Below the pieces are notes generated by a model, which did no database searches, was not told the origin of the DNA, and saw only the letters and a program-made list of their open reading frames with translations. From assembly GCF_000190595.1 (NCBI RefSeq), contig NC_015167.1, positions 2,159,501 to 2,223,500 of the forward strand: a DNA stretch of 64,000 bases, given 5' to 3'. Every line of letters starts with the position of its first letter. The stretch's first letter is position 1. Origin of the DNA: Cellulophaga lytica DSM 7489. Lineage in GTDB: Bacteria; Bacteroidota; Bacteroidia; Flavobacteriales; Flavobacteriaceae. Below are positions 1 through 64,000 of this stretch, piece by piece. The translations under genes were made by a program, and so were the position numbers.

Positions 1-382
1 AGGTTTTAGTTTTTTTAATCACCTCTAAAGCCAATTCTTGTGTTTCTTCAGCTATTTCTGCCTTAGTAGGTTGTGTAGCAATTCGTTTAAATTCAGCCAG
101 TAATTTTGGATCTATTGGTGCTGTGGCATTTGTGCCAAAAACTAACACAAGCCAGTATTTCCAAACTTCATCTTGGCCCCTTAAAATGGCAATAATATCA
201 TCTGTAATATGTTTTGCTATAGACTGTAAATATAGCGCTATTGGACCTGCAACGGGCCAGTTTAAATCTTGTAACCAAGTTAATAACTCTGGCACTATTG
301 GTTTTACTTGCTCATAACTATAGTTTTTTAAGTCTGCTATAGCTTCTAGGTCTCCTTTGTGTTTTGGTAGTTGTGGTTGCAA
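1..382 (-). CDS. DUF5071-like protein, C-terminus cut by window edge
   Basis: Reading leftward from a TTG at 382..380, an open frame runs off the window at base 1 (127 codons). The protein has the look of the DUF5071 family: LPKHKGDLEAI near the start, LLTWLQDLNWPVAGP in the middle, then a helical stretch with WKYWLVLVFG. The function of this family is unknown to me; members are small soluble proteins. The TTG start is my choice because the sequence begins where family members usually begin and no ATG lies nearby. It sits one codon after the stop of the upstream secreted protein, in the same reading frame, which suggests tight co-transcription. Confidence is good for the gene and the family, moderate for the start. 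Confidence 0.7.
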   Translation of the reverse strand, partial: MQPQLPKHKGDLEAIADLKNYSYEQVKPIVPELLTWLQDLNWPVAGPIALYLQSIAKHITDDIIAILRGQDEVWKYWLVLVFGTNATAPIDPKLLAEFKRIATQPTKAEIAEETQELALEVIKKTKT

Positions 383-385
383 TGG

Positions 386-1123
386 TTATTTTTCTTTTTT
401 AAACCCTTTATTGGTTAGTTTCCATTGGGTATGTGTTTGTTCTTTTCCGTAAAAACCAGTTTCCTCATCTTCTGGGTAACTAAAATAAGACAATATTTTT
501 TTTTGTTCATCGTATTTTATTTTAATGTCTTGCCCACGGTTTGCTTCTGTAAAAATAGAGGTTTCTCCTATAAAAGCAGTGTCGCTTTTTTGCAATTCAC
601 CATCTTCTATTTTGTATACTTTGGCTGTACTGTAATGTTTGCCACCACAACAGGTTCCCCAGCCTAATAACAAGTAGTGCGGTTTGTTATTAATTTTTAT
701 ATGGTGTACACCAAGTATAAAAACATCTTGATCTCCATCATCTTTATCTTTTAAATTTATATATTTAATAGATCCACTACTGTTTTTGTATTGTGCATAA
801 ATTACAGAGCTGTGGCAACATCCGGAGTCTCTTTGGCTCCAGGTATATGTTTTTACTACACTATCTAGACTGTATTGTATGCTTATATGTTTAGATAAAC
901 TATCATATGGGTTAGCAAAACTAGTAGTATCTTTTAAGTGTTCTACAAAACGTTGCTTTACAAAAGGAAACATACTGTTTGCCATATCAAAATCTACGGC
1001 TTGGTAGGCTTTAAATGTGGTTGCAAGTAGCTCGTCAGAATAATTATAATCTTCTTGAGCTAATGTACTATTGCATATTACAAATGCAAAAAATAGAATT
1101 TTAAGTCGTTTTGTTATTTTCAT
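386..1123 (-). CDS. secreted protein of unknown function with two CC motifs
   Basis: I do not recognise this 245-residue protein. It begins with a typical signal peptide (KR near the start, a hydrophobic core ILFFAFVICNS, then TLAQ/E as a likely cleavage site), so it should be exported to the periplasm or surface. The mature part is polar and probably rich in beta strands. Its odd feature is two adjacent-cysteine pairs, DSGCCHSS and GTCCGGKH, which could form disulfides or bind a metal. It is followed, one codon after its stop, by the DUF5071 gene in the same frame and preceded 11 bp upstream by a membrane protein gene, so the three probably form one leftward operon. Confidence 0.7.
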   Translation of the reverse strand: MKITKRLKILFFAFVICNSTLAQEDYNYSDELLATTFKAYQAVDFDMANSMFPFVKQRFVEHLKDTTSFANPYDSLSKHISIQYSLDSVVKTYTWSQRDSGCCHSSVIYAQYKNSSGSIKYINLKDKDDGDQDVFILGVHHIKINNKPHYLLLGWGTCCGGKHYSTAKVYKIEDGELQKSDTAFIGETSIFTEANRGQDIKIKYDEQKKILSYFSYPEDEETGFYGKEQTHTQWKLTNKGFKKEK

Positions 1124-1134
1124 ACAATATATTG

Positions 1135-1971
1135 TTAGGTGTAATCTTTGTAAGGGATGGCTAATTTTTTAAACTGTTTTACAATATTTTTTTCTCTTTT
1201 TTGACTTATAAAATCTATGGTAACTTTAAATTTTTTATGATACACGGTGTGTATAGTTATAAATGTTCTTTTGTTTCTGCCACCGCCCACTGTTTCTTTA
1301 GTTGTGTGGGTTATATCATTTGTAGGTATTATTTTTTTTACAAACGGATTTATTAAGTTTTTTATAATGATGTAATTTTTAGAACTTTCTATATAACCCA
1401 TTTGTGTTGTAAAAAGTAACAAAAAAAGAAATGTACCTGTACTAAATATAAAATATCCTGGATCTAGGTAGTTGGTAATAAACAGGTCTAGCAATAATAT
1501 AATAGAGGAAGTTAGTGCTATTAATATAATTATTTTTACTAGTGTAATATAAAATGGTATTGATGTGGTTTTGTTAGTAATAGCAATAGTACTATTAGTA
1601 ACAGGTTTACTTATTTTTATCTGTTTATTGCCAAAGGTGTTGTCTAAGTGTAAACGTAGTTTCCAAAAGTTAGTGTAGTAAGCCTCTTTTAGGTATATTT
1701 TTTTATTGTTTTTTAGGTGTATGGTAAGTCCTTTTTCATAAATGGTAAAAAACATGAATTTAGAAGGTACAGAACTATGTAACTCAATACTCTTTACTTC
1801 ATTATAAGTATATGTTTTAAATATGCCAATTTTAATGTTTTTAGAGTCTACTCTATAAAAAATGAGGCTCTTTACAATCATATAAATACCATAGAGCACA
1901 AAAGCCATAAAGGCTATTAAAAACAGTATAATCTCTTCTTTGCTAATTATAAGTACATAAAGAAAAAACAA
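1135..1971 (-). CDS. membrane protein of unknown function, about three membrane segments
   Basis: This 278-residue protein is not one I recognise. It has a hydrophobic N-terminal segment (IILFLIAFMAFVLYGIYMIV), a cytoplasmic-looking region resembling a PH-like or bPH fold (short strands, KNNKKIYLKEA), two further membrane segments around residues 145-195, and a basic C-terminal tail. The start given is a TTG at 1971; ATG codons occur later at residues 22 and 31, and the frame is open a little upstream, so the true start is unsure. It lies directly upstream of the secreted CC-motif protein on the same strand. Confidence 0.55.
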   Translation of the reverse strand: MFFLYVLIISKEEIILFLIAFMAFVLYGIYMIVKSLIFYRVDSKNIKIGIFKTYTYNEVKSIELHSSVPSKFMFFTIYEKGLTIHLKNNKKIYLKEAYYTNFWKLRLHLDNTFGNKQIKISKPVTNSTIAITNKTTSIPFYITLVKIIILIALTSSIILLLDLFITNYLDPGYFIFSTGTFLFLLLFTTQMGYIESSKNYIIIKNLINPFVKKIIPTNDITHTTKETVGGGRNKRTFITIHTVYHKKFKVTIDFISQKREKNIVKQFKKLAIPYKDYT

Positions 1972-2160
1972 TATGACAATAAAAAAAATAGCAAGAATAG
2001 GTACAGAAAATTAAATCTGCTGGTTATGGTTGTATTTTTTATGTTATTACGCATCATTTTTGTACTTCAATTAAAAAGTACAAATTAAAGTATATATAGG
2101 GTGTTGTAATGCGTTAATGTTTATTTGTAGTAATTAGGTGTATTACCGTTACTAAATAAT

Positions 2161-2346
2161 TTATTTTTTAGCTTCTTTACGGTAAGCATTAAAAATAAGT
2201 ACAGCCATAAATGCCCAAATTAACCTATATACCCATATGTTTATATCCTTGCCAAAAAATAGCACAGTTTCTGCGTCTCTCATAAAACTGTATACAACAT
2301 TTACAAGGGCAAGTGCTACACCAATAATTAATATTGTTTTTCTCAT
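2161..2346 (-). CDS. small two-segment membrane protein
   Basis: A 61-residue protein starting at the ATG at 2346 (MRKTILIIGV). It has two hydrophobic stretches, ILIIGVALALVNVVYSF and WVYRLIWAFMAVLIF, joined by a polar loop with FFGKDINI, and ends in a basic tail. The frame is open further upstream, but that part overlaps the neighbouring gene and is highly basic, so I chose the internal ATG, which begins the membrane segment cleanly. Function unknown. It follows the 167-residue secreted protein with about 20 bp between them, suggesting one transcript. Confidence 0.5.
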   Translation of the reverse strand: MRKTILIIGVALALVNVVYSFMRDAETVLFFGKDINIWVYRLIWAFMAVLIFNAYRKEAKK

Positions 2347-2365
2347 AGCTGTTAAAACTAGTGTT

Positions 2366-2869
2366 TTATTTCTTTTTTTTAAGTTCTGTATTAATTTTCT
2401 TTTCCAATTTCTTAATCTCGGCAAAAGGTAAATTTAGAGCTAAAAAATAATTTCCGTTTCTAATTTTACTATTTACGTAAAAGCCATTAATAATTTTGTT
2501 ATCTATAAACAAGCCTATGCTTTTACGCTCTTCAAAAGCTATGTCTGTAGCAATTTGCATTTTAATATCTCCGTTAGGTGTAAAGGTTAGGTTTAAACCA
2601 AACTGTTTTTCTCCAGTATTTCCAAATGTAGCACCTATACCAACAGTAGAACACTTTTTAATTGCTGTAATAGGAATTAATGTTTTTGTGTTAACGTATT
2701 GTGTTTTATTAAAACTTGGAACAAAAACTTTTACGCCAACAGAATCATTTAAAATATAAAAGCCCGATTTTAAATGGCTTGTTGTGTCTGTTTCTTGTGA
2801 CTGCTGACAAATGCCAGTTGCACTCACAAGAAATAAAAGAAAGAGTAGGGCGTAGGTTTTTATAGTCAC
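2366..2869 (-). CDS. secreted protein of unknown function
   Basis: A 167-residue protein with a clear signal peptide (MTIKTY, hydrophobic ALLFLLFLVSATG, then ICQQ; the cysteine at residue 21 with preceding small residues could even make it a lipoprotein). The mature part is a beta-rich sequence with SGFYILNDSVG and NGDIKMQIATDIAF, and it ends in a lysine-rich tail. I do not recognise the family. It sits between a DUF4190-like membrane protein (9 bp upstream) and a tiny membrane protein, all leftward, so it is likely part of a small envelope operon. Confidence 0.6.
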   Translation of the reverse strand: MTIKTYALLFLLFLVSATGICQQSQETDTTSHLKSGFYILNDSVGVKVFVPSFNKTQYVNTKTLIPITAIKKCSTVGIGATFGNTGEKQFGLNLTFTPNGDIKMQIATDIAFEERKSIGLFIDNKIINGFYVNSKIRNGNYFLALNLPFAEIKKLEKKINTELKKKK

Positions 2870-2878
2870 AATATATTT

Positions 2879-3232
2879 TTATAAGCCTTCTAGACCTGTT
2901 GTGGTAGCATCAAAAAACAATAATCCTGCAATAAGGAAAACGTAAAAAATAATCCAGATTAAAGAAATAACTACACCGGCAATGGCAAGTCCGCGTGGAC
3001 GATTAAAAAGTCCAATTATAGATAATATAAGTCCTAAAATCCATATTAAGTGTCCCACAATAGGAATACAATATAATAGGTATGCAAGTATAGAGATTAT
3101 AAAGCCGGCTATACCAATTGGATTGGAGTTGCTATTATTATTTTGGTTAATAATAATAGGTTGCGCTTGATGAGTTTCTTGTTGTTGCTGGTTTTGGTTG
3201 TCTTCTTGGTTGTGTGGTGTAATGTCACTCAT
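2879..3232 (-). CDS. DUF4190-like small membrane protein
   Basis: A 117-residue protein with a long polar, Gln/Asn-rich N-terminus (residues 1-37) followed by two or three membrane segments: GIAGFIISILAYLLYCIPIV, HLIWILGLILSIIGLF and GLAIAGVVISLIWIIFYVFLIAGLLFF. The pattern, with an RPRGLAIAG turn between the last two segments, matches DUF4190-type membrane proteins common in Bacteroidota; their role is unknown. It is the first gene of the leftward group 2161-3232. The A/T-rich spacer upstream has no obvious consensus promoter box. Confidence 0.6.
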   Translation of the reverse strand: MSDITPHNQEDNQNQQQQETHQAQPIIINQNNNSNSNPIGIAGFIISILAYLLYCIPIVGHLIWILGLILSIIGLFNRPRGLAIAGVVISLIWIIFYVFLIAGLLFFDATTTGLEGL

Positions 3233-3360
3233 AAAAATTGGCTATATTTTATGGCAATATAAAAATAAGTAGGTAAAATAGTACCTTATTTTATAAGTTA
3301 TGCGAATTAAAATTTTTAGAGTAAATTAAAATAGGTGAAAACCAAAAAGGTATAAAAAGC

Positions 3361-3395
3361 AAAAACCCTTGAAAATCGTGAGATTAACAAGGGCT
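3361..3395 (-). terminator. terminator after the tRNA pair
   Basis: Read leftward, the stem arms CCCTTG (3393..3388) and CAAGGG (3371..3366) are followed by a T-rich run (A run on the plus strand at about 3353-3365). It lies just after tRNA-Leu, as expected for a factor-independent terminator of the tRNA transcript. Confidence 0.6.
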
Positions 3396-3398
3396 TTG

Positions 3399-3482
3399 TA
3401 CTCGAGATGGGACTTGAACCCATACGGACTAATGTCCATTGGATTTTAAGTCCAACGTGTCTACCAATTCCACCACTCGAGC
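3399..3482 (-). tRNA. tRNA-Leu (anticodon TAA)
   Basis: Read leftward the 84-base sequence folds as a class II tRNA: acceptor GCTCGAG pairs with CTCGAGT, the anticodon arm TTGGA/TCCAA holds the loop CTTAAAA with anticodon TAA, a long variable arm follows (ATGGACATTAGTCCGT), then a T arm with GGGTTCAAGTCCC. The long variable arm and anticodon identify leucine. CCA is not encoded. It lies 45 bp after tRNA-Gly and shares its transcript. Confidence 0.95.
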
Positions 3483-3527
3483 AAATTAGCTGTTATTACT
3501 AACAGGCAATTGGTATAATTTTTTCTG

Positions 3528-3599
3528 AGCGAAAAAAGGGATTCGAACCCTCGACCTCCACCTTGGCAAGGTGATGCTCTACCCCTGAGCTACTTTCGC
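3528..3599 (-). tRNA. tRNA-Gly (anticodon GCC)
   Basis: A 72-base cloverleaf: acceptor GCGAAAG pairs with TTTTCGC, D arm GTAGCTCAGGGGTAGAGC, anticodon stem TCACC/GGTGG with loop TTGCCAA (anticodon GCC), and T arm GAGGGTTCGAATCCCTT. CCA is not encoded. It is the first gene of a two-tRNA leftward unit. Confidence 0.95.
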
Positions 3600-3636
3600 A
3601 ATTTTTATGAGCGTACATCTTTATCAGATGCGGGTG

Positions 3637-3666
3637 CAAATTTAAGACATTTTTCTAAACCACAAA
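3637..3666 (-). promoter_or_regulatory. promoter of the tRNA-Gly/tRNA-Leu unit
   Basis: Leftward, TAAATTTG (3644..3637) matches the Bacteroidota -7 box TAnnTTTG, and TTTG at 3666..3663 stands 18 bases upstream as the -33 box. The predicted start of transcription is about 30 bases before tRNA-Gly. Confidence 0.6.
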
Positions 3667-3741
3667 GCTATTTTGAAAAAAAATATTGATATTTTTTATC
3701 TAATTTTAAATTTCATTTTCAAATAACATAAAATGAGCGTT

Positions 3742-6369
3742 TTACACTTCATCTTTTTTTTGTGCAGAAAGCAATCTTTTTATCTCATTTAACTTCATTA
3801 GTGCTTCAACCGGTGTTAGCGTGTTAATATCTAAGTCTATTATTTCTTCTTTTAACTCTAAGAGCAGAGGGTCATCCATATTAAAAAAGCTTAGTTGCAT
3901 TTCATTTTGTGCATCTGTTAGCTTTGTTGTGAGCTCTTCACTAGAGTGAGATTTTTCTAATTTTTTAAGTATTTTATTTGCTTTAGAAATTACTTGCTGT
4001 GGCATACCAGCCATTTTTGCTACGTGTATACCAAAACTATGTTCACTACCACCAGGAGTAAGTTTGCGTAAAAACAAGACATTGTCTTTTAATTCTTTTA
4101 CAGATACGTTGTAATTTTTTATTCTGCTAAACGTAGCTGTCATTTCATTTAACTCATGGTAGTGTGTGGCAAACAATGTTTTTGCTTGTGTTGGGTGTTG
4201 GTGTAGGTATTCTGATATTGCCCAGGCAATAGAAATACCATCATATGTACTTGTACCACGGCCAATTTCATCTAACAATACCAAACTACGTTCAGACAAG
4301 TTGTTAAGGATAGATGCAGTCTCGTTCATCTCTACCATAAACGTAGATTCTCCCATAGAGATATTGTCACTGGCGCCAACTCTGGTAAATATTTTGTCTA
4401 CGTAACCAATTTTAGCAGCTTCTGCTGGTACAAAACTTCCCATTTGCGCTAATAATACAATTAAGGCTGTTTGGCGTAATATGGCAGACTTACCACTCAT
4501 ATTTGGCCCTGTAATCATTATTATTTGTTGTTCTTCTCTATTTAAAGTAACATCATTGGCAATATAAGTTTCGCCAACTGGTAATTGTTTTTCTATAACA
4601 GGGTGTCTACCATTTACAATTTCTAAGTCTGTAGAGTTGTTTATTACAGGAGCGGTGTATTTATTGTCTGTAGCCAATTGTGTAAAACCACAAAGGCAAT
4701 CTAGTTGCGCAATTAACTGTGCATTGTGTTGTACAGGTGCAATGTACTCTTGCATCCAAACAACAAGTTTAGAAAATAGCTCTTGCTCTAAAACTTGTAT
4801 ACGTTCTTCTGCGCCTAATATTTTACTCTCGTATTCTTTTAATTCTTCAGTAATGTAGCGTTCTGCATTTACTAAGGTTTGCTTGCGTATCCATTCTTCT
4901 GGTACTTTGTCTTTGTGGGTATTACGTACTTCTATATAATAACCAAATACATTATTGCTAGCTATTTTTAAAGAGGTGATACCGGTACGCTCGGTTTCTC
5001 TTTCTAGCATCTTATTTAAATAATCTTTACCAGAAAATGCCAATCCGCGTAGCTCATCTAACTCTGCTGAATATCCATTAGCAATAGTTTCACCTTTAAG
5101 CATATTAACAGGTGCATCTTCACTAATCATTTCTTTAATTTTAGCGCGTAGCATATCACAACCGTGTAACTGGTCGCCTATAAGTTTTACAGCGTCATTT
5201 TTGCTGCTACTAGTAAGTTGCTTAACTGGTAGTATTGCTTCTAAAGAATTTTTTAGTTGTACTACTTCTTTGGGTGATATTTTAGCCGTTGCTACCTTAG
5301 AAATTAAACGCTCTAAGTCTCCCATTTGCTTTATAGACTGTTGTAGTTTATGCAAAATGGTATCATTGGCTTGTAGGTACTCTATAACTTGATGCCTTCT
5401 TTTTATCTTTTCTACATTTTTTAGAGGCAACGCCAACCAGCGTTTTAGCATACGCCCACCCATAGGTGATATGGTTTTGTCTATAACATCTAAAAGGGTA
5501 ACAGCATTTGGGTTGTAGGAGTGATATAGCTCTAGGTTTTTAATAGTAAACCTATCCATCCAAATGTATTCTTCCTCGGCAATACGTTGTAACGTATTTA
5601 TGTGCTGTAGTTTGTGGTGTTGCGTTTCAGATAAATAATGTAAAACAGCACCAGATGCCATAATACCTTGCTCTAAATGTGCCACGCCAAAACCTTTTAA
5701 AGTTGCAGTGTTAAAATGCTTGGTTAGTGTTTCTTGTGCATAATCTTCCTGAAAAATCCAATCTTCTATAAAAAAGGTATGAAACTCGGTACCAAAAGCT
5801 TTTAAAAAATCCTTTTTATGTGTTTTAGAAACTAAGACCTCATTTGGTGCAAAGTTTTGTAACAGTTTATCAATTTGTTCTTCTGTACCTTCTGATGTTA
5901 AAAATTCTCCTGTAGAAATATCTAAAAATGCTACACCTATTTTTTTTCTTCCAAAATGTACTGCACATAAAAAGTTGTTGGTTTTGGCAGATAAAATATC
6001 ATCATTTAAAGCCACCCCAGGAGTTACCAATTCTGTAACGCCTCTTTTTACAATTTTTTTAGTTTGTTTAGGATCTTCTAACTGGTCACAAATGGCAACA
6101 CGTTGGCCAGCTTTTACCAATTTAGGCAAATAGGTGTTTAAGGAGTGATGCGGAAAACCAGCCAATTCTGTTTTTTCGCCACCATTGTTACGGTGTGTAC
6201 AAATAATACCTAATATTTTTGATGCTTTAACGGCATCATCACCAAAGGTTTCATAAAAATCTCCAACACGAAAAAGCAACATAGCATCTGGATACTTTGT
6301 TTTTATAGCGTTGTATTGCTGCATTAAAGGTGTTACCTTTTTCTTTTTTGGTGTACTTGTTTTAGGCAA
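3742..6369 (-). CDS. mutS: DNA mismatch repair protein MutS
   Basis: MutS (875 residues, normal family length) binds base mismatches and starts mismatch repair with MutL in the cytoplasm. Near the N-terminus the mismatch-reading motif is seen ([13 protein letters not shown], the F-x-E pair). The C-terminal ATPase has a Walker A loop (GPNMSGKS), the Walker B and signature region ([14 protein letters not shown]) and FATHYHEL. A lysine-rich leader ([11 protein letters not shown]) precedes the conserved TPLMQQY start. The gene is divergent from the RNA methyltransferase at 6482, with a short A/T-rich spacer. No break or missing residue was seen. Confidence 0.97.
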
Positions 6370-6481
6370 ATTGAAAAATCTTATTGATTAACTTAAAAAT
6401 TACAAAACGAATTTAAGTTTTTCTCTTTGGTTACAAAACCTTTGTTGATATTTGTGGATAAGTTTACTAGATATAAATAGA

Positions 6482-7015
6482 ATGAGAAAGTTAAAAAATA
6501 ACGAATTAGAGCGATTAAATATTGAAGAGTTTAAACAAGCAGAAAAAACGCCTATTGTTATTGTTTTAGATAATATTAGAAGTTTAAACAACATTGGTTC
6601 TGTTTTTAGAACAGCTGATGCTTTTTTAATTGAAAAAATATACTTGTGCGGTATTACTGCTAAACCGCCACATAAAGACATACAAAAAACAGCATTAGGT
6701 GCTACAGATAGTGTAGCTTGGGAGTATGTAAATGAAACTTTGCCTTTAATAGAGCAGTTAAAAAGCAATAGCTATGAAACACTTGCTGTAGAACAAGCAG
6801 AAAATGCTACTTTTTTAAATGATTTTAAAATAACTCAAAACCAAAAGTATGCACTAATTTTTGGTAATGAGGTTAAGGGCGTGGCACAAGATGTAGTTAC
6901 AGCTAGTGATGTGGTTTTAGAAATTCCGCAATACGGTACAAAACACTCTTTAAATATTTCTGTAAGTGCAGGTGTTGTGGTTTGGGATTTGTGGTCTAAA
7001 CTACAAGACAAATAA
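6482..7015 (+). CDS. TrmH/SpoU-family RNA 2'-O-methyltransferase
   Basis: This protein of 177 residues (starting at MRKLKNNELERLN) has the SPOUT fold motifs of TrmH-type enzymes, which methylate ribose 2'-OH in tRNA or rRNA with SAM: motif 1 VLDNIRSLNNIGSVFRTADA, motif 2 ALIFGNEVKGV and motif 3 EIPQYGTKHSLNISVSAGV. I preferred the ATG at 6482 over one 30 bases upstream because family members begin near here and the upstream codons have no similarity. Which RNA and position it modifies cannot be told from the sequence. It stands alone, divergent from mutS. Confidence 0.9.
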   Translation: MRKLKNNELERLNIEEFKQAEKTPIVIVLDNIRSLNNIGSVFRTADAFLIEKIYLCGITAKPPHKDIQKTALGATDSVAWEYVNETLPLIEQLKSNSYETLAVEQAENATFLNDFKITQNQKYALIFGNEVKGVAQDVVTASDVVLEIPQYGTKHSLNISVSAGVVVWDLWSKLQDK

Positions 7016-7040
7016 AACATTTTTTAGTTTTAAGGTATAA

Positions 7041-7064
7041 AAAAAGACCCAACTAAGTTGGGTC
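7041..7064 (-). terminator. terminator hairpin of the HPPK-dNK gene
   Basis: The arms GACCCAAC (7046-7053) and GTTGGGTC (7057-7064) form a perfect 8-bp stem with a 3-base loop. On the minus strand it is followed by seven T's, so it most likely ends the leftward transcript from the fusion gene at 7180-8325. Confidence 0.65.
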
Positions 7065-7179
7065 CATTATGTAGTTTGAGTTAGTTAGTTCCTCTGTTAA
7101 GAGATATGCAATTAAAGAAAACGTTTTGAATATTGCAAATAAATTGTGAAATAACTGTTAATTTAATACTCGGCTTTTT

Positions 7180-8325
7180 TTAAAGATTACGTAAAATGTA
7201 ACCTTGTATTTCGTGTAAAATGTGCTCGTAATCAGCGTCATTAGCTACAAAGTCAAGGTCGCTAACATCTATAATAAAGGTATTTTGCTGCGGATAACTT
7301 TTTATGAAATCTAAATAACCTTTGTTAATTTTTTCTAGATAATCTGTCTGTATATCCTGTTCATATTCACGACCACGTTTTTTAATGTTGGCAATTAAGC
7401 GCTCTGTGTTTTGGTATAAGTATACAAAAACATCGGGCTTTTTTACATCTTTATACATTAAATCAAACAACTTACGGTATAGCTTAAATTCGTCTTGGTG
7501 TAAGGTTACTTTTGCAAATATGAGCGATTTAAAAATGTCATAATCACTAACCATAAAAGACCTAAATAAGTCTAGCTGAGATGTATCGTCTGAATATTGC
7601 TGGTAACGGTCTGCTAAAAAAGACATTTCTAACGGAAAAGCATACCTTGTTTGGTCTTCATAAAACTTGGGTAAAAATGGGTTATCTGCAAAGCGCTCTA
7701 CAATTAATTTAGCATTGTAATCTTCAGAAATTTTATTAGCTAATGTTGTTTTACCAGCGCCAATGTTACCTTCTATGGCTAAAAACTGTGCTTTTGCTAG
7801 TAAACTTTCTCTGTTAGGGTATAATCTTCTTTCTGTGCGCTCTATAGCTCCTTTATCTTTACATTCCTGAAAAAGGTTTCTAGAATCTTTGTTTAATATT
7901 GGGTGGTAAAATTGCGGACCAATATCTGCAAGTGGGCGTAGTACAAAACTTCTAAATTGCAAGTTTGGGTGTGGTACCACTAATTTATCTGTGTTAATTA
8001 CCTCTTTGCCGTAGTATATAATGTCTATATCTATGGTTCTGGCTTGGTATCCGGCTTCATCTGTACGTTGCCTACCTAGGTCATTTTCTATCTTTAAAAT
8101 AATATCTAAAAGCTCAAACGCATCTTTAGTTGTTTTTATAGACACGCAGGCGTTTAAAAAGTCCGCAGACTCAAAACCCCATGATTGGCATTTGTATACT
8201 TTAGATATGCCTACTATTTCACCAGCTTTTTCCTTTAATAGAAAAATGGCATCTTGTAGGTTAACTATCTTATCACCTAAATTACTACCTATAGATAGGT
8301 ATGCAGTTGTAACGTTCTTCTTCAT
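7180..8325 (-). CDS. folK: HPPK (FolK) fused to deoxynucleoside kinase
   Basis: One 381-residue frame holds two enzymes. Residues 1 to about 150 are 6-hydroxymethyl-dihydropterin pyrophosphokinase of folate synthesis: AYLSIGSNLGDK, the catalytic region (NDLGRQRT, RTIDIDIIYYG) and VPHPNLQFRSFVL. From about residue 180 comes a deoxynucleoside kinase of the dGK/dAK-like type: P-loop EGNIGAGKTT, the DRYQQYSD region, and the KRGREYE lid region. The second part phosphorylates deoxynucleosides for salvage. As far as I recall such fusions occur in many Flavobacteriia. The linker (RLYPNRESLLAKAQ) is short. A separate dNK paralogue lies at 41135-41755. Confidence 0.9.
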   Translation of the reverse strand: MKKNVTTAYLSIGSNLGDKIVNLQDAIFLLKEKAGEIVGISKVYKCQSWGFESADFLNACVSIKTTKDAFELLDIILKIENDLGRQRTDEAGYQARTIDIDIIYYGKEVINTDKLVVPHPNLQFRSFVLRPLADIGPQFYHPILNKDSRNLFQECKDKGAIERTERRLYPNRESLLAKAQFLAIEGNIGAGKTTLANKISEDYNAKLIVERFADNPFLPKFYEDQTRYAFPLEMSFLADRYQQYSDDTSQLDLFRSFMVSDYDIFKSLIFAKVTLHQDEFKLYRKLFDLMYKDVKKPDVFVYLYQNTERLIANIKKRGREYEQDIQTDYLEKINKGYLDFIKSYPQQNTFIIDVSDLDFVANDADYEHILHEIQGYILRNL

Positions 8326-8457
8326 TTAAAAACAAAGTAAATAAAATAGTTTTTAAGGCGCTATCTTAAAATTAAATATCTTTTTTGTAAAGGTATTAAA
8401 AGCTTAACTTAAGTATCTTTACAAATTAGTTGTAAATTAGAAAAGCAGACACTTTTT

Positions 8458-9168
8458 ATGAATAAAACAGATAAAAAATTAGCCTTTAAAATATATTTAT
8501 ACTTAGGAGCACTTTTTATAACTTCCTTAGTGGTTTCTAATCTTATTTTTCAAAAATTTTTTATTTGGCAACCTTTTGGTGATGTTACTATTTTTGGAGC
8601 AACCTTGTTTGAGATTTCTGTGGGAGTACTTCCTTATCCGGTTACTTTTTTGTTAACCGATTTAATTTCTGAAATCTACGGTAAAAAAAGTGCTAACCAA
8701 ATTGTTGTTGCTGGTATTTTTGCCTCGTTTTTTTCATTATTAATTGTGTATTTAGCATCTGCCTCAGAAGCTACTAGTTGGTCTCCTGTTAGCAATACTA
8801 TGTTTAAGGATGTTTTTGGTAATACAATTTTGGCAGTTACAGCATCTATGTTGGCGTATTTATTTGCGCAATTTATAGATATACAGGTGTATCATTTCTG
8901 GAAAAAAATAACAAAAGGAAAGCATTTGTGGTTGCGTAACAATTTTTCTACTTTTTTCTCTCAGTTTGTAGATACCTGTACTGTTTTGCTGCTTTTGTGT
9001 TCTTTTGGAGAAATTAGTTGGGATAAATTTACAGGTTTGTTAATTAGCGGGTTTATTTTTAAGATAATTATAGCATTTGTAGACACCCCTTTCTTGTATT
9101 TATTCGTATATATAATGAGAAAAAGATTTAATTTAAAAATAAACCAAGAATTAACATTGGAGTCATAA
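8458..9168 (+). CDS. queuosine precursor transporter (YhhQ/QPTR family)
   Basis: A 236-residue membrane protein with six hydrophobic segments. It shows the COG1738/YhhQ pattern: SNLIFQKFF, a conserved PVTFLLTDLISEIYGKK stretch in the third segment, QFIDIQVYHFWK, and LRNNFSTFFSQFVDT. YhhQ-type proteins import queuosine precursors (preQ0/preQ1) for tRNA modification. TATCTTTA at 8414-8421 is a near match to the -7 box. The gene is divergent from the HPPK-dNK fusion. Substrate assignment is from family knowledge only; queuosine genes are not seen nearby. Confidence 0.85.
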   Translation: MNKTDKKLAFKIYLYLGALFITSLVVSNLIFQKFFIWQPFGDVTIFGATLFEISVGVLPYPVTFLLTDLISEIYGKKSANQIVVAGIFASFFSLLIVYLASASEATSWSPVSNTMFKDVFGNTILAVTASMLAYLFAQFIDIQVYHFWKKITKGKHLWLRNNFSTFFSQFVDTCTVLLLLCSFGEISWDKFTGLLISGFIFKIIIAFVDTPFLYLFVYIMRKRFNLKINQELTLES

Positions 9169-9277
9169 TAAAACAAGCTTAAAGTTGTTTTAATTGTAAG
9201 ATTTATATCACAGCTTTAAAAAGGATAATGTATTTGCTTGGTTCAGCTAAATTTTAAAAAAGAAAAAATAGTTCTGT

Positions 9278-12016
9278 ATGAAAAAGAAAATATTAAAAAT
9301 TATAGGTGTTGTAGTATTGTTAATAGTAGTTTTATTAATTGCTGCACCTTTCTTTTTACAAGGCAAAATAGAAAAAATTATAAAGGACAAAGTAAACAAT
9401 AATATAGAAGCTACATTAGACTTTGCTAGTGCAGACTTAAGTTTGTTTTCTAGTTTTCCTAATGCAAAGGTTACCATTAATGAGTTGGTGTTAACTAATA
9501 ATGCGCCTTTTAAAGGAGATACGCTTTTTGCATCTAAAGAAATTGCTTTAGATATGGCAATAACAGAACTTTTTAAAGATTCTTCTGAGGCTATTGGTAT
9601 AAAAAGTTTAGCGGTAGATGGTGCTGCTTTAAATATTATTGTAAATAAAGATAGCATTGCTAATTATGATATTGCAAAAAAAGATACAGCAGAGCCTGTA
9701 GTTTCAGAAACAGAAGAAGAGGGTAGTAGCTTTACTTTGGCAATGGAGTCTTATAAAATTACCAACTCTAAAATTGTATATGTAGACCAAACTTCTGGTA
9801 TGGCTTTAGCTTTAACAGATTTGCAGCACTCCGGTACAGGAGATTTATCCTTGGAGAAGTCTGAGTTAGATACCAAAACAAATGCATTGGTGTCTTTTGG
9901 TATGGGCGGAACAAATTACTTAAACAGAAATAAGGTTGGTTTAGATGCATTAATAGGGATAGATTTAAAAGAAAGTAAATTTTCTTTTTTAAAAAATGAG
10001 GCACTAGTAAACCAGTTGCCTTTGGTTTTTGATGGTTTTGTTAAAATTAATGAAGATAACCAAGAGGTAAATATTAATTTTAAAACGCTATCTAGTGAGT
10101 TTAAAAACTTTTTGGCATTAGTGCCAGAAGAGTATACTAAAAGTATTGAAAACGTAAAAACTACCGGGAAATTTACCGTTGAAGGTAAGTTGGATGGTAT
10201 TGTAGACGAAACACATATTCCTAAATTTTCTGTAAAGCTAAATTCTGATAATGCGTCATTTAAATATCCAGACTTACCAAAGGCTGTAACTAATATATTT
10301 ATAAATGCAGCTATAGATAATACAACTGGTTTGGTAGAAGATACTTCTGTTGATATTAAAAAATTAGCTTTTGCAATAGATCAAGATAGGTTTAATCTTA
10401 ATTCTCAGATTACAGATTTAATGGGTAATACTAAGGTAAAAGCGCATTTAGATGGTAATATAAACTTGGCTAACATATCACAAGCTTACCCTGTGCCTGC
10501 AGATTTAAATTTAAAAGGAATACTTAAAGCAGATGTTTCTACAGCTTTTGATATGGCTTCTATAGAAAAGGAACAATATCAAAACACAACTACAAGTGGT
10601 ACTTTAGACTTAAAAGATTTTGAGTACAACTCTAACGAACTTAAAAACCCGGTAGAGATTACAACTACATCTTTAACTTTTAACCCAGAAACTGTTTCTT
10701 TAAATGATTTTCAGGGGAAAACAGGTAAGACCGATTTTTCAGCCAAGGGTACAATTACAAACTTATTAGGTTTTATGTTTAAGGATGAAAAGGTAAAAGG
10801 AGATTTTGCTTTAAATTCTAATACATTTGCTTTAAATGATTTTATGGTTGATGAGGTTGAGGAAACAGAAAAATCAACTGAAAAAACAGAAGAGAAACAA
10901 ACTGTAGCTGATGAAAAATTAAAAATACCATCGTTTTTAGATGCTACAATTACTGCCAATGCAAATACAGTTTTGTATGATAATTTAACACTTAAAGATG
11001 TAAAAGGTACATTAAAAGTAAAAGATGAAACTGCCACGTTATCTAATATGACTACGTCTTTATTTGGCGGAAAAATGGCATTTAATGGAGAGGTTTCTAC
11101 CAAAAATGATGCAGCAACTTTTGCGATGAATTTAGGAATGAATCAGTTTAACATAAGTCAGGCTCTAAAAGGTTTAGAAATGTTAGAGGTTTTAGCTCCT
11201 GTTGCAAAAATTATTAGAGGTAATTTAAATTCAGACATTTCTATAGCTGGTAATTTAAAAGATGATTTTACTCCAGATTTAGCTACAATTTCTGGTAAGG
11301 TGTTGGCAGAGTTAATGCAGACAGAGTTAGACGGTAAACAAGAAAAATTTGTAACTGCTTTAAGTGATAAATTAAGCTTTTTAAAACCTGAAAAATTAAA
11401 CTTAAACGGACTAAAAACGGCTTTGACTTTTGATAATGGAAAGGTGGCAGTAAAGCCATTTAAGCTTAATTACGGAGATATTGTAATGAATGTTGCAGGT
11501 AGTCATACATTTGATAGTAAATTGGCATACAATGCAACTGTAGAGGTGCCTGCTAAATATTTGGGTAGTGATGTAACCAAGCTAATTGCAAAAATTGATG
11601 ATGAAAAATTAGAAGACTTAACTATACCGGTTACAGCTAATATTGGTGGTAATTTTACAAGTCCTGAGGTGAAAACAGACTTAACTAGTGGTGTTAAAAA
11701 CTTAACAAGTCAGTTAATAGAAATAGAAAAACAAAAATTAATTGCCAAAGGAAAAGATAAAGCAACTAGTGTTATTAGTGATTTGTTAAACAAAAATAAA
11801 TCTAAAACAGACTCTTTAACTCAAGATGATGCTAAAACGTCGGTAGTAAAAGATGTTGTAGGTGGTTTATTAGGTAAAAAAGATACTACTGCAGTAAAAA
11901 AAGATACAGCAACTAGTACCAAACAAGAAACCCAAAAAGAAGCTGTAAAAGAAATTTTAGGCGGCTTGTTTGGTAAAAAGAAAAAGGAAACAGAAAAGGA
12001 TACTACTAAGCAATAG
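9278..12016 (+). CDS. AsmA-like inner membrane/periplasmic protein
   Basis: A 912-residue protein with one N-terminal membrane anchor (ILKIIGVVVLLIVVLLIAAPFFL) and a long periplasmic region rich in beta strands. The N-terminal region has the AsmA pattern (IKDKVNNNIEATLDFASADLSL, then FPNAKVTINELVL) and the C-terminal part resembles AsmA_2. AsmA-like proteins are thought to bridge the periplasm and move phospholipids or help outer membrane assembly. Acidic low-complexity patches occur at about 150 and 525-545, and the C-terminus is Lys/Thr-rich. Its stop codon overlaps the convergent DUF2797 gene by 11 bp. Confidence 0.8.
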   Translation: MKKKILKIIGVVVLLIVVLLIAAPFFLQGKIEKIIKDKVNNNIEATLDFASADLSLFSSFPNAKVTINELVLTNNAPFKGDTLFASKEIALDMAITELFKDSSEAIGIKSLAVDGAALNIIVNKDSIANYDIAKKDTAEPVVSETEEEGSSFTLAMESYKITNSKIVYVDQTSGMALALTDLQHSGTGDLSLEKSELDTKTNALVSFGMGGTNYLNRNKVGLDALIGIDLKESKFSFLKNEALVNQLPLVFDGFVKINEDNQEVNINFKTLSSEFKNFLALVPEEYTKSIENVKTTGKFTVEGKLDGIVDETHIPKFSVKLNSDNASFKYPDLPKAVTNIFINAAIDNTTGLVEDTSVDIKKLAFAIDQDRFNLNSQITDLMGNTKVKAHLDGNINLANISQAYPVPADLNLKGILKADVSTAFDMASIEKEQYQNTTTSGTLDLKDFEYNSNELKNPVEITTTSLTFNPETVSLNDFQGKTGKTDFSAKGTITNLLGFMFKDEKVKGDFALNSNTFALNDFMVDEVEETEKSTEKTEEKQTVADEKLKIPSFLDATITANANTVLYDNLTLKDVKGTLKVKDETATLSNMTTSLFGGKMAFNGEVSTKNDAATFAMNLGMNQFNISQALKGLEMLEVLAPVAKIIRGNLNSDISIAGNLKDDFTPDLATISGKVLAELMQTELDGKQEKFVTALSDKLSFLKPEKLNLNGLKTALTFDNGKVAVKPFKLNYGDIVMNVAGSHTFDSKLAYNATVEVPAKYLGSDVTKLIAKIDDEKLEDLTIPVTANIGGNFTSPEVKTDLTSGVKNLTSQLIEIEKQKLIAKGKDKATSVISDLLNKNKSKTDSLTQDDAKTSVVKDVVGGLLGKKDTTAVKKDTATSTKQETQKEAVKEILGGLFGKKKKETEKDTTKQ

Positions 12017-12800
12017 TTAAGCTTACGTAGTAACCTTCGTTACTTCTAATATTAAAAACGGTATTGTCTTCAAAAATTAGGTACTGGCCTTTAATGCCTT
12101 TTAATGTGCCTTTGTATACAGGTGTTTTATCCAGATTAAGACTTTTTACTTTTTCTGGATATTGCATTACCGGAAATTCTAGATGAGTTTCCTGGTTGTC
12201 CTCTATAAAATACTGTGTAGCTTCTTTTGGTATATATTGTTTTAATTTGTTACGCCATTCAATTAAATTTTCGTCATCTACAGTATTGGTAAGCATTTTA
12301 CGCCAATTGGTTTTGTCTGCAACGTGTTCTTTTAGTGCAACTTCGGTTATGCCTGCTAAATAACGGTTTGGTACTTCTACAATTTCTATAGCTTCATGAG
12401 CTCCTTGGTCTATCCACCTTGTTGGTACTTGGGCTTTACGTGTAACACCTACTTTTACATTGCTAGAGTTTGCTAAATAAACAATATGCGGTTGTAGTTG
12501 AACTTTTTTTTCATAAGCTAAATCACGATCTTCTTGGTCTAAATGAGCTTTGCTTAGCTCGGGTCTCATAATCCAATCTCCAGCCGTTGGGATCTCAAAA
12601 AAGCACGATTTGCAAAAGCCTTGTCTGTATATGGGCTTGTCTAACTTACAGTTAAGACATTGGTGTTTTATAAAAGAAATTTCTACAGATTTGTTTAAAA
12701 TCTGATTTACATTTAAAAAGTCATTCTCAAAAACTAAATAATATTGTATAGGGTTTCCGTTCTCGGTTTGCATTTTTTGTAAAACACCTTGGTACTGCAT
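12006..12800 (-). CDS. DUF2797 zinc-ribbon protein
   Basis: A 264-residue protein beginning MQYQGVLQKMQT, the usual start for DUF2797; I rejected an upstream extension of 30 residues because it overlaps the divergent GH3 gene and has no family similarity. A CLNC...CKSC pair (HQCLNCKLDKPIYRQGFCKSC) probably binds zinc, followed by conserved blocks YLANSSNVKVGVTR and TRWIDQGAHEAI. The function of the family is unknown. Convergent with the AsmA-like gene, divergent from the GH3 gene with an 83-bp spacer. Confidence 0.8.
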   Translation of the reverse strand: MQYQGVLQKMQTENGNPIQYYLVFENDFLNVNQILNKSVEISFIKHQCLNCKLDKPIYRQGFCKSCFFEIPTAGDWIMRPELSKAHLDQEDRDLAYEKKVQLQPHIVYLANSSNVKVGVTRKAQVPTRWIDQGAHEAIEIVEVPNRYLAGITEVALKEHVADKTNWRKMLTNTVDDENLIEWRNKLKQYIPKEATQYFIEDNQETHLEFPVMQYPEKVKSLNLDKTPVYKGTLKGIKGQYLIFEDNTVFNIRSNEGYYVSLTIA

Positions 12801-12883
12801 AAAATGTATTTGAATATTAAAGTTGTATAGGCTATTTTTATCAAAATAACCACTGAAATTTTTCAGGATAAAGATACCTAAAA

Positions 12884-14398
12884 ATGTCAATACCTTTTGT
12901 TAATTCTATTGCTTCTTGGTTGCTTAAAAAGCGGTATCATCAAATAGAACTCTTTTTAAAATACCCAGCTGAGGTTCAGGAAGAAGTAATGTTTAAACTG
13001 CTTAGTATTGCTAAAGATACCGAAGTTGGTAGGCAATATAATTTTGCTTCTATTACCAATTACAAAGAATTTGCAGAGCGTTTACCAATAGTTTCTTATG
13101 AAGAAGTAGAGCCTTTTATAGAGCGAACTAGAAAAGGAGAGCAAAATATTTTTTGGCCTACAAGTATAAAATGGTTTGCTAAAAGTAGTGGTACTACCAA
13201 TGCTAAAAGTAAGTTTATACCTGTAAGTTCAGAGGCTTTGGAAGATTGTCATTACAAGTCTGGTAAAGATTTGTTGTGTTTATACCTTAATAATAATGAA
13301 AACTCCCAATTATTTACAGGAAAAAGTTTGCGCTTGGGTGGTAGTAAAGAGTTGTATGAAGATAACGGTAGTTTTTTTGGAGATTTATCTGCTATTTTAA
13401 TTGATAATATGCCTTTTTGGGCAGAATTGAGTAGTACGCCAAGTAACAAGGTGTCTTTAATGAGTGAGTGGGAGACTAAGTTAAATGCAATTATTAATGA
13501 AAGTAAGTTAGAAAACGTTACCAGTTTGGCTGGTGTGCCTTCTTGGATGTTGGTGTTGTTAAATAATATGTTAGAGCAAACAGGTAAAAATCATTTGTTT
13601 GAGATTTGGGAAAACCTAGAAGTGTATTTTCATGGAGGAGTAAGTTTTAGTCCGTATAAAGACCAGTATAAAGCACTGTTGCCTCGTAAGCAATTTAATT
13701 ACTACGAAATATACAATGCATCTGAAGGCTTTTTTGCAATACAAGACAGAAACAATGCGGATGATTTATTGCTTATGCTTGACTATGGCATTTTTTATGA
13801 ATTTATACCAATGGATTCTTATGGCTTAGAAGACCAGAAAGTGGTAGCGTTGTGGGATGTTGAGTTGCATAAAAACTATGCAATTATAATTACAACTAAT
13901 GCTGGTTTATGGCGTTACAAAATAGGAGATACGGTAAGGTTTACTTCTGTTAGTCCGTATAGAATTAAAATTACTGGTCGTACAAAGCACCATATAAATG
14001 TTTTTGGAGAGGAGTTAATTATAGAAAATGCTGAAGAATCTCTAAAAAAGGTGTGTAAAAAAACAGGAGCACAGATAAAAGATTATACAGTTGCTCCAAT
14101 ATTTATGGTAGGTAAAGAAAAAGGAGCTCACGAGTGGATTATAGAATTTAGAAAGGAGCCTAAAGATGTTAATCATTTTACAGAATTGTTAGATAATGCT
14201 TTAAAATCTTTAAATTCTGATTATGAAGCCAAGCGTTATAATAATATTACGCTAACAATGCCTAAAGTACACAGTGCCAGAGAGAATCTTTTTTATGACT
14301 GGTTAAAAGATAGAAACAAATTAGGAGGACAACATAAAATACCTAGATTGTCTAATAAAAGGGTCTATATCGATGAATTGCTTCTAATGAACAAATAA
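12884..14398 (+). CDS. GH3-family acyl-adenylate enzyme
   Basis: A 504-residue protein of the GH3 auxin-responsive family. Visible motifs are WFAKSSGTTNAKSKFIPVS (ATP-binding), YNASEGFFAIQD and LWRYKIGDTVRFTSVSPYRIKITGRTKH. Plant GH3 enzymes join acids to amino acids through an acyl-adenylate; bacterial members are common in Bacteroidota, but their substrate is not known to me. The following gene at 14469 is an alpha/beta-hydrolase-like protein on the same strand, 70 bp downstream, and might be co-transcribed. Confidence 0.88.
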   Translation: MSIPFVNSIASWLLKKRYHQIELFLKYPAEVQEEVMFKLLSIAKDTEVGRQYNFASITNYKEFAERLPIVSYEEVEPFIERTRKGEQNIFWPTSIKWFAKSSGTTNAKSKFIPVSSEALEDCHYKSGKDLLCLYLNNNENSQLFTGKSLRLGGSKELYEDNGSFFGDLSAILIDNMPFWAELSSTPSNKVSLMSEWETKLNAIINESKLENVTSLAGVPSWMLVLLNNMLEQTGKNHLFEIWENLEVYFHGGVSFSPYKDQYKALLPRKQFNYYEIYNASEGFFAIQDRNNADDLLLMLDYGIFYEFIPMDSYGLEDQKVVALWDVELHKNYAIIITTNAGLWRYKIGDTVRFTSVSPYRIKITGRTKHHINVFGEELIIENAEESLKKVCKKTGAQIKDYTVAPIFMVGKEKGAHEWIIEFRKEPKDVNHFTELLDNALKSLNSDYEAKRYNNITLTMPKVHSARENLFYDWLKDRNKLGGQHKIPRLSNKRVYIDELLLMNK

Positions 14399-14468
14399 AT
14401 TGGCTTATTTACGGGTTAAATATCATATTGCAATATATAAACCTAACCAGTATATAAAACTATAAATT

Positions 14469-15059
14469 ATGAATTCAGAAAGACTAGTTGTTTTGTCAGA
14501 TATGTGGGGTCCAAAAAAAGGAATGTGGATAACATCTTACCTGGCATACTTGCAGCAGTATTATGATATTGAGTATTATGATATTCAGCAATTGGCAAAT
14601 GTAAATTTGCTAAAACAAACAGAGAAAAATATACACAGCGCTTTTGTAGAAGGAGGTATTGATACAGCTGTATCTCATTTGTTAAAAAAAGAAACTAAAC
14701 CAGCTCACTACCTTGCTTTTAGTATGGGGGGTTCTATTGCTTGGAAGGCAAACTTAAAAGGTTTGCCTATGAAATCTTTATATGCAGTGTCTGCAACAAG
14801 AATACGCAAAGAAGTGGAGCGTGTAGATGTAGATGTAAAAATGCTTTTTGGCAGTAAAGATTTGTACAGGCCTTCTGCAAAATGGTCTGAAACTATTGGA
14901 GTAGATTTAGAAGTTGTAGATAATTATGGTCATGAAATGTACTCTGACTCAGAAATTATAAAAAAAGTAAGCTTAGATCTTTTAAAAAAAGTAATGGTAA
15001 AACCAGAACAAGTTAAGAAAGAGGCTAAGGTTAAAGTATTAGCAAAAAAAATATCCTAA
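14469..15059 (+). CDS. alpha/beta hydrolase-like protein
   Basis: A 196-residue protein with the pieces of a small alpha/beta hydrolase: a nucleophile elbow AFSMGGSIAW (Ser at about residue 87), a later LFGSKD where the acid would be, and NYGHEMYSD with the likely catalytic His. The usual oxyanion region near the N-terminus reads SDMWGPKKGMW. The first residue of the elbow is Ala rather than Gly, which is unusual. Substrate unknown. The C-terminal 20 residues are Lys/Val-rich. Its stop codon is inside a hairpin (15051-15076). Confidence 0.65.
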   Translation: MNSERLVVLSDMWGPKKGMWITSYLAYLQQYYDIEYYDIQQLANVNLLKQTEKNIHSAFVEGGIDTAVSHLLKKETKPAHYLAFSMGGSIAWKANLKGLPMKSLYAVSATRIRKEVERVDVDVKMLFGSKDLYRPSAKWSETIGVDLEVVDNYGHEMYSDSEIIKKVSLDLLKKVMVKPEQVKKEAKVKVLAKKIS

Positions 15060-15076
15060 AGCATACTTTAGGATAT
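15051..15076 (+). terminator. hairpin containing the hydrolase stop codon
   Basis: The arms ATATCCTAAAG (15051-15061) and CTTTAGGATAT (15066-15076) make a perfect 11-bp stem with loop CATA. The TAA stop of the upstream gene (15057-15059) is inside the left arm. The T-run after it is poor, so termination may depend on the next hairpin. Confidence 0.5.
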
Positions 15077-15092
15077 TTATAATATAGTTTTT

Positions 15093-15128
15093 AAAAGCCG
15101 TTTTGTTATGAAACGGCTTTTAGTTTTT
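15093..15128. terminator. bidirectional terminator between hydrolase gene and clpX
   Basis: The arms AAAAGCCGTTT (15093-15103) and AAACGGCTTTT (15111-15121) form an 11-bp stem, followed on the plus strand by a T-run to 15128. On the minus strand the last codons and stop of clpX (TAA at 15108..15106) lie within it, so the clpX end is part of the terminator. Confidence 0.75.
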
Positions 15129-16341
15129 TTACTGTCTCGTAAGATAGTTTTTGCTCTGCGTACTCTTGTGTTACTTTAAACTCTTTGTCTTGGCTACTTG
15201 GTAGCTCAAACATAGCATCTGTAAAAATTGCTTCACATAAAGAACGTAAACCTCTTGCTCCTAATTTGTACTCTATAGCTTTAGAAACAACAAAATCTAA
15301 GGCTTTGTCTGTTATAGAGAACTTAATGTCGTCCATAGCAAAAAGCTTTTCATATTGCTTTATAATAGCATTTTTAGGCTCTGTAAGTATTGCGCGTAAC
15401 GTTTTCTCGTCTAACGGGTTCATATGCGTTAAAACTGGTAAACGGCCAATAATTTCAGGAATTAAACCAAACTCTTTTAAGTCTTTTGGAATAATGTATT
15501 GTAAAATGTTAGTGTTGTCTACATTGTCATCTAATTTAGATGCGCTGTAACCTACTGCTTGCATATTTAAACGCTTTGTTATAATACGTTCTATACCGTC
15601 AAAAGCACCACCAGCAATAAATAATATGTTTTCTGTGTTAACTTCAATAAATTTTTGATCAGGGTGTTTACGTCCTCCTTTAGGCGGAACATTAACAACA
15701 GTACCTTCTAAAAGTTTTAATAAACCTTGTTGCACGCCTTCGCCAGATACATCTCTAGTAATAGAAGGGTTATCGCTTTTACGAGCAATTTTATCAATCT
15801 CATCTATAAAAACAATACCACGTTCTGCTTTTTCTAAATTGTAATCTGCAGCTTGTAAAAGACGTGTAAGTAAACTTTCTACATCTTCACCAACATAACC
15901 GGCTTCTGTTAATACGGTAGCATCTACAATAGCTAAAGGTACATTAAGCATTTTGGCAATTGTTTTGGCCATTAATGTTTTACCAGTACCAGTTTGCCCA
16001 GCCATTACAATGTTACTTTTTTGTATTTCTACATCGTCATCTGCACTAGAAGGCTGTAATAATCTTTTGTAGTGGTTGTATACTGCTACAGACATTACTT
16101 TTTTTGTACGTTCTTGTCCTATAATAAAAGTATCTAAAAACGCTTTTATTTCCATAGGTTTTTTTAGAACCAATTCTGCAGATAAACTGTCTGTTTTAGA
16201 CTGTTTAGTATCTTCTATAACAATACCATATGCTTGCTCTATGCAACGGTCACAAATATGTGCACCTTCACCTGCAATTAATATGTTTGTTTCTGCTTTG
16301 GTTCTTTTACAAAAAGAACATTCTAAATTTTCCTTTGCCAT
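15106..16341 (-). CDS. clpX: ATP-dependent Clp protease ATP-binding subunit ClpX
   Basis: ClpX (411 residues) unfolds proteins and feeds them to ClpP. It has the N-terminal zinc finger (CSFCKRT ... HICDRC), Walker A (GQTGTGKT), Walker B ([10 protein letters not shown]), the [19 protein letters not shown] stretch, and the IGRLPV region near sensor-2. The IGF-type loop that docks on ClpP reads [10 protein letters not shown] here or is nearby and was not pinned down. It follows clpP by 45 bp in the same direction, so the two are likely one operon. Its final codons overlap the terminator at 15093-15128. Confidence 0.97.
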
Positions 16342-16386
16342 AAGTCTACTTCTTCTCTTTTAGAGTAAGGTGTTTATTAGTCGGTT

Positions 16387-17067
16387 TTAGTTCTTTTCCC
16401 TTACTAATATTTCGTCTATCATACCGTATTTCTTGGCTTCATCAGCCTTCATCCAGTAATCTCTATCGCTGTCATTGCTAACCTTGTCAAAAGTTTGGCC
16501 AGAGTGCGTTGCTATAATATTGTACAACTCATCTTTTAACTTTAGTATTTCTCTTGCTGTAATTTCTATATCGCTAGCTTGCCCTTGTGCGCCACCTAAT
16601 GGTTGGTGAATCATAACACGAGAGTGAGTTAAACCACTACGTTTTCCTTTTTCACCTGCGCAAAGTAAAACGGCACCCATAGATGCTGCCATACCAGTAC
16701 AAATTGTTGCAACGTCTGGTTTAATAAATTGCATAGTGTCATAAATACCTAATCCAGCGTAAACACTACCTCCTGGAGAGTTAATGTATATTTGTATGTC
16801 TTTAGATGCATCTGCACTTTCTAAAAACAATAATTGTGCTTGTACTATGTTAGCAACTTGGTCATTAATACCGGTTCCTAAAAATATAATTCTATCCATC
16901 ATTAATCTAGAGAAAACATCCATTGCAATAGCATTTAGTTGTCTTTCTTCAATAATGTTAGGCGTCATATTGCTTGGGTACATTGTACTTAATATTTTGT
17001 CATAGTACATGCTGTTTATCCCTTGGTCCTTTATGGCGTAGTTCTTAAATTCTTTTCCGTAGTCCAT
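16387..17067 (-). CDS. clpP: ATP-dependent Clp protease proteolytic subunit ClpP
   Basis: ClpP (226 residues) is the serine peptidase core of the ClpXP protease. The catalytic Ser is in GMAASMGAVLL and the His in MIHQPLGGAQGQASDIEI; the Asp is expected in LYNIIATHSG. The conserved YINSPGGSVYAGLGIYDTM block is present. The start at 17067 gives MDYGKEFKNYAIKDQGIN; a propeptide-like N-terminus of about 30 residues is normal for Bacteroidota. A terminator-like hairpin sits only about 30 bp upstream of the start (17098-17125). Confidence 0.97.
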   Translation of the reverse strand: MDYGKEFKNYAIKDQGINSMYYDKILSTMYPSNMTPNIIEERQLNAIAMDVFSRLMMDRIIFLGTGINDQVANIVQAQLLFLESADASKDIQIYINSPGGSVYAGLGIYDTMQFIKPDVATICTGMAASMGAVLLCAGEKGKRSGLTHSRVMIHQPLGGAQGQASDIEITAREILKLKDELYNIIATHSGQTFDKVSNDSDRDYWMKADEAKKYGMIDEILVREKN

Positions 17068-17091
17068 ATGTAGTATTTGGTATTTTTAAAT

Positions 17092-17125
17092 AAAAAAGGT
17101 GCCGAAAATTTATACTTTCGGCACC
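17092..17125 (-). terminator. terminator-like hairpin between trigger factor and clpP
   Basis: The arms GGTGCCGAAA (17098-17107) and TTTCGGCACC (17116-17125) form a 10-bp stem; leftward it is followed by six T's. It would end the trigger factor transcript, but it stands so close to the clpP start that a clpP promoter within the 145-bp spacer would have to read through it, so it might act as an attenuator. Confidence 0.6.
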
Positions 17126-17270
17126 GTAAATATACTTATTTTTTTTAGTGACGACCTATAGTGTAATTTGCTTTTAAAGCTATTTGCTATAGTTTGATAC
17201 TAAATTTAACGGAATTTTTTGTTTTACCATATATGTGCTAGTGTTTTTTTAACAATGCACAGGGTAAAAT

Positions 17271-18599
17271 TTATTCTTTTCCGTAAACTTCTTTAATAAA
17301 ATCGTCATAAGAAAGCTCCTTAACTTTAAGGTTTGCTTTTTCTTTGTAAAGCGTTAATAATTTTTGACTCATTAACTGCTCAGACAATCTTTTAACTTCA
17401 TCTTGGTTAGACATAATTCTTCCGGCTATATTGTCTAATTCTTCTTCAGCAGGATTTAATTGTCCGTATTGTGCCATTTGAGATTTAATAAAGCCTTTAG
17501 CAAATTCTTTAAGCTCATCAAACTCAACTTGAAGATTGTTTTCTTGTATTATTTTACCTTCAATTAATTGGTAACGTAAACCTTTTTCAGATTTTTCAAA
17601 TTCAGCAGCAGCTTCTTCTTCTGTTAATGGCTTTTCACCTGTCATTTGAATCCATTTTTTTAAGAATTCAGTAGGTAAATCAAACTTTACATTTTCAATA
17701 AAGTTTTCAGTAATGTCATTTAACAATTTTTGATCTGCTTGTTGCTCAAATTGCTTTTCTGTATCTTCTTTTATTTTTTCTCTAAGTTCTTTTTCAGAAG
17801 TAATTTTTTCTTCTCCAAATAACTTGTCAAACAACTCTTGGTTCATTTCTGCAGGCTCACGTTCGTTAATTTCTTCAATTGTAAACGTAACCTCTGTATT
17901 TAAATCAGCAGATTTATCAGCAGCTAAACCTAAAGCACTAGAAAGTTGGTAATCTTCTTTAAAAAGGCCTTTAGTTTTTAATGTAACAACATCACCAACT
18001 TTTTTGCCAACTAAAGCATCTAAAGCTTTTTTAGCTTTAACATTACTTAGTTCTATAGTTGTTTTATTGTTAATTTCTTCTTCTTCGTTAGCAAAAACTC
18101 CAGTTACTTCATCTTTTTTAGATACTTCAGTTTTAGAGATAAGTTTTCCGTATTGCTTACCAATACGTTCTACTTGCTCATCTATCATTTTTTTATCTGC
18201 AACTATTTTATATTGAGTAATTGCTTTTTTGGTCTTAATTGGAGCTTCAAATTCTGGAGCTAAACCTAATTCAAATTCAAAATCTAGATTTTCTGCATCT
18301 CAGTTAAAATCATCTTGTTGCTTAGGTAATGGGTTACCAAGAACATCTAACTTTTCTTCAGTTAAGTATTTGTTTAGGTTGTCTTGTATAAGTTTGTTTA
18401 CTTCGTCTACTAAAACAGCCTTACCGTATTGTTTTTTAATAAGGCCCATTGGTACATGTCCTTTTCTAAAACCTGGTATGTTTGCTTGCTTTCTATAATC
18501 ATTAAGAATTGCTTGTACCTTATCTTGGTAATCCTCTTTAGTGATAGCAACTTTCACAACTGCATTTAATGCATCAATCTGCTCTTTTGTAATATTCAT
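17271..18599 (-). pseudogene. tig: trigger factor, interrupted by an in-frame TGA
   Basis: Trigger factor is the ribosome-bound chaperone and prolyl isomerase. The reading frame runs 442 codons from ATG at 18599 to the stop at 17271, the usual length, but codon 100 is TGA (18302..18300). Both sides are in the same frame, so this is a point change and not a frameshift. Codons 1-99 contain the ribosome-binding signature FRKGHVPMGLIKKQYG; after the stop the frame continues with DAENLDFEFELGLAPEF, where family members usually have Trp at the interrupted site (TGG to TGA). The remaining parts (PPIase and C-terminal arms) look intact. Either a real null mutation, a sequencing error or, less likely, a read-through site. 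Confidence 0.85.
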
Positions 18600-18635
18600 T
18601 TCTTGAATCTGATTTTACTTAAATAAAATGGGCTG

Positions 18636-18666
18636 CAAAAATAGTACTTTTTAATTACGTCTACAA
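18636..18666 (-). promoter_or_regulatory. promoter of the trigger factor gene
   Basis: Leftward, TATTTTTG (18643..18636) fits the -7 box TAnnTTTG and TTG (18666..18664) stands 20 bases upstream as -33 element. The transcript would have a leader of about 30 bases. Confidence 0.65.
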
Positions 18667-18698
18667 CTTTTTAAATTGTTGTAATACAAAAGACTATG

Positions 18699-19049
18699 TT
18701 ATTTTTCTTTATCGGTTTTTAAGATAGAAAATAATATGGATTGTAATAATGATAATAATAAGCTAAATACAATAGCCCATAGCCAACTATCTACCGTAAA
18801 TCCTGATACAAAATAGCCTGCTAATTTTATAATACATGCGTTTATAACTAGTAAAAATAAACCTAGTGTTACAATTGTTACTGGTAAAGTTAATATTACA
18901 AGTAATGGTTTAATAAAAAAGTTTAGTAGACTTAATACCACTGCAACAATTATTGCGGTAGTGTAGCTGTCTACACCAATGCCTGGTAAAACTTTAGATA
19001 GTACAACAACAGCAATGGCGCTTAATAGTATGCGTAGTATAGTTTTCAT
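18699..19049 (-). CDS. phage-holin-family membrane protein (DUF360-like)
   Basis: A 116-residue protein with four hydrophobic segments and the family pattern: LPGIGVDSYTTAIIVAVVLSLLNF, then FIKPLLVILTLPVTIVTLGLF, then VINACIIKLAGYFVSGFTV and a last segment VFSLLLSLLQSILF. It belongs to a widespread family of chromosomal membrane proteins named for distant similarity to phage holins; it is not evidence of a prophage, and its function is unknown. It follows the hydrolase gene (start 19838) by 18 bp on the same strand. Confidence 0.8.
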   Translation of the reverse strand: MKTILRILLSAIAVVVLSKVLPGIGVDSYTTAIIVAVVLSLLNFFIKPLLVILTLPVTIVTLGLFLLVINACIIKLAGYFVSGFTVDSWLWAIVFSLLLSLLQSILFSILKTDKEK

Positions 19050-19067
19050 AGCTTATAATTTTTTAAA

Positions 19068-19838
19068 TTAACTTTTTATAAAGGTAAGCGATTTTTCTAA
19101 GAATTCTTTAGGGTTTTCTGCGTGTAACCAATGCCCGGAATTGGTTATAGTTTGTATGTCTGCATTTGGAAAATGTGTTTTTATAGTATCTGTATCTAAC
19201 GGAGATATATACTCAGATTTATCGCCTCTTAAAAACAATGTTGGTTTGTTGTATGTGGCAGAAGCATCTATGTTTTCTCCAATTTGTTCCATACGTTCTG
19301 CTAAAACGTCTAAGTTAAACCTAAAGGCTAATTTTCCTTTTTCTACCCAATATAAATTTTTTAATAAAAATTGACGTACACCTGCATTAGATATGTGTTT
19401 AGCTAACTCATTACTAGCTTCTGTTCTAGAGCTAATGGTGTTAAGATCTAATGCTTTTAAACCATTAATTATTTCATGATGGTGTGGTGGGTAAAACTTT
19501 GGTGCTATGTCTGCAATTAGTAATTTGTTAACCAATTCTGGATAGCTACAGGCCAATTGCATAGCTGTTTTACCACCCATAGAATGGCCAAGAACAATAC
19601 AGTTTTGTAAATTATGCTCTGCAATGTATTGTTTAATGTCGTTTGCAAGAATGTCATAATTAAACTCGGTAGAGTGAAAACTTTTACCGTGGTTGCGCTG
19701 GTCTATTAAATGTACTTGTAAGCCTTCCTCTGCATATTTATTGCCTAGGGTTTTCCAATTGTCAGACATTCCTAAAAATCCGTGTAAAATTAGCAAAGGT
19801 TGTCCTTCTCCAAGTATTTTAGAATGTAGTGTTGGCAT
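19068..19838 (-). CDS. alpha/beta hydrolase (YbfF-like esterase)
   Basis: A 256-residue hydrolase: oxyanion motif LHGFLGMSDNWKTLG, DQRNHGKSFHS, nucleophile elbow VLGHSMGGKTAM (Ser about residue 88), acid region LFLRGDKSEYI and catalytic His in NSGHWLHAENP. This is the usual YbfF-like acyl-CoA/esterase arrangement; natural substrate unknown. Its ATG overlaps the pdxJ stop codon (TAATG), so the two genes are translationally coupled. Confidence 0.85.
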   Translation of the reverse strand: MPTLHSKILGEGQPLLILHGFLGMSDNWKTLGNKYAEEGLQVHLIDQRNHGKSFHSTEFNYDILANDIKQYIAEHNLQNCIVLGHSMGGKTAMQLACSYPELVNKLLIADIAPKFYPPHHHEIINGLKALDLNTISSRTEASNELAKHISNAGVRQFLLKNLYWVEKGKLAFRFNLDVLAERMEQIGENIDASATYNKPTLFLRGDKSEYISPLDTDTIKTHFPNADIQTITNSGHWLHAENPKEFLEKSLTFIKS

Positions 19839-20551
19839 TATTTTAGTTTGTTTAAGTACATATTTACAACATTTTCTAGCCCAAGGTAAAGCGATTCGCT
19901 AATTAATGCGTGGCCAATAGAAACTTCTAATAAATGCGGTACTTTTTCTTTAAAAAACGCAATGTTGTCTAAACTTAAATCATGACCAGCATTTATGCCT
20001 AAGTTTAATTTGTGAGCTAAAATTGCAGCATCTGTAAATGGTTGTACGCCATTTTTATTGCCTTCTGCGTAAGCATCAGCATAGCTTTCTGTGTATAGCT
20101 CAATACGGTCTGTGCCTGTTTCAGCAGCACCTTCAACCATTTTTAAATCTGCATTTACAAAAATAGATGTTCTAATATTATGGGCTTTAAAAGTTGCAAT
20201 AACATCTTTTAAAAAATCTTTATGCTTTATTGTGTCCCAGCCAGCGTTACTTGTAATAGCATCTACAGCGTCTGGTACCAAAGTTACTTGTGTAGGTTGT
20301 GTTTCTAACACTAAATCTACAAACTTTTTAATAGGGTTGCCTTCTATATTAAATTCTGTGGTAACAATCTTTTTTAAATCTCGCGCATCTTGGTATCTAA
20401 TATGCCTTTCATCTGGTCTTGGATGTATAGTTATGCCTTCTGCTCCAAAAGACTCTATATCTGTTGCTACTTTACATAAATTAGGTACATTGCCTCCTCT
20501 AGAGTTTCTTAAAGTGGCAATTTTATTTACGTTTACGCTTAATTTTGTCAT
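19838..20551 (-). CDS. pdxJ: pyridoxine 5'-phosphate synthase PdxJ
   Basis: PdxJ (237 residues) condenses 3-amino-2-oxopropyl phosphate (1-amino-acetone phosphate) with 1-deoxyxylulose 5-phosphate to make pyridoxine phosphate. The diagnostic stretches are [13 protein letters not shown] near the N-terminus, [15 protein letters not shown], and [11 protein letters not shown] near the C-terminus. It is the first gene of a leftward unit with the overlapping hydrolase and the small membrane protein, and is divergent from the CBS-domain gene. Confidence 0.96.
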
Positions 20552-20572
20552 TTTTATTTTATTTAGCTAGTG

Positions 20573-20580
20573 CAAAAATA
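20573..20580 (-). promoter_or_regulatory. -7 box upstream of pdxJ
   Basis: Leftward TATTTTTG (20580..20573) fits TAnnTTTG and lies 22 bp before the pdxJ start. No convincing -33 element was seen. Confidence 0.45.
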
Positions 20581-20698
20581 CAAATAAGGCATAGCTTTTG
20601 TTATTACTTTGTTAAGGTTTTTTATTTTTATTAAATGCCTTGGTATTTATAACCTTGGTCGAAAAAATTATTATTAATTTGCAGTAATATTTTAAGCT

Positions 20699-21355
20699 AT
20701 GCAGATACAGTCTAACATATTAACAACAATTCCTACATTCTCTATAAATGACAGTATGGAAGAGGTAATTCGTTTTTTTAAAACAACTACTTTTTCACAT
20801 GTTGCAGTTGTAGATGATAATAGATTGATAGGTATGATTGCCGAAAATGATTTTAAATCTTTTGAAAAAGGCAAAAAAATTGAAGATTACAAATATCAAT
20901 TAGAAAATTTTACAGTAAACTCAGATACATCATGGTTAGATGTTTTAGAAGTTTTTTCTAAAAATGATGCTAATATTTTACCTGTTTTAGATAAAAACGA
21001 AGCCTTTGTTGGTTATTATGATTTAACAGATATTGTAGCTTTGTTTATTGGAACACCTTTTTTTACAGAACCAGGTGGTATTTTGGTTGTAGCAAAAGGA
21101 ATGTCTGATTATTCTTTTAGCGAAGTAGCGCAAATTGTAGAAAGTAACAATGCAAAATTGTACGGTGCTTTTATTACTGAAATAGAAAATGATGTTGTGC
21201 AAATTACATTAAAAATTACTTCTGCCAATTTAAATGAAATTACACAATCTTTTAGGCGTTACAACTATAGTATTTTATTTGGTAATGATGATGATCTTTT
21301 TCTGCAAGATTTAAAAGAACGTTCTAATTATTTAGACAAATACCTAAACGTATAA
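20699..21355 (+). CDS. CBS-domain protein
   Basis: A 218-residue soluble protein with two CBS motifs in its N-terminal 125 residues (SINDSMEEVIRFF...VVDDNRLIGMIAENDF and WLDVLEVFSKND...FVGYYDLTDIVALF), followed by an ACT-like region (GGILVVAKGMSDYSFSEVAQIV). CBS pairs usually bind adenine nucleotides. It precedes NAD kinase by 4 bp, so the two are one transcript, which fits an adenylate- or NAD-related sensing role, but this is only inference. Confidence 0.85.
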   Translation: MQIQSNILTTIPTFSINDSMEEVIRFFKTTTFSHVAVVDDNRLIGMIAENDFKSFEKGKKIEDYKYQLENFTVNSDTSWLDVLEVFSKNDANILPVLDKNEAFVGYYDLTDIVALFIGTPFFTEPGGILVVAKGMSDYSFSEVAQIVESNNAKLYGAFITEIENDVVQITLKITSANLNEITQSFRRYNYSILFGNDDDLFLQDLKERSNYLDKYLNV

Positions 21356-21359
21356 GTGT

Positions 21360-22241
21360 ATGAAAGTTGCCATTTACGGACAAACTTATAATGATGATAC
21401 TGTAGATTATGTATGTGAACTTTTAAGCGAGTTAAAACTACATAATGCCAATATTAGTTTTGAAAAAGATTTTTACAATTTTGTAACAGCCTCAAAAGAA
21501 ATTGAAGATTTTTCAATTTTTACAGAAAATAGTGGTTTAGACGCTTCTTTTGATATGTTTGTGAGTTTTGGAGGAGACGGTACAATATTGCGTGCCATTA
21601 CCTTTGTAAAAGATCTAGGCATACCAATTGTAGGAGTAAACACAGGGCGACTAGGGTTTTTGTCAACCTTTAAAAAAGAAGATGTAAAAAAAGTAGTGCA
21701 AGAGTTTGTTGCTAAAGATTATACTATTGTAGACAGGAGTTTGGTGGCGGTAACATCTAATGTAAATATACCAGAATTTAATGCTATTAATTTTGCTCTT
21801 AATGAGGTTACTGTAAGTAGAAAAGATACCACATCTATGATTACTGTAGAGACCTCTTTAAATAACGAGTATTTAAACTCGTACTGGGCAGATGGTTTAA
21901 TAGTTTCTACACCAACCGGTTCTACAGGATACTCTTTAAGTTGTGGAGGCCCTGTAATTACACCTACTGCAAAATCTTTAGTAATAACACCTATAGCACC
22001 TCATAATTTAAATGCAAGACCACTGGTTATTTCAGATAATACTGTGGTGAAATTAAAAGTGTCTGGCAGAGAAAAAAACCATTTACTTTCTTTAGATTCT
22101 AGAATAGTAACATTAGAGAACGGAACAGAGATTACTGTAAAAAAAGCAGACTTTACTGTTAAGTTAATTGAGTACACATCAGAAAGCTTTTTAAAAACCC
22201 TACGCAATAAACTTTTGTGGGGAGAAGATAAGCGTAATTAA
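21360..22241 (+). CDS. nadK: NAD kinase
   Basis: NAD kinase (293 residues) makes NADP from NAD with ATP. The GGDGT motif appears as SFGGDGTILRAI, followed by PIVGVNTGRLGFLST, the NEVTVSR block and the DGLIVSTPTGSTGYSLSCGGP stretch. It sits between the CBS-domain gene (4 bp upstream) and the DUF6089 protein, at the head of the envelope gene run. Confidence 0.96.
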   Translation: MKVAIYGQTYNDDTVDYVCELLSELKLHNANISFEKDFYNFVTASKEIEDFSIFTENSGLDASFDMFVSFGGDGTILRAITFVKDLGIPIVGVNTGRLGFLSTFKKEDVKKVVQEFVAKDYTIVDRSLVAVTSNVNIPEFNAINFALNEVTVSRKDTTSMITVETSLNNEYLNSYWADGLIVSTPTGSTGYSLSCGGPVITPTAKSLVITPIAPHNLNARPLVISDNTVVKLKVSGREKNHLLSLDSRIVTLENGTEITVKKADFTVKLIEYTSESFLKTLRNKLLWGEDKRN

Positions 22242-22334
22242 TTGTCTGTTAAACAATAAATGTGCTATAAAACTGTTATTCAATGAAGAGAACAGGGGTG
22301 TAATAATTAGGATTCTACTAAAATCTAATATTAT

Positions 22335-22342
22335 TATATTTG
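22335..22342 (+). promoter_or_regulatory. -7 box upstream of the DUF6089 gene
   Basis: TATATTTG fits TAnnTTTG exactly and lies 17 bp upstream of the ATG at 22359. It may drive the DUF6089, uppS, bamA, ompH run. No clear -33 element. Confidence 0.5.
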
Positions 22343-22358
22343 CAAACTTTTAGGATTT

Positions 22359-23054
22359 ATGAGAATATTTATTGCTATTCTATTATTTTTTATTTTAGGC
22401 AACGCCAGCGCGCAAACTTATGAAGTTGGTGTGCTAACAGGTGGTTTAAATAATATTGGCGACGTTGGTAGAACCAATTATATAAGTCCAAGCGGATTTG
22501 CTTACGGTGGTATTTTTAAATGGAATAAAAGTAAACGTTATGCTTGGCGTGCTAGTATACTTCATGGTAAGTTTGTTGCAGATGATTTAAAGTCCGACTT
22601 AGCTTACAGGCAAAAAAGACAATTAAAAATGGAGAACACTATTACAGAGTTCTCTGCAGGTTTAGAAGTTAATTTTGTAGAGTACAATTTACATAAATTA
22701 GGTCCGGCTTTTACTCCTTATTTATACACAGGTGTTACCTATTTTAGGTATGATTATAATTACTTTGAAGTTGGTTTTCTGCAAGATTTAGATCAGCGTG
22801 AAGGAGATTTTGCTATTCCAATGACAGTTGGTTTAAAGTATAGATTAAATCAATTTTTTATCTTAGGCGCCGAAATAGGTGCTAGATACACGTTTACAGA
22901 CAATTTAGACGCTAGTAATCCAGAAAAAGCAAACGTTGCAACCCTTATAGATCCTAAATTTGGAAATATTTTTAGTGATGATTGGTATGTTTTTTCAGGT
23001 TTTACACTAACTTACACCTTTGGTAGAAAACCGTGCTCAGATTGTTTTGAGTAA
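22359..23054 (+). CDS. DUF6089-family outer membrane barrel protein
   Basis: A 231-residue protein with a signal peptide (IFIAILLFFILGNASA/QT) and a pattern of alternating strands typical of a small beta-barrel: YEVGVLTGGLNNIGDVG, TPYLYTGVTYFRYDYNYF, KYRLNQFFILGAEIGARYTF and FSGFTLTYTFGR. This is the arrangement of DUF6089 proteins, always next to isoprenyl transferase and BamA in Flavobacteriia as far as I recall. Role unknown. The C-terminal CSDC pair is unusual. Confidence 0.8.
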   Translation: MRIFIAILLFFILGNASAQTYEVGVLTGGLNNIGDVGRTNYISPSGFAYGGIFKWNKSKRYAWRASILHGKFVADDLKSDLAYRQKRQLKMENTITEFSAGLEVNFVEYNLHKLGPAFTPYLYTGVTYFRYDYNYFEVGFLQDLDQREGDFAIPMTVGLKYRLNQFFILGAEIGARYTFTDNLDASNPEKANVATLIDPKFGNIFSDDWYVFSGFTLTYTFGRKPCSDCFE

Positions 23055-23063
23055 ATTATACTT

Positions 23064-23804
23064 ATGGATACTATAGAAGATTTAAATAAAGAAAATATAC
23101 CAGATCATTTAGCCATTATTATGGATGGTAATGGCAGATGGGCAAAGCAAAAAGGTAAACTACGTATTTTTGGCCATGAAAATGGAGTAAAAACTGTACG
23201 TAAAGTGGTAGAAAATTGTGCTAAATTGGGCGTGGGCTACTTAACATTGTATACTTTTTCTACAGAAAATTGGAATAGACCTAAGTTAGAAGTAGATACG
23301 CTTATGCGTATTTTGGTGTCTTCATTAAAGAAAGAAGTTAAAACTCTTAACAAAAATAACATAAAACTTAATGCAATAGGCAACTTAAGTTTATTGCCAG
23401 CAAAAGCAGGTGAAGAGCTAAAGAATGTTATGTCAAAAACCTCGGCAAACACTGGTATGACACTAACATTGGCACTAAGCTATGGTTCTAGGGATGAGAT
23501 TAGAACAGCTGTTCAGGAAATTAGTATCAAAGTTAAAAATAATATAATTTCTCCCGAAAATATTGATGAAATCATTATTAATAACCATCTTTACACGCAA
23601 AATTTACCAGACGTAGATTTACTTATAAGAACTAGCGGTGAACACCGTATAAGTAATTTTTTACTTTGGCAAATAGCGTATGCAGAGCTGTACTTTACAG
23701 ATGTTCTTTGGCCAGACTTTAAAGAACATCATTTAGTAGACGCAATTAAAAATTATCAGAACAGAGAACGAAGATTTGGAAAAACTAGCGAACAACTCAA
23801 CTAA
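23064..23804 (+). CDS. uppS: isoprenyl transferase (undecaprenyl diphosphate synthase type)
   Basis: A 246-residue cis-prenyl transferase that makes the C55 lipid carrier used for peptidoglycan and surface glycans. The signature IMDGNGRWAKQKGKLRIFGH is at the N-terminus, TLYTFSTENWNRP follows, and RTSGEHRISNFLLWQIAYAELYF is near the end. It ends 29 bp inside the start of bamA, so the two are coupled. Confidence 0.96.
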   Translation: MDTIEDLNKENIPDHLAIIMDGNGRWAKQKGKLRIFGHENGVKTVRKVVENCAKLGVGYLTLYTFSTENWNRPKLEVDTLMRILVSSLKKEVKTLNKNNIKLNAIGNLSLLPAKAGEELKNVMSKTSANTGMTLTLALSYGSRDEIRTAVQEISIKVKNNIISPENIDEIIINNHLYTQNLPDVDLLIRTSGEHRISNFLLWQIAYAELYFTDVLWPDFKEHHLVDAIKNYQNRERRFGKTSEQLN

Positions 23805-26397
23805 CACAACCAAAAGAACCATTACTTTTGGTTCTATTATTACCATCCTTTTTCTTTTTACTAACCTTATTGCTTATGGGCAAGAAGCATCTTATGAAGA
23901 TGGTAAAAAGTATATTTTAGGTGGCTTAGAAATTACAGGCGTAAAAAGCTACAATGAGCAAACTGTAATAACGTTTACCGGTCTTAGGGTTGGACAACCA
24001 ATTACACTTCCAGGAGAAGAAATTAGTGCTGTAATTAATAAGCTATGGGCTTTAGAGCTTTTTAGTGATATTAATTTTTATATCACAGACATTAAAGGAG
24101 AAGAAGTTTTTTTAGAACTTAATATAGTAGAGCGTCCTACGCTTACAGATGTTACTGTTTACGGAGTTAAAAAACGTAAAGTAGCAGATATAATAAATGA
24201 CACAGACCTTAAGAAAGGCAAGAAAATAACACAAAGTCTTATTAATAACACAGAGAATTACTTAAAAAATAAGTACAAAAAACAAGGGTACTTAAACACT
24301 AAAGTAAACATTGCTACTGCTGTAGATACATCAGAAACCAATGCTCAAAAAATGGTTATTAATATTAAAAAAGGTGAAAAAGTAAAAATTAGTGACATTA
24401 CTTTTGATGGTAATGAAGAAATGTCTGCAAAAAAATTACGTAAAGCACTTAAAAAGACCAAGAAAAAGAAATTTTATCGTTTTTGGAAAAAATCTAAATA
24501 CATAGAGGAAGACTATAAAAATGACTTAACAACATTAATAGAAAAGTATGCAGAAAGTGGTTACAGAGATGCAAGAGTAATTTCTGATACTATTACTAAT
24601 GTTAACGAAAATAATATTAAAATTAATATTAAGGTAGAAGAAGGTAATAAGTACTACTTTGGAGATATAGATTTTGTTGGTAACACCGTTTATCCAGATG
24701 CTATTTTAAGTAGAGCTTTAGGTATTAAAAAAGGAGATACTTATAATGGTGTTTTACTTAAGGAGAGAATTTCTGATAATACAAAACCAGATCCAAATGA
24801 CCTAAGTAGCCTGTATCAAAACAATGGATATATGTTTTCTACAATTAACCCAGTAGAGGTTTCTGCAGAAAATGATACTATTAATTTTGAAATAAGAATT
24901 ATAGAAGGAAAAGAAACGTTTTTAGATCATGTAACAGTTACAGGAAATGATAAAACTAATGACCACGTAATTTTTAGAGAATTAAGAACAAGACCTGGTC
25001 AAAAATATAACAAAGCAGATATAATTAGAAGTATTAGAGAGTTAGGAGCTCTTGGTTATTTTGATGCAGAAAGTATTAAGCCAGATGTTCTTAACCCTAA
25101 CCCAGATGCTGGTACTGTAGATATTAACTATAGTGTTTTAGAAGCTGGCTCTAGTCAAATAGAATTACAAGGTGGCTACGGTGGCGGTGGTTTTATTGGT
25201 ACGTTAGGGTTGTCATTTAGTAACTTCTCATTAAAAAATATTTTTAATAAAGATGCTTATGTTCCTGTGCCAATGGGGGACGGACAAACATTTTCTATAA
25301 GATTACAAGCAAGTAGAACTTACAGAGTGTATAGTTTTAATTTCTCTGAACCTTGGTTGGGAGGTAAAAAACCTGTACAATTTAATATGTCTTTATCTAG
25401 AACCCAACAATTTGCTTATGACTACCAGGAGAATGAAGTAGATAAAAAGAGACAGTTTTCAATATCTAGTATTTCTGTAGGTTTAGCAAAAAGATTAAAG
25501 TGGCCAGATGACTTTTTTGTTGCATCGCACTCTTTAGCATATCAATTGTATGACTTTAAAGATTACAATATAGGTTTGTTTAATTTTGGTAACGGTTCTG
25601 CAAATGCATTTTCTTACACATTTGGTTTGTCTAGAGAATCTTTAGCAGGTGGTAAAATATTTCCACGTGGTGGATCTAGTTTCCAGTTTAAATTTAAAGC
25701 AACACCACCTTATTCATTATTTTCAGATAAAGATTACAAAGGGTTAAAAGAGGAAAGTGATGAGTTGCAAGAGGCGCGTACTACAAGAAATTTAACAGCT
25801 TATGAGCAAACTCGTTTAGAAGAAATTGAGGAAGACAGATTTAAGTGGTTAGAATTTTATAAAGCTAGTTTTAAAGGAGATTGGTATACAACTTTAACAG
25901 GAGATTTAGTTTTACGTTCTAATGCAGAGTTTGGTTTCTTGGGTAATTATAATAATGATATAGGTAATGTTCCTTTTGAGCGTTATTTTGTTGGAGGTGA
26001 TGGTTTAGGTAACTTTACTTTAGACGGAAGAGAAACAATACAATTAAGAGGATATGAAAACCAATCTTTAACGCCGGTAATTGCAAGTACTAACGAACAA
26101 GAAGGTGGTGTGGTTTACAATAAATTCTCTATGGAACTTAGATATCCTATAACATTAAAGCCTTCTGCATCTATTTATGCACTAGGATTTTTAGAAGGAG
26201 GTAACTCTTTCAGCAATTTTACTGAATTTAATCCGTTTGAAATAAAACGATCGGCCGGAGTAGGGTTGCGCATATTTATGCCAGCTTTTGGTCTATTGGG
26301 AATTGACTTTGGTTATGGGTTTGACAAGGATAACTTGCCAACCTCTACTGAACCAAGTGGATGGCAAACACACTTCATCATTGGTCAGCAGTTTTAA
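23776..26397 (+). CDS. bamA: outer membrane assembly protein BamA
   Basis: BamA (about 873 residues) inserts beta-barrel proteins in the outer membrane. It has a signal region (ILFLFTNLIAYGQE), POTRA repeats (YILGGLEITGVKSYNEQTV, PTLTDVTVYGVKK, ISDITFDGNEEM, GDIDFVGNTVY, LDHVTVTGNDK) to about residue 450, and a Omp85 barrel with the conserved LRGYENQSLTP. The start is a TTG within uppS; no ATG follows before the signal peptide, so a rare start codon is likely. Downstream are two Skp/OmpH chaperone genes, its usual partners. Confidence 0.95.
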   Translation: MEKLANNSTNTTKRTITFGSIITILFLFTNLIAYGQEASYEDGKKYILGGLEITGVKSYNEQTVITFTGLRVGQPITLPGEEISAVINKLWALELFSDINFYITDIKGEEVFLELNIVERPTLTDVTVYGVKKRKVADIINDTDLKKGKKITQSLINNTENYLKNKYKKQGYLNTKVNIATAVDTSETNAQKMVINIKKGEKVKISDITFDGNEEMSAKKLRKALKKTKKKKFYRFWKKSKYIEEDYKNDLTTLIEKYAESGYRDARVISDTITNVNENNIKINIKVEEGNKYYFGDIDFVGNTVYPDAILSRALGIKKGDTYNGVLLKERISDNTKPDPNDLSSLYQNNGYMFSTINPVEVSAENDTINFEIRIIEGKETFLDHVTVTGNDKTNDHVIFRELRTRPGQKYNKADIIRSIRELGALGYFDAESIKPDVLNPNPDAGTVDINYSVLEAGSSQIELQGGYGGGGFIGTLGLSFSNFSLKNIFNKDAYVPVPMGDGQTFSIRLQASRTYRVYSFNFSEPWLGGKKPVQFNMSLSRTQQFAYDYQENEVDKKRQFSISSISVGLAKRLKWPDDFFVASHSLAYQLYDFKDYNIGLFNFGNGSANAFSYTFGLSRESLAGGKIFPRGGSSFQFKFKATPPYSLFSDKDYKGLKEESDELQEARTTRNLTAYEQTRLEEIEEDRFKWLEFYKASFKGDWYTTLTGDLVLRSNAEFGFLGNYNNDIGNVPFERYFVGGDGLGNFTLDGRETIQLRGYENQSLTPVIASTNEQEGGVVYNKFSMELRYPITLKPSASIYALGFLEGGNSFSNFTEFNPFEIKRSAGVGLRIFMPAFGLLGIDFGYGFDKDNLPTSTEPSGWQTHFIIGQQF

Positions 26398-26498
26398 TTA
26401 CAAAGGATATTTCTAATTTACCATATGTTAATAAGCTTGTTTTTAGGTAATTAATATTTTTGGCACGATATTTTCTATGTATTAAAACGATAAACAAA

Positions 26499-27284
26499 AT
26501 GAAAACAAAAGTTCTTTTAATTTTAACTACGTTGCTATTGTCAACTAGTATTTTTGCCCAAAGGGGAGTTAGGGTAGCCTATGTAGATATGGAATACATT
26601 TTAGAAAATGTAGAAGAATACAGAGAGGCTACAGAGCAACTTGCTAGTAAAGTTGAAAAATGGAAACTAGAAATAGAAGGTGAGAAGAAGCAGATTTATG
26701 ATATGAGGCAAACCTTACTTGCTGAAAAAGTTTTATTAACTAATGAGTTAATTGAAGAGCGAGAAGAGGAAATTGCTTTGTTAGAAAAAGAAATGCTACA
26801 ATACCAACAAGACAGGTTTGGTCCTCAAGGAGATTTGGTAATGCAAAAATTAAGATTGGTGCAGCCAATACAAGACCAAGTTTTTAGTGAGGTGCAAAAG
26901 ATAGGAAAGAATAAAAATTACGATTTTATTTTTGATAAATCTGCAGATGTTGTAATGTTGTATGCAGAGAAAAGAAATGACATTAGTGAGTTGGTGCTTA
27001 GAGCAATTTCTAGAACCAGAAAAATTAGTGCACCTAAAAAAAGTGCTAGAAGTAGGTTTGAAGATGAAGAGGAAGAGAAGCCAATTACAGAAGCTTTAAG
27101 AATTAGACAAGAGCAAGCTAAAGAAGCAGATGCGGCAAGAGCAAAAAGTGCAGAAGAAAAGAGGGCAGAACAATTAAAATTAAGAGAAGAACGTAAAAAG
27201 GCTTACGAGGCTAGAAGAAAAAAGTTATTAGAAGAAAAAGCAGCTAAACAGAAGAAAACCAAAGAAGAAAAAGACGATAACTAA
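26499..27284 (+). CDS. OmpH/Skp-family periplasmic chaperone, long form
   Basis: A 261-residue protein with a signal peptide (LLILTTLLLSTSIFAQ) and the Skp pattern RVAYVDMEYILENVEEYREA at the mature start. The middle is a long coiled coil; the last 80 residues are a highly charged KR/E-rich helix (EEKRAEQLKLREERKKAYEA), longer than usual Skp. I chose the ATG at 26499 rather than one 39 bp upstream because the signal peptide starts here. It is the first of two paralogues after bamA. Confidence 0.88.
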   Translation: MKTKVLLILTTLLLSTSIFAQRGVRVAYVDMEYILENVEEYREATEQLASKVEKWKLEIEGEKKQIYDMRQTLLAEKVLLTNELIEEREEEIALLEKEMLQYQQDRFGPQGDLVMQKLRLVQPIQDQVFSEVQKIGKNKNYDFIFDKSADVVMLYAEKRNDISELVLRAISRTRKISAPKKSARSRFEDEEEEKPITEALRIRQEQAKEADAARAKSAEEKRAEQLKLREERKKAYEARRKKLLEEKAAKQKKTKEEKDDN

Positions 27285-27340
27285 TAAAAGTCTATACACT
27301 AAAATTAACTAAATACTTAAATTAACATTCAATTACTATT

Positions 27341-27850
27341 ATGAAACATTTAAAGAAAATAGCAGTAGCATTTGTATTATTTGTAGCTACAACAGCATTT
27401 GTAAACGCACAGTCTAAAGTTGCGCATATTAATGTACAACAGTTGTTACAAGAGATGCCTGCAATGAAGCAAGCTGATGCAGAATTGAAAAAATTAAATG
27501 AAACTCTAGGTGCAGATATACAAGCAAGTATGACAGAAGCTAGAAATAAGGCTACACAGTACCAAAATGAAGCGGCTTCTAAAACTGCAGAAGAGAATGC
27601 TAAAAGAGAGCAAGAAATAATGACTTATCAAAAAACAATTCAAACTGCACAACAAGCTGCACAACAAGAATTGCAAAAAAAGCAACAAGAGTTGTTAGCT
27701 CCAATACAGGAGTCTGCAATGAAAGCTATAGAAAAAGTAGCAGCTGCTCAAGGTTATGATTACGTTATTGATGCTAGCCCTGGTGCTGGTGTTCTTGTAG
27801 CAAAAGGTAAAGATCTTTTAGCTGACGTTAAAAAAGAATTAAACTTCTAA
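27341..27850 (+). CDS. OmpH/Skp-family periplasmic chaperone
   Basis: A 169-residue protein with a signal peptide (IAVAFVLFVATTAFVNAQ), the start KVAHINVQQLLQEMPAMKQA, a coiled-coil body rich in Gln/Ala and the C-terminal DYVIDASPGAGVLVAKG stretch typical of Skp. Skp holds unfolded outer membrane proteins on the way to BamA. It lies 56 bp after the longer paralogue and is followed by a strong terminator, closing the envelope run. Confidence 0.92.
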   Translation: MKHLKKIAVAFVLFVATTAFVNAQSKVAHINVQQLLQEMPAMKQADAELKKLNETLGADIQASMTEARNKATQYQNEAASKTAEENAKREQEIMTYQKTIQTAQQAAQQELQKKQQELLAPIQESAMKAIEKVAAAQGYDYVIDASPGAGVLVAKGKDLLADVKKELNF

Positions 27851-27871
27851 TAAACCATATTAGTTTATTAC

Positions 27872-27904
27872 AAAGGCTGTGCTATTTGCACAGCCTTTTT
27901 TGTT
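27872..27904 (+). terminator. terminator after the ompH pair
   Basis: The arms AAAGGCTGTGC (27872-27882) and GCACAGCCTTT (27888-27898) form an 11-bp stem with loop TATTT, followed by a T-run. It closes the rightward uppS-bamA-ompH transcript. Confidence 0.85.
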
Positions 27905-27945
27905 TCTTTGTGGTATATTTAGTTTTTAAAAAATTATAGTTTGTA

Positions 27946-28737
27946 ATGCAAAACAATCCTATTGGTGTTTTTGACTCAGGAGTTGGTGGTACTTCTATTT
28001 GGAAAGAAATTCATAAATTACTTCCTTTAGAAAATACAATTTATTTAGCTGATAGTGCTAATGCACCCTACGGAAAAAAGTCACCAGAAGACATTTTAAG
28101 GCTTAGTATAAAAAACACTGAGCTTTTACTACAACACAACTGTAAAATAATTGTGGTTGCTTGTAATACTGCTACAACTAATGCAATTACGTATTTAAGA
28201 GAAACTTACACTAATGTTTCGTTCATAGGTATAGAGCCAGCTATAAAACCTGCTGTATTGCAGTCTAATTCTAAAACTGTGGGTGTTTTGGCTACAAAAG
28301 GAACATTGTCTAGTAGTTTGTTTCATAGTACTGTTAAAAACCACGCAGAAGGCATTAAAATAATAGAGAAAGAAGGAGAGGGGTTGGTTCCTTTAATAGA
28401 ATCTGGAAAGGCTACTTCTGTAGAGGCAAAAGATTTGTTAAAAACATTTTTGGAGCCTATGCTAGAGCAAAATATAGATTACCTTGTTTTGGGTTGTACT
28501 CATTACCCTTATTTAATACCTGTGTTAAAAGAATTATTGCCTGCACATGTTAATATTATTGATTCTGGAGAGGCTGTTGCGAGGCAAACAAAAGCTATTC
28601 TAGAAAGAGAAAATTTGTTAAATAGAGGTAATGTAGCCTCTTCACATAAATTTTACACAAATGCAGATGTGTCTATTCTAAGATCTTTTTTAAAGGGAGC
28701 TAAAGCTACTGTAAATGTTGCGTATTTAGATTTTTAA
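27946..28737 (+). CDS. murI: glutamate racemase
   Basis: MurI (263 residues) makes D-glutamate for peptidoglycan. It has the start IGVFDSGVGGTSIWKEI, the two catalytic cysteines in VVACNTATTNA and LGCTHYPYLIP, and the LADSANAPYGKKSPE stretch. It has its own terminator upstream and ends 8 bp from the convergent folA stop. Confidence 0.96.
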   Translation: MQNNPIGVFDSGVGGTSIWKEIHKLLPLENTIYLADSANAPYGKKSPEDILRLSIKNTELLLQHNCKIIVVACNTATTNAITYLRETYTNVSFIGIEPAIKPAVLQSNSKTVGVLATKGTLSSSLFHSTVKNHAEGIKIIEKEGEGLVPLIESGKATSVEAKDLLKTFLEPMLEQNIDYLVLGCTHYPYLIPVLKELLPAHVNIIDSGEAVARQTKAILERENLLNRGNVASSHKFYTNADVSILRSFLKGAKATVNVAYLDF

Positions 28738-28744
28738 AATCTAT

Positions 28745-29242
28745 TTAGCATTTGCGTACATATGTTAAATATGTAAAATCTAATTTGTGTTTTTCATCTT
28801 TTGGGTGGTATTCTTCAAAAACCACTTCCCAATTTTCTTTATTTAGTTCAGGAAAAAATGTGTCGGCGTCAAAAGTCGCGTGTACCCTTGTAAGTTCTAT
28901 TTTTTGCGTGTACTCTAAAGCTAGCTTGTAAATTTCTCCGCCGCCAATTATAAACACTGTTTCTTCTTGTTGGGTGGCCTTTAACGCGTCCTCTAAAGAG
29001 TGTACAACCACACAATTGCTATAATTAATAGTGTAGTTTTTGTCTCTTGTAATAACTATATGCTTTCTGTTAGGGAGGGGTTTGGGGAAGCTCTCAAAAG
29101 TTTTTCTGCCCATAACAATTGGGTTGCCTGTAGTGATTTTTTTAAAACGTTTAAAGTCATCTGGCAAGTGCCAAAGCAAATCATTGTCTTTTCCTAAGGC
29201 ATTGTTTTCTGCCGCAGCAGCAATAGCAATTATTTTTTGCAC
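28745..29242 (-). CDS. folA: dihydrofolate reductase
   Basis: DHFR (165 residues) reduces dihydrofolate with NADPH. Seen: IAAAAENNALGKDNDLLWHLPDD, where Trp and the acid of the active site are in place, GNPIVMGRKTFESFPKPLPNR, VFIIGGGEIYKLAL, and the C-terminal DFTYLTYVRK. It follows thyA by 18 bp on the same strand; the two enzymes act together in dTMP synthesis. Confidence 0.96.
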   Translation of the reverse strand: MQKIIAIAAAAENNALGKDNDLLWHLPDDFKRFKKITTGNPIVMGRKTFESFPKPLPNRKHIVITRDKNYTINYSNCVVVHSLEDALKATQQEETVFIIGGGEIYKLALEYTQKIELTRVHATFDADTFFPELNKENWEVVFEEYHPKDEKHKLDFTYLTYVRKC

Positions 29243-29260
29243 AACTTGTAATTTAGATAA

Positions 29261-30085
29261 TTATATAGCTACCTTTCCTTTAATGTGTGGGTGTGGATCA
29301 TAACCTTCTAATGTAAAATCATCAAAAGTAAAATCAAAAATATTTTTCACATCAGGATTAATGATCATTTTAGGTAAAGCCCTTGGTTCTCTACTTAATT
29401 GTAATTCTACTTGCTCTAAATGATTGTTGTATATGTGTGCGTCTCCAAATGTATGAATAAAGTCTCCTGCTTCATAACCGCAAACTTGTGCCATCATCAT
29501 TGTAAATAAGGCATAAGAAGCAATATTAAAAGGGACTCCTAAAAAAATATCTGCGCTTCTTTGGTATAACTGACATGATAATTTACCATCTGCCACATAA
29601 AATTGAAAAAATGCGTGACAAGGTGGTAGTGCTGCTTTACCATTTGCTACATTTTCAGAGAAAGAAACAGAGGTGTCTGGTAAAACACTAGGATTCCAAG
29701 CTGTAACTAGCATTCTTCTGCTGTTAGGATTGTTTTTTAGTGTTTCAATTACCTCTTTAATTTGATCAATATCTTCACTATTCCAATTACGCCATTGGTG
29801 CCCGTAAACAGGACCTAAATCTCCGTTTTCATCTGCCCATTCATTCCAAATACGAACTCCGTTTTCTTGTAGGTAAGCAATATTTGTATCGCCCTTTAAA
29901 AACCATAGTAATTCGTGAATGATAGATTTTAAATGCAGTTTTTTTGTGGTAACCATAGGAAAGCCTTTGCTAAGGTCAAATCGCATTTGGTATCCAAAAA
30001 CACTTATTGTTCCGGTGCCTGTACGGTCTCCTTTTTGGTTACCTGTTTCTTGTACGTGTTTAAGTAAGTCGTGATATTGTTTCAT
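29261..30085 (-). CDS. thyA: thymidylate synthase
   Basis: ThyA (274 residues) makes dTMP from dUMP using methylene-tetrahydrofolate. The catalytic Cys is in [12 protein letters not shown]; other diagnostic stretches are [52 protein letters not shown] and the C-terminal region with [12 protein letters not shown]. Operon with folA. Confidence 0.97.
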
Positions 30086-30158
30086 TTTAAAGCAGTATCT
30101 TTCTTCTGTTTGGTGTAAACAGAAATTGTTTAGTCTTATGTAAAAATAAGTAATAGCT

Positions 30159-30204
30159 TAATAAGTTTTAGATAATGATTTAATCATATATCCAAAACTT
30201 ATTA
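30159..30204. repeat. nested inverted repeat between thyA start and CNT gene end
   Basis: The arms TAATAAGTTTT (30159-30169) and AAAACTTATTA (30194-30204) are perfect 11-bp complements, and inside them ATGATT/AATCAT (30175-30180, 30182-30187) makes a second stem. It lies 36 bp beyond the end of the leftward transporter gene and may protect or end its mRNA, but lacks a clear T-run. Confidence 0.5.
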
Positions 30205-30239
30205 ACTGGTTTGTAAATTTATGGTGTTTTAGCTTAGTG

Positions 30240-31691
30240 TTAGCCTAATATCATACCTGCAATAGTAGCAGACATTAAAGATGCTATTGTACCACCAATT
30301 AATGCTTTCATACCAAATTCTGACAATACTTTTCTTTGTCCAGGAGCTAAAGACCCAATGCCACCAATTTGTATGCCAATTGAGGCGAAGTTAGCAAAGC
30401 CACAAAGCATATAGGTAGCCATTAAAATAGACTTATTGTAGGTGAAATGTGTTACATTTGCAGCATTTTTTAATTCTGCTAATTGTATATAACCAACAAA
30501 TTCACTTGCTGCTAGTTTAATACCTAATAATTGCCCCATGAGGGTCATATCTTCTGCTGGCACACCAATTAACCACATTAATGGGGCAAAAAGATATCCT
30601 AAAATAAACTCTAAAGACAATTGATCATAAGCCGTATTATTTGCTATAATTTCATTTAAAGTAGTTAATTTTCCTACTAAACCTAAACCACCGTTTATCA
30701 TTGCAATTACAGCCACAAAAACCAATAACATTGCACCAACATTTACAGCTAATCGTAAGCCCTCCGTTGTTCCATTTGCAATTGCATCTAATATGTTAGT
30801 TCCAATTTTGTCTTGCGAAACCGTAACATCTTTATTTACTTCTTCTGTTTGCGGATATAAAATTTTAGAAATTACAATTGCGCCAGGTGCTGCCATTACA
30901 GAGGCGGCTAATAAATGTTTTGCAAAAACCAATTCTAATTCTTTATCCCCGCCACCCAAAAAGCCTATGTAAGCAGCTAATACTGCTCCGGCAACTGTTG
31001 CCATTCCACCAATCATTACTAAAAGCATTTCAGATTTATTCATCTTTTCTAAATATGCTTTAATTAATAATGGAGCTTCTGTTTGTCCTAAGAAAATATT
31101 ACCTGCAACAGATAAACTTTCCATCCCAGAAATACCTAAGAACTTAGATAATACAATTGCTAAAATTTTAACCATCCATTGTATTATTCCTAAATAAAAT
31201 AACAATGATGTTAATGCTGAGAAAAAGATGATAGTTGGTAAAACTTGAAATGCAAATATGTACCCAAATGTATCCATATCTGCGATTAAACCATCAAATA
31301 AAAACTTACTTCCGGCTTTGGTATATTCTAAAATTTCAATAAAAAGCTTACCAACCAATTCAAATGCTTTCTGAATAAAAGATACTTTTAAAACGCCAAT
31401 GGCAATAATTAATTGTAATGCTAAACCAACACCAACCGTCTTCCAATTAATAGCCTTGCGGTTTGAACTAAATAAAAAGGCTATTAGTATTAAAACGGCC
31501 ATACCTAAAAGTCCTCTTAATAAACTGCTAACTGAAAATCCTGCATTGTCTATAATAGGCTTTATAGTGGTGTTACTGTCTGTTGTGGTTTGTATGGTTT
31601 CTATAGCTGCTTGTGCAGGTATAGAATCTTGTGCTATAGATGGAAATATAACAAAAAAAGCAAATAGGAAAATCCAGTAACTTTTTTTCAT
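30240..31691 (-). CDS. CNT-family nucleoside transporter
   Basis: A 483-residue concentrative nucleoside transporter. The family motifs GQTEAPLLIKAY in the middle and the FANFASIGIQIGGIGSLAPGQR stretch near the C-terminus are seen, with about ten membrane segments. It starts, by my choice, at the ATG at 31691 (MKKSYWIFLF); the longer frame to 31766 overlaps the nuclease-like gene. Unusually, the N-terminus looks like a cleavable signal peptide (FAFFVIFPSIAQ) followed by about 30 polar residues before the first membrane segment. It would supply nucleosides to the thymidylate and dNK salvage enzymes. Confidence 0.9.
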   Translation of the reverse strand: MKKSYWIFLFAFFVIFPSIAQDSIPAQAAIETIQTTTDSNTTIKPIIDNAGFSVSSLLRGLLGMAVLILIAFLFSSNRKAINWKTVGVGLALQLIIAIGVLKVSFIQKAFELVGKLFIEILEYTKAGSKFLFDGLIADMDTFGYIFAFQVLPTIIFFSALTSLLFYLGIIQWMVKILAIVLSKFLGISGMESLSVAGNIFLGQTEAPLLIKAYLEKMNKSEMLLVMIGGMATVAGAVLAAYIGFLGGGDKELELVFAKHLLAASVMAAPGAIVISKILYPQTEEVNKDVTVSQDKIGTNILDAIANGTTEGLRLAVNVGAMLLVFVAVIAMINGGLGLVGKLTTLNEIIANNTAYDQLSLEFILGYLFAPLMWLIGVPAEDMTLMGQLLGIKLAASEFVGYIQLAELKNAANVTHFTYNKSILMATYMLCGFANFASIGIQIGGIGSLAPGQRKVLSEFGMKALIGGTIASLMSATIAGMILG

Positions 31692-31710
31692 AATAAATTT
31701 TGTGTAAGTG

Positions 31711-32343
31711 TTATTTTCTTTTTGAGATTTCATCTCGTAGTTTAGCAGCCTTTTCATAATCTTCATTGGCTACTGCTTTGTTAAGTTCTTCATGTAGCTC
31801 ACTTAAATTTAATTCTCTGTAAGCATCAGAAGGGTTAGATTCTATTTCTACAGTTTCACCTTCTTGTAGAATTTCATCAACCATTATACTATCATCTTTG
31901 TCTTTGTCTTCATCTTCTTCTTTAGATGAAAATTTCAAGAAAATACCAGCTTTATCCAGAATGGTTTTGTAGGTAAATATAGGTGCATCAAAACGAAGTG
32001 CTAATGCAATAGCATCACTAGTTCTGGCGTCAATAATTTCTTCTACCATATCTCTTTCACAAATAATACTAGAATAAAATACGCCGTCTACTAACTTGTG
32101 TATAATTACTTGTTTAATAACAATGGCAAATCTATCTGCAAAATTTTTAAAAAGATCGTGGGTTAGTGGTCTTGGTGGCTTAATTTCTTTTTCTAGTGCA
32201 ATAGCAATAGATTGTGCTTCAAAAGCACCAATAACAATAGGTAGTTTTCTGTCGCCCTCTACTTCATTAAGTATAAGTGCGTAGGCGCCATTTTGCGTTT
32301 GGCTATAAGAAATTCCTTTTATTTTTAATCGTACTAAACTCAT
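31711..32343 (-). CDS. bifunctional nuclease-family protein (DUF151) with UvrB/C motif
   Basis: A 210-residue protein. The first 135 residues are the BFN/DUF151 domain (PIVIGAFEAQSIAIALEK, RTSDAIALALRFDAPIF); an acidic Asp/Glu-rich linker follows (EEDEDKDKDD), then a C-terminal UVR-type helix pair (ELNKAVANEDYEKAAKLRDEI). BFN proteins have been reported as nucleases in plants; the bacterial role is not clear. It begins 19 bp upstream of the transporter gene's start, between that gene and etfA on the same strand. Confidence 0.85.
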   Translation of the reverse strand: MSLVRLKIKGISYSQTQNGAYALILNEVEGDRKLPIVIGAFEAQSIAIALEKEIKPPRPLTHDLFKNFADRFAIVIKQVIIHKLVDGVFYSSIICERDMVEEIIDARTSDAIALALRFDAPIFTYKTILDKAGIFLKFSSKEEDEDKDKDDSIMVDEILQEGETVEIESNPSDAYRELNLSELHEELNKAVANEDYEKAAKLRDEISKRK

Positions 32344-32360
32344 ATAAACTTTTAAAATTA

Positions 32361-32412
32361 CTAAGGGCTGTTTAAATAAAAGGGTTTACCTTGTATTTAA
32401 ACAGCCCTTTAG
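32361..32412 (-). terminator. strong hairpin between etfA and the nuclease-family gene
   Basis: The arms AAGGGCTGTTTAAATA (32363-32378) and TATTTAAACAGCCCTT (32394-32409) are perfect over 16 bp. No long T-run follows on either strand, so it may be a terminator or a processing/stability stem for the etfBA mRNA. Confidence 0.6.
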
Positions 32413-32434
32413 TATGGGCACAATTTATAAAAAA

Positions 32435-33403
32435 TTAAGCGTTTTGGGCTTTAAATTCTTTTAATTTTTCGATTAAGGTAGGAACCACCTCAAAAGCGTC
32501 ACCAACAATACCGTAATCTGCAGCCTTAAAGAAAGGTGCTTCTGGGTCTGTATTTATAACTACTTTTACTTTAGAAGCGCTAATACCTGCTAAGTGTTGT
32601 ATTGCCCCAGAAATACCAATGGCAATGTATAAATTACTAGCAACTGGTTTACCTGTTTGGCCTACGTGTTCACTGTGAGGTCTCCATCCTAAATCTGATA
32701 CTGGTTTAGAACAAGCTGTTGCAGCGCCAAGAACGTCTGCTAACTCTTCAATCATTCCCCAGTTTTCTGGACCTTTTAATCCTCTACCGCCAGATACTAC
32801 CACATCTGCATCTGCAATTGTAGCTTTACCAACAACTTTGTCTATTTCTATAGATTTTGTAGAAAAGTCTGCATCTGTAATTGCAGGAGAAAAATCTTCT
32901 ACACTTGCAGAAGTCGTATTTTCTTTAGCTCCAAAAGCATTATTAGATACACCTATAACTTTAACATCTGTGTCTATAGTTGTGTGTGCAAAACCTTTGT
33001 TGCTAAATACTGTTCTTTTTACTTTTAGAGGAGAAGTACTTTCTGGTGCTTCTACCACATTTGGTGCGTAGCCAGCTTTTAATTTAGCAGCTACAATAGG
33101 AGCTAAAAATTTGCTATCTGTACTAGATCCAATAATAACAACCTTAGCTGTTTCTTTCTCTGCTGCTTCTGTTAATGCGTGTGCATATGCTTTTGCATTA
33201 AAAGTTTTTAGAGAGTCATTACTAACATTTAACACTTTAGTAACGCCATAGTTACCTAGGGTTTCATTGTTATCTGCGTTAAAAGACACAGCGGTAACAG
33301 TTGTACCTAATTGTTGTGCTACTGCGTAAGCGTAAGAAGCTACTTCAAAAGCACTCTTTTTAAATTTTCCGTTTTCTGATTCTGTATATACTAAAACTGA
33401 CAT
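32435..33403 (-). CDS. etfA: electron transfer flavoprotein alpha subunit
   Basis: EtfA (322 residues) with EtfB accepts electrons from acyl-CoA and other dehydrogenases. The C-terminal FAD-binding domain is clear: [55 protein letters not shown] and [11 protein letters not shown]. It follows etfB by 2 bp on the same strand. Confidence 0.96.
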
Positions 33404-33405
33404 AA

Positions 33406-34152
33406 TTAGATTGCTTTTGCTTCGTTATGTAATAGGTTAATTAACTCGTCTATATTATCTGCATCAACTAATTTAACAGCACCTTTAGCTGCAGGCTTAT
33501 CAAAACTTACATCATTTGTAGCGCTAGTTGCATCAGTTGGTTCTACTACTGTTAAAGCTTTTTTACGAGCCATCATTATACCTCTCATATTAGGTATTCT
33601 TAAATCGCTTTCTTCAACTAAACCTTTTTGGCCTCCGATAACTAAAGGTAATGAAGTGCTTATTTTTTCTTTACCACCATCTATTTCTCTAGTTGCGGTA
33701 ACAGTATCACCATCAATCTCTAAACCAGTACAAGTATTTACAAAGTTCATATCTAATAAGGTAGCAATCATACCTGGTACCATACCACCGTTGTAGTCAA
33801 TAGACTCACGACCAGCAATTACTAGGTCGTAACTTCCGTTTTTAATTACTTCGGCTAATTGTTGTGCTACAAAAAAACCATCAGTAGGTTCTGCGTTAAC
33901 ACGTATTGCTTCATCAGCACCAATTGCCAATGCTTTTCTTATTGTAGGTTCTGTTGTTGCGGTACCAACGTTCACAACATGTACAGTTGCTCCTTGTTTT
34001 TCTTTAAACCACATTGCTCTTGTAAGACCAAATTCATCATTTGGATTAATTACAAATTGTACACCGTTTGTATCAAACTTAGTATCTCCTTCTGTAAAGT
34101 TAATTTTAGAAGTAGTGTCTGGTACGTTACTTATGCAGACTAATATTTTCAT
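33406..34152 (-). CDS. etfB: electron transfer flavoprotein beta subunit
   Basis: EtfB (248 residues) binds AMP and pairs with EtfA. Seen are the start [52 protein letters not shown] and the recognition stretch LPNMRGIM-like ([16 protein letters not shown]). First gene of the etfBA unit and divergent from pdhB with a 169-bp spacer; TATCTTAG on the minus strand is a near match to the -7 box. Confidence 0.95.
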
Positions 34153-34274
34153 CTTTTATCAATTTTATAATAACTTGGCTAAGATACCAATAAAATTTGT
34201 AATTTACTATGCATGCATAATAAATTTTATCGTTTTTTTGCCAGTATGTTAACTGTAATTGAAAGATTATTTCC

Positions 34275-34282
34275 TATTTTTG
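34275..34282 (+). promoter_or_regulatory. -7 box upstream of pdhB
   Basis: TATTTTTG fits TAnnTTTG and lies 39 bp upstream of the ATG at 34322. No well-spaced -33 element was seen. Confidence 0.45.
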
Positions 34283-34321
34283 CTAGCGTTTTTATCGATT
34301 ATAATAATTTATTCCACATAA

Positions 34322-35299
34322 ATGAAAACATTACAGTTTAGAGAGGCTATTGCTGAGGCTATGTCTGAAGAGATGCGAAAAGATGAATCTATCTATTTGA
34401 TGGGTGAAGAAGTAGCTGAGTATAATGGTGCTTACAAAGCATCTAAAGGTATGTTAGATGAATTTGGTGCTAAAAGAGTAATAGATACTCCAATTTCTGA
34501 ATTAGGCTTTGCTGGTATTGCTATTGGTTCTGCAATGAACGGAAATAGACCTATAGTTGAGTTTATGACATTTAACTTTTCTTTGGTTGGTATAGACCAG
34601 ATTATTAATAATGCTGCAAAAATTAGACAAATGTCTGGTGGGCAATTTAATTGTCCTATTGTTTTTCGTGGTCCTACTGCTTCTGCAGGTCAGTTAGCAG
34701 CAACACACTCACAAGCTTTTGAGAGCTGGTTTGCAAACTGTCCTGGTTTAAAAGTTGTTGTGCCATCTAATCCTATGGATGCAAAAGGTTTATTAAAAGC
34801 TGCTATACAAGATGATGATCCTGTAATTTTTATGGAGTCAGAACAAATGTATGGAGATAAAGGAGAAGTGCCAGAAGGAGAATACACATTGCCTTTAGGT
34901 GTTGCAGATATTAAAAGAGAAGGTACAGATGTTACTATAGTATCTTTTGGTAAAATTATAAAAGAAGCTTACACTGCTGCAGATGAGTTGGCAAAAGAAG
35001 GTATAAGCTGTGAAATTATAGATTTAAGAACTGTAAAACCTTTAGATTATGATACCGTTGTTAAGTCTGTTAAAAAAACAAACAGATTAGTAGTGTTAGA
35101 AGAGGCTTGGCCTTTTGGTAATGTTGCTACAGAGATTACATATCACATACAGTCTAATGCGTTTGATTATTTAGATGCTCCTGTAGAAAGAATTAATACC
35201 GCAGATACACCTGCACCTTACTCTCCTGTTTTATTAGAAGAGTGGTTGCCTAATCACCAAGATGTTGTTAAGGCAGTAAAAAAGGTATTGTATAAATAA
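34322..35299 (+). CDS. pdhB: pyruvate dehydrogenase E1 component, beta subunit
   Basis: The 325-residue beta subunit of the E1 enzyme of the pyruvate (2-oxo acid) dehydrogenase complex. It has the start LQFREAIAEAMSEEMRKDES, GEEVAEYNGAYKASKGM, the TPISELGFAGIAIG stretch that contacts TPP, the RGPTASAGQLAATHSQ loop and the C-terminal PLDYDTVVKSVKKT domain. The alpha subunit and E2 gene are not in the window. Divergent from etfB. A good terminator follows. Confidence 0.95.
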   Translation: MKTLQFREAIAEAMSEEMRKDESIYLMGEEVAEYNGAYKASKGMLDEFGAKRVIDTPISELGFAGIAIGSAMNGNRPIVEFMTFNFSLVGIDQIINNAAKIRQMSGGQFNCPIVFRGPTASAGQLAATHSQAFESWFANCPGLKVVVPSNPMDAKGLLKAAIQDDDPVIFMESEQMYGDKGEVPEGEYTLPLGVADIKREGTDVTIVSFGKIIKEAYTAADELAKEGISCEIIDLRTVKPLDYDTVVKSVKKTNRLVVLEEAWPFGNVATEITYHIQSNAFDYLDAPVERINTADTPAPYSPVLLEEWLPNHQDVVKAVKKVLYK

Positions 35300-35321
35300 A
35301 ATTTTAGTTTTGCTAAAGAAC

Positions 35322-35358
35322 TAAAGCTTTGTCTATTATGGCAAGGCTTTTTTCTTTT
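35322..35358 (+). terminator. terminator after pdhB
   Basis: The arms AAAGCTTTG (35322-35330) and CAAGGCTTT (35341-35349) pair over 9 bp with one G-T wobble, followed by a T-rich run to 35358. Confidence 0.75.
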
Positions 35359-35400
35359 TTTAAAACTATAGAGAGTATAGGTTGCTTTTAAGAATTAGTT

Positions 35401-37899
35401 ATGATAAAAAAATTCTTTTTTGTTCTATTTTGTTTTGTTAGTGTTTTAAATTTTGCACAAACAAAAGTAAGTGGTGTTGTTTTAGATGAATTTGGGGAAC
35501 CAGTTGCATTTGCCAATGTATTGTTTAAAAACTCTACAGAAGGAACCATTACTAATGATGATGGTCGCTTTTATATGGAGTCAGACAATAACCATTCGGT
35601 TTTGCAAATATCTTTTGTAGGTTATGAAACTTTAGATATACCGCTTACAGCAAAAGTTACCTATAAAATAGAAGCTGTTTTAAAAGAGTCTGGAGAGCAG
35701 TTAGATGAAGTAGTTATTTTTTCGGGAAAACTTTCTAAAAAAAATAATCCTGCCATAGATATTCTTAAAAAAATATGGGCTAAAAAAAGGGAAAATGGCT
35801 TGCGTAAATACAAGCAGTATGAGTATGATAAGTATGAAAAAGTAGAGTTTGACCTTAATACCATAGACAGTGCGCTAATTAAAAGTAAAATGTTTAGGGG
35901 GTTAGAGTTTGTTTTTGATGATTTAGATACCTCTAGAGTAACTGGTAAAACATATTTACCTATTTTTTTAAATGAAACTTTTCATAAAGTTAATGGCGAT
36001 AATGTTTTAGGAGTAAAAAAAGAAAAATTACAAGGGAGTAAAAACTCTGGTTTTTCTAACAACCAAGCTATAACAGCTTTTGTAGAAGATTTATATTCAG
36101 ACTATGATATTTACAACAACTATTTAAAGTTTTTTGATAAAAGTTTTACTAGTCCGCTTTCTAAAACAGGTGTAGATGTATACAATTATGCCTTGGCAGA
36201 CAGCGCTTTTATAGACAACAAATGGTGCTACAATATTATTTATTACCCTAGAAGAAAAAACGAACTTACCTTTAAAGGAGATTTTTGGGTAAACGATTCT
36301 ACCTACGCTATTAAAAAAATTAATCTAGAGGTTACAAAAAGTGCCAATATTAACTGGGTTAAAGAAATTTACATAGAGCAGGAGTTTGATGTGGTTAACG
36401 ATTCTGTTTTTCTATTAAAGAGAGATTATATGTTAAGTGATTTTAGTCTTAACAAAAAAGAAAGCTCTAAAGGTATTTATGGTAAACGTACTACCATTTA
36501 CAATAATTATAAATTTGATATTCCTAAGGACAAAAAATTCTATAAACAAAGCGTAGATGAATACAGTCCGGAAGCGTTTAGTAGAGATGATACTTTTTGG
36601 ACAAAAAATAGACTAGAGCGTTTAAATAAAGATGAAAAAGGGGTTTATGAGCTTTTAGATACTTTAAAAACTGTACCTAAGTTTAAAAGTTACTACAATA
36701 TTGTAAGTATTTTAGGTTCTGGTTATGTAGAAATAGATAAGTGGAATTTAGATATAGGAGACGTGTACAGTGTTTTTGGTTATAATGATGCAGAAGGCGT
36801 TCGTGTAAGAGCAGGCGCACGTACTTATTTTGGACAAAATGATCCTTGGCGTGTAGAAGGTTATTTGGCTTATGGTTTTGATGATGATAAAGTAAAACAC
36901 GGTATTTCTGCTAAGTGGTTGGTAGATAAAAAAAGTAGACTAATAATTTCTGGAGGACACAGGCAAGATATAGAACAACTAGGGCTTAGTTTAACAGCTA
37001 CCAATGATGTGTTGGGTAGAAGTATTGCCTCCTCATCTGTATTTACTGTAGGTTCTAATGATAGATTAACAAATATAGATTTATCTGCCTTTAGTATAGA
37101 GGTAGAACCCGTTAATAATTTAAGACTACGCGTTGGTAACTCATACAGGAAGCTAAGTTCTGCTTTGCCAAATGCGTTTAGTTTAGATTATGTAGATGCA
37201 GAGTCTCCAACAGGGATCTCGTCACAAATTAAGCAGTTAGACTTTACTACAACATTAATTTATACGCCAGGTAAACGTACAATTGGTTACGGAGTAGAAC
37301 GTAAAAACATAAATGACGAGTATAGTACCCTGCTATTTAATTATTCTAAAGGATTTAAAGGTCCAATGGATAGTGATTTTGATTATGATAAGGTTCAGTT
37401 TTCTTACGGCCAACCATGGCAAATTGGTGGTTTTGGTAGGTTGTATAGTACTGTAGAAATTGGCAAAACATTTGGAGAGGTACCTTTAGGTTTGCTTAAT
37501 GTAATACCAGGTAACCAAACATTATTTTCTATCTACAACACATTTCCTAACCTAGATTTTTATGAATTTGTAACAGATACGTACGCATCTGTGCATTTAG
37601 AACATAATTTTAATGGTAGGCTGTTTTCTCGTATACCGTTTATGAGAAAGCTTAATTTAAGAGAAATTGTAGGCTTAAGAGGTGTTTGGGGAGAACTTTC
37701 ATCAGAAAATATAGCTTTAAATGCACCAACCAATATTCCATTAATGGCACCGTCAGACCAGATGTACTGGGAATATTCTTTTGGAATAGGCAATATTTTT
37801 AAAATATTACGCGTTGACTTTAACTTTAGAGGAAACTATTTTGATAATCCAAATGCAAGACCTTTTAGTATAACAGGTTCTTTTGGGTTTAATTTTTAA
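35401..37899 (+). CDS. DUF5686 and carboxypeptidase-like regulatory domain outer membrane protein
   Basis: An 832-residue envelope protein: signal peptide (FFFVLFCFVSVLNFAQ), then a carboxypeptidase-regulatory-like beta sandwich (VSGVVLDEFGEPVAFANVLF...GTITNDDGRFYM) to about residue 95, then DUF5686 with many barrel-like strands to the end. The arrangement is common in Bacteroidota; its function is unknown. It stands between the pdhB terminator and the pyrophosphatase genes and is probably its own unit. Confidence 0.88.
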   Translation: MIKKFFFVLFCFVSVLNFAQTKVSGVVLDEFGEPVAFANVLFKNSTEGTITNDDGRFYMESDNNHSVLQISFVGYETLDIPLTAKVTYKIEAVLKESGEQLDEVVIFSGKLSKKNNPAIDILKKIWAKKRENGLRKYKQYEYDKYEKVEFDLNTIDSALIKSKMFRGLEFVFDDLDTSRVTGKTYLPIFLNETFHKVNGDNVLGVKKEKLQGSKNSGFSNNQAITAFVEDLYSDYDIYNNYLKFFDKSFTSPLSKTGVDVYNYALADSAFIDNKWCYNIIYYPRRKNELTFKGDFWVNDSTYAIKKINLEVTKSANINWVKEIYIEQEFDVVNDSVFLLKRDYMLSDFSLNKKESSKGIYGKRTTIYNNYKFDIPKDKKFYKQSVDEYSPEAFSRDDTFWTKNRLERLNKDEKGVYELLDTLKTVPKFKSYYNIVSILGSGYVEIDKWNLDIGDVYSVFGYNDAEGVRVRAGARTYFGQNDPWRVEGYLAYGFDDDKVKHGISAKWLVDKKSRLIISGGHRQDIEQLGLSLTATNDVLGRSIASSSVFTVGSNDRLTNIDLSAFSIEVEPVNNLRLRVGNSYRKLSSALPNAFSLDYVDAESPTGISSQIKQLDFTTTLIYTPGKRTIGYGVERKNINDEYSTLLFNYSKGFKGPMDSDFDYDKVQFSYGQPWQIGGFGRLYSTVEIGKTFGEVPLGLLNVIPGNQTLFSIYNTFPNLDFYEFVTDTYASVHLEHNFNGRLFSRIPFMRKLNLREIVGLRGVWGELSSENIALNAPTNIPLMAPSDQMYWEYSFGIGNIFKILRVDFNFRGNYFDNPNARPFSITGSFGFNF

Positions 37900-37955
37900 T
37901 ATAATGCTATCATTAATTTAAACTAAAAAATACTTTCTGTTACTATAGATTACAC

Positions 37956-37963
37956 TATTTTTG
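37956..37963 (+). promoter_or_regulatory. -7 box upstream of the soluble pyrophosphatase gene
   Basis: TATTTTTG fits TAnnTTTG and lies 20 bp upstream of the ATG at 37984. Confidence 0.5.
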
Positions 37964-37983
37964 TACAATAATTAATAATAAGA

Positions 37984-38511
37984 ATGACTAAACACGGAAA
38001 AACATCTTTTGATGTATTAATAGAGATTCCAAAAGGAAGTAGAAATAAGTACGAATACGATTTTGATTTAAAAAAGATACGTTTTGATAGAATGTTATTT
38101 TCTTCAATGATGTATCCTGCAGATTACGGTTTTATACCAGAAACTTTAGCATTAGATGGTGATCCATTAGATGTATTAGTTTTAGGAGGAGAGCCAACTT
38201 TTCCAATGTGTGTTGTAGAAGTAAAACCAATAGGGGTTTTTCATATGGCAGATGAAAAAGGTCCAGATGAAAAAATTATCTGTGTACCTGTATCAGATCC
38301 AATTTGGAACATATTAAATGATTTATCAGATATGAACCCTCACCAAATAAAAGAAATAGAACATTTCTTTCAGGTGTATAAAGATTTAGAGAAGAAAAAA
38401 GTAGACGTAGGTGGTTGGGGAGATGCCAAAGAAGCTTACGATATTTTAAATAAATGTATAGAGAGATATGATGAAAGTGAATTTAAATCTAAAAATGCTT
38501 TTAAGATTTAA
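37984..38511 (+). CDS. ppa: soluble inorganic pyrophosphatase
   Basis: Family I pyrophosphatase (175 residues) that hydrolyses PPi with Mg2+. The core motif DGDPLDVLVL carries three catalytic acids; other conserved parts are VLIEIPKGSRNKYEYD, YPADYGFIPETL and the KGPDEKIICVPV stretch. It lies 120 bp upstream of the membrane pyrophosphatase gene, with a terminator between, so the two are separate transcripts. Confidence 0.96.
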   Translation: MTKHGKTSFDVLIEIPKGSRNKYEYDFDLKKIRFDRMLFSSMMYPADYGFIPETLALDGDPLDVLVLGGEPTFPMCVVEVKPIGVFHMADEKGPDEKIICVPVSDPIWNILNDLSDMNPHQIKEIEHFFQVYKDLEKKKVDVGGWGDAKEAYDILNKCIERYDESEFKSKNAFKI

Positions 38512-38539
38512 AATGTAAAATCATCAGTAAATTACCTAA

Positions 38540-38577
38540 AAACCCTTTCATATGATAAATATGAAAGGGTTTTTTTG
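38540..38577 (+). terminator. terminator between the two pyrophosphatase genes
   Basis: The arms AAACCCTTTCATA (38540-38552) and TATGAAAGGGTTT (38560-38572) form a 13-bp stem, followed by a T-run. Confidence 0.85.
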
Positions 38578-38631
38578 TTAAGTTTCATTTTCTTACATTT
38601 ACTAGGCTAATAATTAAACAATTATAAAAAT

Positions 38632-41076
38632 ATGGAGTCAATGATTATTTATGCGCCTATTATAATGGCGATATTAGGACTGGTTTATATGGTTATAAAA
38701 CAGTCTTGGGTAATGAAACAAGATGCTGGTGATGGTAAAATGAAAGAAATTTCAGATCACATCTACGAAGGTGCATTGGCATTTTTAAATGCTGAGTACA
38801 AGCTTTTGTCTGTTTTTGTGGTTATTGTAAGTGTATTACTCGCAATAGTATCTGTTGTAGTACCCACAACTCATTGGTTAATTGTAGTTGCTTTTATTTT
38901 TGGAGCTATATTCTCTGCCTTTGCTGGTAATATAGGTATGAAAATAGCAACCAAAACAAATGTTAGAACCACACAAGCAGCACGTACTAGCTTGCCTAAT
39001 GCTTTAAAAATATCTTTTGGTGGCGGAACTGTAATGGGACTTGGTGTTGCAGGTTTAGCAGTTTTAGGGTTGACCGCTTTTTTTATAATTTTTTATCAAT
39101 ACGTTTTTATGCCTAACGGATGGACAAATGTTGGCGATATGACAATTGTATTAGAAACACTTGCAGGCTTCTCTTTAGGAGCAGAGTCTATTGCTTTGTT
39201 TGCTAGAGTAGGAGGCGGAATTTATACAAAAGCTGCAGATGTGGGAGCAGATTTGGTAGGTAAGGTAGAAGCAGGTATTCCTGAAGATGATCCCAGAAAC
39301 CCAGCTACAATTGCAGATAATGTAGGTGATAATGTAGGTGATGTAGCAGGTATGGGAGCAGATTTGTTTGGTTCTTATGTAGCTACCGTTTTAGCAGCTA
39401 TGGTTTTGGGTAATTATGTTATAAAAGATATGGGAGGCTCTATACAAGATGCCTTTGGAGGTATTGGGCCAATTTTACTGCCAATGGCTATTGCTGGCGC
39501 TGGTATTATAATTTCTATTATAGGTACAATACTGGTTAAAATAAAGAATAATGATGCTAAAGAGGCACAGGTTATGGGTGCTTTAAATTTAGGAAATTGG
39601 GTTTCTATAGGTTTAGTTGCAGCTTCTTGTTTTGCATTAGTTACTTGGATGCTACCAGAAACAATGCAAATGGAATTTTTTGGAGAAGGAAAGGTAGCTA
39701 TTTCCTCTATGCGAGTTTTTTATGCAACCCTAGTTGGTTTGGTAGTTGGTGCTGTAATTTCATCAGTAACAGAATACTATACAGGTCTGGGTAAAAAACC
39801 TATTTTAAAAATTGTACAACAATCTAGTACAGGAGCAGGTACTAACATTATTGCAGGTTTGGCAACTGGTATGATTTCTACATTCCCGTCAGTCTTATTA
39901 TTTGCAGGTGCTATTTGGGCCTCTTATGCTTTTGCAGGTTTTTATGGTGTGGCCTTGGCTGCCTCTGCAATGATGGCAACTACGGCTATGCAATTGGCTA
40001 TAGATGCGTTTGGACCAATATCTGACAATGCAGGTGGTATTGCAGAAATGAGTGAGCAAGAGCCAATTGTACGTGAACGTACAGATATTTTAGACTCGGT
40101 TGGTAATACAACAGCTGCTACAGGTAAAGGTTTTGCTATTGCTTCTGCGGCATTAACATCTTTAGCGTTGTTTGCTGCTTATGTAACTTTTACTGGTATA
40201 GATGGTATTAACATTTTTAAAGCACCAGTATTAGCAATGTTGTTTGTTGGCGGAATGGTACCTGTAGTGTTCTCTGCATTAGCTATGAATGCTGTAGGTA
40301 AAGCTGCAATGGAGATGGTTCAGGAAGTACGTAGACAGTTTAAAGATATTCCTGGTATTATGGAAGGTACAGGAAAACCAGAGTATGATAAGTGTGTGGC
40401 AATTTCTACTAAAGCATCTTTAAAAGAGATGATGTTACCTGGTTTGTTAACCATAGGTTTTCCGTTAGTAATTGCATTTGTTCCTATGTTATTTGGTATG
40501 AATAATATGGCCATTGCAGAAATGCTTGGTGGTTATATGGCAGGCGTTACAGTAAGTGGTGTGCTTTGGGCAATTTTTCAGAACAACGCTGGTGGAGCTT
40601 GGGATAATGCTAAAAAATCTTTTGAAGCAGGAGTAGAGATTAACGGAGAAATGACTTTTAAAGGTTCTGATGCACACAAAGCTGCGGTTACAGGGGATAC
40701 AGTTGGTGATCCTTTTAAAGATACTTCTGGCCCATCAATGAATATATTAATAAAATTAACGTGTTTAATTGGCTTGGTTATAGCTCCTATTTTAGGCGGA
40801 CATATAGAGGATGGAACTGCATCTGAAGAACATCAAACTAAAAAAGAATTTAATGTAAAAGTTGATGCTACTAATAACGATTTGGCTGTAGCAACTATTA
40901 CAACAATAACTACAAAAGACGGAGAAGTAAATAAAAATGTACAAGTTGTAAATGGTACTGTAGAAGAAATTACAGAAAAAGTAAAAGCTGCTAAAGAAAA
41001 AGAAGGTATAGAGGTTAATGTATCTAAAGACAATAACTCTAATACTATTGAAGTAGAACTAGATTATAAAAAATGA
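38632..41076 (+). CDS. hppA: membrane-bound ion-pumping pyrophosphatase with C-terminal tail
   Basis: A membrane pyrophosphatase (814 residues, about 16 membrane segments) that pumps H+ or Na+ with PPi hydrolysis. The substrate site [11 protein letters not shown] and the acid-rich [11 protein letters not shown] block are seen, and [13 protein letters not shown] has the Ala/Gly pair of K+-dependent enzymes. Which ion is pumped cannot be decided here. The usual protein ends near [12 protein letters not shown] (about residue 720); this one has about 92 further soluble residues with [18 protein letters not shown] and [15 protein letters not shown], an unusual extension. Confidence 0.95.
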
Positions 41077-41101
41077 TATAAGACATTATTAAGTCAATAA
41101 A

Positions 41102-41136
41102 AAAAACCACACTATTTAGTGTGGTTTTTATTTTTT
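41102..41136. terminator. bidirectional terminator between hppA and dNK
   Basis: The arms AAAAACCACACT (41102-41113) and AGTGTGGTTTTT (41118-41129) form a stem with a short loop; T-rich runs lie on both strands, so it serves both convergent genes. Confidence 0.85.
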
Positions 41137-41755
41137 AAGGCTGAAATAATCCGTTTATTTCGGCATCTATTTTATTAATAACAAATCCTAAATCTTCAGG
41201 ATCATCAACAAAGTTTAAATTATCTACGTCAATAATTAATAAGTTTCCTTTGTCATAACCGTGTATCCAAGCTTCATAGCGTTCATTTAACCTGCTTAAA
41301 TAGTCAATAGAAATGGTGTTTTCATATTCTCTTCCTCTTTTATGTATTTGGTTTACCAAATTAGGAATAGAACTTCTTAAATAAATAAGCAAATCTGGTG
41401 GTTGTACTAAGCTTTCCATTAACTCAAAAAGACTTGTGTAGTTTTCAAAATCTCTGTTTGTTAATAAGCCCATTGCGTGTAAGTTAGGAGCAAAAATAAA
41501 GGCATCTTCATAAATTGTTCTGTCCTGTATTATATCTTTACCGCTTTCTCTAATTTGTAAAATTTGTCTAAATCTGCTATTTAAAAAGTATATCTGCAAA
41601 TTAAAACTCCAACGCTCCATTTGGTTGTAAAAATCATCTAAGTAAGGATTGTCTACTACATCTTCAAAATTTGGTTGCCAATTAAAATGCTTGGCTAGTA
41701 ATCTAGTTAAAGTTGTTTTCCCTGCACCTATGTTTCCTGCTACTGCAATATGCAT
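41135..41755 (-). CDS. deoxynucleoside kinase
   Basis: A 206-residue kinase of the dGK/dAK type: P-loop VAGNIGAGKTTLTRLL at the N-terminus, the ERWSFNLQIYFLNSRF region, DRTIYEDAFIFA and the basic lid KRGREYENTI. I chose the ATG at 41755 because the P-loop starts there; the frame extends 17 codons upstream without similarity. It phosphorylates deoxynucleosides for salvage. It is a paralogue of the kinase half of the HPPK-dNK fusion at 7180. Confidence 0.93.
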   Translation of the reverse strand: MHIAVAGNIGAGKTTLTRLLAKHFNWQPNFEDVVDNPYLDDFYNQMERWSFNLQIYFLNSRFRQILQIRESGKDIIQDRTIYEDAFIFAPNLHAMGLLTNRDFENYTSLFELMESLVQPPDLLIYLRSSIPNLVNQIHKRGREYENTISIDYLSRLNERYEAWIHGYDKGNLLIIDVDNLNFVDDPEDLGFVINKIDAEINGLFQP

Positions 41756-42040
41756 ATTCTGTATGTGTTTTAATTTTTTTATTAGACCGATATAGGGGTC
41801 GCACAATATACAAGATAAGACTAGTATCTAAAAATGTTTACAGTAATAAACTCAAAACTTTTTAAAAACAGTAGCAAACCATTGTATTTATGCAAAGTTA
41901 CAACGATAAAATAAGTCATATACGTATGTGTAAAATGATTTTTTCAAAAAAAAGGTGGTTAGCAATTAAACTAAATTAAAAGTTAACAGTCTAAGTAGTT
42001 GAAAGCTAACTATCCCACAAGGATATAAACCACAGATAAA

Positions 42041-42874
42041 ATGAGAAATATTTTTTTAATAGCAATAACATTAATAAGTACAGTGTTTACTGCAACGGCT
42101 CAAGAATTTCAAGGTAAAGCCATTTATGAAACAAAGCTTACTAAAGCTCCAGATTTTGGAGGTAGAGATATGCCAGAGGCTCGTAAAAAAGAAATTATGG
42201 AGCGTATGAAAAGCGCTATGGAAAAAACATATATTTTAACGTTTAACAGAACCGAGTCTTACTACGTAGAAGATGAAAAATTAGAGGCTCCTGGAGGTAG
42301 CGGACCAGGTTGGATGCGTTTTATGGGTAGTGGTTCTACTGGTAAATATTACAAAAATATTAAAGAGCAAAACTATACCAACCAAGTAGAAATGTATAGT
42401 AAAAACTTTTTAATTAAGGATGAGCTAAAAAAACCTGAGTGGAAAATGGGCTCAGAAACTAAAAAAATAGGAAACTATACAGTTTATAAGGCAACACTTA
42501 CAACTCCAATAGATACTACAGGTGTAGGTTCTATGACCAGAATGTTTAGACGTGGTAGACAAGGAGAACAGCCTGAACGTGAAATACCTACAGAAAAAAC
42601 AGTTGTGGCTTGGTATACATTAGATATTCCTATTAGTCAAGGTCCTGCAGAATACTGGGGATTACCTGGTTTAATTTTAGAGGTAGAACAAGAAGGATCT
42701 ACTTTGGTTTGTAGTAAAATTGTTATGAACGCAGATGATGTTGTAGAGGTAAAAGCACCAACCAAAGGAAAAGATATTAATCAAAAAGACTTTGATGAGC
42801 TTATGATAAAAAAGCGTCAGGAAATGATGGAGAACTTTCGTAGAGGAGGTAATAGAGGAGGAAGAGGTCGTTAA
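42041..42874 (+). CDS. GLPGLI-family secreted protein
   Basis: A 277-residue protein with a signal peptide (FLIAITLISTVFTATA/Q) and the family motif EYWGLPGLILEV near residue 210. The C-terminus ends in an RGG-rich tail (FRRGGNRGGRGR), which is unusual for a secreted protein. GLPGLI proteins are of unknown function and are often next to barrel receptors, as here (29 bp upstream of the 922-residue outer membrane gene), which suggests a linked role. Confidence 0.88.
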   Translation: MRNIFLIAITLISTVFTATAQEFQGKAIYETKLTKAPDFGGRDMPEARKKEIMERMKSAMEKTYILTFNRTESYYVEDEKLEAPGGSGPGWMRFMGSGSTGKYYKNIKEQNYTNQVEMYSKNFLIKDELKKPEWKMGSETKKIGNYTVYKATLTTPIDTTGVGSMTRMFRRGRQGEQPEREIPTEKTVVAWYTLDIPISQGPAEYWGLPGLILEVEQEGSTLVCSKIVMNADDVVEVKAPTKGKDINQKDFDELMIKKRQEMMENFRRGGNRGGRGR

Positions 42875-42903
42875 TTTTTATCAAAAAATAATACAAATTT
42901 ATA

Positions 42904-45672
42904 ATGAGCAAATTCATAAAGTTTTTTATGGTTATGGTATGTATTACTATAACTGGAGCTGTACAGGCACAAAAAATAACAATTACTGGTGTTGTTAAGG
43001 ATAGCCTTAATAACCCTTTAGAGATGGCTAATGTAGTAGCTATTAATGCAGAAACTAAAGCGTTAGATGGTTTTGGAATTACCAATGAAAAAGGTATTTA
43101 CAAAATGAATGTAAATGAAAACTCTAAGTACAACATTAAAGTAAGTTACTTGGGATTTAAAACAAGAGAAATTGTTTTAGAAACTAAGGAGGTAGATGTA
43201 AAAAGAGATTTTACATTGTTAGATGAAGCAGAAAGTTTAGACGGTGTAGAAATTACGTATGAGATGCCTGTAAACGTAAAAGGTGATACTATAGAGTATA
43301 ACGCAGATTCTTTTGCTACTGGTACAGAAAAAAAGCTTGAAGATGTTCTTAAAAATTTACCAGGTGTAGAGGTTAATGATGATGGGGAAATTGAAGTAGA
43401 AGGGCAGTCTGTAGGTAAAGTAATGGTAGAAGGTAAAGACTTTTTTGATGGCGATAGTAAATTGGCATCTAAAAATATACCTGCAAATGCATTAGATAAA
43501 ATTCAGGTTTTAAAAAACTATAATGAGGTTGGACAATTAAAAGGTGTAACAGATAATCAAGACAATTACGCAATTAACATAAAACTAAAAGAAGGTAAAA
43601 AGAATTTTTGGTTTGGAGAAATTACAGCAGGCGTTGGTAATGAGGAACGTTATATTGCGCACCCTAAATTATTTTATTACAACCCTAATTATAGTATAAA
43701 CTTAATTACCAATTTTAACAATATTGGCGAGGTGCCATTTACACGTAGAGACTATTTTAGATTTACGGGTGGTTTTGGTAATGGCGGTAGTGCTAACACT
43801 GGTACAAGCTTTAATGTAGGTTCTAGTGACATGGGTTTTTTAACATTACAAAACAATAGAGCTCAAGAAATTAGTTCTAAGTTTGGTGCAGCTAACTTTA
43901 GTTATTCACCAAAAAAAATGTGGGATTTAAGTGGTTTTGCAATTTATTCTGGTAATGTTACAGATATGCAACAAAACACATTTAGACAATATAAGGCTAA
44001 TGCAGACGGTAGCCAACCATCTCCAGATGAACTTACAGAGAGTGTTACAAACCAAAGGAGTGATTTGGCTCTTATTAAATTAAGTTCTAGTTACAAACCT
44101 AATGCAGATAACCATTTTGATTATGATATTTTTGGAAGAATATCTAGTCAAAAAGAAGTACAAGATTTATTCTCTAATTTAACGGGTAATATAGATGAGG
44201 TTCAAAAGCAAGATCCTTACAGCATTAATCAAAACGCTAATTACTATTACACATTAAATGCTAAAAATATTTTTGCAGTAGAGGCACAGTATTTAATTCA
44301 AGAAGAAGATCCTTTTTATAATGCTGCTTTAGCACAGAGTGATCAATTCAGGTTAGATGAGGTTTTAGGTATGGACCAAGCCCAAGATGGTTATGATGTT
44401 GTGCAAGACAAAATGGTAAAAACCAATAAGCTAGATGCAAAAATAGATTACTGGTATATTACAGGAGATAAGAGTAATGTAAAGTTTACACTTGGCTCTC
44501 TATTAAGTACACAAAAATTTAATTCAGAAATTTTTCAGATACTAGATAGTGGAGCAAAATATAGCTTAGATGATGCAGTGAGCTCTGTAGAGAACGATGT
44601 TAAGTATAACTTTAGTGATATTTATATGGCCTTTGAGTATAGAGTAAAAGCAGGTGCATTTACCTTTACACCAGGTGTATCTGTACACAATTACACTACA
44701 AAAAATGAACAATTAGGATCTACTGTTACAGATGATTTTGTACGTTTATTACCAAGTTTTAATACAAGATTACAAATTAAAAAGAGTGAAGATATTAACT
44801 TTAATTACAGAATGATGACAAGTTTTTCTGATGTTAACCAGTTTGCATCTTCTTTTGTAATGAACAATTACAATTCTCTTTTTCAGGGTAACAGAGATTT
44901 AGAAAGTGCATTGTCTCATAACTTAACATTGCGTTATAACAATTTTAATATGTTTAATTTTAGCAATATTAGAGCATCATTATCATATAACAAAAGGGTA
45001 GACCAAGTACGTAACATCTCAGACTTCTTAAATTACCCTAATCCAGATTATCCTGCAACATCAGATGAAGAGTTTATACAAACATCTAACAGAATATCGT
45101 CTCCATTTAACTCTAACTTTGCAGACGAGACCTTTTCTGCAAACGGATCTTTTGAGCGTACTTTTGGTAAAATAAAAGCTGGTTTAGGAGCAACTATGAA
45201 TTATTCTAAGTTTAACCAAATAGTAGATAATGAACAGGCAATTAACGAGTCTTTTACAACTACTTACAGAGGTAGCTTAGGAACACGTTTTTTAAATGCG
45301 CCAAATATAGAGTTTGGATACAACCTAGCGGTGAACAATTATGAGCAGCCAAATGGCTCTAGTATAAAATATTATACACATCAGCCAAGCGTAAAACTAG
45401 ATGCTACTTTTTTAAGAGATTTTATTTTTAATGCAGACTACTCTTATTACAATTACAAAAACGAGATAGAAAGTTTAAATACATATTCTTTTATGGATGC
45501 TACCTTAGGTTATCAAAAAAAGGATAGCAAATGGGAGTATATTTTAGGAGTAACTAACTTATTTAATACAGAATCTTTAAATCAGGATAGTGATAATACT
45601 TTGTTTGTTAGCACAAGTGAGTATTTTATACAACCTAGATATGTAACCTTAAAAGTAAGGTACAACCTGTAA
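42904..45672 (+). CDS. outer membrane beta-barrel protein with carboxypeptidase-like plug domain
   Basis: A 922-residue outer membrane protein. It has a signal peptide (FMVMVCITITGAVQAQ), a carboxypeptidase-regulatory-like domain (ITGVVKDSLNNPLEMANVVAIN), a plug-like region (EDVLKNLPGVEVNDDGEIEVEGQSVGKVMVEGKDFFDG) and a long barrel of alternating aromatic strands ending in PRYVTLKVRYNL. This matches TonB-receptor-like 'outer membrane beta-barrel' proteins that lack a clear TonB box. Substrate unknown; its partner is likely the GLPGLI protein. Confidence 0.88.
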   Translation: MSKFIKFFMVMVCITITGAVQAQKITITGVVKDSLNNPLEMANVVAINAETKALDGFGITNEKGIYKMNVNENSKYNIKVSYLGFKTREIVLETKEVDVKRDFTLLDEAESLDGVEITYEMPVNVKGDTIEYNADSFATGTEKKLEDVLKNLPGVEVNDDGEIEVEGQSVGKVMVEGKDFFDGDSKLASKNIPANALDKIQVLKNYNEVGQLKGVTDNQDNYAINIKLKEGKKNFWFGEITAGVGNEERYIAHPKLFYYNPNYSINLITNFNNIGEVPFTRRDYFRFTGGFGNGGSANTGTSFNVGSSDMGFLTLQNNRAQEISSKFGAANFSYSPKKMWDLSGFAIYSGNVTDMQQNTFRQYKANADGSQPSPDELTESVTNQRSDLALIKLSSSYKPNADNHFDYDIFGRISSQKEVQDLFSNLTGNIDEVQKQDPYSINQNANYYYTLNAKNIFAVEAQYLIQEEDPFYNAALAQSDQFRLDEVLGMDQAQDGYDVVQDKMVKTNKLDAKIDYWYITGDKSNVKFTLGSLLSTQKFNSEIFQILDSGAKYSLDDAVSSVENDVKYNFSDIYMAFEYRVKAGAFTFTPGVSVHNYTTKNEQLGSTVTDDFVRLLPSFNTRLQIKKSEDINFNYRMMTSFSDVNQFASSFVMNNYNSLFQGNRDLESALSHNLTLRYNNFNMFNFSNIRASLSYNKRVDQVRNISDFLNYPNPDYPATSDEEFIQTSNRISSPFNSNFADETFSANGSFERTFGKIKAGLGATMNYSKFNQIVDNEQAINESFTTTYRGSLGTRFLNAPNIEFGYNLAVNNYEQPNGSSIKYYTHQPSVKLDATFLRDFIFNADYSYYNYKNEIESLNTYSFMDATLGYQKKDSKWEYILGVTNLFNTESLNQDSDNTLFVSTSEYFIQPRYVTLKVRYNL

Positions 45673-45775
45673 TACAGCATTGTTTGTTTATATAGAGGCT
45701 ATGGATTGCAAATTAATTTGTAACTGTAGCCTCTTATTTTTTCGTTAAAACTATTTTAGAACCAATCTAATTTTA

Positions 45776-45783
45776 TACTTTTG
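45776..45783 (+). promoter_or_regulatory. -7 box of the metK promoter
   Basis: TACTTTTG fits TAnnTTTG. The mRNA would start a few bases downstream, at the front of the SAM-II-like aptamer. No well-spaced -33 element is obvious. Confidence 0.55.
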
Positions 45784-45794
45784 CAATCTAATTT

Positions 45795-45865
45795 AAGAGG
45801 AAGGATTTGACTGATTGCAACCTCGTATACTGATTCTCAGTACTACAAAAAATGCTAAAACAGAT
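45795..45865 (+). ncRNA. SAM-II-like riboswitch upstream of metK
   Basis: The leader holds the SAM-II core in order: P1 arm GAGG (45797-45800), GATTTG (45804-45809), TTGCAA (45815-45820), the second P1 arm CCTC (45821-45824) and the 3' element GCTAAAA (45854-45860). Between them a hairpin GTATACTGATTCTCAGTAC (45825-45843) lengthens the loop, as in the long-loop SAM-II variants I recall from Bacteroidota. The pseudoknot itself was not verified by folding. It lies 84-154 bp upstream of metK, whose product makes the ligand SAM. Confidence 0.75.
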
Positions 45866-45948
45866 TTAGTTAATTTTTTTTGACGCCTTTTCCTGTTTTT
45901 TTGCAATCTAACTTACCATTCCTCTACTAACAATAGAAGCACAATATT

Positions 45949-47205
45949 ATGGCATATTTATTCACATCAGAATCTGTAAGTGAAGGACATCCAGATAAAA
46001 TTGCAGATCAAATTAGTGATGCATTATTAGACAATTTTTTAGCTTTTGATCCAGAAAGTAAAGTAGCTTGTGAAACCCTAGTTACAACTGGGCAAGTAGT
46101 ACTTGCAGGTGAGGTAAAAAGCAATACCTATGTAGACTTGCAAAACATAGCACGTGAGGTAATTAATAACATTGGTTACACAAAAGGAGCTTACCAGTTT
46201 AGTGGAGATTCTTGTGGTGTTATCTCATTAATTCATGAGCAGTCACAAGACATTAACCAAGGTGTAGACCGTGGCTCTAAAGAAGAGCAAGGAGCAGGGG
46301 ACCAAGGTATGATGTTTGGTTACGCTAGCAAAGAAACAGAAAACTATATGCCACTGGCATTAGATATTTCGCATAAAATATTACAAGAACTTGCCGCATT
46401 GCGTAGAGAGGGTAAACAAATCTCTTATTTACGCCCAGATGCTAAGGCGCAAGTAACTATAGAATATTCAGATGATAATGTGCCACAGCGTATAGATACT
46501 ATTGTTGTGTCTACACAGCATGACGATTTTGATGCTAACGATGAAAAAATGTTAGCGCAAATAAAATCAGATATTATCTCTATTTTAATGCCTAAAGTAA
46601 TAGCGCAATTTCCAGAGAAGGTACAAGCATTATTTACAAGCAAAATACAGTACCACATTAACCCAACAGGTAAATTTGTAATTGGTGGTCCACACGGAGA
46701 CACAGGTCTTACAGGACGTAAAATTATAGTAGATACCTACGGTGGTAAAGGTGCCCATGGTGGTGGTGCATTTAGTGGTAAAGATCCAAGTAAAGTAGAC
46801 CGTAGTGCAGCATATGCAGCAAGGCACGCAGCTAAAAATTTAGTAGCAGCAGGTATTGCAGATGAGATTTTGGTACAAGTAAGTTACGCCATTGGTGTGG
46901 TAGAGCCAACTTCTATTTATGTAGACACATACGGTACTGCAAAAGTAAATTTAACAGACGGAGAAATTGCCAAAATAGTAGCGCAAATTTTTGATATGCG
47001 CCCGTTTGCCATAGAAGACCGTTTAAAGCTAAGAAACCCTATTTATTTAGAAACCGCAGCTTATGGTCATATGGGGAAAGAACCAAAAACAATCACAAAA
47101 GTTTTTGAGTCTCCATACAATGGTAAGGTAGAGAAAGAAGTAGAACTTTTTACTTGGGAAAAACTAGATATGGTAAGCGCAGTAAAAACCGCTTTTAACC
47201 TTTAA
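45949..47205 (+). CDS. metK: S-adenosylmethionine synthetase
   Basis: MetK (418 residues) makes SAM from methionine and ATP. Seen: [45 protein letters not shown] and [20 protein letters not shown]. It closes the pathway encoded by the following genes, and its leader carries the SAM-II-like element, so product feedback is expected. A strong terminator follows. Confidence 0.97.
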
Positions 47206-47226
47206 AATAAGTTTTTAATAATATAT

Positions 47227-47260
47227 AAGTGCTTTGCTGTAACGGTAAAGCACTTTTTTT
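47227..47260 (+). terminator. terminator after metK
   Basis: The arms AAGTGCTTT (47227-47235) and AAAGCACTT (47247-47255) form a 9-bp stem, followed by a T-run to 47260. Confidence 0.85.
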
Positions 47261-47281
47261 GTGTTTAATATTTTGCTATTT

Positions 47282-47372
47282 ATTTGGGTGTTACCACAAG
47301 GGTCGGGCTTTTTGTTGCAATCTTTTTTAAGAAAAATAAAAAAGGATTTTCACTACAATCCCTAACACAAAT
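47282..47372 (+). repeat. palindromic intergenic repeat, copy A
   Basis: An imperfect palindrome of about 91 bp. The outer stem is GTGTTA (47288-47293) with TAACAC (47363-47368). Inside, CGGGCTTT (47304-47311) and ATCTTTTTT (47320-47328) face AAAAAAGGAT (47338-47347) and CAATCCCTAACAC (47356-47368). The same parts occur in the metH leader (62848-62963). From memory it resembles a dispersed repeat of many Bacteroidota genomes, not verified. It lies between the metK terminator and the metY promoter, so it is probably outside both transcripts. Together with the terminator, promoter and riboswitch it fills the 580-bp gap. Confidence 0.7.
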
Positions 47373-47498
47373 AAAGTTTTAATTTAAAAAATCGTTACAA
47401 AAACAAACAATTATTGTGTTTCTGTTATTTAAGCTTGTTAAAAAGGTTAAAATCAATATTTTTTCAAAAAAGATTAGGATATTAAATTTTTCTGAACA

Positions 47499-47506
47499 TA
47501 TATTTG
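47499..47506 (+). promoter_or_regulatory. -7 box of the metY promoter
   Basis: TATATTTG fits TAnnTTTG and lies about 30 bp upstream of the SAM-I riboswitch. Confidence 0.55.
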
Positions 47507-47534
47507 TAGCTCAAAGTTCAAAACACTTATTGAA

Positions 47535-47648
47535 TAGTTATCAAGAAAGGCGGAGGGATTAGACCCAATGAAGCCTTAGCAACCCTTTGTTCATACAAAG
47601 AAGGTGCTAAATTCTACCAAGTACATCGGTACTATAGGCAGATAACGA
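47535..47648 (+). ncRNA. SAM-I (S-box) riboswitch upstream of metY
   Basis: The aptamer has all the S-box parts: closing stem GTTATC (47537-47542)/GATAAC (47641-47646), CAAGAAAGGCGGAGGGATT, the kink-turn and pseudoknot region ATGAAGCCTTAGCAACCC, and AAGGTGCTAAATTCTACC. It controls the genes for O-acetylhomoserine sulfhydrylase and probably the downstream fusion. The 137-base leader after it contains a short stem (TCTTGC/GCAAGA, near 47718-47736) and T-rich tracts, but I cannot fix the mode of control. Confidence 0.95.
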
Positions 47649-47785
47649 AACAAGCTTTTTTATTTCAAAAAAGGTAAATTTCCAATTTCTTTTTAACTCA
47701 TTTAATTTTAAACCATCTTGCAAAGTCGGCAAGACGCGGTTTTGGCTTTTTTATTTTTTCAATTTAAACTATAAAAAACAAAATT

Positions 47786-49075
47786 ATGAGTACTCAAAAA
47801 TTAGCAACAAACGCATTACACGCAGGTCACACTCCATCAGAAACAGCAGGTACAAGAGCAGTGCCTATTTATCAAACGTCGTCTTATGTTTTTAAAGATA
47901 CAGACCACGCAGCAAACTTATTTTCTTTATCAGAATTAGGATTTATTTACACGCGTTTAAACAATCCAACAAATCAAATATTACAAGACAGACTAGCAGC
48001 AGCAGAGGGTGGTGTAGGAGCAGTAGTATTTGCATCTGGTACAGCAGCAATTTCTACAGGTTTATTAACGCTTTTAAGAGCAGGAGACCACATTGTAGCA
48101 TCTAGCAGTTTGTACGGTGGTACATTTAATTTGTTAAATGTAACCTTACCAAGATTAGGTATTACAACTACTTTTGTAGATGCATCTAATCCAGAGAGTT
48201 TTGGTAAAGCAGTGAAAGAAAATACAAGAGCATTTTTTGTAGAGTCATTAGGAAATCCTAAGCTAGATGTTTTAGACTTAAAAGCAATTTCTAAAGAAGC
48301 AAAAGCAGCACAAGTGCCATTTATTGTAGATAATACAGTAGCATCACCAGCATTATTAAACCCAATAGAGCACGGTGCAAACTTGGTAATACACTCGCTA
48401 ACAAAATACATAGGCGGACAAGGAACTTCTTTAGGAGGTGCAATTGTAGACGCAGGTACTTTTGACTGGACAAATGGAAAGTTCCCAGAGTTTACAGAAC
48501 CATCTGCCGGGTACCACGGTTTGGTGTATAGTGAGGCTCTTGGTAATGCTGCATTTACGTATAAATTAATTTTAGAAGGTTTAAGAGATTTCGGAGGAGC
48601 TTTAAGTCCGTTTAATGCATTCCAAATTATACAAGGTTTAGAAACTTTACCAGTGCGTATAAAACAACATAGTGCAAACGCATTAGAATTGGCTACTTGG
48701 TTAGAGGGTAGAGATGAGGTTGCTTGGGTAAACTATCCAGGGTTAAAAAGCAATAAATACTATGACTTAGCTAAGGAGTACTTACCAAAAGGTCAAAGTG
48801 GCTTAGTTACATTTGGTGTAAAAGGTGGCTTTGAAGCTGCTAAAAAACTAACAGATGCCACTAAAATATTCTCTCTTTTAGCAAACATAGGAGATACAAA
48901 ATCTTTAATAATTCACCCAGCAAGTACAACGCATCAACAATTAACAGCAGAGCAGCAAGAGGCTGCAGGTGTTGGTCAAGATTTAATTCGTTTATCTGTT
49001 GGTTTAGAGGATATAGAAGATTTAAAGTTAGACTTAGAAGAGGCTTTTAAAGCTATATCTACAGTTACAGCTTAA
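47786..49075 (+). CDS. metY: O-acetylhomoserine sulfhydrylase (MetY type)
   Basis: A 429-residue PLP enzyme of the Cys/Met family that makes homocysteine from O-acetylhomoserine and sulfide. The PLP lysine is in VIHSLTKYIGGQGTSLGG; FASGTAAISTGLLTLLRAGDHI, YTRLNNPTNQILQDR and the C-terminal HPASTTHQQL are present. Length about 430 with an extra insert after the lysine (SAGYHGLVY) is typical of MetY rather than MetB. Under the SAM-I riboswitch, and directly upstream of the acetyltransferase-kinase-dehydrogenase fusion that makes its substrate. Confidence 0.92.
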   Translation: MSTQKLATNALHAGHTPSETAGTRAVPIYQTSSYVFKDTDHAANLFSLSELGFIYTRLNNPTNQILQDRLAAAEGGVGAVVFASGTAAISTGLLTLLRAGDHIVASSSLYGGTFNLLNVTLPRLGITTTFVDASNPESFGKAVKENTRAFFVESLGNPKLDVLDLKAISKEAKAAQVPFIVDNTVASPALLNPIEHGANLVIHSLTKYIGGQGTSLGGAIVDAGTFDWTNGKFPEFTEPSAGYHGLVYSEALGNAAFTYKLILEGLRDFGGALSPFNAFQIIQGLETLPVRIKQHSANALELATWLEGRDEVAWVNYPGLKSNKYYDLAKEYLPKGQSGLVTFGVKGGFEAAKKLTDATKIFSLLANIGDTKSLIIHPASTTHQQLTAEQQEAAGVGQDLIRLSVGLEDIEDLKLDLEEAFKAISTVTA

Positions 49076-49105
49076 TAAACTTACGTTCTCAAAATAAATT
49101 ACAAA

Positions 49106-49128
49106 TAACCTAATAATTATTTAGGTTA
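49106..49128. promoter_or_regulatory. inverted repeat upstream of the fusion gene (candidate operator)
   Basis: TAACCTAA (49106-49113) and TTAGGTTA (49121-49128) are perfect 8-bp inverted repeats with a 7-base spacer, 12 bp before the fusion gene start. Its inner 19 bases (49108-49126) have the form nCCTA-N9-TAGGn, also seen at 57850, suggesting a regulator site. It could also act as an RNA hairpin. Confidence 0.5.
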
Positions 49129-49140
49129 AAACAGCTTACT

Positions 49141-52100
49141 ATGTTGCATCATATCAAACTAAAAAAATATACAACGCTAAGTGGTAGCACACAAGATATA
49201 GACTTGTCATATCAGGTATTTGGAGCAGAATTGCACACCGCGCCAATTGTACTTGTAAATCACGCTTTAACAGGTAACTCTAATGTTTCTGGTGAAGATG
49301 GCTGGTGGTCTACACTAATAGGAGAAGGTAAATGTATAGACACCACAAAATACACGGTATTGTCTTTTAATATTCCTGGTAATGGTTTTGATGGCTTTAT
49401 TATAGAAAACTATAAAGATTTTGTAGCTAAAGATATTGCTCATTTGTTTTTATTAGGATTAAAAGAACTAAATATCAATTCGCTTTTTGCAATAATAGGA
49501 GGTTCTTTAGGAGGTGGTATTGCCTGGGAGATGGCTGCACTAAATCCAAAGTTAACTCAGCATTTAATTCCGGTTGCATCAGATTGGAAATCTACAGACT
49601 GGCTTATTGCAAACTGTCAAATTCAAGAACAGTTTTTGGTAAACTCTAAGCAACCTGTACATGATGCCCGTATGCACGCAATGTTATGCTACCGTACACC
49701 AGAATCTTTTAAGGCTCGTTTTAACCGAAGCACAAATGAAGAACAACAGTTATTTAATGTGGAAAGTTGGCTAACCCACCACGGTAAAAAATTGCAAGAG
49801 CGTTTTCAATTATCTGCATATAAGTTAATGAACCAGTTGTTAAAAACCATAGATATTACTAGAGATGGTAATGAGGCTTTTATTAACCTGCAAAATAGCA
49901 ACACATCTATACATATTGTAGGTGTAGATTCTGATTTGTTTTTTACAGCCAAAGAAAATAAAGATACCTTTAAACAACTGGCACAAGCTAATAGTAATGT
50001 TACCTATGGTGAAATACACTCACTACATGGTCATGATGCGTTTTTAATAGAGTTTGATCAGTTAGAGCAATTGCTAAATGGTATTTTTAATGATCATAAA
50101 AAACGAGAAGAACTTAAGGTAATTAAGTTTGGAGGTAAGTCTTTAGCTAACGGAGAAGGTGTATCTAACGTAGTTACTAAAATAGCTTCTAAAGTTGCTA
50201 ATTCTGAAAATATAGCGGTTGTGGTTTCTGCTCGCGGAGAATCTACAAATGTATTAGAACAATTGTTGGATTTAGCAGCAAGGGGAGAAGAGTATACTCT
50301 AGCTTTTAATGAGTTTAAAGCATATCAGCAAAATAGTTTAGCGTTAAATTTTTCTGAGGTATACACAGAAATTTTGCAAATTTTAGAAGGTGTTGCCTTG
50401 TTGGGTGATTATAGCTTAAAAATTAAAGATCAAGTTTTGGCATACGGAGAGTTGCTTTCTGCACAATATGTTGTAAAAGCACTTGCTAAAGAAGGTGTAA
50501 AAGCTGAGTTTATAGATTCTAGAAAAATAGTAAAAACTGATGCCAATTTTGGAAATGCAAACGTGTTAGAGGAGGTGTCTAAAGCTAAAACACAAAAATT
50601 AATTTCTAGTTTAGCTAGTAATGTTGTACCTGTTATTACAGGTTTTATTGGGTCTACAGAAGATGGTAAAACAACAACTTTAGGCAGAAACGGTAGTAAC
50701 TATTCTGCCTCTTTATTTGCCAACTTTTTAAATGCTGTAGAGTTACAGAGTTATACACACGTAGATGGTATTTTTACCGCTAATCCAGATTATGTTTCTG
50801 ATGCAAAACGTATAGAACAATTAAGCTATTCAGAGGCTAATGAACTGGCAAATTTTGGAGCAACTATTTTACACGCAAAAACCATAATTCCTTTATTAGA
50901 AAAAAATATTCCGTTACGTATTTTAAATACATTTAATGGTGATAATGAGGGAACATTAATTAGCGCAAAAACAACCAAAGAGGGTATAAAATCACTTTCT
51001 GTGATAGAAAATGTTGCTCTTGTAAACTTAGAAGGCCGTGGTTTGTTAGGTAAGGCTGGTATAGATGCACGAATATTTAAATCACTTGGCGATGAAAAAA
51101 TTAGTGTTAGTATTATTTCCCAAGGTTCATCAGAACGTGGTATTGGTTTGGTGGTAGATGCTGTAAGTGCAGATAAGGCAAAACAGGTTTTAGAGCGCGA
51201 GTTTGCATCAGATTTTTATTCTAAAGACATCAATCTAATTACAGTGCAAAAAGATGTTTCTGTAATATCTATTGTTGGTCAGGATTTAAGTACGTTTCAT
51301 AAACCATACAATGCATTAATAAAAAACCAAATTGTACCATTATTGTTTAATAATACGGTGTCTGGTAAAAACGTGAGTTTAGTGGTTAAAAAAGCTAGTT
51401 TGCACAAGGCTTTAAATGTAATGCACGGACAAATATTTGGTGTTGCTAAAAAAGTAAACATAGCTATTTTTGGTCACGGTACTGTTGGTGGTACATTAAT
51501 AGAACAGTTATTAAAATCTGCTAAAGCCATAGAAGAACGTAAAGGAATTAACCTTAATGTTTTTGCCGTTGCTAACTCTAAAAAAGTACTACTAAGTAAA
51601 AAAGGAATTGGAAAAGATTGGCCTACTACGTTAAATGAAAAAGGAAAATCCTATGAGCTTACAGATATTTTTGAGTATGCAGAAAAACATCATTTAGAAA
51701 ATTTAATAGCTATAGATAATACTGCAAATGAGGATTTTGTGGCTAATTATGTTGATTTGGTAGAAAATGGATTTGATCTAGTATCGTCTAACAAAATAGC
51801 AAATACTTTAGGTTTTGATTATTATAAAAACCTTAGAGACATATTAGCTAAAAACCAGAAGCAATATTTGTATGAGACTAATGTTGGTGCAGGTTTACCT
51901 TTAATAGATACTATTAAGTTATTGCACTTGTCGGGTGAAAATATTACTAGAATTAAAGGGGTGTTCTCCGGATCCTTAAGCTATATTTTTAATACGTATT
52001 CTGAAGCAGATGTACCTTTTTCTACAGTTTTAAAAGAGGCTATGGAAAATGGATATACTGAGCCAGACCCGCGTGAAGATTTATGTGGTAATGATGTTGG

Positions 52101-52524
52101 TAGAAAATTATTGATTTTAGCACGTGAGTTAGATTTAAGTAATGAATTTGCAGATATTAATATTCAAAATTTAATTCCGGAAGCATTAAGAGAAGGAAGC
52201 AAAACAGAATTTTTAAGTCAGTCTGATGCTTTAGATACGGCATTTTCTAAAATTAAGGCAGACCAAAAACCAAATCACGTTCTGCGTTATGTTGGTGATT
52301 TGCACGGTAATCTTCAAGAAGAAAAAGGAATTTTAGATGTAAAATTAGTGTCTGTTCCTAAAGAAAGTGCATTAGGACAAGTAAAAGGATCAGATTCTAT
52401 TATCGAAATTTATACCGAGTCTTATGGTGAAAATCCATTAGTAATACAAGGTGCAGGAGCAGGAGCCGCCGTAACCGCAAGAGGTGTTTTTGGAGATATT
52501 TTAAGAATAGCCGAGAAAGGATAG
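49141..52524 (+). CDS. homoserine O-acetyltransferase - aspartate kinase - homoserine dehydrogenase fusion
   Basis: One 1127-residue protein with three enzymes. About residues 1-320: MetX-type alpha/beta hydrolase that acetylates homoserine, with LVNHALTGNSNVSG, nucleophile elbow IIGGSLGGGIAW, acid in GVDSDLFF and His in SLHGHDAFLI. About 325-770: aspartate kinase (VIKFGGKSLANG, TTTLGRNGSNYSASL) followed by ACT-type regulatory regions. About 771-1127: homoserine dehydrogenase (IAIFGHGTVGGTLIEQLL, GAGLPLIDTI, NGYTEPDPREDLCGNDVGRK). It covers aspartate to O-acetylhomoserine except the Asd step. The usual ThrA lacks the acetyltransferase part. No stop or frame change was seen across the joins. 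Confidence 0.93.
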   Translation: MLHHIKLKKYTTLSGSTQDIDLSYQVFGAELHTAPIVLVNHALTGNSNVSGEDGWWSTLIGEGKCIDTTKYTVLSFNIPGNGFDGFIIENYKDFVAKDIAHLFLLGLKELNINSLFAIIGGSLGGGIAWEMAALNPKLTQHLIPVASDWKSTDWLIANCQIQEQFLVNSKQPVHDARMHAMLCYRTPESFKARFNRSTNEEQQLFNVESWLTHHGKKLQERFQLSAYKLMNQLLKTIDITRDGNEAFINLQNSNTSIHIVGVDSDLFFTAKENKDTFKQLAQANSNVTYGEIHSLHGHDAFLIEFDQLEQLLNGIFNDHKKREELKVIKFGGKSLANGEGVSNVVTKIASKVANSENIAVVVSARGESTNVLEQLLDLAARGEEYTLAFNEFKAYQQNSLALNFSEVYTEILQILEGVALLGDYSLKIKDQVLAYGELLSAQYVVKALAKEGVKAEFIDSRKIVKTDANFGNANVLEEVSKAKTQKLISSLASNVVPVITGFIGSTEDGKTTTLGRNGSNYSASLFANFLNAVELQSYTHVDGIFTANPDYVSDAKRIEQLSYSEANELANFGATILHAKTIIPLLEKNIPLRILNTFNGDNEGTLISAKTTKEGIKSLSVIENVALVNLEGRGLLGKAGIDARIFKSLGDEKISVSIISQGSSERGIGLVVDAVSADKAKQVLEREFASDFYSKDINLITVQKDVSVISIVGQDLSTFHKPYNALIKNQIVPLLFNNTVSGKNVSLVVKKASLHKALNVMHGQIFGVAKKVNIAIFGHGTVGGTLIEQLLKSAKAIEERKGINLNVFAVANSKKVLLSKKGIGKDWPTTLNEKGKSYELTDIFEYAEKHHLENLIAIDNTANEDFVANYVDLVENGFDLVSSNKIANTLGFDYYKNLRDILAKNQKQYLYETNVGAGLPLIDTIKLLHLSGENITRIKGVFSGSLSYIFNTYSEADVPFSTVLKEAMENGYTEPDPREDLCGNDVGRKLLILARELDLSNEFADINIQNLIPEALREGSKTEFLSQSDALDTAFSKIKADQKPNHVLRYVGDLHGNLQEEKGILDVKLVSVPKESALGQVKGSDSIIEIYTESYGENPLVIQGAGAGAAVTARGVFGDILRIAEKG

Positions 52525-52648
52525 ACTTTGTATAGAAACTGGAGATAAGAGAGAAGGGGTAAGAAAATAGGACATAGAGAATAGAGTAAAGAAAAAAGAA
52601 TATAGCGATAATGGCTAATAGCAGATAGTCAAGAATAAAAGAAATACT

Positions 52649-53812
52649 ATGGATAATAAATTTGAAACTAACGCAATACGTACACAAATAGAGCGCTCTC
52701 AGTTTTTAGAGCATTCGGCACCTTTATACTTAACATCTAGTTACGTTTTTGAGGATGCAGAAGATATGCGTGCATCTTTTGCAGAGGAAAAAGATAGAAA
52801 TATCTACTCTAGATATTCTAATCCTAATACGTCAGAATTTATAGAAAAAATATGCAAAATGGAAGGAGCCGAGGCTGGCTTTGCTTTTGCTTCTGGTATG
52901 GCTGCTGTGTTTTCAACTTTTGCTGCGTTAGTAGAGAGCGGAGATCATATTATATCATCTAAAAGTATATTTGGCTCTACACATAGTTTATTTGTTAACT
53001 TTTTCCCCAAATGGAACGTGACCACAAGTTATTTTGACGCTCATAATTTAGAAGGTATTGAGGCTTTAATCACTCCAAAAACTAAAATTTTATATGCCGA
53101 GTCACCTACTAATCCGGCTGTAGATATTTTAGATTTAGAAGTACTAGGTGTTATTGCAAAAAAACACAATCTTATTTTAATTATTGATAACTGTTTTGCA
53201 TCGCCCTATTTACAACAACCTATAAAGTTTGGTGCAGATTTGGTGATACATTCTGGGACAAAATTAATAGATGGTCAAGGTCGTGTTTTAGCAGGTATAA
53301 CGGTTGGAAGTGCAGATTTAATAGATAAGGTTTATCGTTTTTCTAGAATATCAGGGCCTGCATTGTCTCCTTTTAACGCGTGGGTATTGTCTAAAAGCTT
53401 AGAAACGTTAGCGATAAGAGTAGACAGGCATTCTGAAAATGCATTGAAGTTAGCCGAATATCTAGAGGCACACCCAAAAGTAAACTGGGTAAAATACCCT
53501 TTTTTAAAGTCGCACCCACAATACAAAGTAGCTAAAAAACAAATGAAAGCAGGTGGTTGTATTGTTGCTTTTGAAGTAAAAGGAGGTTTGCAAGCAGGCC
53601 AAGAATTTTTTAATGCAATTAAGTTGTTATCGCTTTCTGCAAACCTAGGTGATTCTAGAAGTATTGTAACTCACCCTGCATCTACAACGCATAGCAAACT
53701 TGCAGCAGAAGATAGAGTAGCTGTGGGTATTACAGATGGTACGGTTAGAGTTTCTGTAGGTTTAGAACATATAGATGATATTATTGCAGATATAAAGCAA
53801 GCATTGGGGTAA
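52649..53812 (+). CDS. metZ: O-succinylhomoserine sulfhydrylase / cystathionine gamma-synthase-like PLP enzyme
   Basis: A 387-residue PLP enzyme: ETNAIRTQIERSQFLEHSAPLYLTSS-type start (EHSAPLYLTSSYVF), YSRYSNPNTSEFIEKIC, PLP lysine in LVIHSGTKLIDGQGRVLAG, and HPASTTHSKL. The IDGQGRVLAG sequence after the lysine is typical of the MetZ subgroup; a cystathionine gamma-synthase role is also possible. It is a paralogue of MetY two genes upstream. The spacer 52525-52648 is a purine-rich tract with no site I can name. Confidence 0.85.
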   Translation: MDNKFETNAIRTQIERSQFLEHSAPLYLTSSYVFEDAEDMRASFAEEKDRNIYSRYSNPNTSEFIEKICKMEGAEAGFAFASGMAAVFSTFAALVESGDHIISSKSIFGSTHSLFVNFFPKWNVTTSYFDAHNLEGIEALITPKTKILYAESPTNPAVDILDLEVLGVIAKKHNLILIIDNCFASPYLQQPIKFGADLVIHSGTKLIDGQGRVLAGITVGSADLIDKVYRFSRISGPALSPFNAWVLSKSLETLAIRVDRHSENALKLAEYLEAHPKVNWVKYPFLKSHPQYKVAKKQMKAGGCIVAFEVKGGLQAGQEFFNAIKLLSLSANLGDSRSIVTHPASTTHSKLAAEDRVAVGITDGTVRVSVGLEHIDDIIADIKQALG

Positions 53813-53910
53813 GTTGTAGTAATAAAGTATATATTTAGGCTTTTATAATAAGGGTTTAATTTAAAAATAGTTAGCTTAAAATCAGCACTTTTTTAAATCC
53901 CAATTTTGCC

Positions 53911-53918
53911 TATCTTTG
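53911..53918 (+). promoter_or_regulatory. -7 box overlapping the start of the Rrf2 gene
   Basis: TATCTTTG fits TAnnTTTG and ends only 4 bp before the ATG (53923). If used, the mRNA would begin at or next to the start codon (leaderless). A partial dyad GCCTATCTTTGTACTATGC (53908-53926) overlaps it. Confidence 0.5.
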
Positions 53919-53922
53919 TACT

Positions 53923-54330
53923 ATGCTATCCAAAAAAACCAAATACGGGCTTAAGGCCTTAACTTATTTAGCTCAAAAAGAAGATAGGAATCCGGTTCCT
54001 ATTGGAGAAATTGCGCAACAAAATAACATATCTCAAAAATTTTTAGAGAGTATTTTATTAATGCTTCGTAGAACAGGAGTTTTGTCTTCTAAAAAAGGCA
54101 AAGGTGGTGGTTATTACTTAATTAAAGAGCCATCAGAAATTTTAATGACAGATGTTATTAGAGTGTTAGAAGGGCCTATTGCAATGGTACCTTGTGTAAG
54201 TTTAAATTTTTATGAAAAGTGTGACGACTGCCCAGATGAGGGTACTTGTTCTGTTCACAAGCTAATGCTAAAAGTAAGAGACAGTGCTTTAGAAATCTAT
54301 AAAAACACCACTCTTAGTAACCTTATTTAA
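53923..54330 (+). CDS. Rrf2-family transcription regulator with four cysteines
   Basis: A 135-residue winged-helix regulator. The N-terminus MLSKKTKYGLKALTYLA and the recognition region AQQNNISQKFLESILLMLRR are standard for Rrf2 (IscR, CymR, NsrR). In the effector part, C91, C100, C103 and C109 plus H112 (PCVSLNFYEKCDDCPDEGTC) could hold an Fe-S cluster as in IscR, giving a redox or sulfur sensor. It sits between the methionine genes and the sulfate-reduction genes and is the natural candidate to control them. Target sites are inference (see operator entries). Confidence 0.9.
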   Translation: MLSKKTKYGLKALTYLAQKEDRNPVPIGEIAQQNNISQKFLESILLMLRRTGVLSSKKGKGGGYYLIKEPSEILMTDVIRVLEGPIAMVPCVSLNFYEKCDDCPDEGTCSVHKLMLKVRDSALEIYKNTTLSNLI

Positions 54331-54437
54331 AAGTCTATATTCTTTTTTTGTTTTTAACTGTATAACAGGGCAATTATTCTATTGTGTTCTGTTACAGATA
54401 CTTCATATTCATCAAAAAAACTTCTTATTTTTTATTA

Positions 54438-54456
54438 ATCTACTAAAACCATAGGA
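54438..54456. promoter_or_regulatory. candidate operator upstream of the sulfate-reduction genes
   Basis: ATCTACTAAAACCATAGGA matches the site at 57850 (TCCTATTAAATCCATAGGA) at 14 of 19 positions. The right half TAGG is intact, the left half TCTA is one base off CCTA. It lies about 40 bp upstream of the -7 box at 54495, a position that would suit an activator. Confidence 0.45.
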
Positions 54457-54494
54457 TTTATGCGTTTTTTAACAGTTACTATCATTAAAAGTTT

Positions 54495-54502
54495 TACATT
54501 TG
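54495..54502 (+). promoter_or_regulatory. -7 box upstream of the sulfate-reduction genes
   Basis: TACATTTG fits TAnnTTTG and lies 40 bp upstream of the ATG at 54543. No good -33 element, which would suit an activated promoter. Confidence 0.5.
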
Positions 54503-54542
54503 TAATTCCTACTAATTAAATAGGGTATTAAAAATTAAGTAA

Positions 54543-54806
54543 ATGATTGCTGATCAATTGATTTTAAATAAAGAAACTTCTAAAGGAAGTTACAAGTCAG
54601 ACAAACAGTCAGAGAGTCCTAAAAGGAGCATAGTAAAGTCTATTAGCTGGAGAGTAGTGGGTACAATAGACACTGTTTTAATTTCTTGGTTTGTTACAGG
54701 AACTTTAAAATTAGCATTCTCTATAGGTTTAATAGAATTAGTTACAAAAATGGTATTGTATTTTTTTCACGAACGTGTTTGGAATTCAATTAAGTGGGGT
54801 AAATAA
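54543..54806 (+). CDS. DUF2061 small membrane protein
   Basis: An 87-residue protein: a polar, charged first 35 residues, then the DUF2061 domain RSIVKSISWRVVGTIDTVLISWFVTGTLKLAFSIG, LIELVTKMVLYFFHERVWNSIKWG. Two membrane segments are likely. The family is found beside sulfate-assimilation genes in Bacteroidota as I recall, but its role is unknown. It is the first gene of the cysHDN unit, 18 bp before cysH. Confidence 0.85.
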   Translation: MIADQLILNKETSKGSYKSDKQSESPKRSIVKSISWRVVGTIDTVLISWFVTGTLKLAFSIGLIELVTKMVLYFFHERVWNSIKWGK

Positions 54807-54824
54807 CATATAAGTATAGTAAAG

Positions 54825-55448
54825 ATGAGTTTTACAGAAGATATCATAAAAAATTTAAATGCTCAGTTTAGAGGTATTCCGCCAGAAGAAATAATTTCTT
54901 GGGCTGTAGAATATGCAAAAAATGCTGTAATAACCACCAATTTTAGACCTTATGAGGTTGCTATATTAAATGCAGTAACAGCAATTAAAAAGGATATTCC
55001 TGTTATTTGGTGTGACACTGGTTATAATACACCAAATACATATAAACATGCAGAAGAGTTAATTTCTACACTAGATTTAAACGTAAAACTATATGTGCCT
55101 TTACAAACAAGTGCACACAGAGATGCTGTAATGGGAATACCATCTATAGAAGATCCAAAACATAAAGAGTTTACAGAGCAAGTTAAGTTAGAGCCTTTTA
55201 AAAGAGCTATGGCAGAACACAAGCCAGATGTATGGTTTACTAACTTAAGAAAAGGCCAAACGGCACTTAGAGATTCACTAGGAATTTTAAGCTTAAGCAA
55301 AGACGGAATTTTAAAAGTAAGTCCGTTTTACCACTGGTCAGATGTGCAGTTAGATGCATATTTAGCAGAACGTAATTTACCAAACGAACATAAATATTTT
55401 GATCCTACTAAGGTATTAGAAAATAGAGAGTGTGGTTTGCACACTTAG
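54825..55448 (+). CDS. cysH: phosphoadenylyl-/adenylyl-sulfate reductase CysH
   Basis: A 207-residue thiol-dependent reductase that reduces activated sulfate to sulfite. It has the PP-loop-like fold with VIWCDTGYNTPNTYKHAEE and the C-terminal catalytic ENRECGLHT. The CC...CxxC cysteines that hold the Fe-S cluster of APS reductases are absent (only two cysteines in the whole protein), so by sequence it is the PAPS type. Yet no APS kinase gene (cysC) is in the window and CysN has no CysC domain. It overlaps the GTG start frame of cysD by 17 bp. Confidence 0.9.
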   Translation: MSFTEDIIKNLNAQFRGIPPEEIISWAVEYAKNAVITTNFRPYEVAILNAVTAIKKDIPVIWCDTGYNTPNTYKHAEELISTLDLNVKLYVPLQTSAHRDAVMGIPSIEDPKHKEFTEQVKLEPFKRAMAEHKPDVWFTNLRKGQTALRDSLGILSLSKDGILKVSPFYHWSDVQLDAYLAERNLPNEHKYFDPTKVLENRECGLHT

Positions 55449-56439
55449 AATAAAGAGGATTAAAAAAGATATAAAACAAAACACCAATATTTTGGAAACA
55501 TTGATAAAAGATACAAAATCACAAACAACAACCAATGCCTCTTTAGAAGGATTGGGTAATGCTTTGGAGAACGAAGCTATTTACATTTTTAGAGAAGTAG
55601 TAGCGCAGTTTGAAAAACCTGTTTTGTTGTTTTCTGGCGGAAAAGATAGTATTACTCTAGTACGTTTGGCACAAAAAGCATTTTGGCCGGCTAAAATACC
55701 TTTTCCTTTAATGCATATAGATACAGGTCATAATTTCCCTGAGACTATAGAGTTTAGAGATAAATTGGTTAAAGAATTGGGTGTGGAGCTTATTGTAAGA
55801 AATGTACAAGATTCTATAGACCAAGGTAAAGTAGTAGAAGAAACTGGTAAGTATGCAAGTAGAAATATGCTGCAAACTACAACCTTATTAGATGCTATAG
55901 AAGAGTTTAAGTTTGATGCCTGTATTGGTGGTGCTCGTAGAGATGAAGAAAAAGCAAGAGCTAAAGAACGTATTTTTTCAGTTCGTGATGATTTTGGACA
56001 ATGGGATGAAAAGAATCAGCGACCAGAATTGTTTGATATGTTAAACGGTACTATAGAAATAGGTCAAAATGTACGTGTTTTTCCTATTAGCAACTGGACA
56101 GAGTTAGATGTGTGGAGCTATATTCAGAAAGAACAAATTGAAATTCCATCAATCTATTTTGCACACAAAAGAAATATCTTTTTAAGAGATGGCTTAATCT
56201 GGTCTGCAGAAGATGATGTTGTTTTTAGAGCAGAAGATGAGGTTGTAGAAGAACGTTGGGTGAGGTTTAGAACTGTTGGTGATATGTCTTGTACAGCAGC
56301 AGTGTTATCTAAAGCAGATTCTATAGATAAAGTAGTAGAGGAAATTAGAGATTCTAAAATATCTGAACGTGGTGCACGTATAGATGATAAACGTTCTGAA
56401 GCTGCAATGGAAAAAAGAAAACAACAAGGGTACTTTTAA
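55432..56439 (+). CDS. cysD: sulfate adenylyltransferase small subunit CysD
   Basis: CysD makes APS from sulfate and ATP with CysN. The PP-loop LLFSGGKDSITLVRLA, FPLMHIDTGHNFPE, GGARRDEEKARAKERIFS and DFGQWDEKNQRPELF are all present; length about 305-335. The start is unclear: a GTG at 55432 (within cysH) or TTG codons at 55492 and 55501; no ATG lies before the conserved region, so a rare start codon is used. Typical CysD begins about 15 residues before EAIYIFREV, which favours the TTG codons. Confidence 0.93.
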   Translation: MVCTLRIKRIKKDIKQNTNILETLIKDTKSQTTTNASLEGLGNALENEAIYIFREVVAQFEKPVLLFSGGKDSITLVRLAQKAFWPAKIPFPLMHIDTGHNFPETIEFRDKLVKELGVELIVRNVQDSIDQGKVVEETGKYASRNMLQTTTLLDAIEEFKFDACIGGARRDEEKARAKERIFSVRDDFGQWDEKNQRPELFDMLNGTIEIGQNVRVFPISNWTELDVWSYIQKEQIEIPSIYFAHKRNIFLRDGLIWSAEDDVVFRAEDEVVEERWVRFRTVGDMSCTAAVLSKADSIDKVVEEIRDSKISERGARIDDKRSEAAMEKRKQQGYF

Positions 56440-56550
56440 AAAGTACAGACTACTTAGTCTAAAGTATATAAGTTAAAAAAGAAGTTTAAAACATAAAAGT
56501 AAGAGTAGCAAAGTCTTTGTACTTGCAACTTTATACTTAATACACATAAA

Positions 56551-57798
56551 ATGAACGTACTAAAAATAGCAACAGCAGGTAGTGTAGATGATGGTAAAAG
56601 TACCTTAATTGGTAGGTTACTTTACGATACAAAATCACTAACTGAAGATAAACTAGAAGCCATTAAAAAAAGTAGTGAACAACGTGGGTATGATTACCTA
56701 GATTTTTCATTAGCTACAGATGGTTTAGTTGCAGAACGTGAACAAGGTATTACTATAGATGTGGCTCATATCTATTTTTCAACACCAACTAAAAGTTACA
56801 TTATTGCAGATACACCTGGTCACGTAGAGTATACCAGAAATATGGTTACGGGTGCATCAACTTCTCAAGTAGCTATTATTTTAATAGATGCTAGAAAAGG
56901 TGTTATAGAACAAACATACCGTCATTTTTTTATCAACAATTTATTGCGTGTTAAAAACGTAATAGTTGCTGTTAATAAAATGGATTTGGTAGACTATTCT
57001 GAAGAGGTATTTAATAATATTAAAAAAGACTTTGAAGCTTTAAATGCAAAAAGTACTTATGCAGAACAAATAGTTAGTTATATTCCGGTTAGTGCCTTAA
57101 AAGGTGACAATATTGTAGACAAAACAGATGCAATGTCTTGGTATAATGGCGATACAATTTTAGGTCATTTAGAGGAGTTAGAAGCACAAGATTTATATGA
57201 TGCTGGTAAGGTTCGTTTTCCTGTACAAACAGTAATTAGACCAAAAACAGATGAGTTTCACGATTTTAGAGGGTATGCTGGAAAAATTTCTGGAGGTAGC
57301 TTAAAAGTTGGTGATGCCGTAACTGTTTTACCTTCTTTAACTCAGTCTAAAATAAAAGAGATATTCTTTTTTGATAAAACATATGCAGAGGCACCAGCAG
57401 GAAGTTCTGTTAATATTACCTTAGAAGATGATATTAACATTACTAGGGGAGATATGCTTGTTAAAACAGATGAACTTCCAAAAATTGAAAAACAAGTTAC
57501 TGCTACAGTTTGTTGGATGGATAGTAAAAACCTAGTACCAGGAACTAAGTATATTGTGCAACATAATACAAACCGTGTGCTATCTAAAATTGATAGTATA
57601 AATAGTGTTATAGCAACAGATTATACGGGAGAACAAGAAAACAATAATAAATTATCTTTAAATGAAATAGGAGAAGTTAGTATTAAACTTAGTAAGCCTA
57701 TTTATTTTGATAGTTATAACGACAATAAATCTAACGGAGCTTTTATTTTAATTGATGCCCAAACCAATACAACGGCTGGTGCAGGATTTATAAGTTAA
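56551..57798 (+). CDS. cysN: sulfate adenylyltransferase large subunit CysN (no CysC domain)
   Basis: CysN (415 residues) is the GTPase that drives APS formation by CysD. GTPase motifs: G1 AGSVDDGKST, G3 DTPGHVEYT, G4 AVNKMD. The protein ends after the third domain (INEIGEVSIKLSKPIYFD-type region and ILIDAQTNTTAGAGF) and lacks the APS kinase domain found in CysNC fusions. It follows cysD by 111 bp; a perfect 14-base palindrome AGACTACTTAGTCT (56447-56460) lies in that spacer. Confidence 0.95.
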   Translation: MNVLKIATAGSVDDGKSTLIGRLLYDTKSLTEDKLEAIKKSSEQRGYDYLDFSLATDGLVAEREQGITIDVAHIYFSTPTKSYIIADTPGHVEYTRNMVTGASTSQVAIILIDARKGVIEQTYRHFFINNLLRVKNVIVAVNKMDLVDYSEEVFNNIKKDFEALNAKSTYAEQIVSYIPVSALKGDNIVDKTDAMSWYNGDTILGHLEELEAQDLYDAGKVRFPVQTVIRPKTDEFHDFRGYAGKISGGSLKVGDAVTVLPSLTQSKIKEIFFFDKTYAEAPAGSSVNITLEDDINITRGDMLVKTDELPKIEKQVTATVCWMDSKNLVPGTKYIVQHNTNRVLSKIDSINSVIATDYTGEQENNNKLSLNEIGEVSIKLSKPIYFDSYNDNKSNGAFILIDAQTNTTAGAGFIS

Positions 57799-57817
57799 GC
57801 TAAAAGTCCATACAAAG

Positions 57818-57844
57818 AAGTGTTTTTACAGGCACTTTTTTATT
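57818..57844 (+). terminator. weak terminator after cysN
   Basis: The arms AAGTG (57818-57822) and CACTT (57833-57837) with a following T-run. Short but suggestive, and it would separate cysHDN from the sulfite reductase gene, which then needs its own promoter. Confidence 0.4.
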
Positions 57845-57849
57845 TAAAA

Positions 57850-57868
57850 TCCTATTAAATCCATAGGA
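57850..57868. promoter_or_regulatory. candidate operator upstream of the sulfite reductase gene
   Basis: TCCTATTAAATCCATAGGA is an inverted repeat with arms TCCTAT and ATAGGA, 34 bp before the ATG. It has the dyad CCTA-N9-TAGG, as at 49108-49126, and is 14/19 identical with the site at 54438. The nearby Rrf2 protein is the likely reader. Confidence 0.5.
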
Positions 57869-57902
57869 CAATAGTAATTATAAAAGCCATAATCATAAGC
57901 AA

Positions 57903-59993
57903 ATGCAAAGTTTTAGAACAGAAATAGAAAACCCAGTAGTAGCTAAAGATATTATAGATTTAGAAGCTAAAATTAAACAGTTTAATGACGGTAAGTTAGA
58001 CGAGGAAAAGTTTAGAAGCTTGCGTTTGGCTCGTGGTATTTATGGTCAGCGTCAGCCAGGCGTACAAATGATTCGTATTAAGTTGCCATATGGTAAAGTA
58101 ACATCTACACAGCTTAAGCGTATTTGTGATGTATCTGAAGAATACTCTACAGGACGCTTGCACATTACTACGCGTCAAGACATACAAATACATTACGTAG
58201 ATATAGAGCGTACACCAGAACTTTGGGCGCAATTGGCAAAGGATGATATTACTATTAGAGAAGCTTGTGGTAATGCAGTACGTAACATAACAGCTAGTGA
58301 AACCGCTGGTATAGATGTAGATGAGCCATTTGATGTATCTCCGTACGCACACGCAATGTTTCAGTATTTTTTAAGAAACCCGATTAGTCAAGAAATGGGA
58401 AGAAAATTTAAGGTTTCTTTTTCTTCTAGTGATGCAGATACAGGACTTTCTTATATGCATGATCTTGGTTTTATTGCAAAAATAGAAAACGGAGTTAGAG
58501 GTTTTAAAGTTCTTTTAGCAGGTGGTTTAGGCTCGCAGCCACGCCACGCAGAAGAGTTGTATACTTTTTTAGAGGCCGATAAAATTATTCCGTTAATGGA
58601 TGGTGTTATTCGTGTTTTTGACAGGTACGGAGAACGTAAAAGTAGAGCAAAAGCCAGAATGAAATTTTTGCTTAAGGATATTGGTTTAGATGGTTTTAGA
58701 GCATTGCTAGAAGAAGAACAAAATGCAATTCCACAAGATTCTTTTCCTGTAGATGTAGATGCGTATCCAAAGGTAAAAGTAGCAAATGCTAAAGTACCAG
58801 AAGTAGCAATTAAAAATACAGAAGCTTTTGAGCAATGGAAAAGGACAAACCTTGTGCCTCAAAAACAACAGGGCTATGTAGCTATTGGTATAAAAGTAAA
58901 GTTAGGAGATTTTTATATTGAAGAAGCTCGTCAATTAGCAGATTTAGTAGATGCGTATGCAGCCGGAGAATTTCGTTTGTCATTGCGTCAAAACATCCTA
59001 ATACCTTATGTAAAAGAAGAATTGGTTCCTTTCTTTTATACAGAGCTAGAAAAACTTGGTTTTGTAGAGGCTGGTTATAACAAAGCATCAGATATAACTG
59101 CTTGTCCTGGTACAGATACTTGTAATTTAGGTATTGCTAGTAGTACTGGTATTGCAGCAGAGTTAGAAAGAGTAATTACAGAAGAATATCCACAATACAT
59201 AAACAATAAAGATGTTGTTATAAAAATTAGTGGATGTATGAATGCCTGTGGTCAGCACAATATGGCAAACATAGGTTTTCAAGGGATGTCTGTACGTACA
59301 AAAGATAAGTTGGTAGCACCTGCTTTACAAGTATTGTTAGGTGGTGGTAATTTAGGTGATGGTAATGGTGTTTTTGCAGATAAAGTTGTAAAAGTACCAA
59401 GTAAAAGAGGTCCAGAGGCATTGCGTTTAATTTTAAACGATTTTGACGCTAATGCAAACGGACAATCATTTACTGAGTATTACAAAGAAAAAGGAGAGCA
59501 TTATTTTTATGACTTTCTAAAACACCTTACAGCTATAGATAATTTAACTCCAGAAGATTTTATAGACTGGGGAAATACAGAACGCTATGAAAAAGCTATT
59601 GGTGTAGGCGAGTGTGCTGGTGTTGTTATAGATTTAATTGCAACTTTATTGTTTGAGAGCGAAGAAAAAATTGAAAACGCTGCTGCTGCATTGGAAGATA
59701 AAAAATGGTCTGCTAGTATTTTTCATTCGTATTCTGCAATGGTAAACTCTGCTAAAGCATTGCTTACAGCACAGAACACAAAAACAAATACCCATATTAG
59801 CATTATTAAAGATTTTGATACTCATTTTGTGTCAAACGGCTTAATAGAATTAAAAACTTCTTTTGAGGAGTTGGCGTTGCAAATAAAAAGCAACAAACCA
59901 ACGCAAGAATTTGCAGAAGCATACCTTAGAGATTCTAAAGTGTTTTTAGAAGTTGTACAAAAGTTTAGAGAAAAAGAATTAGCAGAAGCTTAA
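57903..59993 (+). CDS. sir: ferredoxin-type siroheme sulfite (or nitrite) reductase
   Basis: A 696-residue reductase with two ferredoxin-like/siroheme halves. The Fe-S and siroheme ligands are C401 and C407 (CPGTDTC) and C445 and C449 (KISGCMNACGQHN), the CX5C-Xn-CX3C pattern. The start PGVQMIRIKLPYGKVT and the TTRQDIQIHYVDI region are typical. The last 110 residues form an extra helical tail (SEEKIENAAAALED). By context it reduces sulfite to sulfide; nitrite reductase is possible by family. Followed by siroheme genes and a ferredoxin-NADP reductase. Confidence 0.92.
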   Translation: MQSFRTEIENPVVAKDIIDLEAKIKQFNDGKLDEEKFRSLRLARGIYGQRQPGVQMIRIKLPYGKVTSTQLKRICDVSEEYSTGRLHITTRQDIQIHYVDIERTPELWAQLAKDDITIREACGNAVRNITASETAGIDVDEPFDVSPYAHAMFQYFLRNPISQEMGRKFKVSFSSSDADTGLSYMHDLGFIAKIENGVRGFKVLLAGGLGSQPRHAEELYTFLEADKIIPLMDGVIRVFDRYGERKSRAKARMKFLLKDIGLDGFRALLEEEQNAIPQDSFPVDVDAYPKVKVANAKVPEVAIKNTEAFEQWKRTNLVPQKQQGYVAIGIKVKLGDFYIEEARQLADLVDAYAAGEFRLSLRQNILIPYVKEELVPFFYTELEKLGFVEAGYNKASDITACPGTDTCNLGIASSTGIAAELERVITEEYPQYINNKDVVIKISGCMNACGQHNMANIGFQGMSVRTKDKLVAPALQVLLGGGNLGDGNGVFADKVVKVPSKRGPEALRLILNDFDANANGQSFTEYYKEKGEHYFYDFLKHLTAIDNLTPEDFIDWGNTERYEKAIGVGECAGVVIDLIATLLFESEEKIENAAAALEDKKWSASIFHSYSAMVNSAKALLTAQNTKTNTHISIIKDFDTHFVSNGLIELKTSFEELALQIKSNKPTQEFAEAYLRDSKVFLEVVQKFREKELAEA

Positions 59994-59997
59994 AATT

Positions 59998-60780
59998 ATG
60001 GCAAACAAACAAAACACAAACGGACTACTTACAGTAGTTGGTGCAGGCCCAGGAGATGCAGAACTTATTACGCTAAAAGCTATTAAAGCATTGCAAAATG
60101 CAGATGTTGTTTTGTTTGATGCTTTGGTAAATAAAGAATTGCTAACCTATGCAGCAAATGCAGAGCATATTTTTGTAGGTAAAAGAAAAGGGTGTTACGC
60201 GTACCAACAAGAACAAATTAACGAGCTTATTGTAAGCAGAGCAAAAAGTCACGGTAATGTAGTGCGCTTAAAAGGGGGCGACCCATTTATTTTTGGTCGT
60301 GGCTCAGAAGAAATGGAATATGCCGCTAGTCACGGTGTAACAGTAGCTATGGTTCCGGGGATTTCTTCTTCAATAGCAGTACCAGCTTTTCAAAATATAC
60401 CGGTTACAAAAAGGGGAGCTTCAGAGAGTTTTTGGGTAATAACAGGTACAACTAAAAATCATAAATTATCTACAGATGTGCACTTGGCAGCAAAGTCTAG
60501 CGCAACAGTAGTAATTTTAATGGGTATGGGTAAATTATCAGAAATTGTACAGTTATTTCAGCAACAAGGTAAAGCAGAAACACCTGTGGCAATTATTCAA
60601 AACGGAACTACCGTTAATGAAAAAGTTGGCGTTGGTACCATATCAACCATAGAAAAAGTAGTACAAGAAAATGAGTTGTCTAATCCTGCAATTATTGTAA
60701 TTGGAGAAGTTGTAAAGCATAGAGCGCAATTACATAAAGTACAACAACAGATAAAAACAAAAGAAGTAGTAGTAAATTAA
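59998..60780 (+). CDS. cobA: uroporphyrinogen-III C-methyltransferase (SUMT)
   Basis: SUMT (260 residues) makes precorrin-2 from uroporphyrinogen III, the first step to siroheme. Seen: VVGAGPGDAELITLKA, VRLKGGDPFIFGRGSEE, and PGISSSIAVPAFQNIPVTKRG. It starts 4 bp after the sulfite reductase stop, so it is coupled to it and provides its cofactor. Confidence 0.95.
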   Translation: MANKQNTNGLLTVVGAGPGDAELITLKAIKALQNADVVLFDALVNKELLTYAANAEHIFVGKRKGCYAYQQEQINELIVSRAKSHGNVVRLKGGDPFIFGRGSEEMEYAASHGVTVAMVPGISSSIAVPAFQNIPVTKRGASESFWVITGTTKNHKLSTDVHLAAKSSATVVILMGMGKLSEIVQLFQQQGKAETPVAIIQNGTTVNEKVGVGTISTIEKVVQENELSNPAIIVIGEVVKHRAQLHKVQQQIKTKEVVVN

Positions 60781-60843
60781 GTGGTACAGTTATTTGGTTA
60801 TTTTTGATAAGGTAAACAAAACAGTAACACTAAAAATAAAGTA

Positions 60844-61431
60844 ATGGAACGTAACAATTTATATCCAGTTTTTTTAAAAACGTCTCAACTACACGTACTA
60901 ATAGTAGGTGGTGGTAATGTGGCAGAAGAAAAACTACGCTTTTTAACTAAGTCTAGTCCAGATGCTGTGGTAACAATGGTGTCTCCTTGGTATGCAGAAA
61001 AAACGTTACAACTGGCAAATAAATTTAATGTTACTACTATTACAGATGTCTACAATATTAGTTATTTAGATGCCAAACATATGGTAGTTGCAACTACAGA
61101 TAATGTAGAGGTTAATGTGCAAGTGTATAAAGATTGTAGAGCGCAATTTAAATTGGTAAACGTAGCAGATAATCCTCCGTATTGCGATTTTTATATGGGC
61201 GGAATTGTAACCAAAGGCAATGTAAAAATTGGTATTTCTACCAACGGTAAGTCGCCAACAACAGCAAAACGTTTGCGCCAGTTTTTTGAAGACGTAATAC
61301 CTGAAGATATTAATAAAATGGTTCAAAACTTAAACGACTATAGAAAAACCATAAAAGGAGATTTTGAAGAAAAAGTAGATAAAATGAACCAGATTACAAG
61401 TTCCTTAGTAGATAAAAAAGATAATAATTAA
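60844..61431 (+). CDS. precorrin-2 dehydrogenase / siroheme synthase part (SirC/Met8-like)
   Basis: A 195-residue protein with a Rossmann NAD-binding start (HVLIVGGGNVAEEKLRFL) and NVADNPPYCDFYMGGIVTKGNVKIGISTNGKSPTTAKRLRQFFED, matching the SirC/Met8 family that oxidises precorrin-2 to sirohydrochlorin (and, in some members, inserts iron). Together with the SUMT gene it supplies siroheme. Confidence 0.9.
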   Translation: MERNNLYPVFLKTSQLHVLIVGGGNVAEEKLRFLTKSSPDAVVTMVSPWYAEKTLQLANKFNVTTITDVYNISYLDAKHMVVATTDNVEVNVQVYKDCRAQFKLVNVADNPPYCDFYMGGIVTKGNVKIGISTNGKSPTTAKRLRQFFEDVIPEDINKMVQNLNDYRKTIKGDFEEKVDKMNQITSSLVDKKDNN

Positions 61432-61480
61432 AACATTTAAATGAGAGTAGATACTCATTAGTAAGTACAAAATTAAAATT

Positions 61481-62542
61481 ATGATTAAGACAGATATATT
61501 AATTATTGGCGCAGGACCAACAGGATTGTTTACCGTTTTTGAGGCAGGTTTGTTAAAACTAAAATGCCATTTAATAGATGCATTGCCACAACCAGGCGGA
61601 CAATGTGCAGAGATATATCCTAAAAAACCAATTTATGATATTCCTGCTTTTCCAGAAATTTTAGCAGGTGATTTGGTTACCAATCTAATGGAGCAAATAA
61701 AATCTTTTGAGCCTGGTTTTACACTAGCAGAAAGAGCAGATACTTTAGATAAGTTAGACGATGGTACTTTTGTGGTAACCACAAACAAAGGCACAAAGCA
61801 CAATGCACCAGTTGTTGTAATTGCTGGTGGTTTAGGATCTTTTGAGCCTAGAAAACCGCAAATAGAGAACATTCTTAATTTTGAGGATAAAGGTGTTGCT
61901 TATATGATTAAAGACCCAGAAGTATACAGAGACAAAAAAGTTGTTATTGCTGGTGGTGGAGATTCTGCATTAGACTGGGCAATATTTTTAGCAGACGTAG
62001 CAGCAGAAGTATCTTTAGTACACCGTAGAAACGAGTTTAGAGGTGCTTTAGATTCTGTAGAAAAAGCATCAGAACTTGCAAAAGCAGGTAAAATAAAATT
62101 GTTTACAGAGGCACAAGTAACCAAACTATACGGAGATGATCATTTAGAGGCTGTAGTTGTAAAATACAACGACGAGGAAAAAGGAGAAAGCTATGTAGAA
62201 GTAGATAATTTTATTCCGTTATTTGGACTATCGCCTAAATTAGGACCAATAGGAGATTGGGGATTAGAAATAGAGAAAAATGCTATAAAAGTAGACAACT
62301 CTTATGATTACCAAACCAACATTCCTGGTGTATATGCCATTGGTGATGTTAACACCTATAAAGGAAAACTAAAACTAATTTTATCTGGTTTTCATGAAGC
62401 AGCCGTAATGTGCCAAAGCGCATACCAACGCATAAACCCAGGCAAACGCTATGTAATGAAATACACAACCGTAGGTGGTGTAGAAGGTTTTGATGGTTCA
62501 AAAAAAGAAGCCAAAAAAGAAGTTGTACAAAGCATTTCGTAA
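61481..62542 (+). CDS. ferredoxin-NADP reductase (thioredoxin-reductase-like)
   Basis: A 353-residue flavoprotein of the TrxR-like FNR type: FAD-binding LIIGAGPTGLFTVFEAG, NADPH-binding VVIAGGGDSALDWAIFLADV and the C-terminal YAIGDVNTYKGKLKLILSGFHEAAVM. No CXXC redox pair of true thioredoxin reductase is seen. In this cluster it most likely supplies reduced ferredoxin to the sulfite reductase; the ferredoxin gene itself is not in the window. Confidence 0.9.
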   Translation: MIKTDILIIGAGPTGLFTVFEAGLLKLKCHLIDALPQPGGQCAEIYPKKPIYDIPAFPEILAGDLVTNLMEQIKSFEPGFTLAERADTLDKLDDGTFVVTTNKGTKHNAPVVVIAGGLGSFEPRKPQIENILNFEDKGVAYMIKDPEVYRDKKVVIAGGGDSALDWAIFLADVAAEVSLVHRRNEFRGALDSVEKASELAKAGKIKLFTEAQVTKLYGDDHLEAVVVKYNDEEKGESYVEVDNFIPLFGLSPKLGPIGDWGLEIEKNAIKVDNSYDYQTNIPGVYAIGDVNTYKGKLKLILSGFHEAAVMCQSAYQRINPGKRYVMKYTTVGGVEGFDGSKKEAKKEVVQSIS

Positions 62543-62553
62543 AAATATTACAA

Positions 62554-62594
62554 TTTTAAGCCTATATGTGTAAAAAACACGTGTAGGCTTAAAA
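62554..62594. terminator. strong hairpin after the ferredoxin-NADP reductase gene
   Basis: The arms AAGCCTATATGTGT (62558-62571) and ACACGTGTAGGCTT (62577-62590) pair over 14 bp with two G-T pairs; flanking T4/A4 extends it. No T-run follows, so it may work with Rho or as an end-protecting stem. Confidence 0.6.
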
Positions 62595-62608
62595 ATTACC
62601 AGCAATAT

Positions 62609-62639
62609 TTGGTTATAAAAAAGTTGTGCTGTTACTTTG
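62609..62639 (+). promoter_or_regulatory. promoter of the metH leader
   Basis: TTG (62609-62611) is followed 21 bases later by TACTTTG (62633-62639), one base short of the TAnnTTTG box. It lies about 30 bp before the second SAM-I riboswitch. Confidence 0.45.
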
Positions 62640-62669
62640 TGGCATAATTAGTTCATTAATACACTGAAA

Positions 62670-62786
62670 ACGTTATCAAGAAAGGTGGAGGGATTAGACC
62701 CTATGAAACCTTAGCAACCCTTTATTCTTATTTAAAGAAGGTGCTACATTCTACTACGTTGTTACATACAACACGGCAGATAACTC
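62670..62786 (+). ncRNA. SAM-I (S-box) riboswitch upstream of metH
   Basis: Closing stem GTTATC (62672-62677)/GATAAC (62779-62784), CAAGAAAGGTGGAGGGATTA, ATGAAACCTTAGCAACCC and AAGGTGCTACATTCTAC are all present. It is close in sequence to the aptamer upstream of metY. It controls the homocysteine methyltransferase gene; 200 bases separate it from the start codon, most of them the palindromic repeat copy B. Confidence 0.95.
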
Positions 62787-62847
62787 ACAAATTAGTAAAG
62801 ACATTCACAGTCTTCTCTCATTTACCTTACTTGATATTTTATTTATA

Positions 62848-62963
62848 GCGTTCCATTTGTTTGCAAGCACAAATGGCCAGGCTTTCTGCTGTATTTTTTG
62901 GTTTTAGCAAACAGGTTTTACAAACCGTTGCAACCAAAAAGATGCCGCATCAATCCTTAACGC
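62848..62963 (+). repeat. palindromic repeat copy B, inside the metH leader
   Basis: Same order of parts as copy A (47282-47372): outer stem GCGTT (62848-62852)/AACGC (62959-62963), a perfect inner hairpin CCATTTGT/ACAAATGG (62853-62860, 62869-62876), AGGCTTT (62879-62885), TATTTTTTGG (62892-62901), an extended hairpin TTTTTGGTT...AACCAAAAA (62895-62903, 62932-62940) that contains GCAAAC/GTTGC and GGTTT/AAACC, and CAATCCTTAACGC (62951-62963). It lies between the riboswitch and the start codon and would be transcribed. Confidence 0.7.
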
Positions 62964-62986
62964 ACAACACAATATTATACGGTACA

Positions 62987-63991
62987 ATGAAAAGGATACA
63001 AGACATATTAAAAGAAAGAATTTTAGTGCTAGACGGTGCAATGGGTACAATGTTACAGCGCTACAAATTCACCGAAGAAGATTTTAGAGGCAAACGTTTT
63101 GCAGACTGGGAACATCCATTACAAGGCAATAACGATTTACTCTCTCTAACTCAGCCAGAAGCTATAGCAGAAGTACACCGTAAATATTTTGCAGCTGGGG
63201 CAGACATTGTAGAAACCAACACCTTTTCTGGTACAACTATAGCAATGGCAGACTATTTTATGGAAGATTTAGTGTACGAGCTAAATTATGAGTCGGCACG
63301 TATTGCAAAACAAGTTGCAGATGAGTTTACAGCAAAAGAACCACACAAACCAAGGTTTGTAGCAGGTAGTATTGGACCCACCAATAAAACCGCAAGTATG
63401 TCTCCAGACGTTAACGACCCAGGTTTTAGAGGTGTTACTTTTGATGAACTTAGAATAGCTTACAAACAACAAGTAGAAGCATTGTTAGATGGTGGCTCAG
63501 ATATCTTATTAGTAGAAACCATTTTTGATACCCTTAATGCAAAAGCAGCACTTTTTGCCATAGAAGAAGTAAAAGAAGAGCGTAATATAGATGTTCCTAT
63601 AATGGTAAGTGGTACAATTACAGATGCCTCTGGCAGAACCTTATCAGGGCAAACAGCAGAAGCTTTTTTAATATCTATAAGTCATATTCCTATTTTATCT
63701 GTTGGTTTTAATTGTGCTCTAGGAGCAAGTCAATTGGTACCGCATTTAGAGGTATTGGCAGCAAAAACAGATTTTGGAGTATCTGCACATCCAAATGCAG
63801 GTTTGCCAAATGCATTTGGTGAGTATGATGAGACTGCAGAGCAAATGGCAGCACAAATAAAAGAATACTTAGATAAAAGCTTGGTAAATATTGTTGGTGG
63901 TTGTTGTGGTACAACACCAGAACACATTAATGCAATTGCTAATTTGGTAAAAGATTACAAACCCAGAAATATTGCTTTAGAAACTGTCTAA
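62987..63991 (+). CDS. metH: homocysteine S-methyltransferase domain protein (split MetH, first part)
   Basis: A 334-residue protein matching only the N-terminal homocysteine-binding domain of cobalamin-dependent methionine synthase: [51 protein letters not shown] and the zinc cysteines in [14 protein letters not shown]. In many Bacteroidota MetH is split into this part and a second protein with pterin, B12 and activation domains; the next gene begins 1 bp after the stop and should be that part. I chose the ATG at 62987; the longer frame from 62861 runs through the repeat copy B. Confidence 0.92.
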
Positions 63992-63992
63992 T

Positions 63993-64000
63993 ATGAAAAA
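63993..64000 (+). CDS. start of the next gene, cut by the window edge
   Basis: An ATG at 63993, one base after the metH stop, is followed by AAAAA before the window ends. By context it should be the second half of split methionine synthase, but no sequence is left to confirm it. Confidence 0.4.

Follow-up and report, generated by a model that had tools for sequence, protein, structure and literature searches.

The leader of metK in Cellulophaga lytica DSM 7489 is probably (at a probability of about 0.7) a SAM-II riboswitch whose expression platform is antisense to its own aptamer. Coordinates below are positions in the window, the whole 64,000-nt stretch of DNA that we analysed. From comparison of related leaders and from folding, we conclude that the RNA downstream of the aptamer would pair with it in a mutually exclusive, SAM-free anti-aptamer state. 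The new element is the expression platform; the riboswitch class itself is already known in Bacteroidetes as an aptamer (PMC2864571, PMC2258182, PMC1273637), and its long-loop group was introduced in PMC2864571. SAM-II is usually explained by Shine-Dalgarno occlusion or by a terminator. Shine-Dalgarno sequences are described as absent from Bacteroidota mRNAs, yet matches to RF01726 at E <= 0.001 occur in 373 of 397 family genomes. A conserved anti-aptamer would provide a concrete, testable model of how SAM-II could act without a Shine-Dalgarno sequence in Bacteroidota, and would open a route to studying riboswitch gene control in this phylum generally.

The covariance model RF01726 (SAM-II long loop) places the aptamer at 45791-45868 on the plus strand with 64.5 bits, above the curated gathering score of 44, predicting membership of that family. 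The gene 3' of it is metK, which provides the methionine/SAM-gene context of RF01726: an ORF at 45949-47205 (plus strand) encoding an S-adenosylmethionine synthetase of 418 aa with three S-AdoMet synthetase Pfam domains. Its AUG lies 88 nt past the conserved 3' strand of the aptamer, so a ribosome-binding site in or beside that strand, as in the direct-occlusion type, is absent here. The sole purine run before metK is AGAAG, 9 nt upstream, and the base at -3 is an A. Bacteroidota mRNAs are described as lacking Shine-Dalgarno sequences, and in F. johnsoniae both RNA structure around the start and an A at -3 modulate initiation (PMC6847099). The long loop of the aptamer holds an extra hairpin (45825-45846), which some genus members have and others do not.

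The aptamer 5' half, GAGGAAGGATTTGACTGATTGCAA (45797-45820; P1 5' strand, L1 and core), is a target of the predicted pairing. It faces 45901-45924 without gaps over 24 nt and can form 17 Watson-Crick pairs, a register that was matched in 2 of 5000 shuffles. When the 88 nt of downstream leader were shuffled 5000 times, an 8-nt complement to any part of the 24-nt half arose in 64 cases. Pseudoknot-free folding of 45797-45951 gave a minimum free energy structure identical to the centroid (-30.7 kcal/mol, z = -3.61; z = -2.81 for a longer stretch). In this structure the P1 5' strand GAGGAAGG (45797-45804) pairs with CC-A-UUCCUC (45916-45924), the core GAUUGCAA pairs with UUGCAAUC, and AAAACAG of the 3' pseudoknot strand (45857-45863) pairs with CUGUUUU (45893-45899). 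Because the fold uses both strands of the SAM-II pseudoknot, it excludes the SAM-binding form. By duplex energy with the window platform alone, the 3'-strand pairing was not significant (p = 0.13). The whole window leader folded more stably than the leader with a shuffled platform (z = -2.98). Between aptamer and antisense segments, the fold contains a local platform hairpin, GTTAA-T6-TTGAC (45869-45884), which differs among close relatives (e.g., GTTGA/TCAAC and GCTGAT/ATCAGC), a covariation seen by eye only.

The original prediction had started from an 8-mer, TTGCAATC, found on the plus strand at 45781-45788 and 45901-45908 on either side of the aptamer, each within a longer direct repeat, and from its complement GATTGCAA at 45813-45820 in the core. 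All of these positions are accurate, and both plus-strand copies read TTGCAATCTAA. The mutually exclusive switch built on them survives in part. Pairing of the downstream copy with the core, excluding the aptamer, agrees with the minimum free energy and centroid fold and with a kept, covarying pairing in relatives; there is no support for the upstream copy acting in the switch or for the 8-mer being conserved letter for letter. Two further blocks, UUCCUC/GAGGAA and CUGUUUU/AAAACAG, had been overlooked. Another copy of TTGCAATC, on the minus strand at 45704-45711, forms part of a hairpin with a T-run after it, just past the upstream gene; by eye, this is the terminator of that gene.

The upstream copy is accounted for since it overlaps a -7 promoter box, TACTTTTG (TAnnTTTG; 45776-45783, plus strand), with transcription predicted to start at about 45786-45790; the RNA should begin near 45788, the end of upstream TTGCAATC. 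The Bacteroidetes -7 consensus TAnnTTTG is placed at -12 to -5 in PMC9723704 and is given also in PMC7366714. Within 45 nt before P1, this motif occurs in 162 of 173 metK leaders against 10.8 of 173 in shuffles, at a distance of 10-17 nt to P1 (5th to 95th percentile), and TTGCAATC occurs in the same 45 nt in 4 of 173. Upstream TTGCAATC is thus rejected as a switch element, and its identity as promoter and start region is well supported.

For the comparison with relatives, 244 loci yielded 202 metK leaders with an aptamer, 8 loci without metK in reach and 34 without an aptamer by sequence pattern; removal of near-duplicates reduced the 202 leaders to 173. Part of the loci were 115 of the best-scoring RF01726 places among the matches listed, with some listed places left out. 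By the same pattern, an aptamer lies no more than 400 nt before metK at 136 of 145 RF01726 loci taken from the family search. Rfam was applied to 26 of these 202 leaders (the doubted ones and a few others) and confirmed SAM-II in all 26; it also found SAM-II in five of the 34 pattern-negative loci (L066, L097, L113, L142 and L161), which enter no count; in L142 and L161 the pattern had not recognised the 3' strand. Three of these five, L066, L097 and L113, are weak SAM-II matches (48-52 bits) before metK; the titles of their records name Sphingobacteriaceae, Mucilaginibacter and Sphingobacterium. Two metK leaders, L095 and L100, carry SAM-I/IV aptamers in place of SAM-II.

RF01726 scored above cut-off in 18 of 18 genus genomes and in 358 of 397 family genomes. 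The original prediction had been staked on conservation of downstream TTGCAATC in relatives that keep the aptamer and, taken literally, such conservation is not found: the exact 8-mer is kept in 7 of 18 genus members and in 10 of the 173 leaders. By sequence comparison, the conserved feature is instead the pairing, in shifting registers. In most of the 11 genus members lacking TTGCAATC, a different stretch pairs with GGAUUUGAC and P1; as a rule it consists of GUCAAGUC or GUCAAAUCC together with a pyrimidine block. Duplex energies within the genus were better than shuffles at p <= 0.05 in 12 of 18 members, the other six ranging from 0.060 to 0.250 (the last being L009, which keeps TTGCAATC), and the z score of the whole leader was negative in all 18 (-1.12 to -7.01).

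In 82 of the 173 leaders, the RNA downstream of the aptamer contains a run of at least 8 nt complementary to the aptamer 5' half; shuffles, which match composition only, gave 11.6 ± 2.9, and a same-sense control gave 5. The duplexes averaged -17.4 kcal/mol, against -11.8 kcal/mol in shuffles. An early scoring with a mild mismatch penalty had low power (59 of 173 at p <= 0.05); a repeat of the duplex-energy comparison with 200 shuffles gave p <= 0.05 in 107 of 173. The leaders are related; among 29 representatives chosen for low mutual similarity, 17 reached this level. The remaining 66 of 173 leaders fail p of 0.05, and 63 of the 173 contain no complementary run longer than 6 nt. The 19 leaders labelled Bacteroidales by record title are weaker, with 8 at p <= 0.05 (L061, L085 and L126 were kept in the other group). 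Replacing the platform by shuffles weakened the leader fold, with a mean z of -2.70 and values below -1 in 158 of 173. Neither control showed an excess: the aptamer 5' half reached p <= 0.05 in 5 of 173 leaders against the upstream region and in 2 of 173 against the start of the metK coding sequence. The most enriched platform 6-mers were GCAATC, CAAATC, CGTCAA and GTCAAA, three of which exactly complement the 5' half of the consensus aptamer. The aptamer 3' strand likewise has downstream complements with runs of at least 6 nt in 77 of 173 leaders, against 27.6 ± 4.6 in shuffles.

Covariation between the two parts, which had been named as a check on the prediction, was found in the form of repeated pair-to-pair double changes on the metK tree. 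Platforms scored -17.40 with their own aptamers and -15.11 ± 0.16 with permuted aptamers, the best of 2000 permutations reaching -15.69 (a permutation that ignores relatedness). When the alignment was anchored on ATTTG/CAAAT only, two flanking positions covaried. On a FastTree metK tree of 67 leaders, which controls for phylogeny for these leaders at these two positions, we counted 6 and 5 pair-to-pair double changes, exceeding everything obtained in 300 shuffles (mean 1.64, maximum 5, and mean 1.01, maximum 4, respectively). Individual leaders illustrate the pattern: L222 has the unusual aptamer GGAATAATTTGGTCTGATTGC opposite GCAATCTGACCAAATTATTCT, and L103 has TTTGTGAA opposite TTCACAAA. The alternative pairing is conserved with compensatory changes, the pattern sought for an anti-aptamer platform. 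A pairing that is both conserved and covarying in relatives indicates selection, and the predicted anti-aptamer is well supported by this comparison.

We infer from these results how the leader might act in the cell, with SAM shifting the pairing. Without SAM, CUGUUUU would bind AAAACAG of the 3' strand, UUGCAAUC would bind the core GAUUGCAA, and UUCCUC would bind GAGGAA of P1, so that the downstream RNA occupies both strands on which the SAM-II pseudoknot depends. One long hairpin would then enclose the 5' end of the RNA and stop 24 nt short of the AUG, with the start region open and metK on. Binding of SAM would steady the aptamer and release the antisense segments, turning metK off by the usual feedback logic of this gene; SAM synthetase should drop at high SAM, and therefore the anti-aptamer state should be the on state.

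How the off step might work was approached by taking the fold of the isolated platform as a proxy for the SAM-bound state. In relatives, the median distance from the end of the antisense to the AUG is 22 nt. Mean openness of the start region (-20 to +5) was 0.521 with the platform alone and 0.562 in the whole free leader; it was lower with the platform alone in 113 of 173 leaders and higher by more than 0.1 in 11. In the window the values were 0.54 and 0.70, respectively, with the AUG itself equally open (0.48 and 0.45). Shuffling the isolated platforms left the openness of the start region about the same (0.521 for the real ones, 0.514 for shuffles), so these folds lend no support to general sequestration of the start site. 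A subset of mostly compact leaders does contain a hairpin abutting the AUG, of the TTGCTTT/AAAGCAA type and, in compact leaders, with the antisense segment in its loop: complementary runs of at least 8 nt abutting the AUG occur in 25 of 173 leaders against 4.9 ± 1.8 in shuffles. The 5' strand of this hairpin, TTGCTTT, is also able to pair with the aptamer's AAAGCAG and could therefore be handed over upon SAM binding. Over all leaders, a mimic of the aptamer strand abutting the start codon finds weak support: a run of at least 6 nt is present in 24 of 173, compared with 14.9 ± 2.7 in shuffles, and at runs of at least 5 nt there is no excess.

These features allow a wider mechanism to be proposed tentatively, as possible rather than likely. 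A Bacteroidota-wide, Shine-Dalgarno-independent platform would use two antisense segments to dismantle both pseudoknot strands without SAM; on SAM, one segment would pass to a sequence that abuts the start codon and resembles the aptamer strand (in compact leaders AAAGCAA, similar to AAAGCAG), and translation would be shut off in a group whose ribosomes dispense with Shine-Dalgarno pairing. The window's candidate strands for such a hairpin, 45894-45903 and 45931-45941 (plus strand; the latter about 7 nt before the start codon), are weak and did not reach significance (p = 0.73). A variant of the hairpin with its 5' strand before the antisense segment was rejected, at p <= 0.05 in 9 of 147 leaders, about chance; a looser definition gave 22 of 173, with means of -5.50 vs -4.58 kcal/mol. 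An upstream ORF from an AUG inside the aptamer (AAAAAATGCTAAA) was also rejected, no class being enriched (119 of 147 end before metK vs 110.7 in shuffles; in-frame fusions number 4 vs 10.3). Pairing of the freed platform with early metK coding sequence is weak, with p <= 0.05 in 12 of 173 leaders and p = 0.70 in the window.

Other explanations of the downstream copy have to be weighed against the anti-aptamer. It might be a chance repeat of a self-complementary hexamer that does nothing there, beside an upstream copy that belongs to the promoter. TTGCAA is indeed its own complement and the window holds 5 copies of TTGCAATC on both strands against 2.75 expected, which makes the bare 8-mer match weak evidence, and the exact 8-mer is rare among the leaders. 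Coincidence is nevertheless very improbable given how seldom shuffles reproduce the 24-nt register and given a pairing that is conserved and covaries in relatives. Still harder to credit is that the downstream copy forms part of a second promoter, as the upstream copy does of the first: a T-run ending in TTTG precedes both copies, but the downstream TTTG lacks a TA two bases before it, and genus members with other registers have, by eye, no such element.

Regarding the off step, SAM binding might allow an intrinsic terminator to form, as in classical transcription attenuation. Terminators are reported after many proteobacterial SAM-II aptamers (PMC2258182, PMC1273637), and the window leader has T-runs; on the other hand, we found no terminator-like site in 45700-46000, and none of 60 leaders sampled from the 173 had a hairpin of -5 kcal/mol or lower before a T-rich stretch (2 of 60 at -3, vs 1.0 in shuffles), so that attenuation appears improbable. 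The lack of a terminator in these searches and of general start sequestration would also fit a reading that retains the anti-aptamer and assigns the off step to Rho or RNase, to which the freed C-rich, G-poor leader would be exposed. C minus G per nt averages 0.088 in the platforms (0.114 in the window), compared with 0.000 for 33 other window genes and 0.059 for 32 metK leaders scored aptamer-less by pattern, of which 3 carry a SAM-II and 2 a SAM-I/IV aptamer. Without the antisense segment, however, the platform value falls to 0.058, equal to that 32-leader group; a good share of the platform's bias towards C and away from G comes from the antisense segment, itself complementary to a G-rich strand. 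The AUG-abutting hairpin in a subset of leaders also speaks against exposure to Rho or RNase, which we regard as conceivable but doubtful.

The anti-aptamer leader shares with known RF01726 SAM-II RNAs the aptamer consensus, a methionine/SAM gene and a promoter directly before P1. In the published models, as far as the available excerpts describe them, either a Shine-Dalgarno sequence is masked in the aptamer pseudoknot or a terminator follows, whereas here the distance to the AUG is long, no terminator was found in the stretch searched and the platform would be antisense to both strands. The Sargasso Sea metX direct-occlusion switch and the S. meliloti metA/metZ leaders likewise have a SAM-II aptamer, and there SAM lowers expression; excerpts of PMC10907184 and PMC9373788 present these as Shine-Dalgarno occlusion or terminator systems and do not describe an antisense of the aptamer 5' half. 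In the general model of antiterminator and antisequestor riboswitches (PMC2258182), the platform similarly pairs with a switching aptamer strand without ligand. The window leader differs from that model in that the predicted pairing spans the P1 5' strand, L1/core and 3' strand, its register shifts within one genus, and no Shine-Dalgarno sequence or terminator is recognised. Excerpts of the open-licence literature yielded no description of an anti-aptamer platform in Bacteroidota.

SAM-II aptamers of the locus set also precede other genes. Three matches lie directly 5' of queF of the queuosine pathway (L027, identified by Pfam, and L143 and L164, by likeness), with candidate antisense segments of -10.9, -13.4 and about -16 kcal/mol, respectively; in L027 and L143 the conserved core ACTG reads ATTG or AATTG. 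Leaders of metY-like genes have candidate segments of -20.1 (L135), -13.4 (L168) and -12.6 kcal/mol (L038), values that, like those for queF, are given without shuffle comparison. A SAM-II match before a DUF6580 gene (L162) has no segment of note, at about -6.

Two SAM-I aptamers (RF00162) also occur in the window, at 47535-47648 before a metY-like gene (Cys/Met metabolism Pfam) and at 62670-62786 before a gene that is metH-like by eye. SAM-I and SAM-II are found together in 17 of 18 genus genomes; a 2007 survey (PMC2258182) reported no species with both. A Flavo-1 RNA (RF01705, 59.6 bits) lies on the minus strand at 47297-47370, with a further plus-strand copy of TTGCAATC opposite it at 47315-47322. 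A single ORF at 49141-52524 combines an alpha/beta-hydrolase portion with an ACT-containing amino acid kinase portion and a homoserine dehydrogenase; following metK and the metY-like gene, it makes this region a methionine gene cluster.
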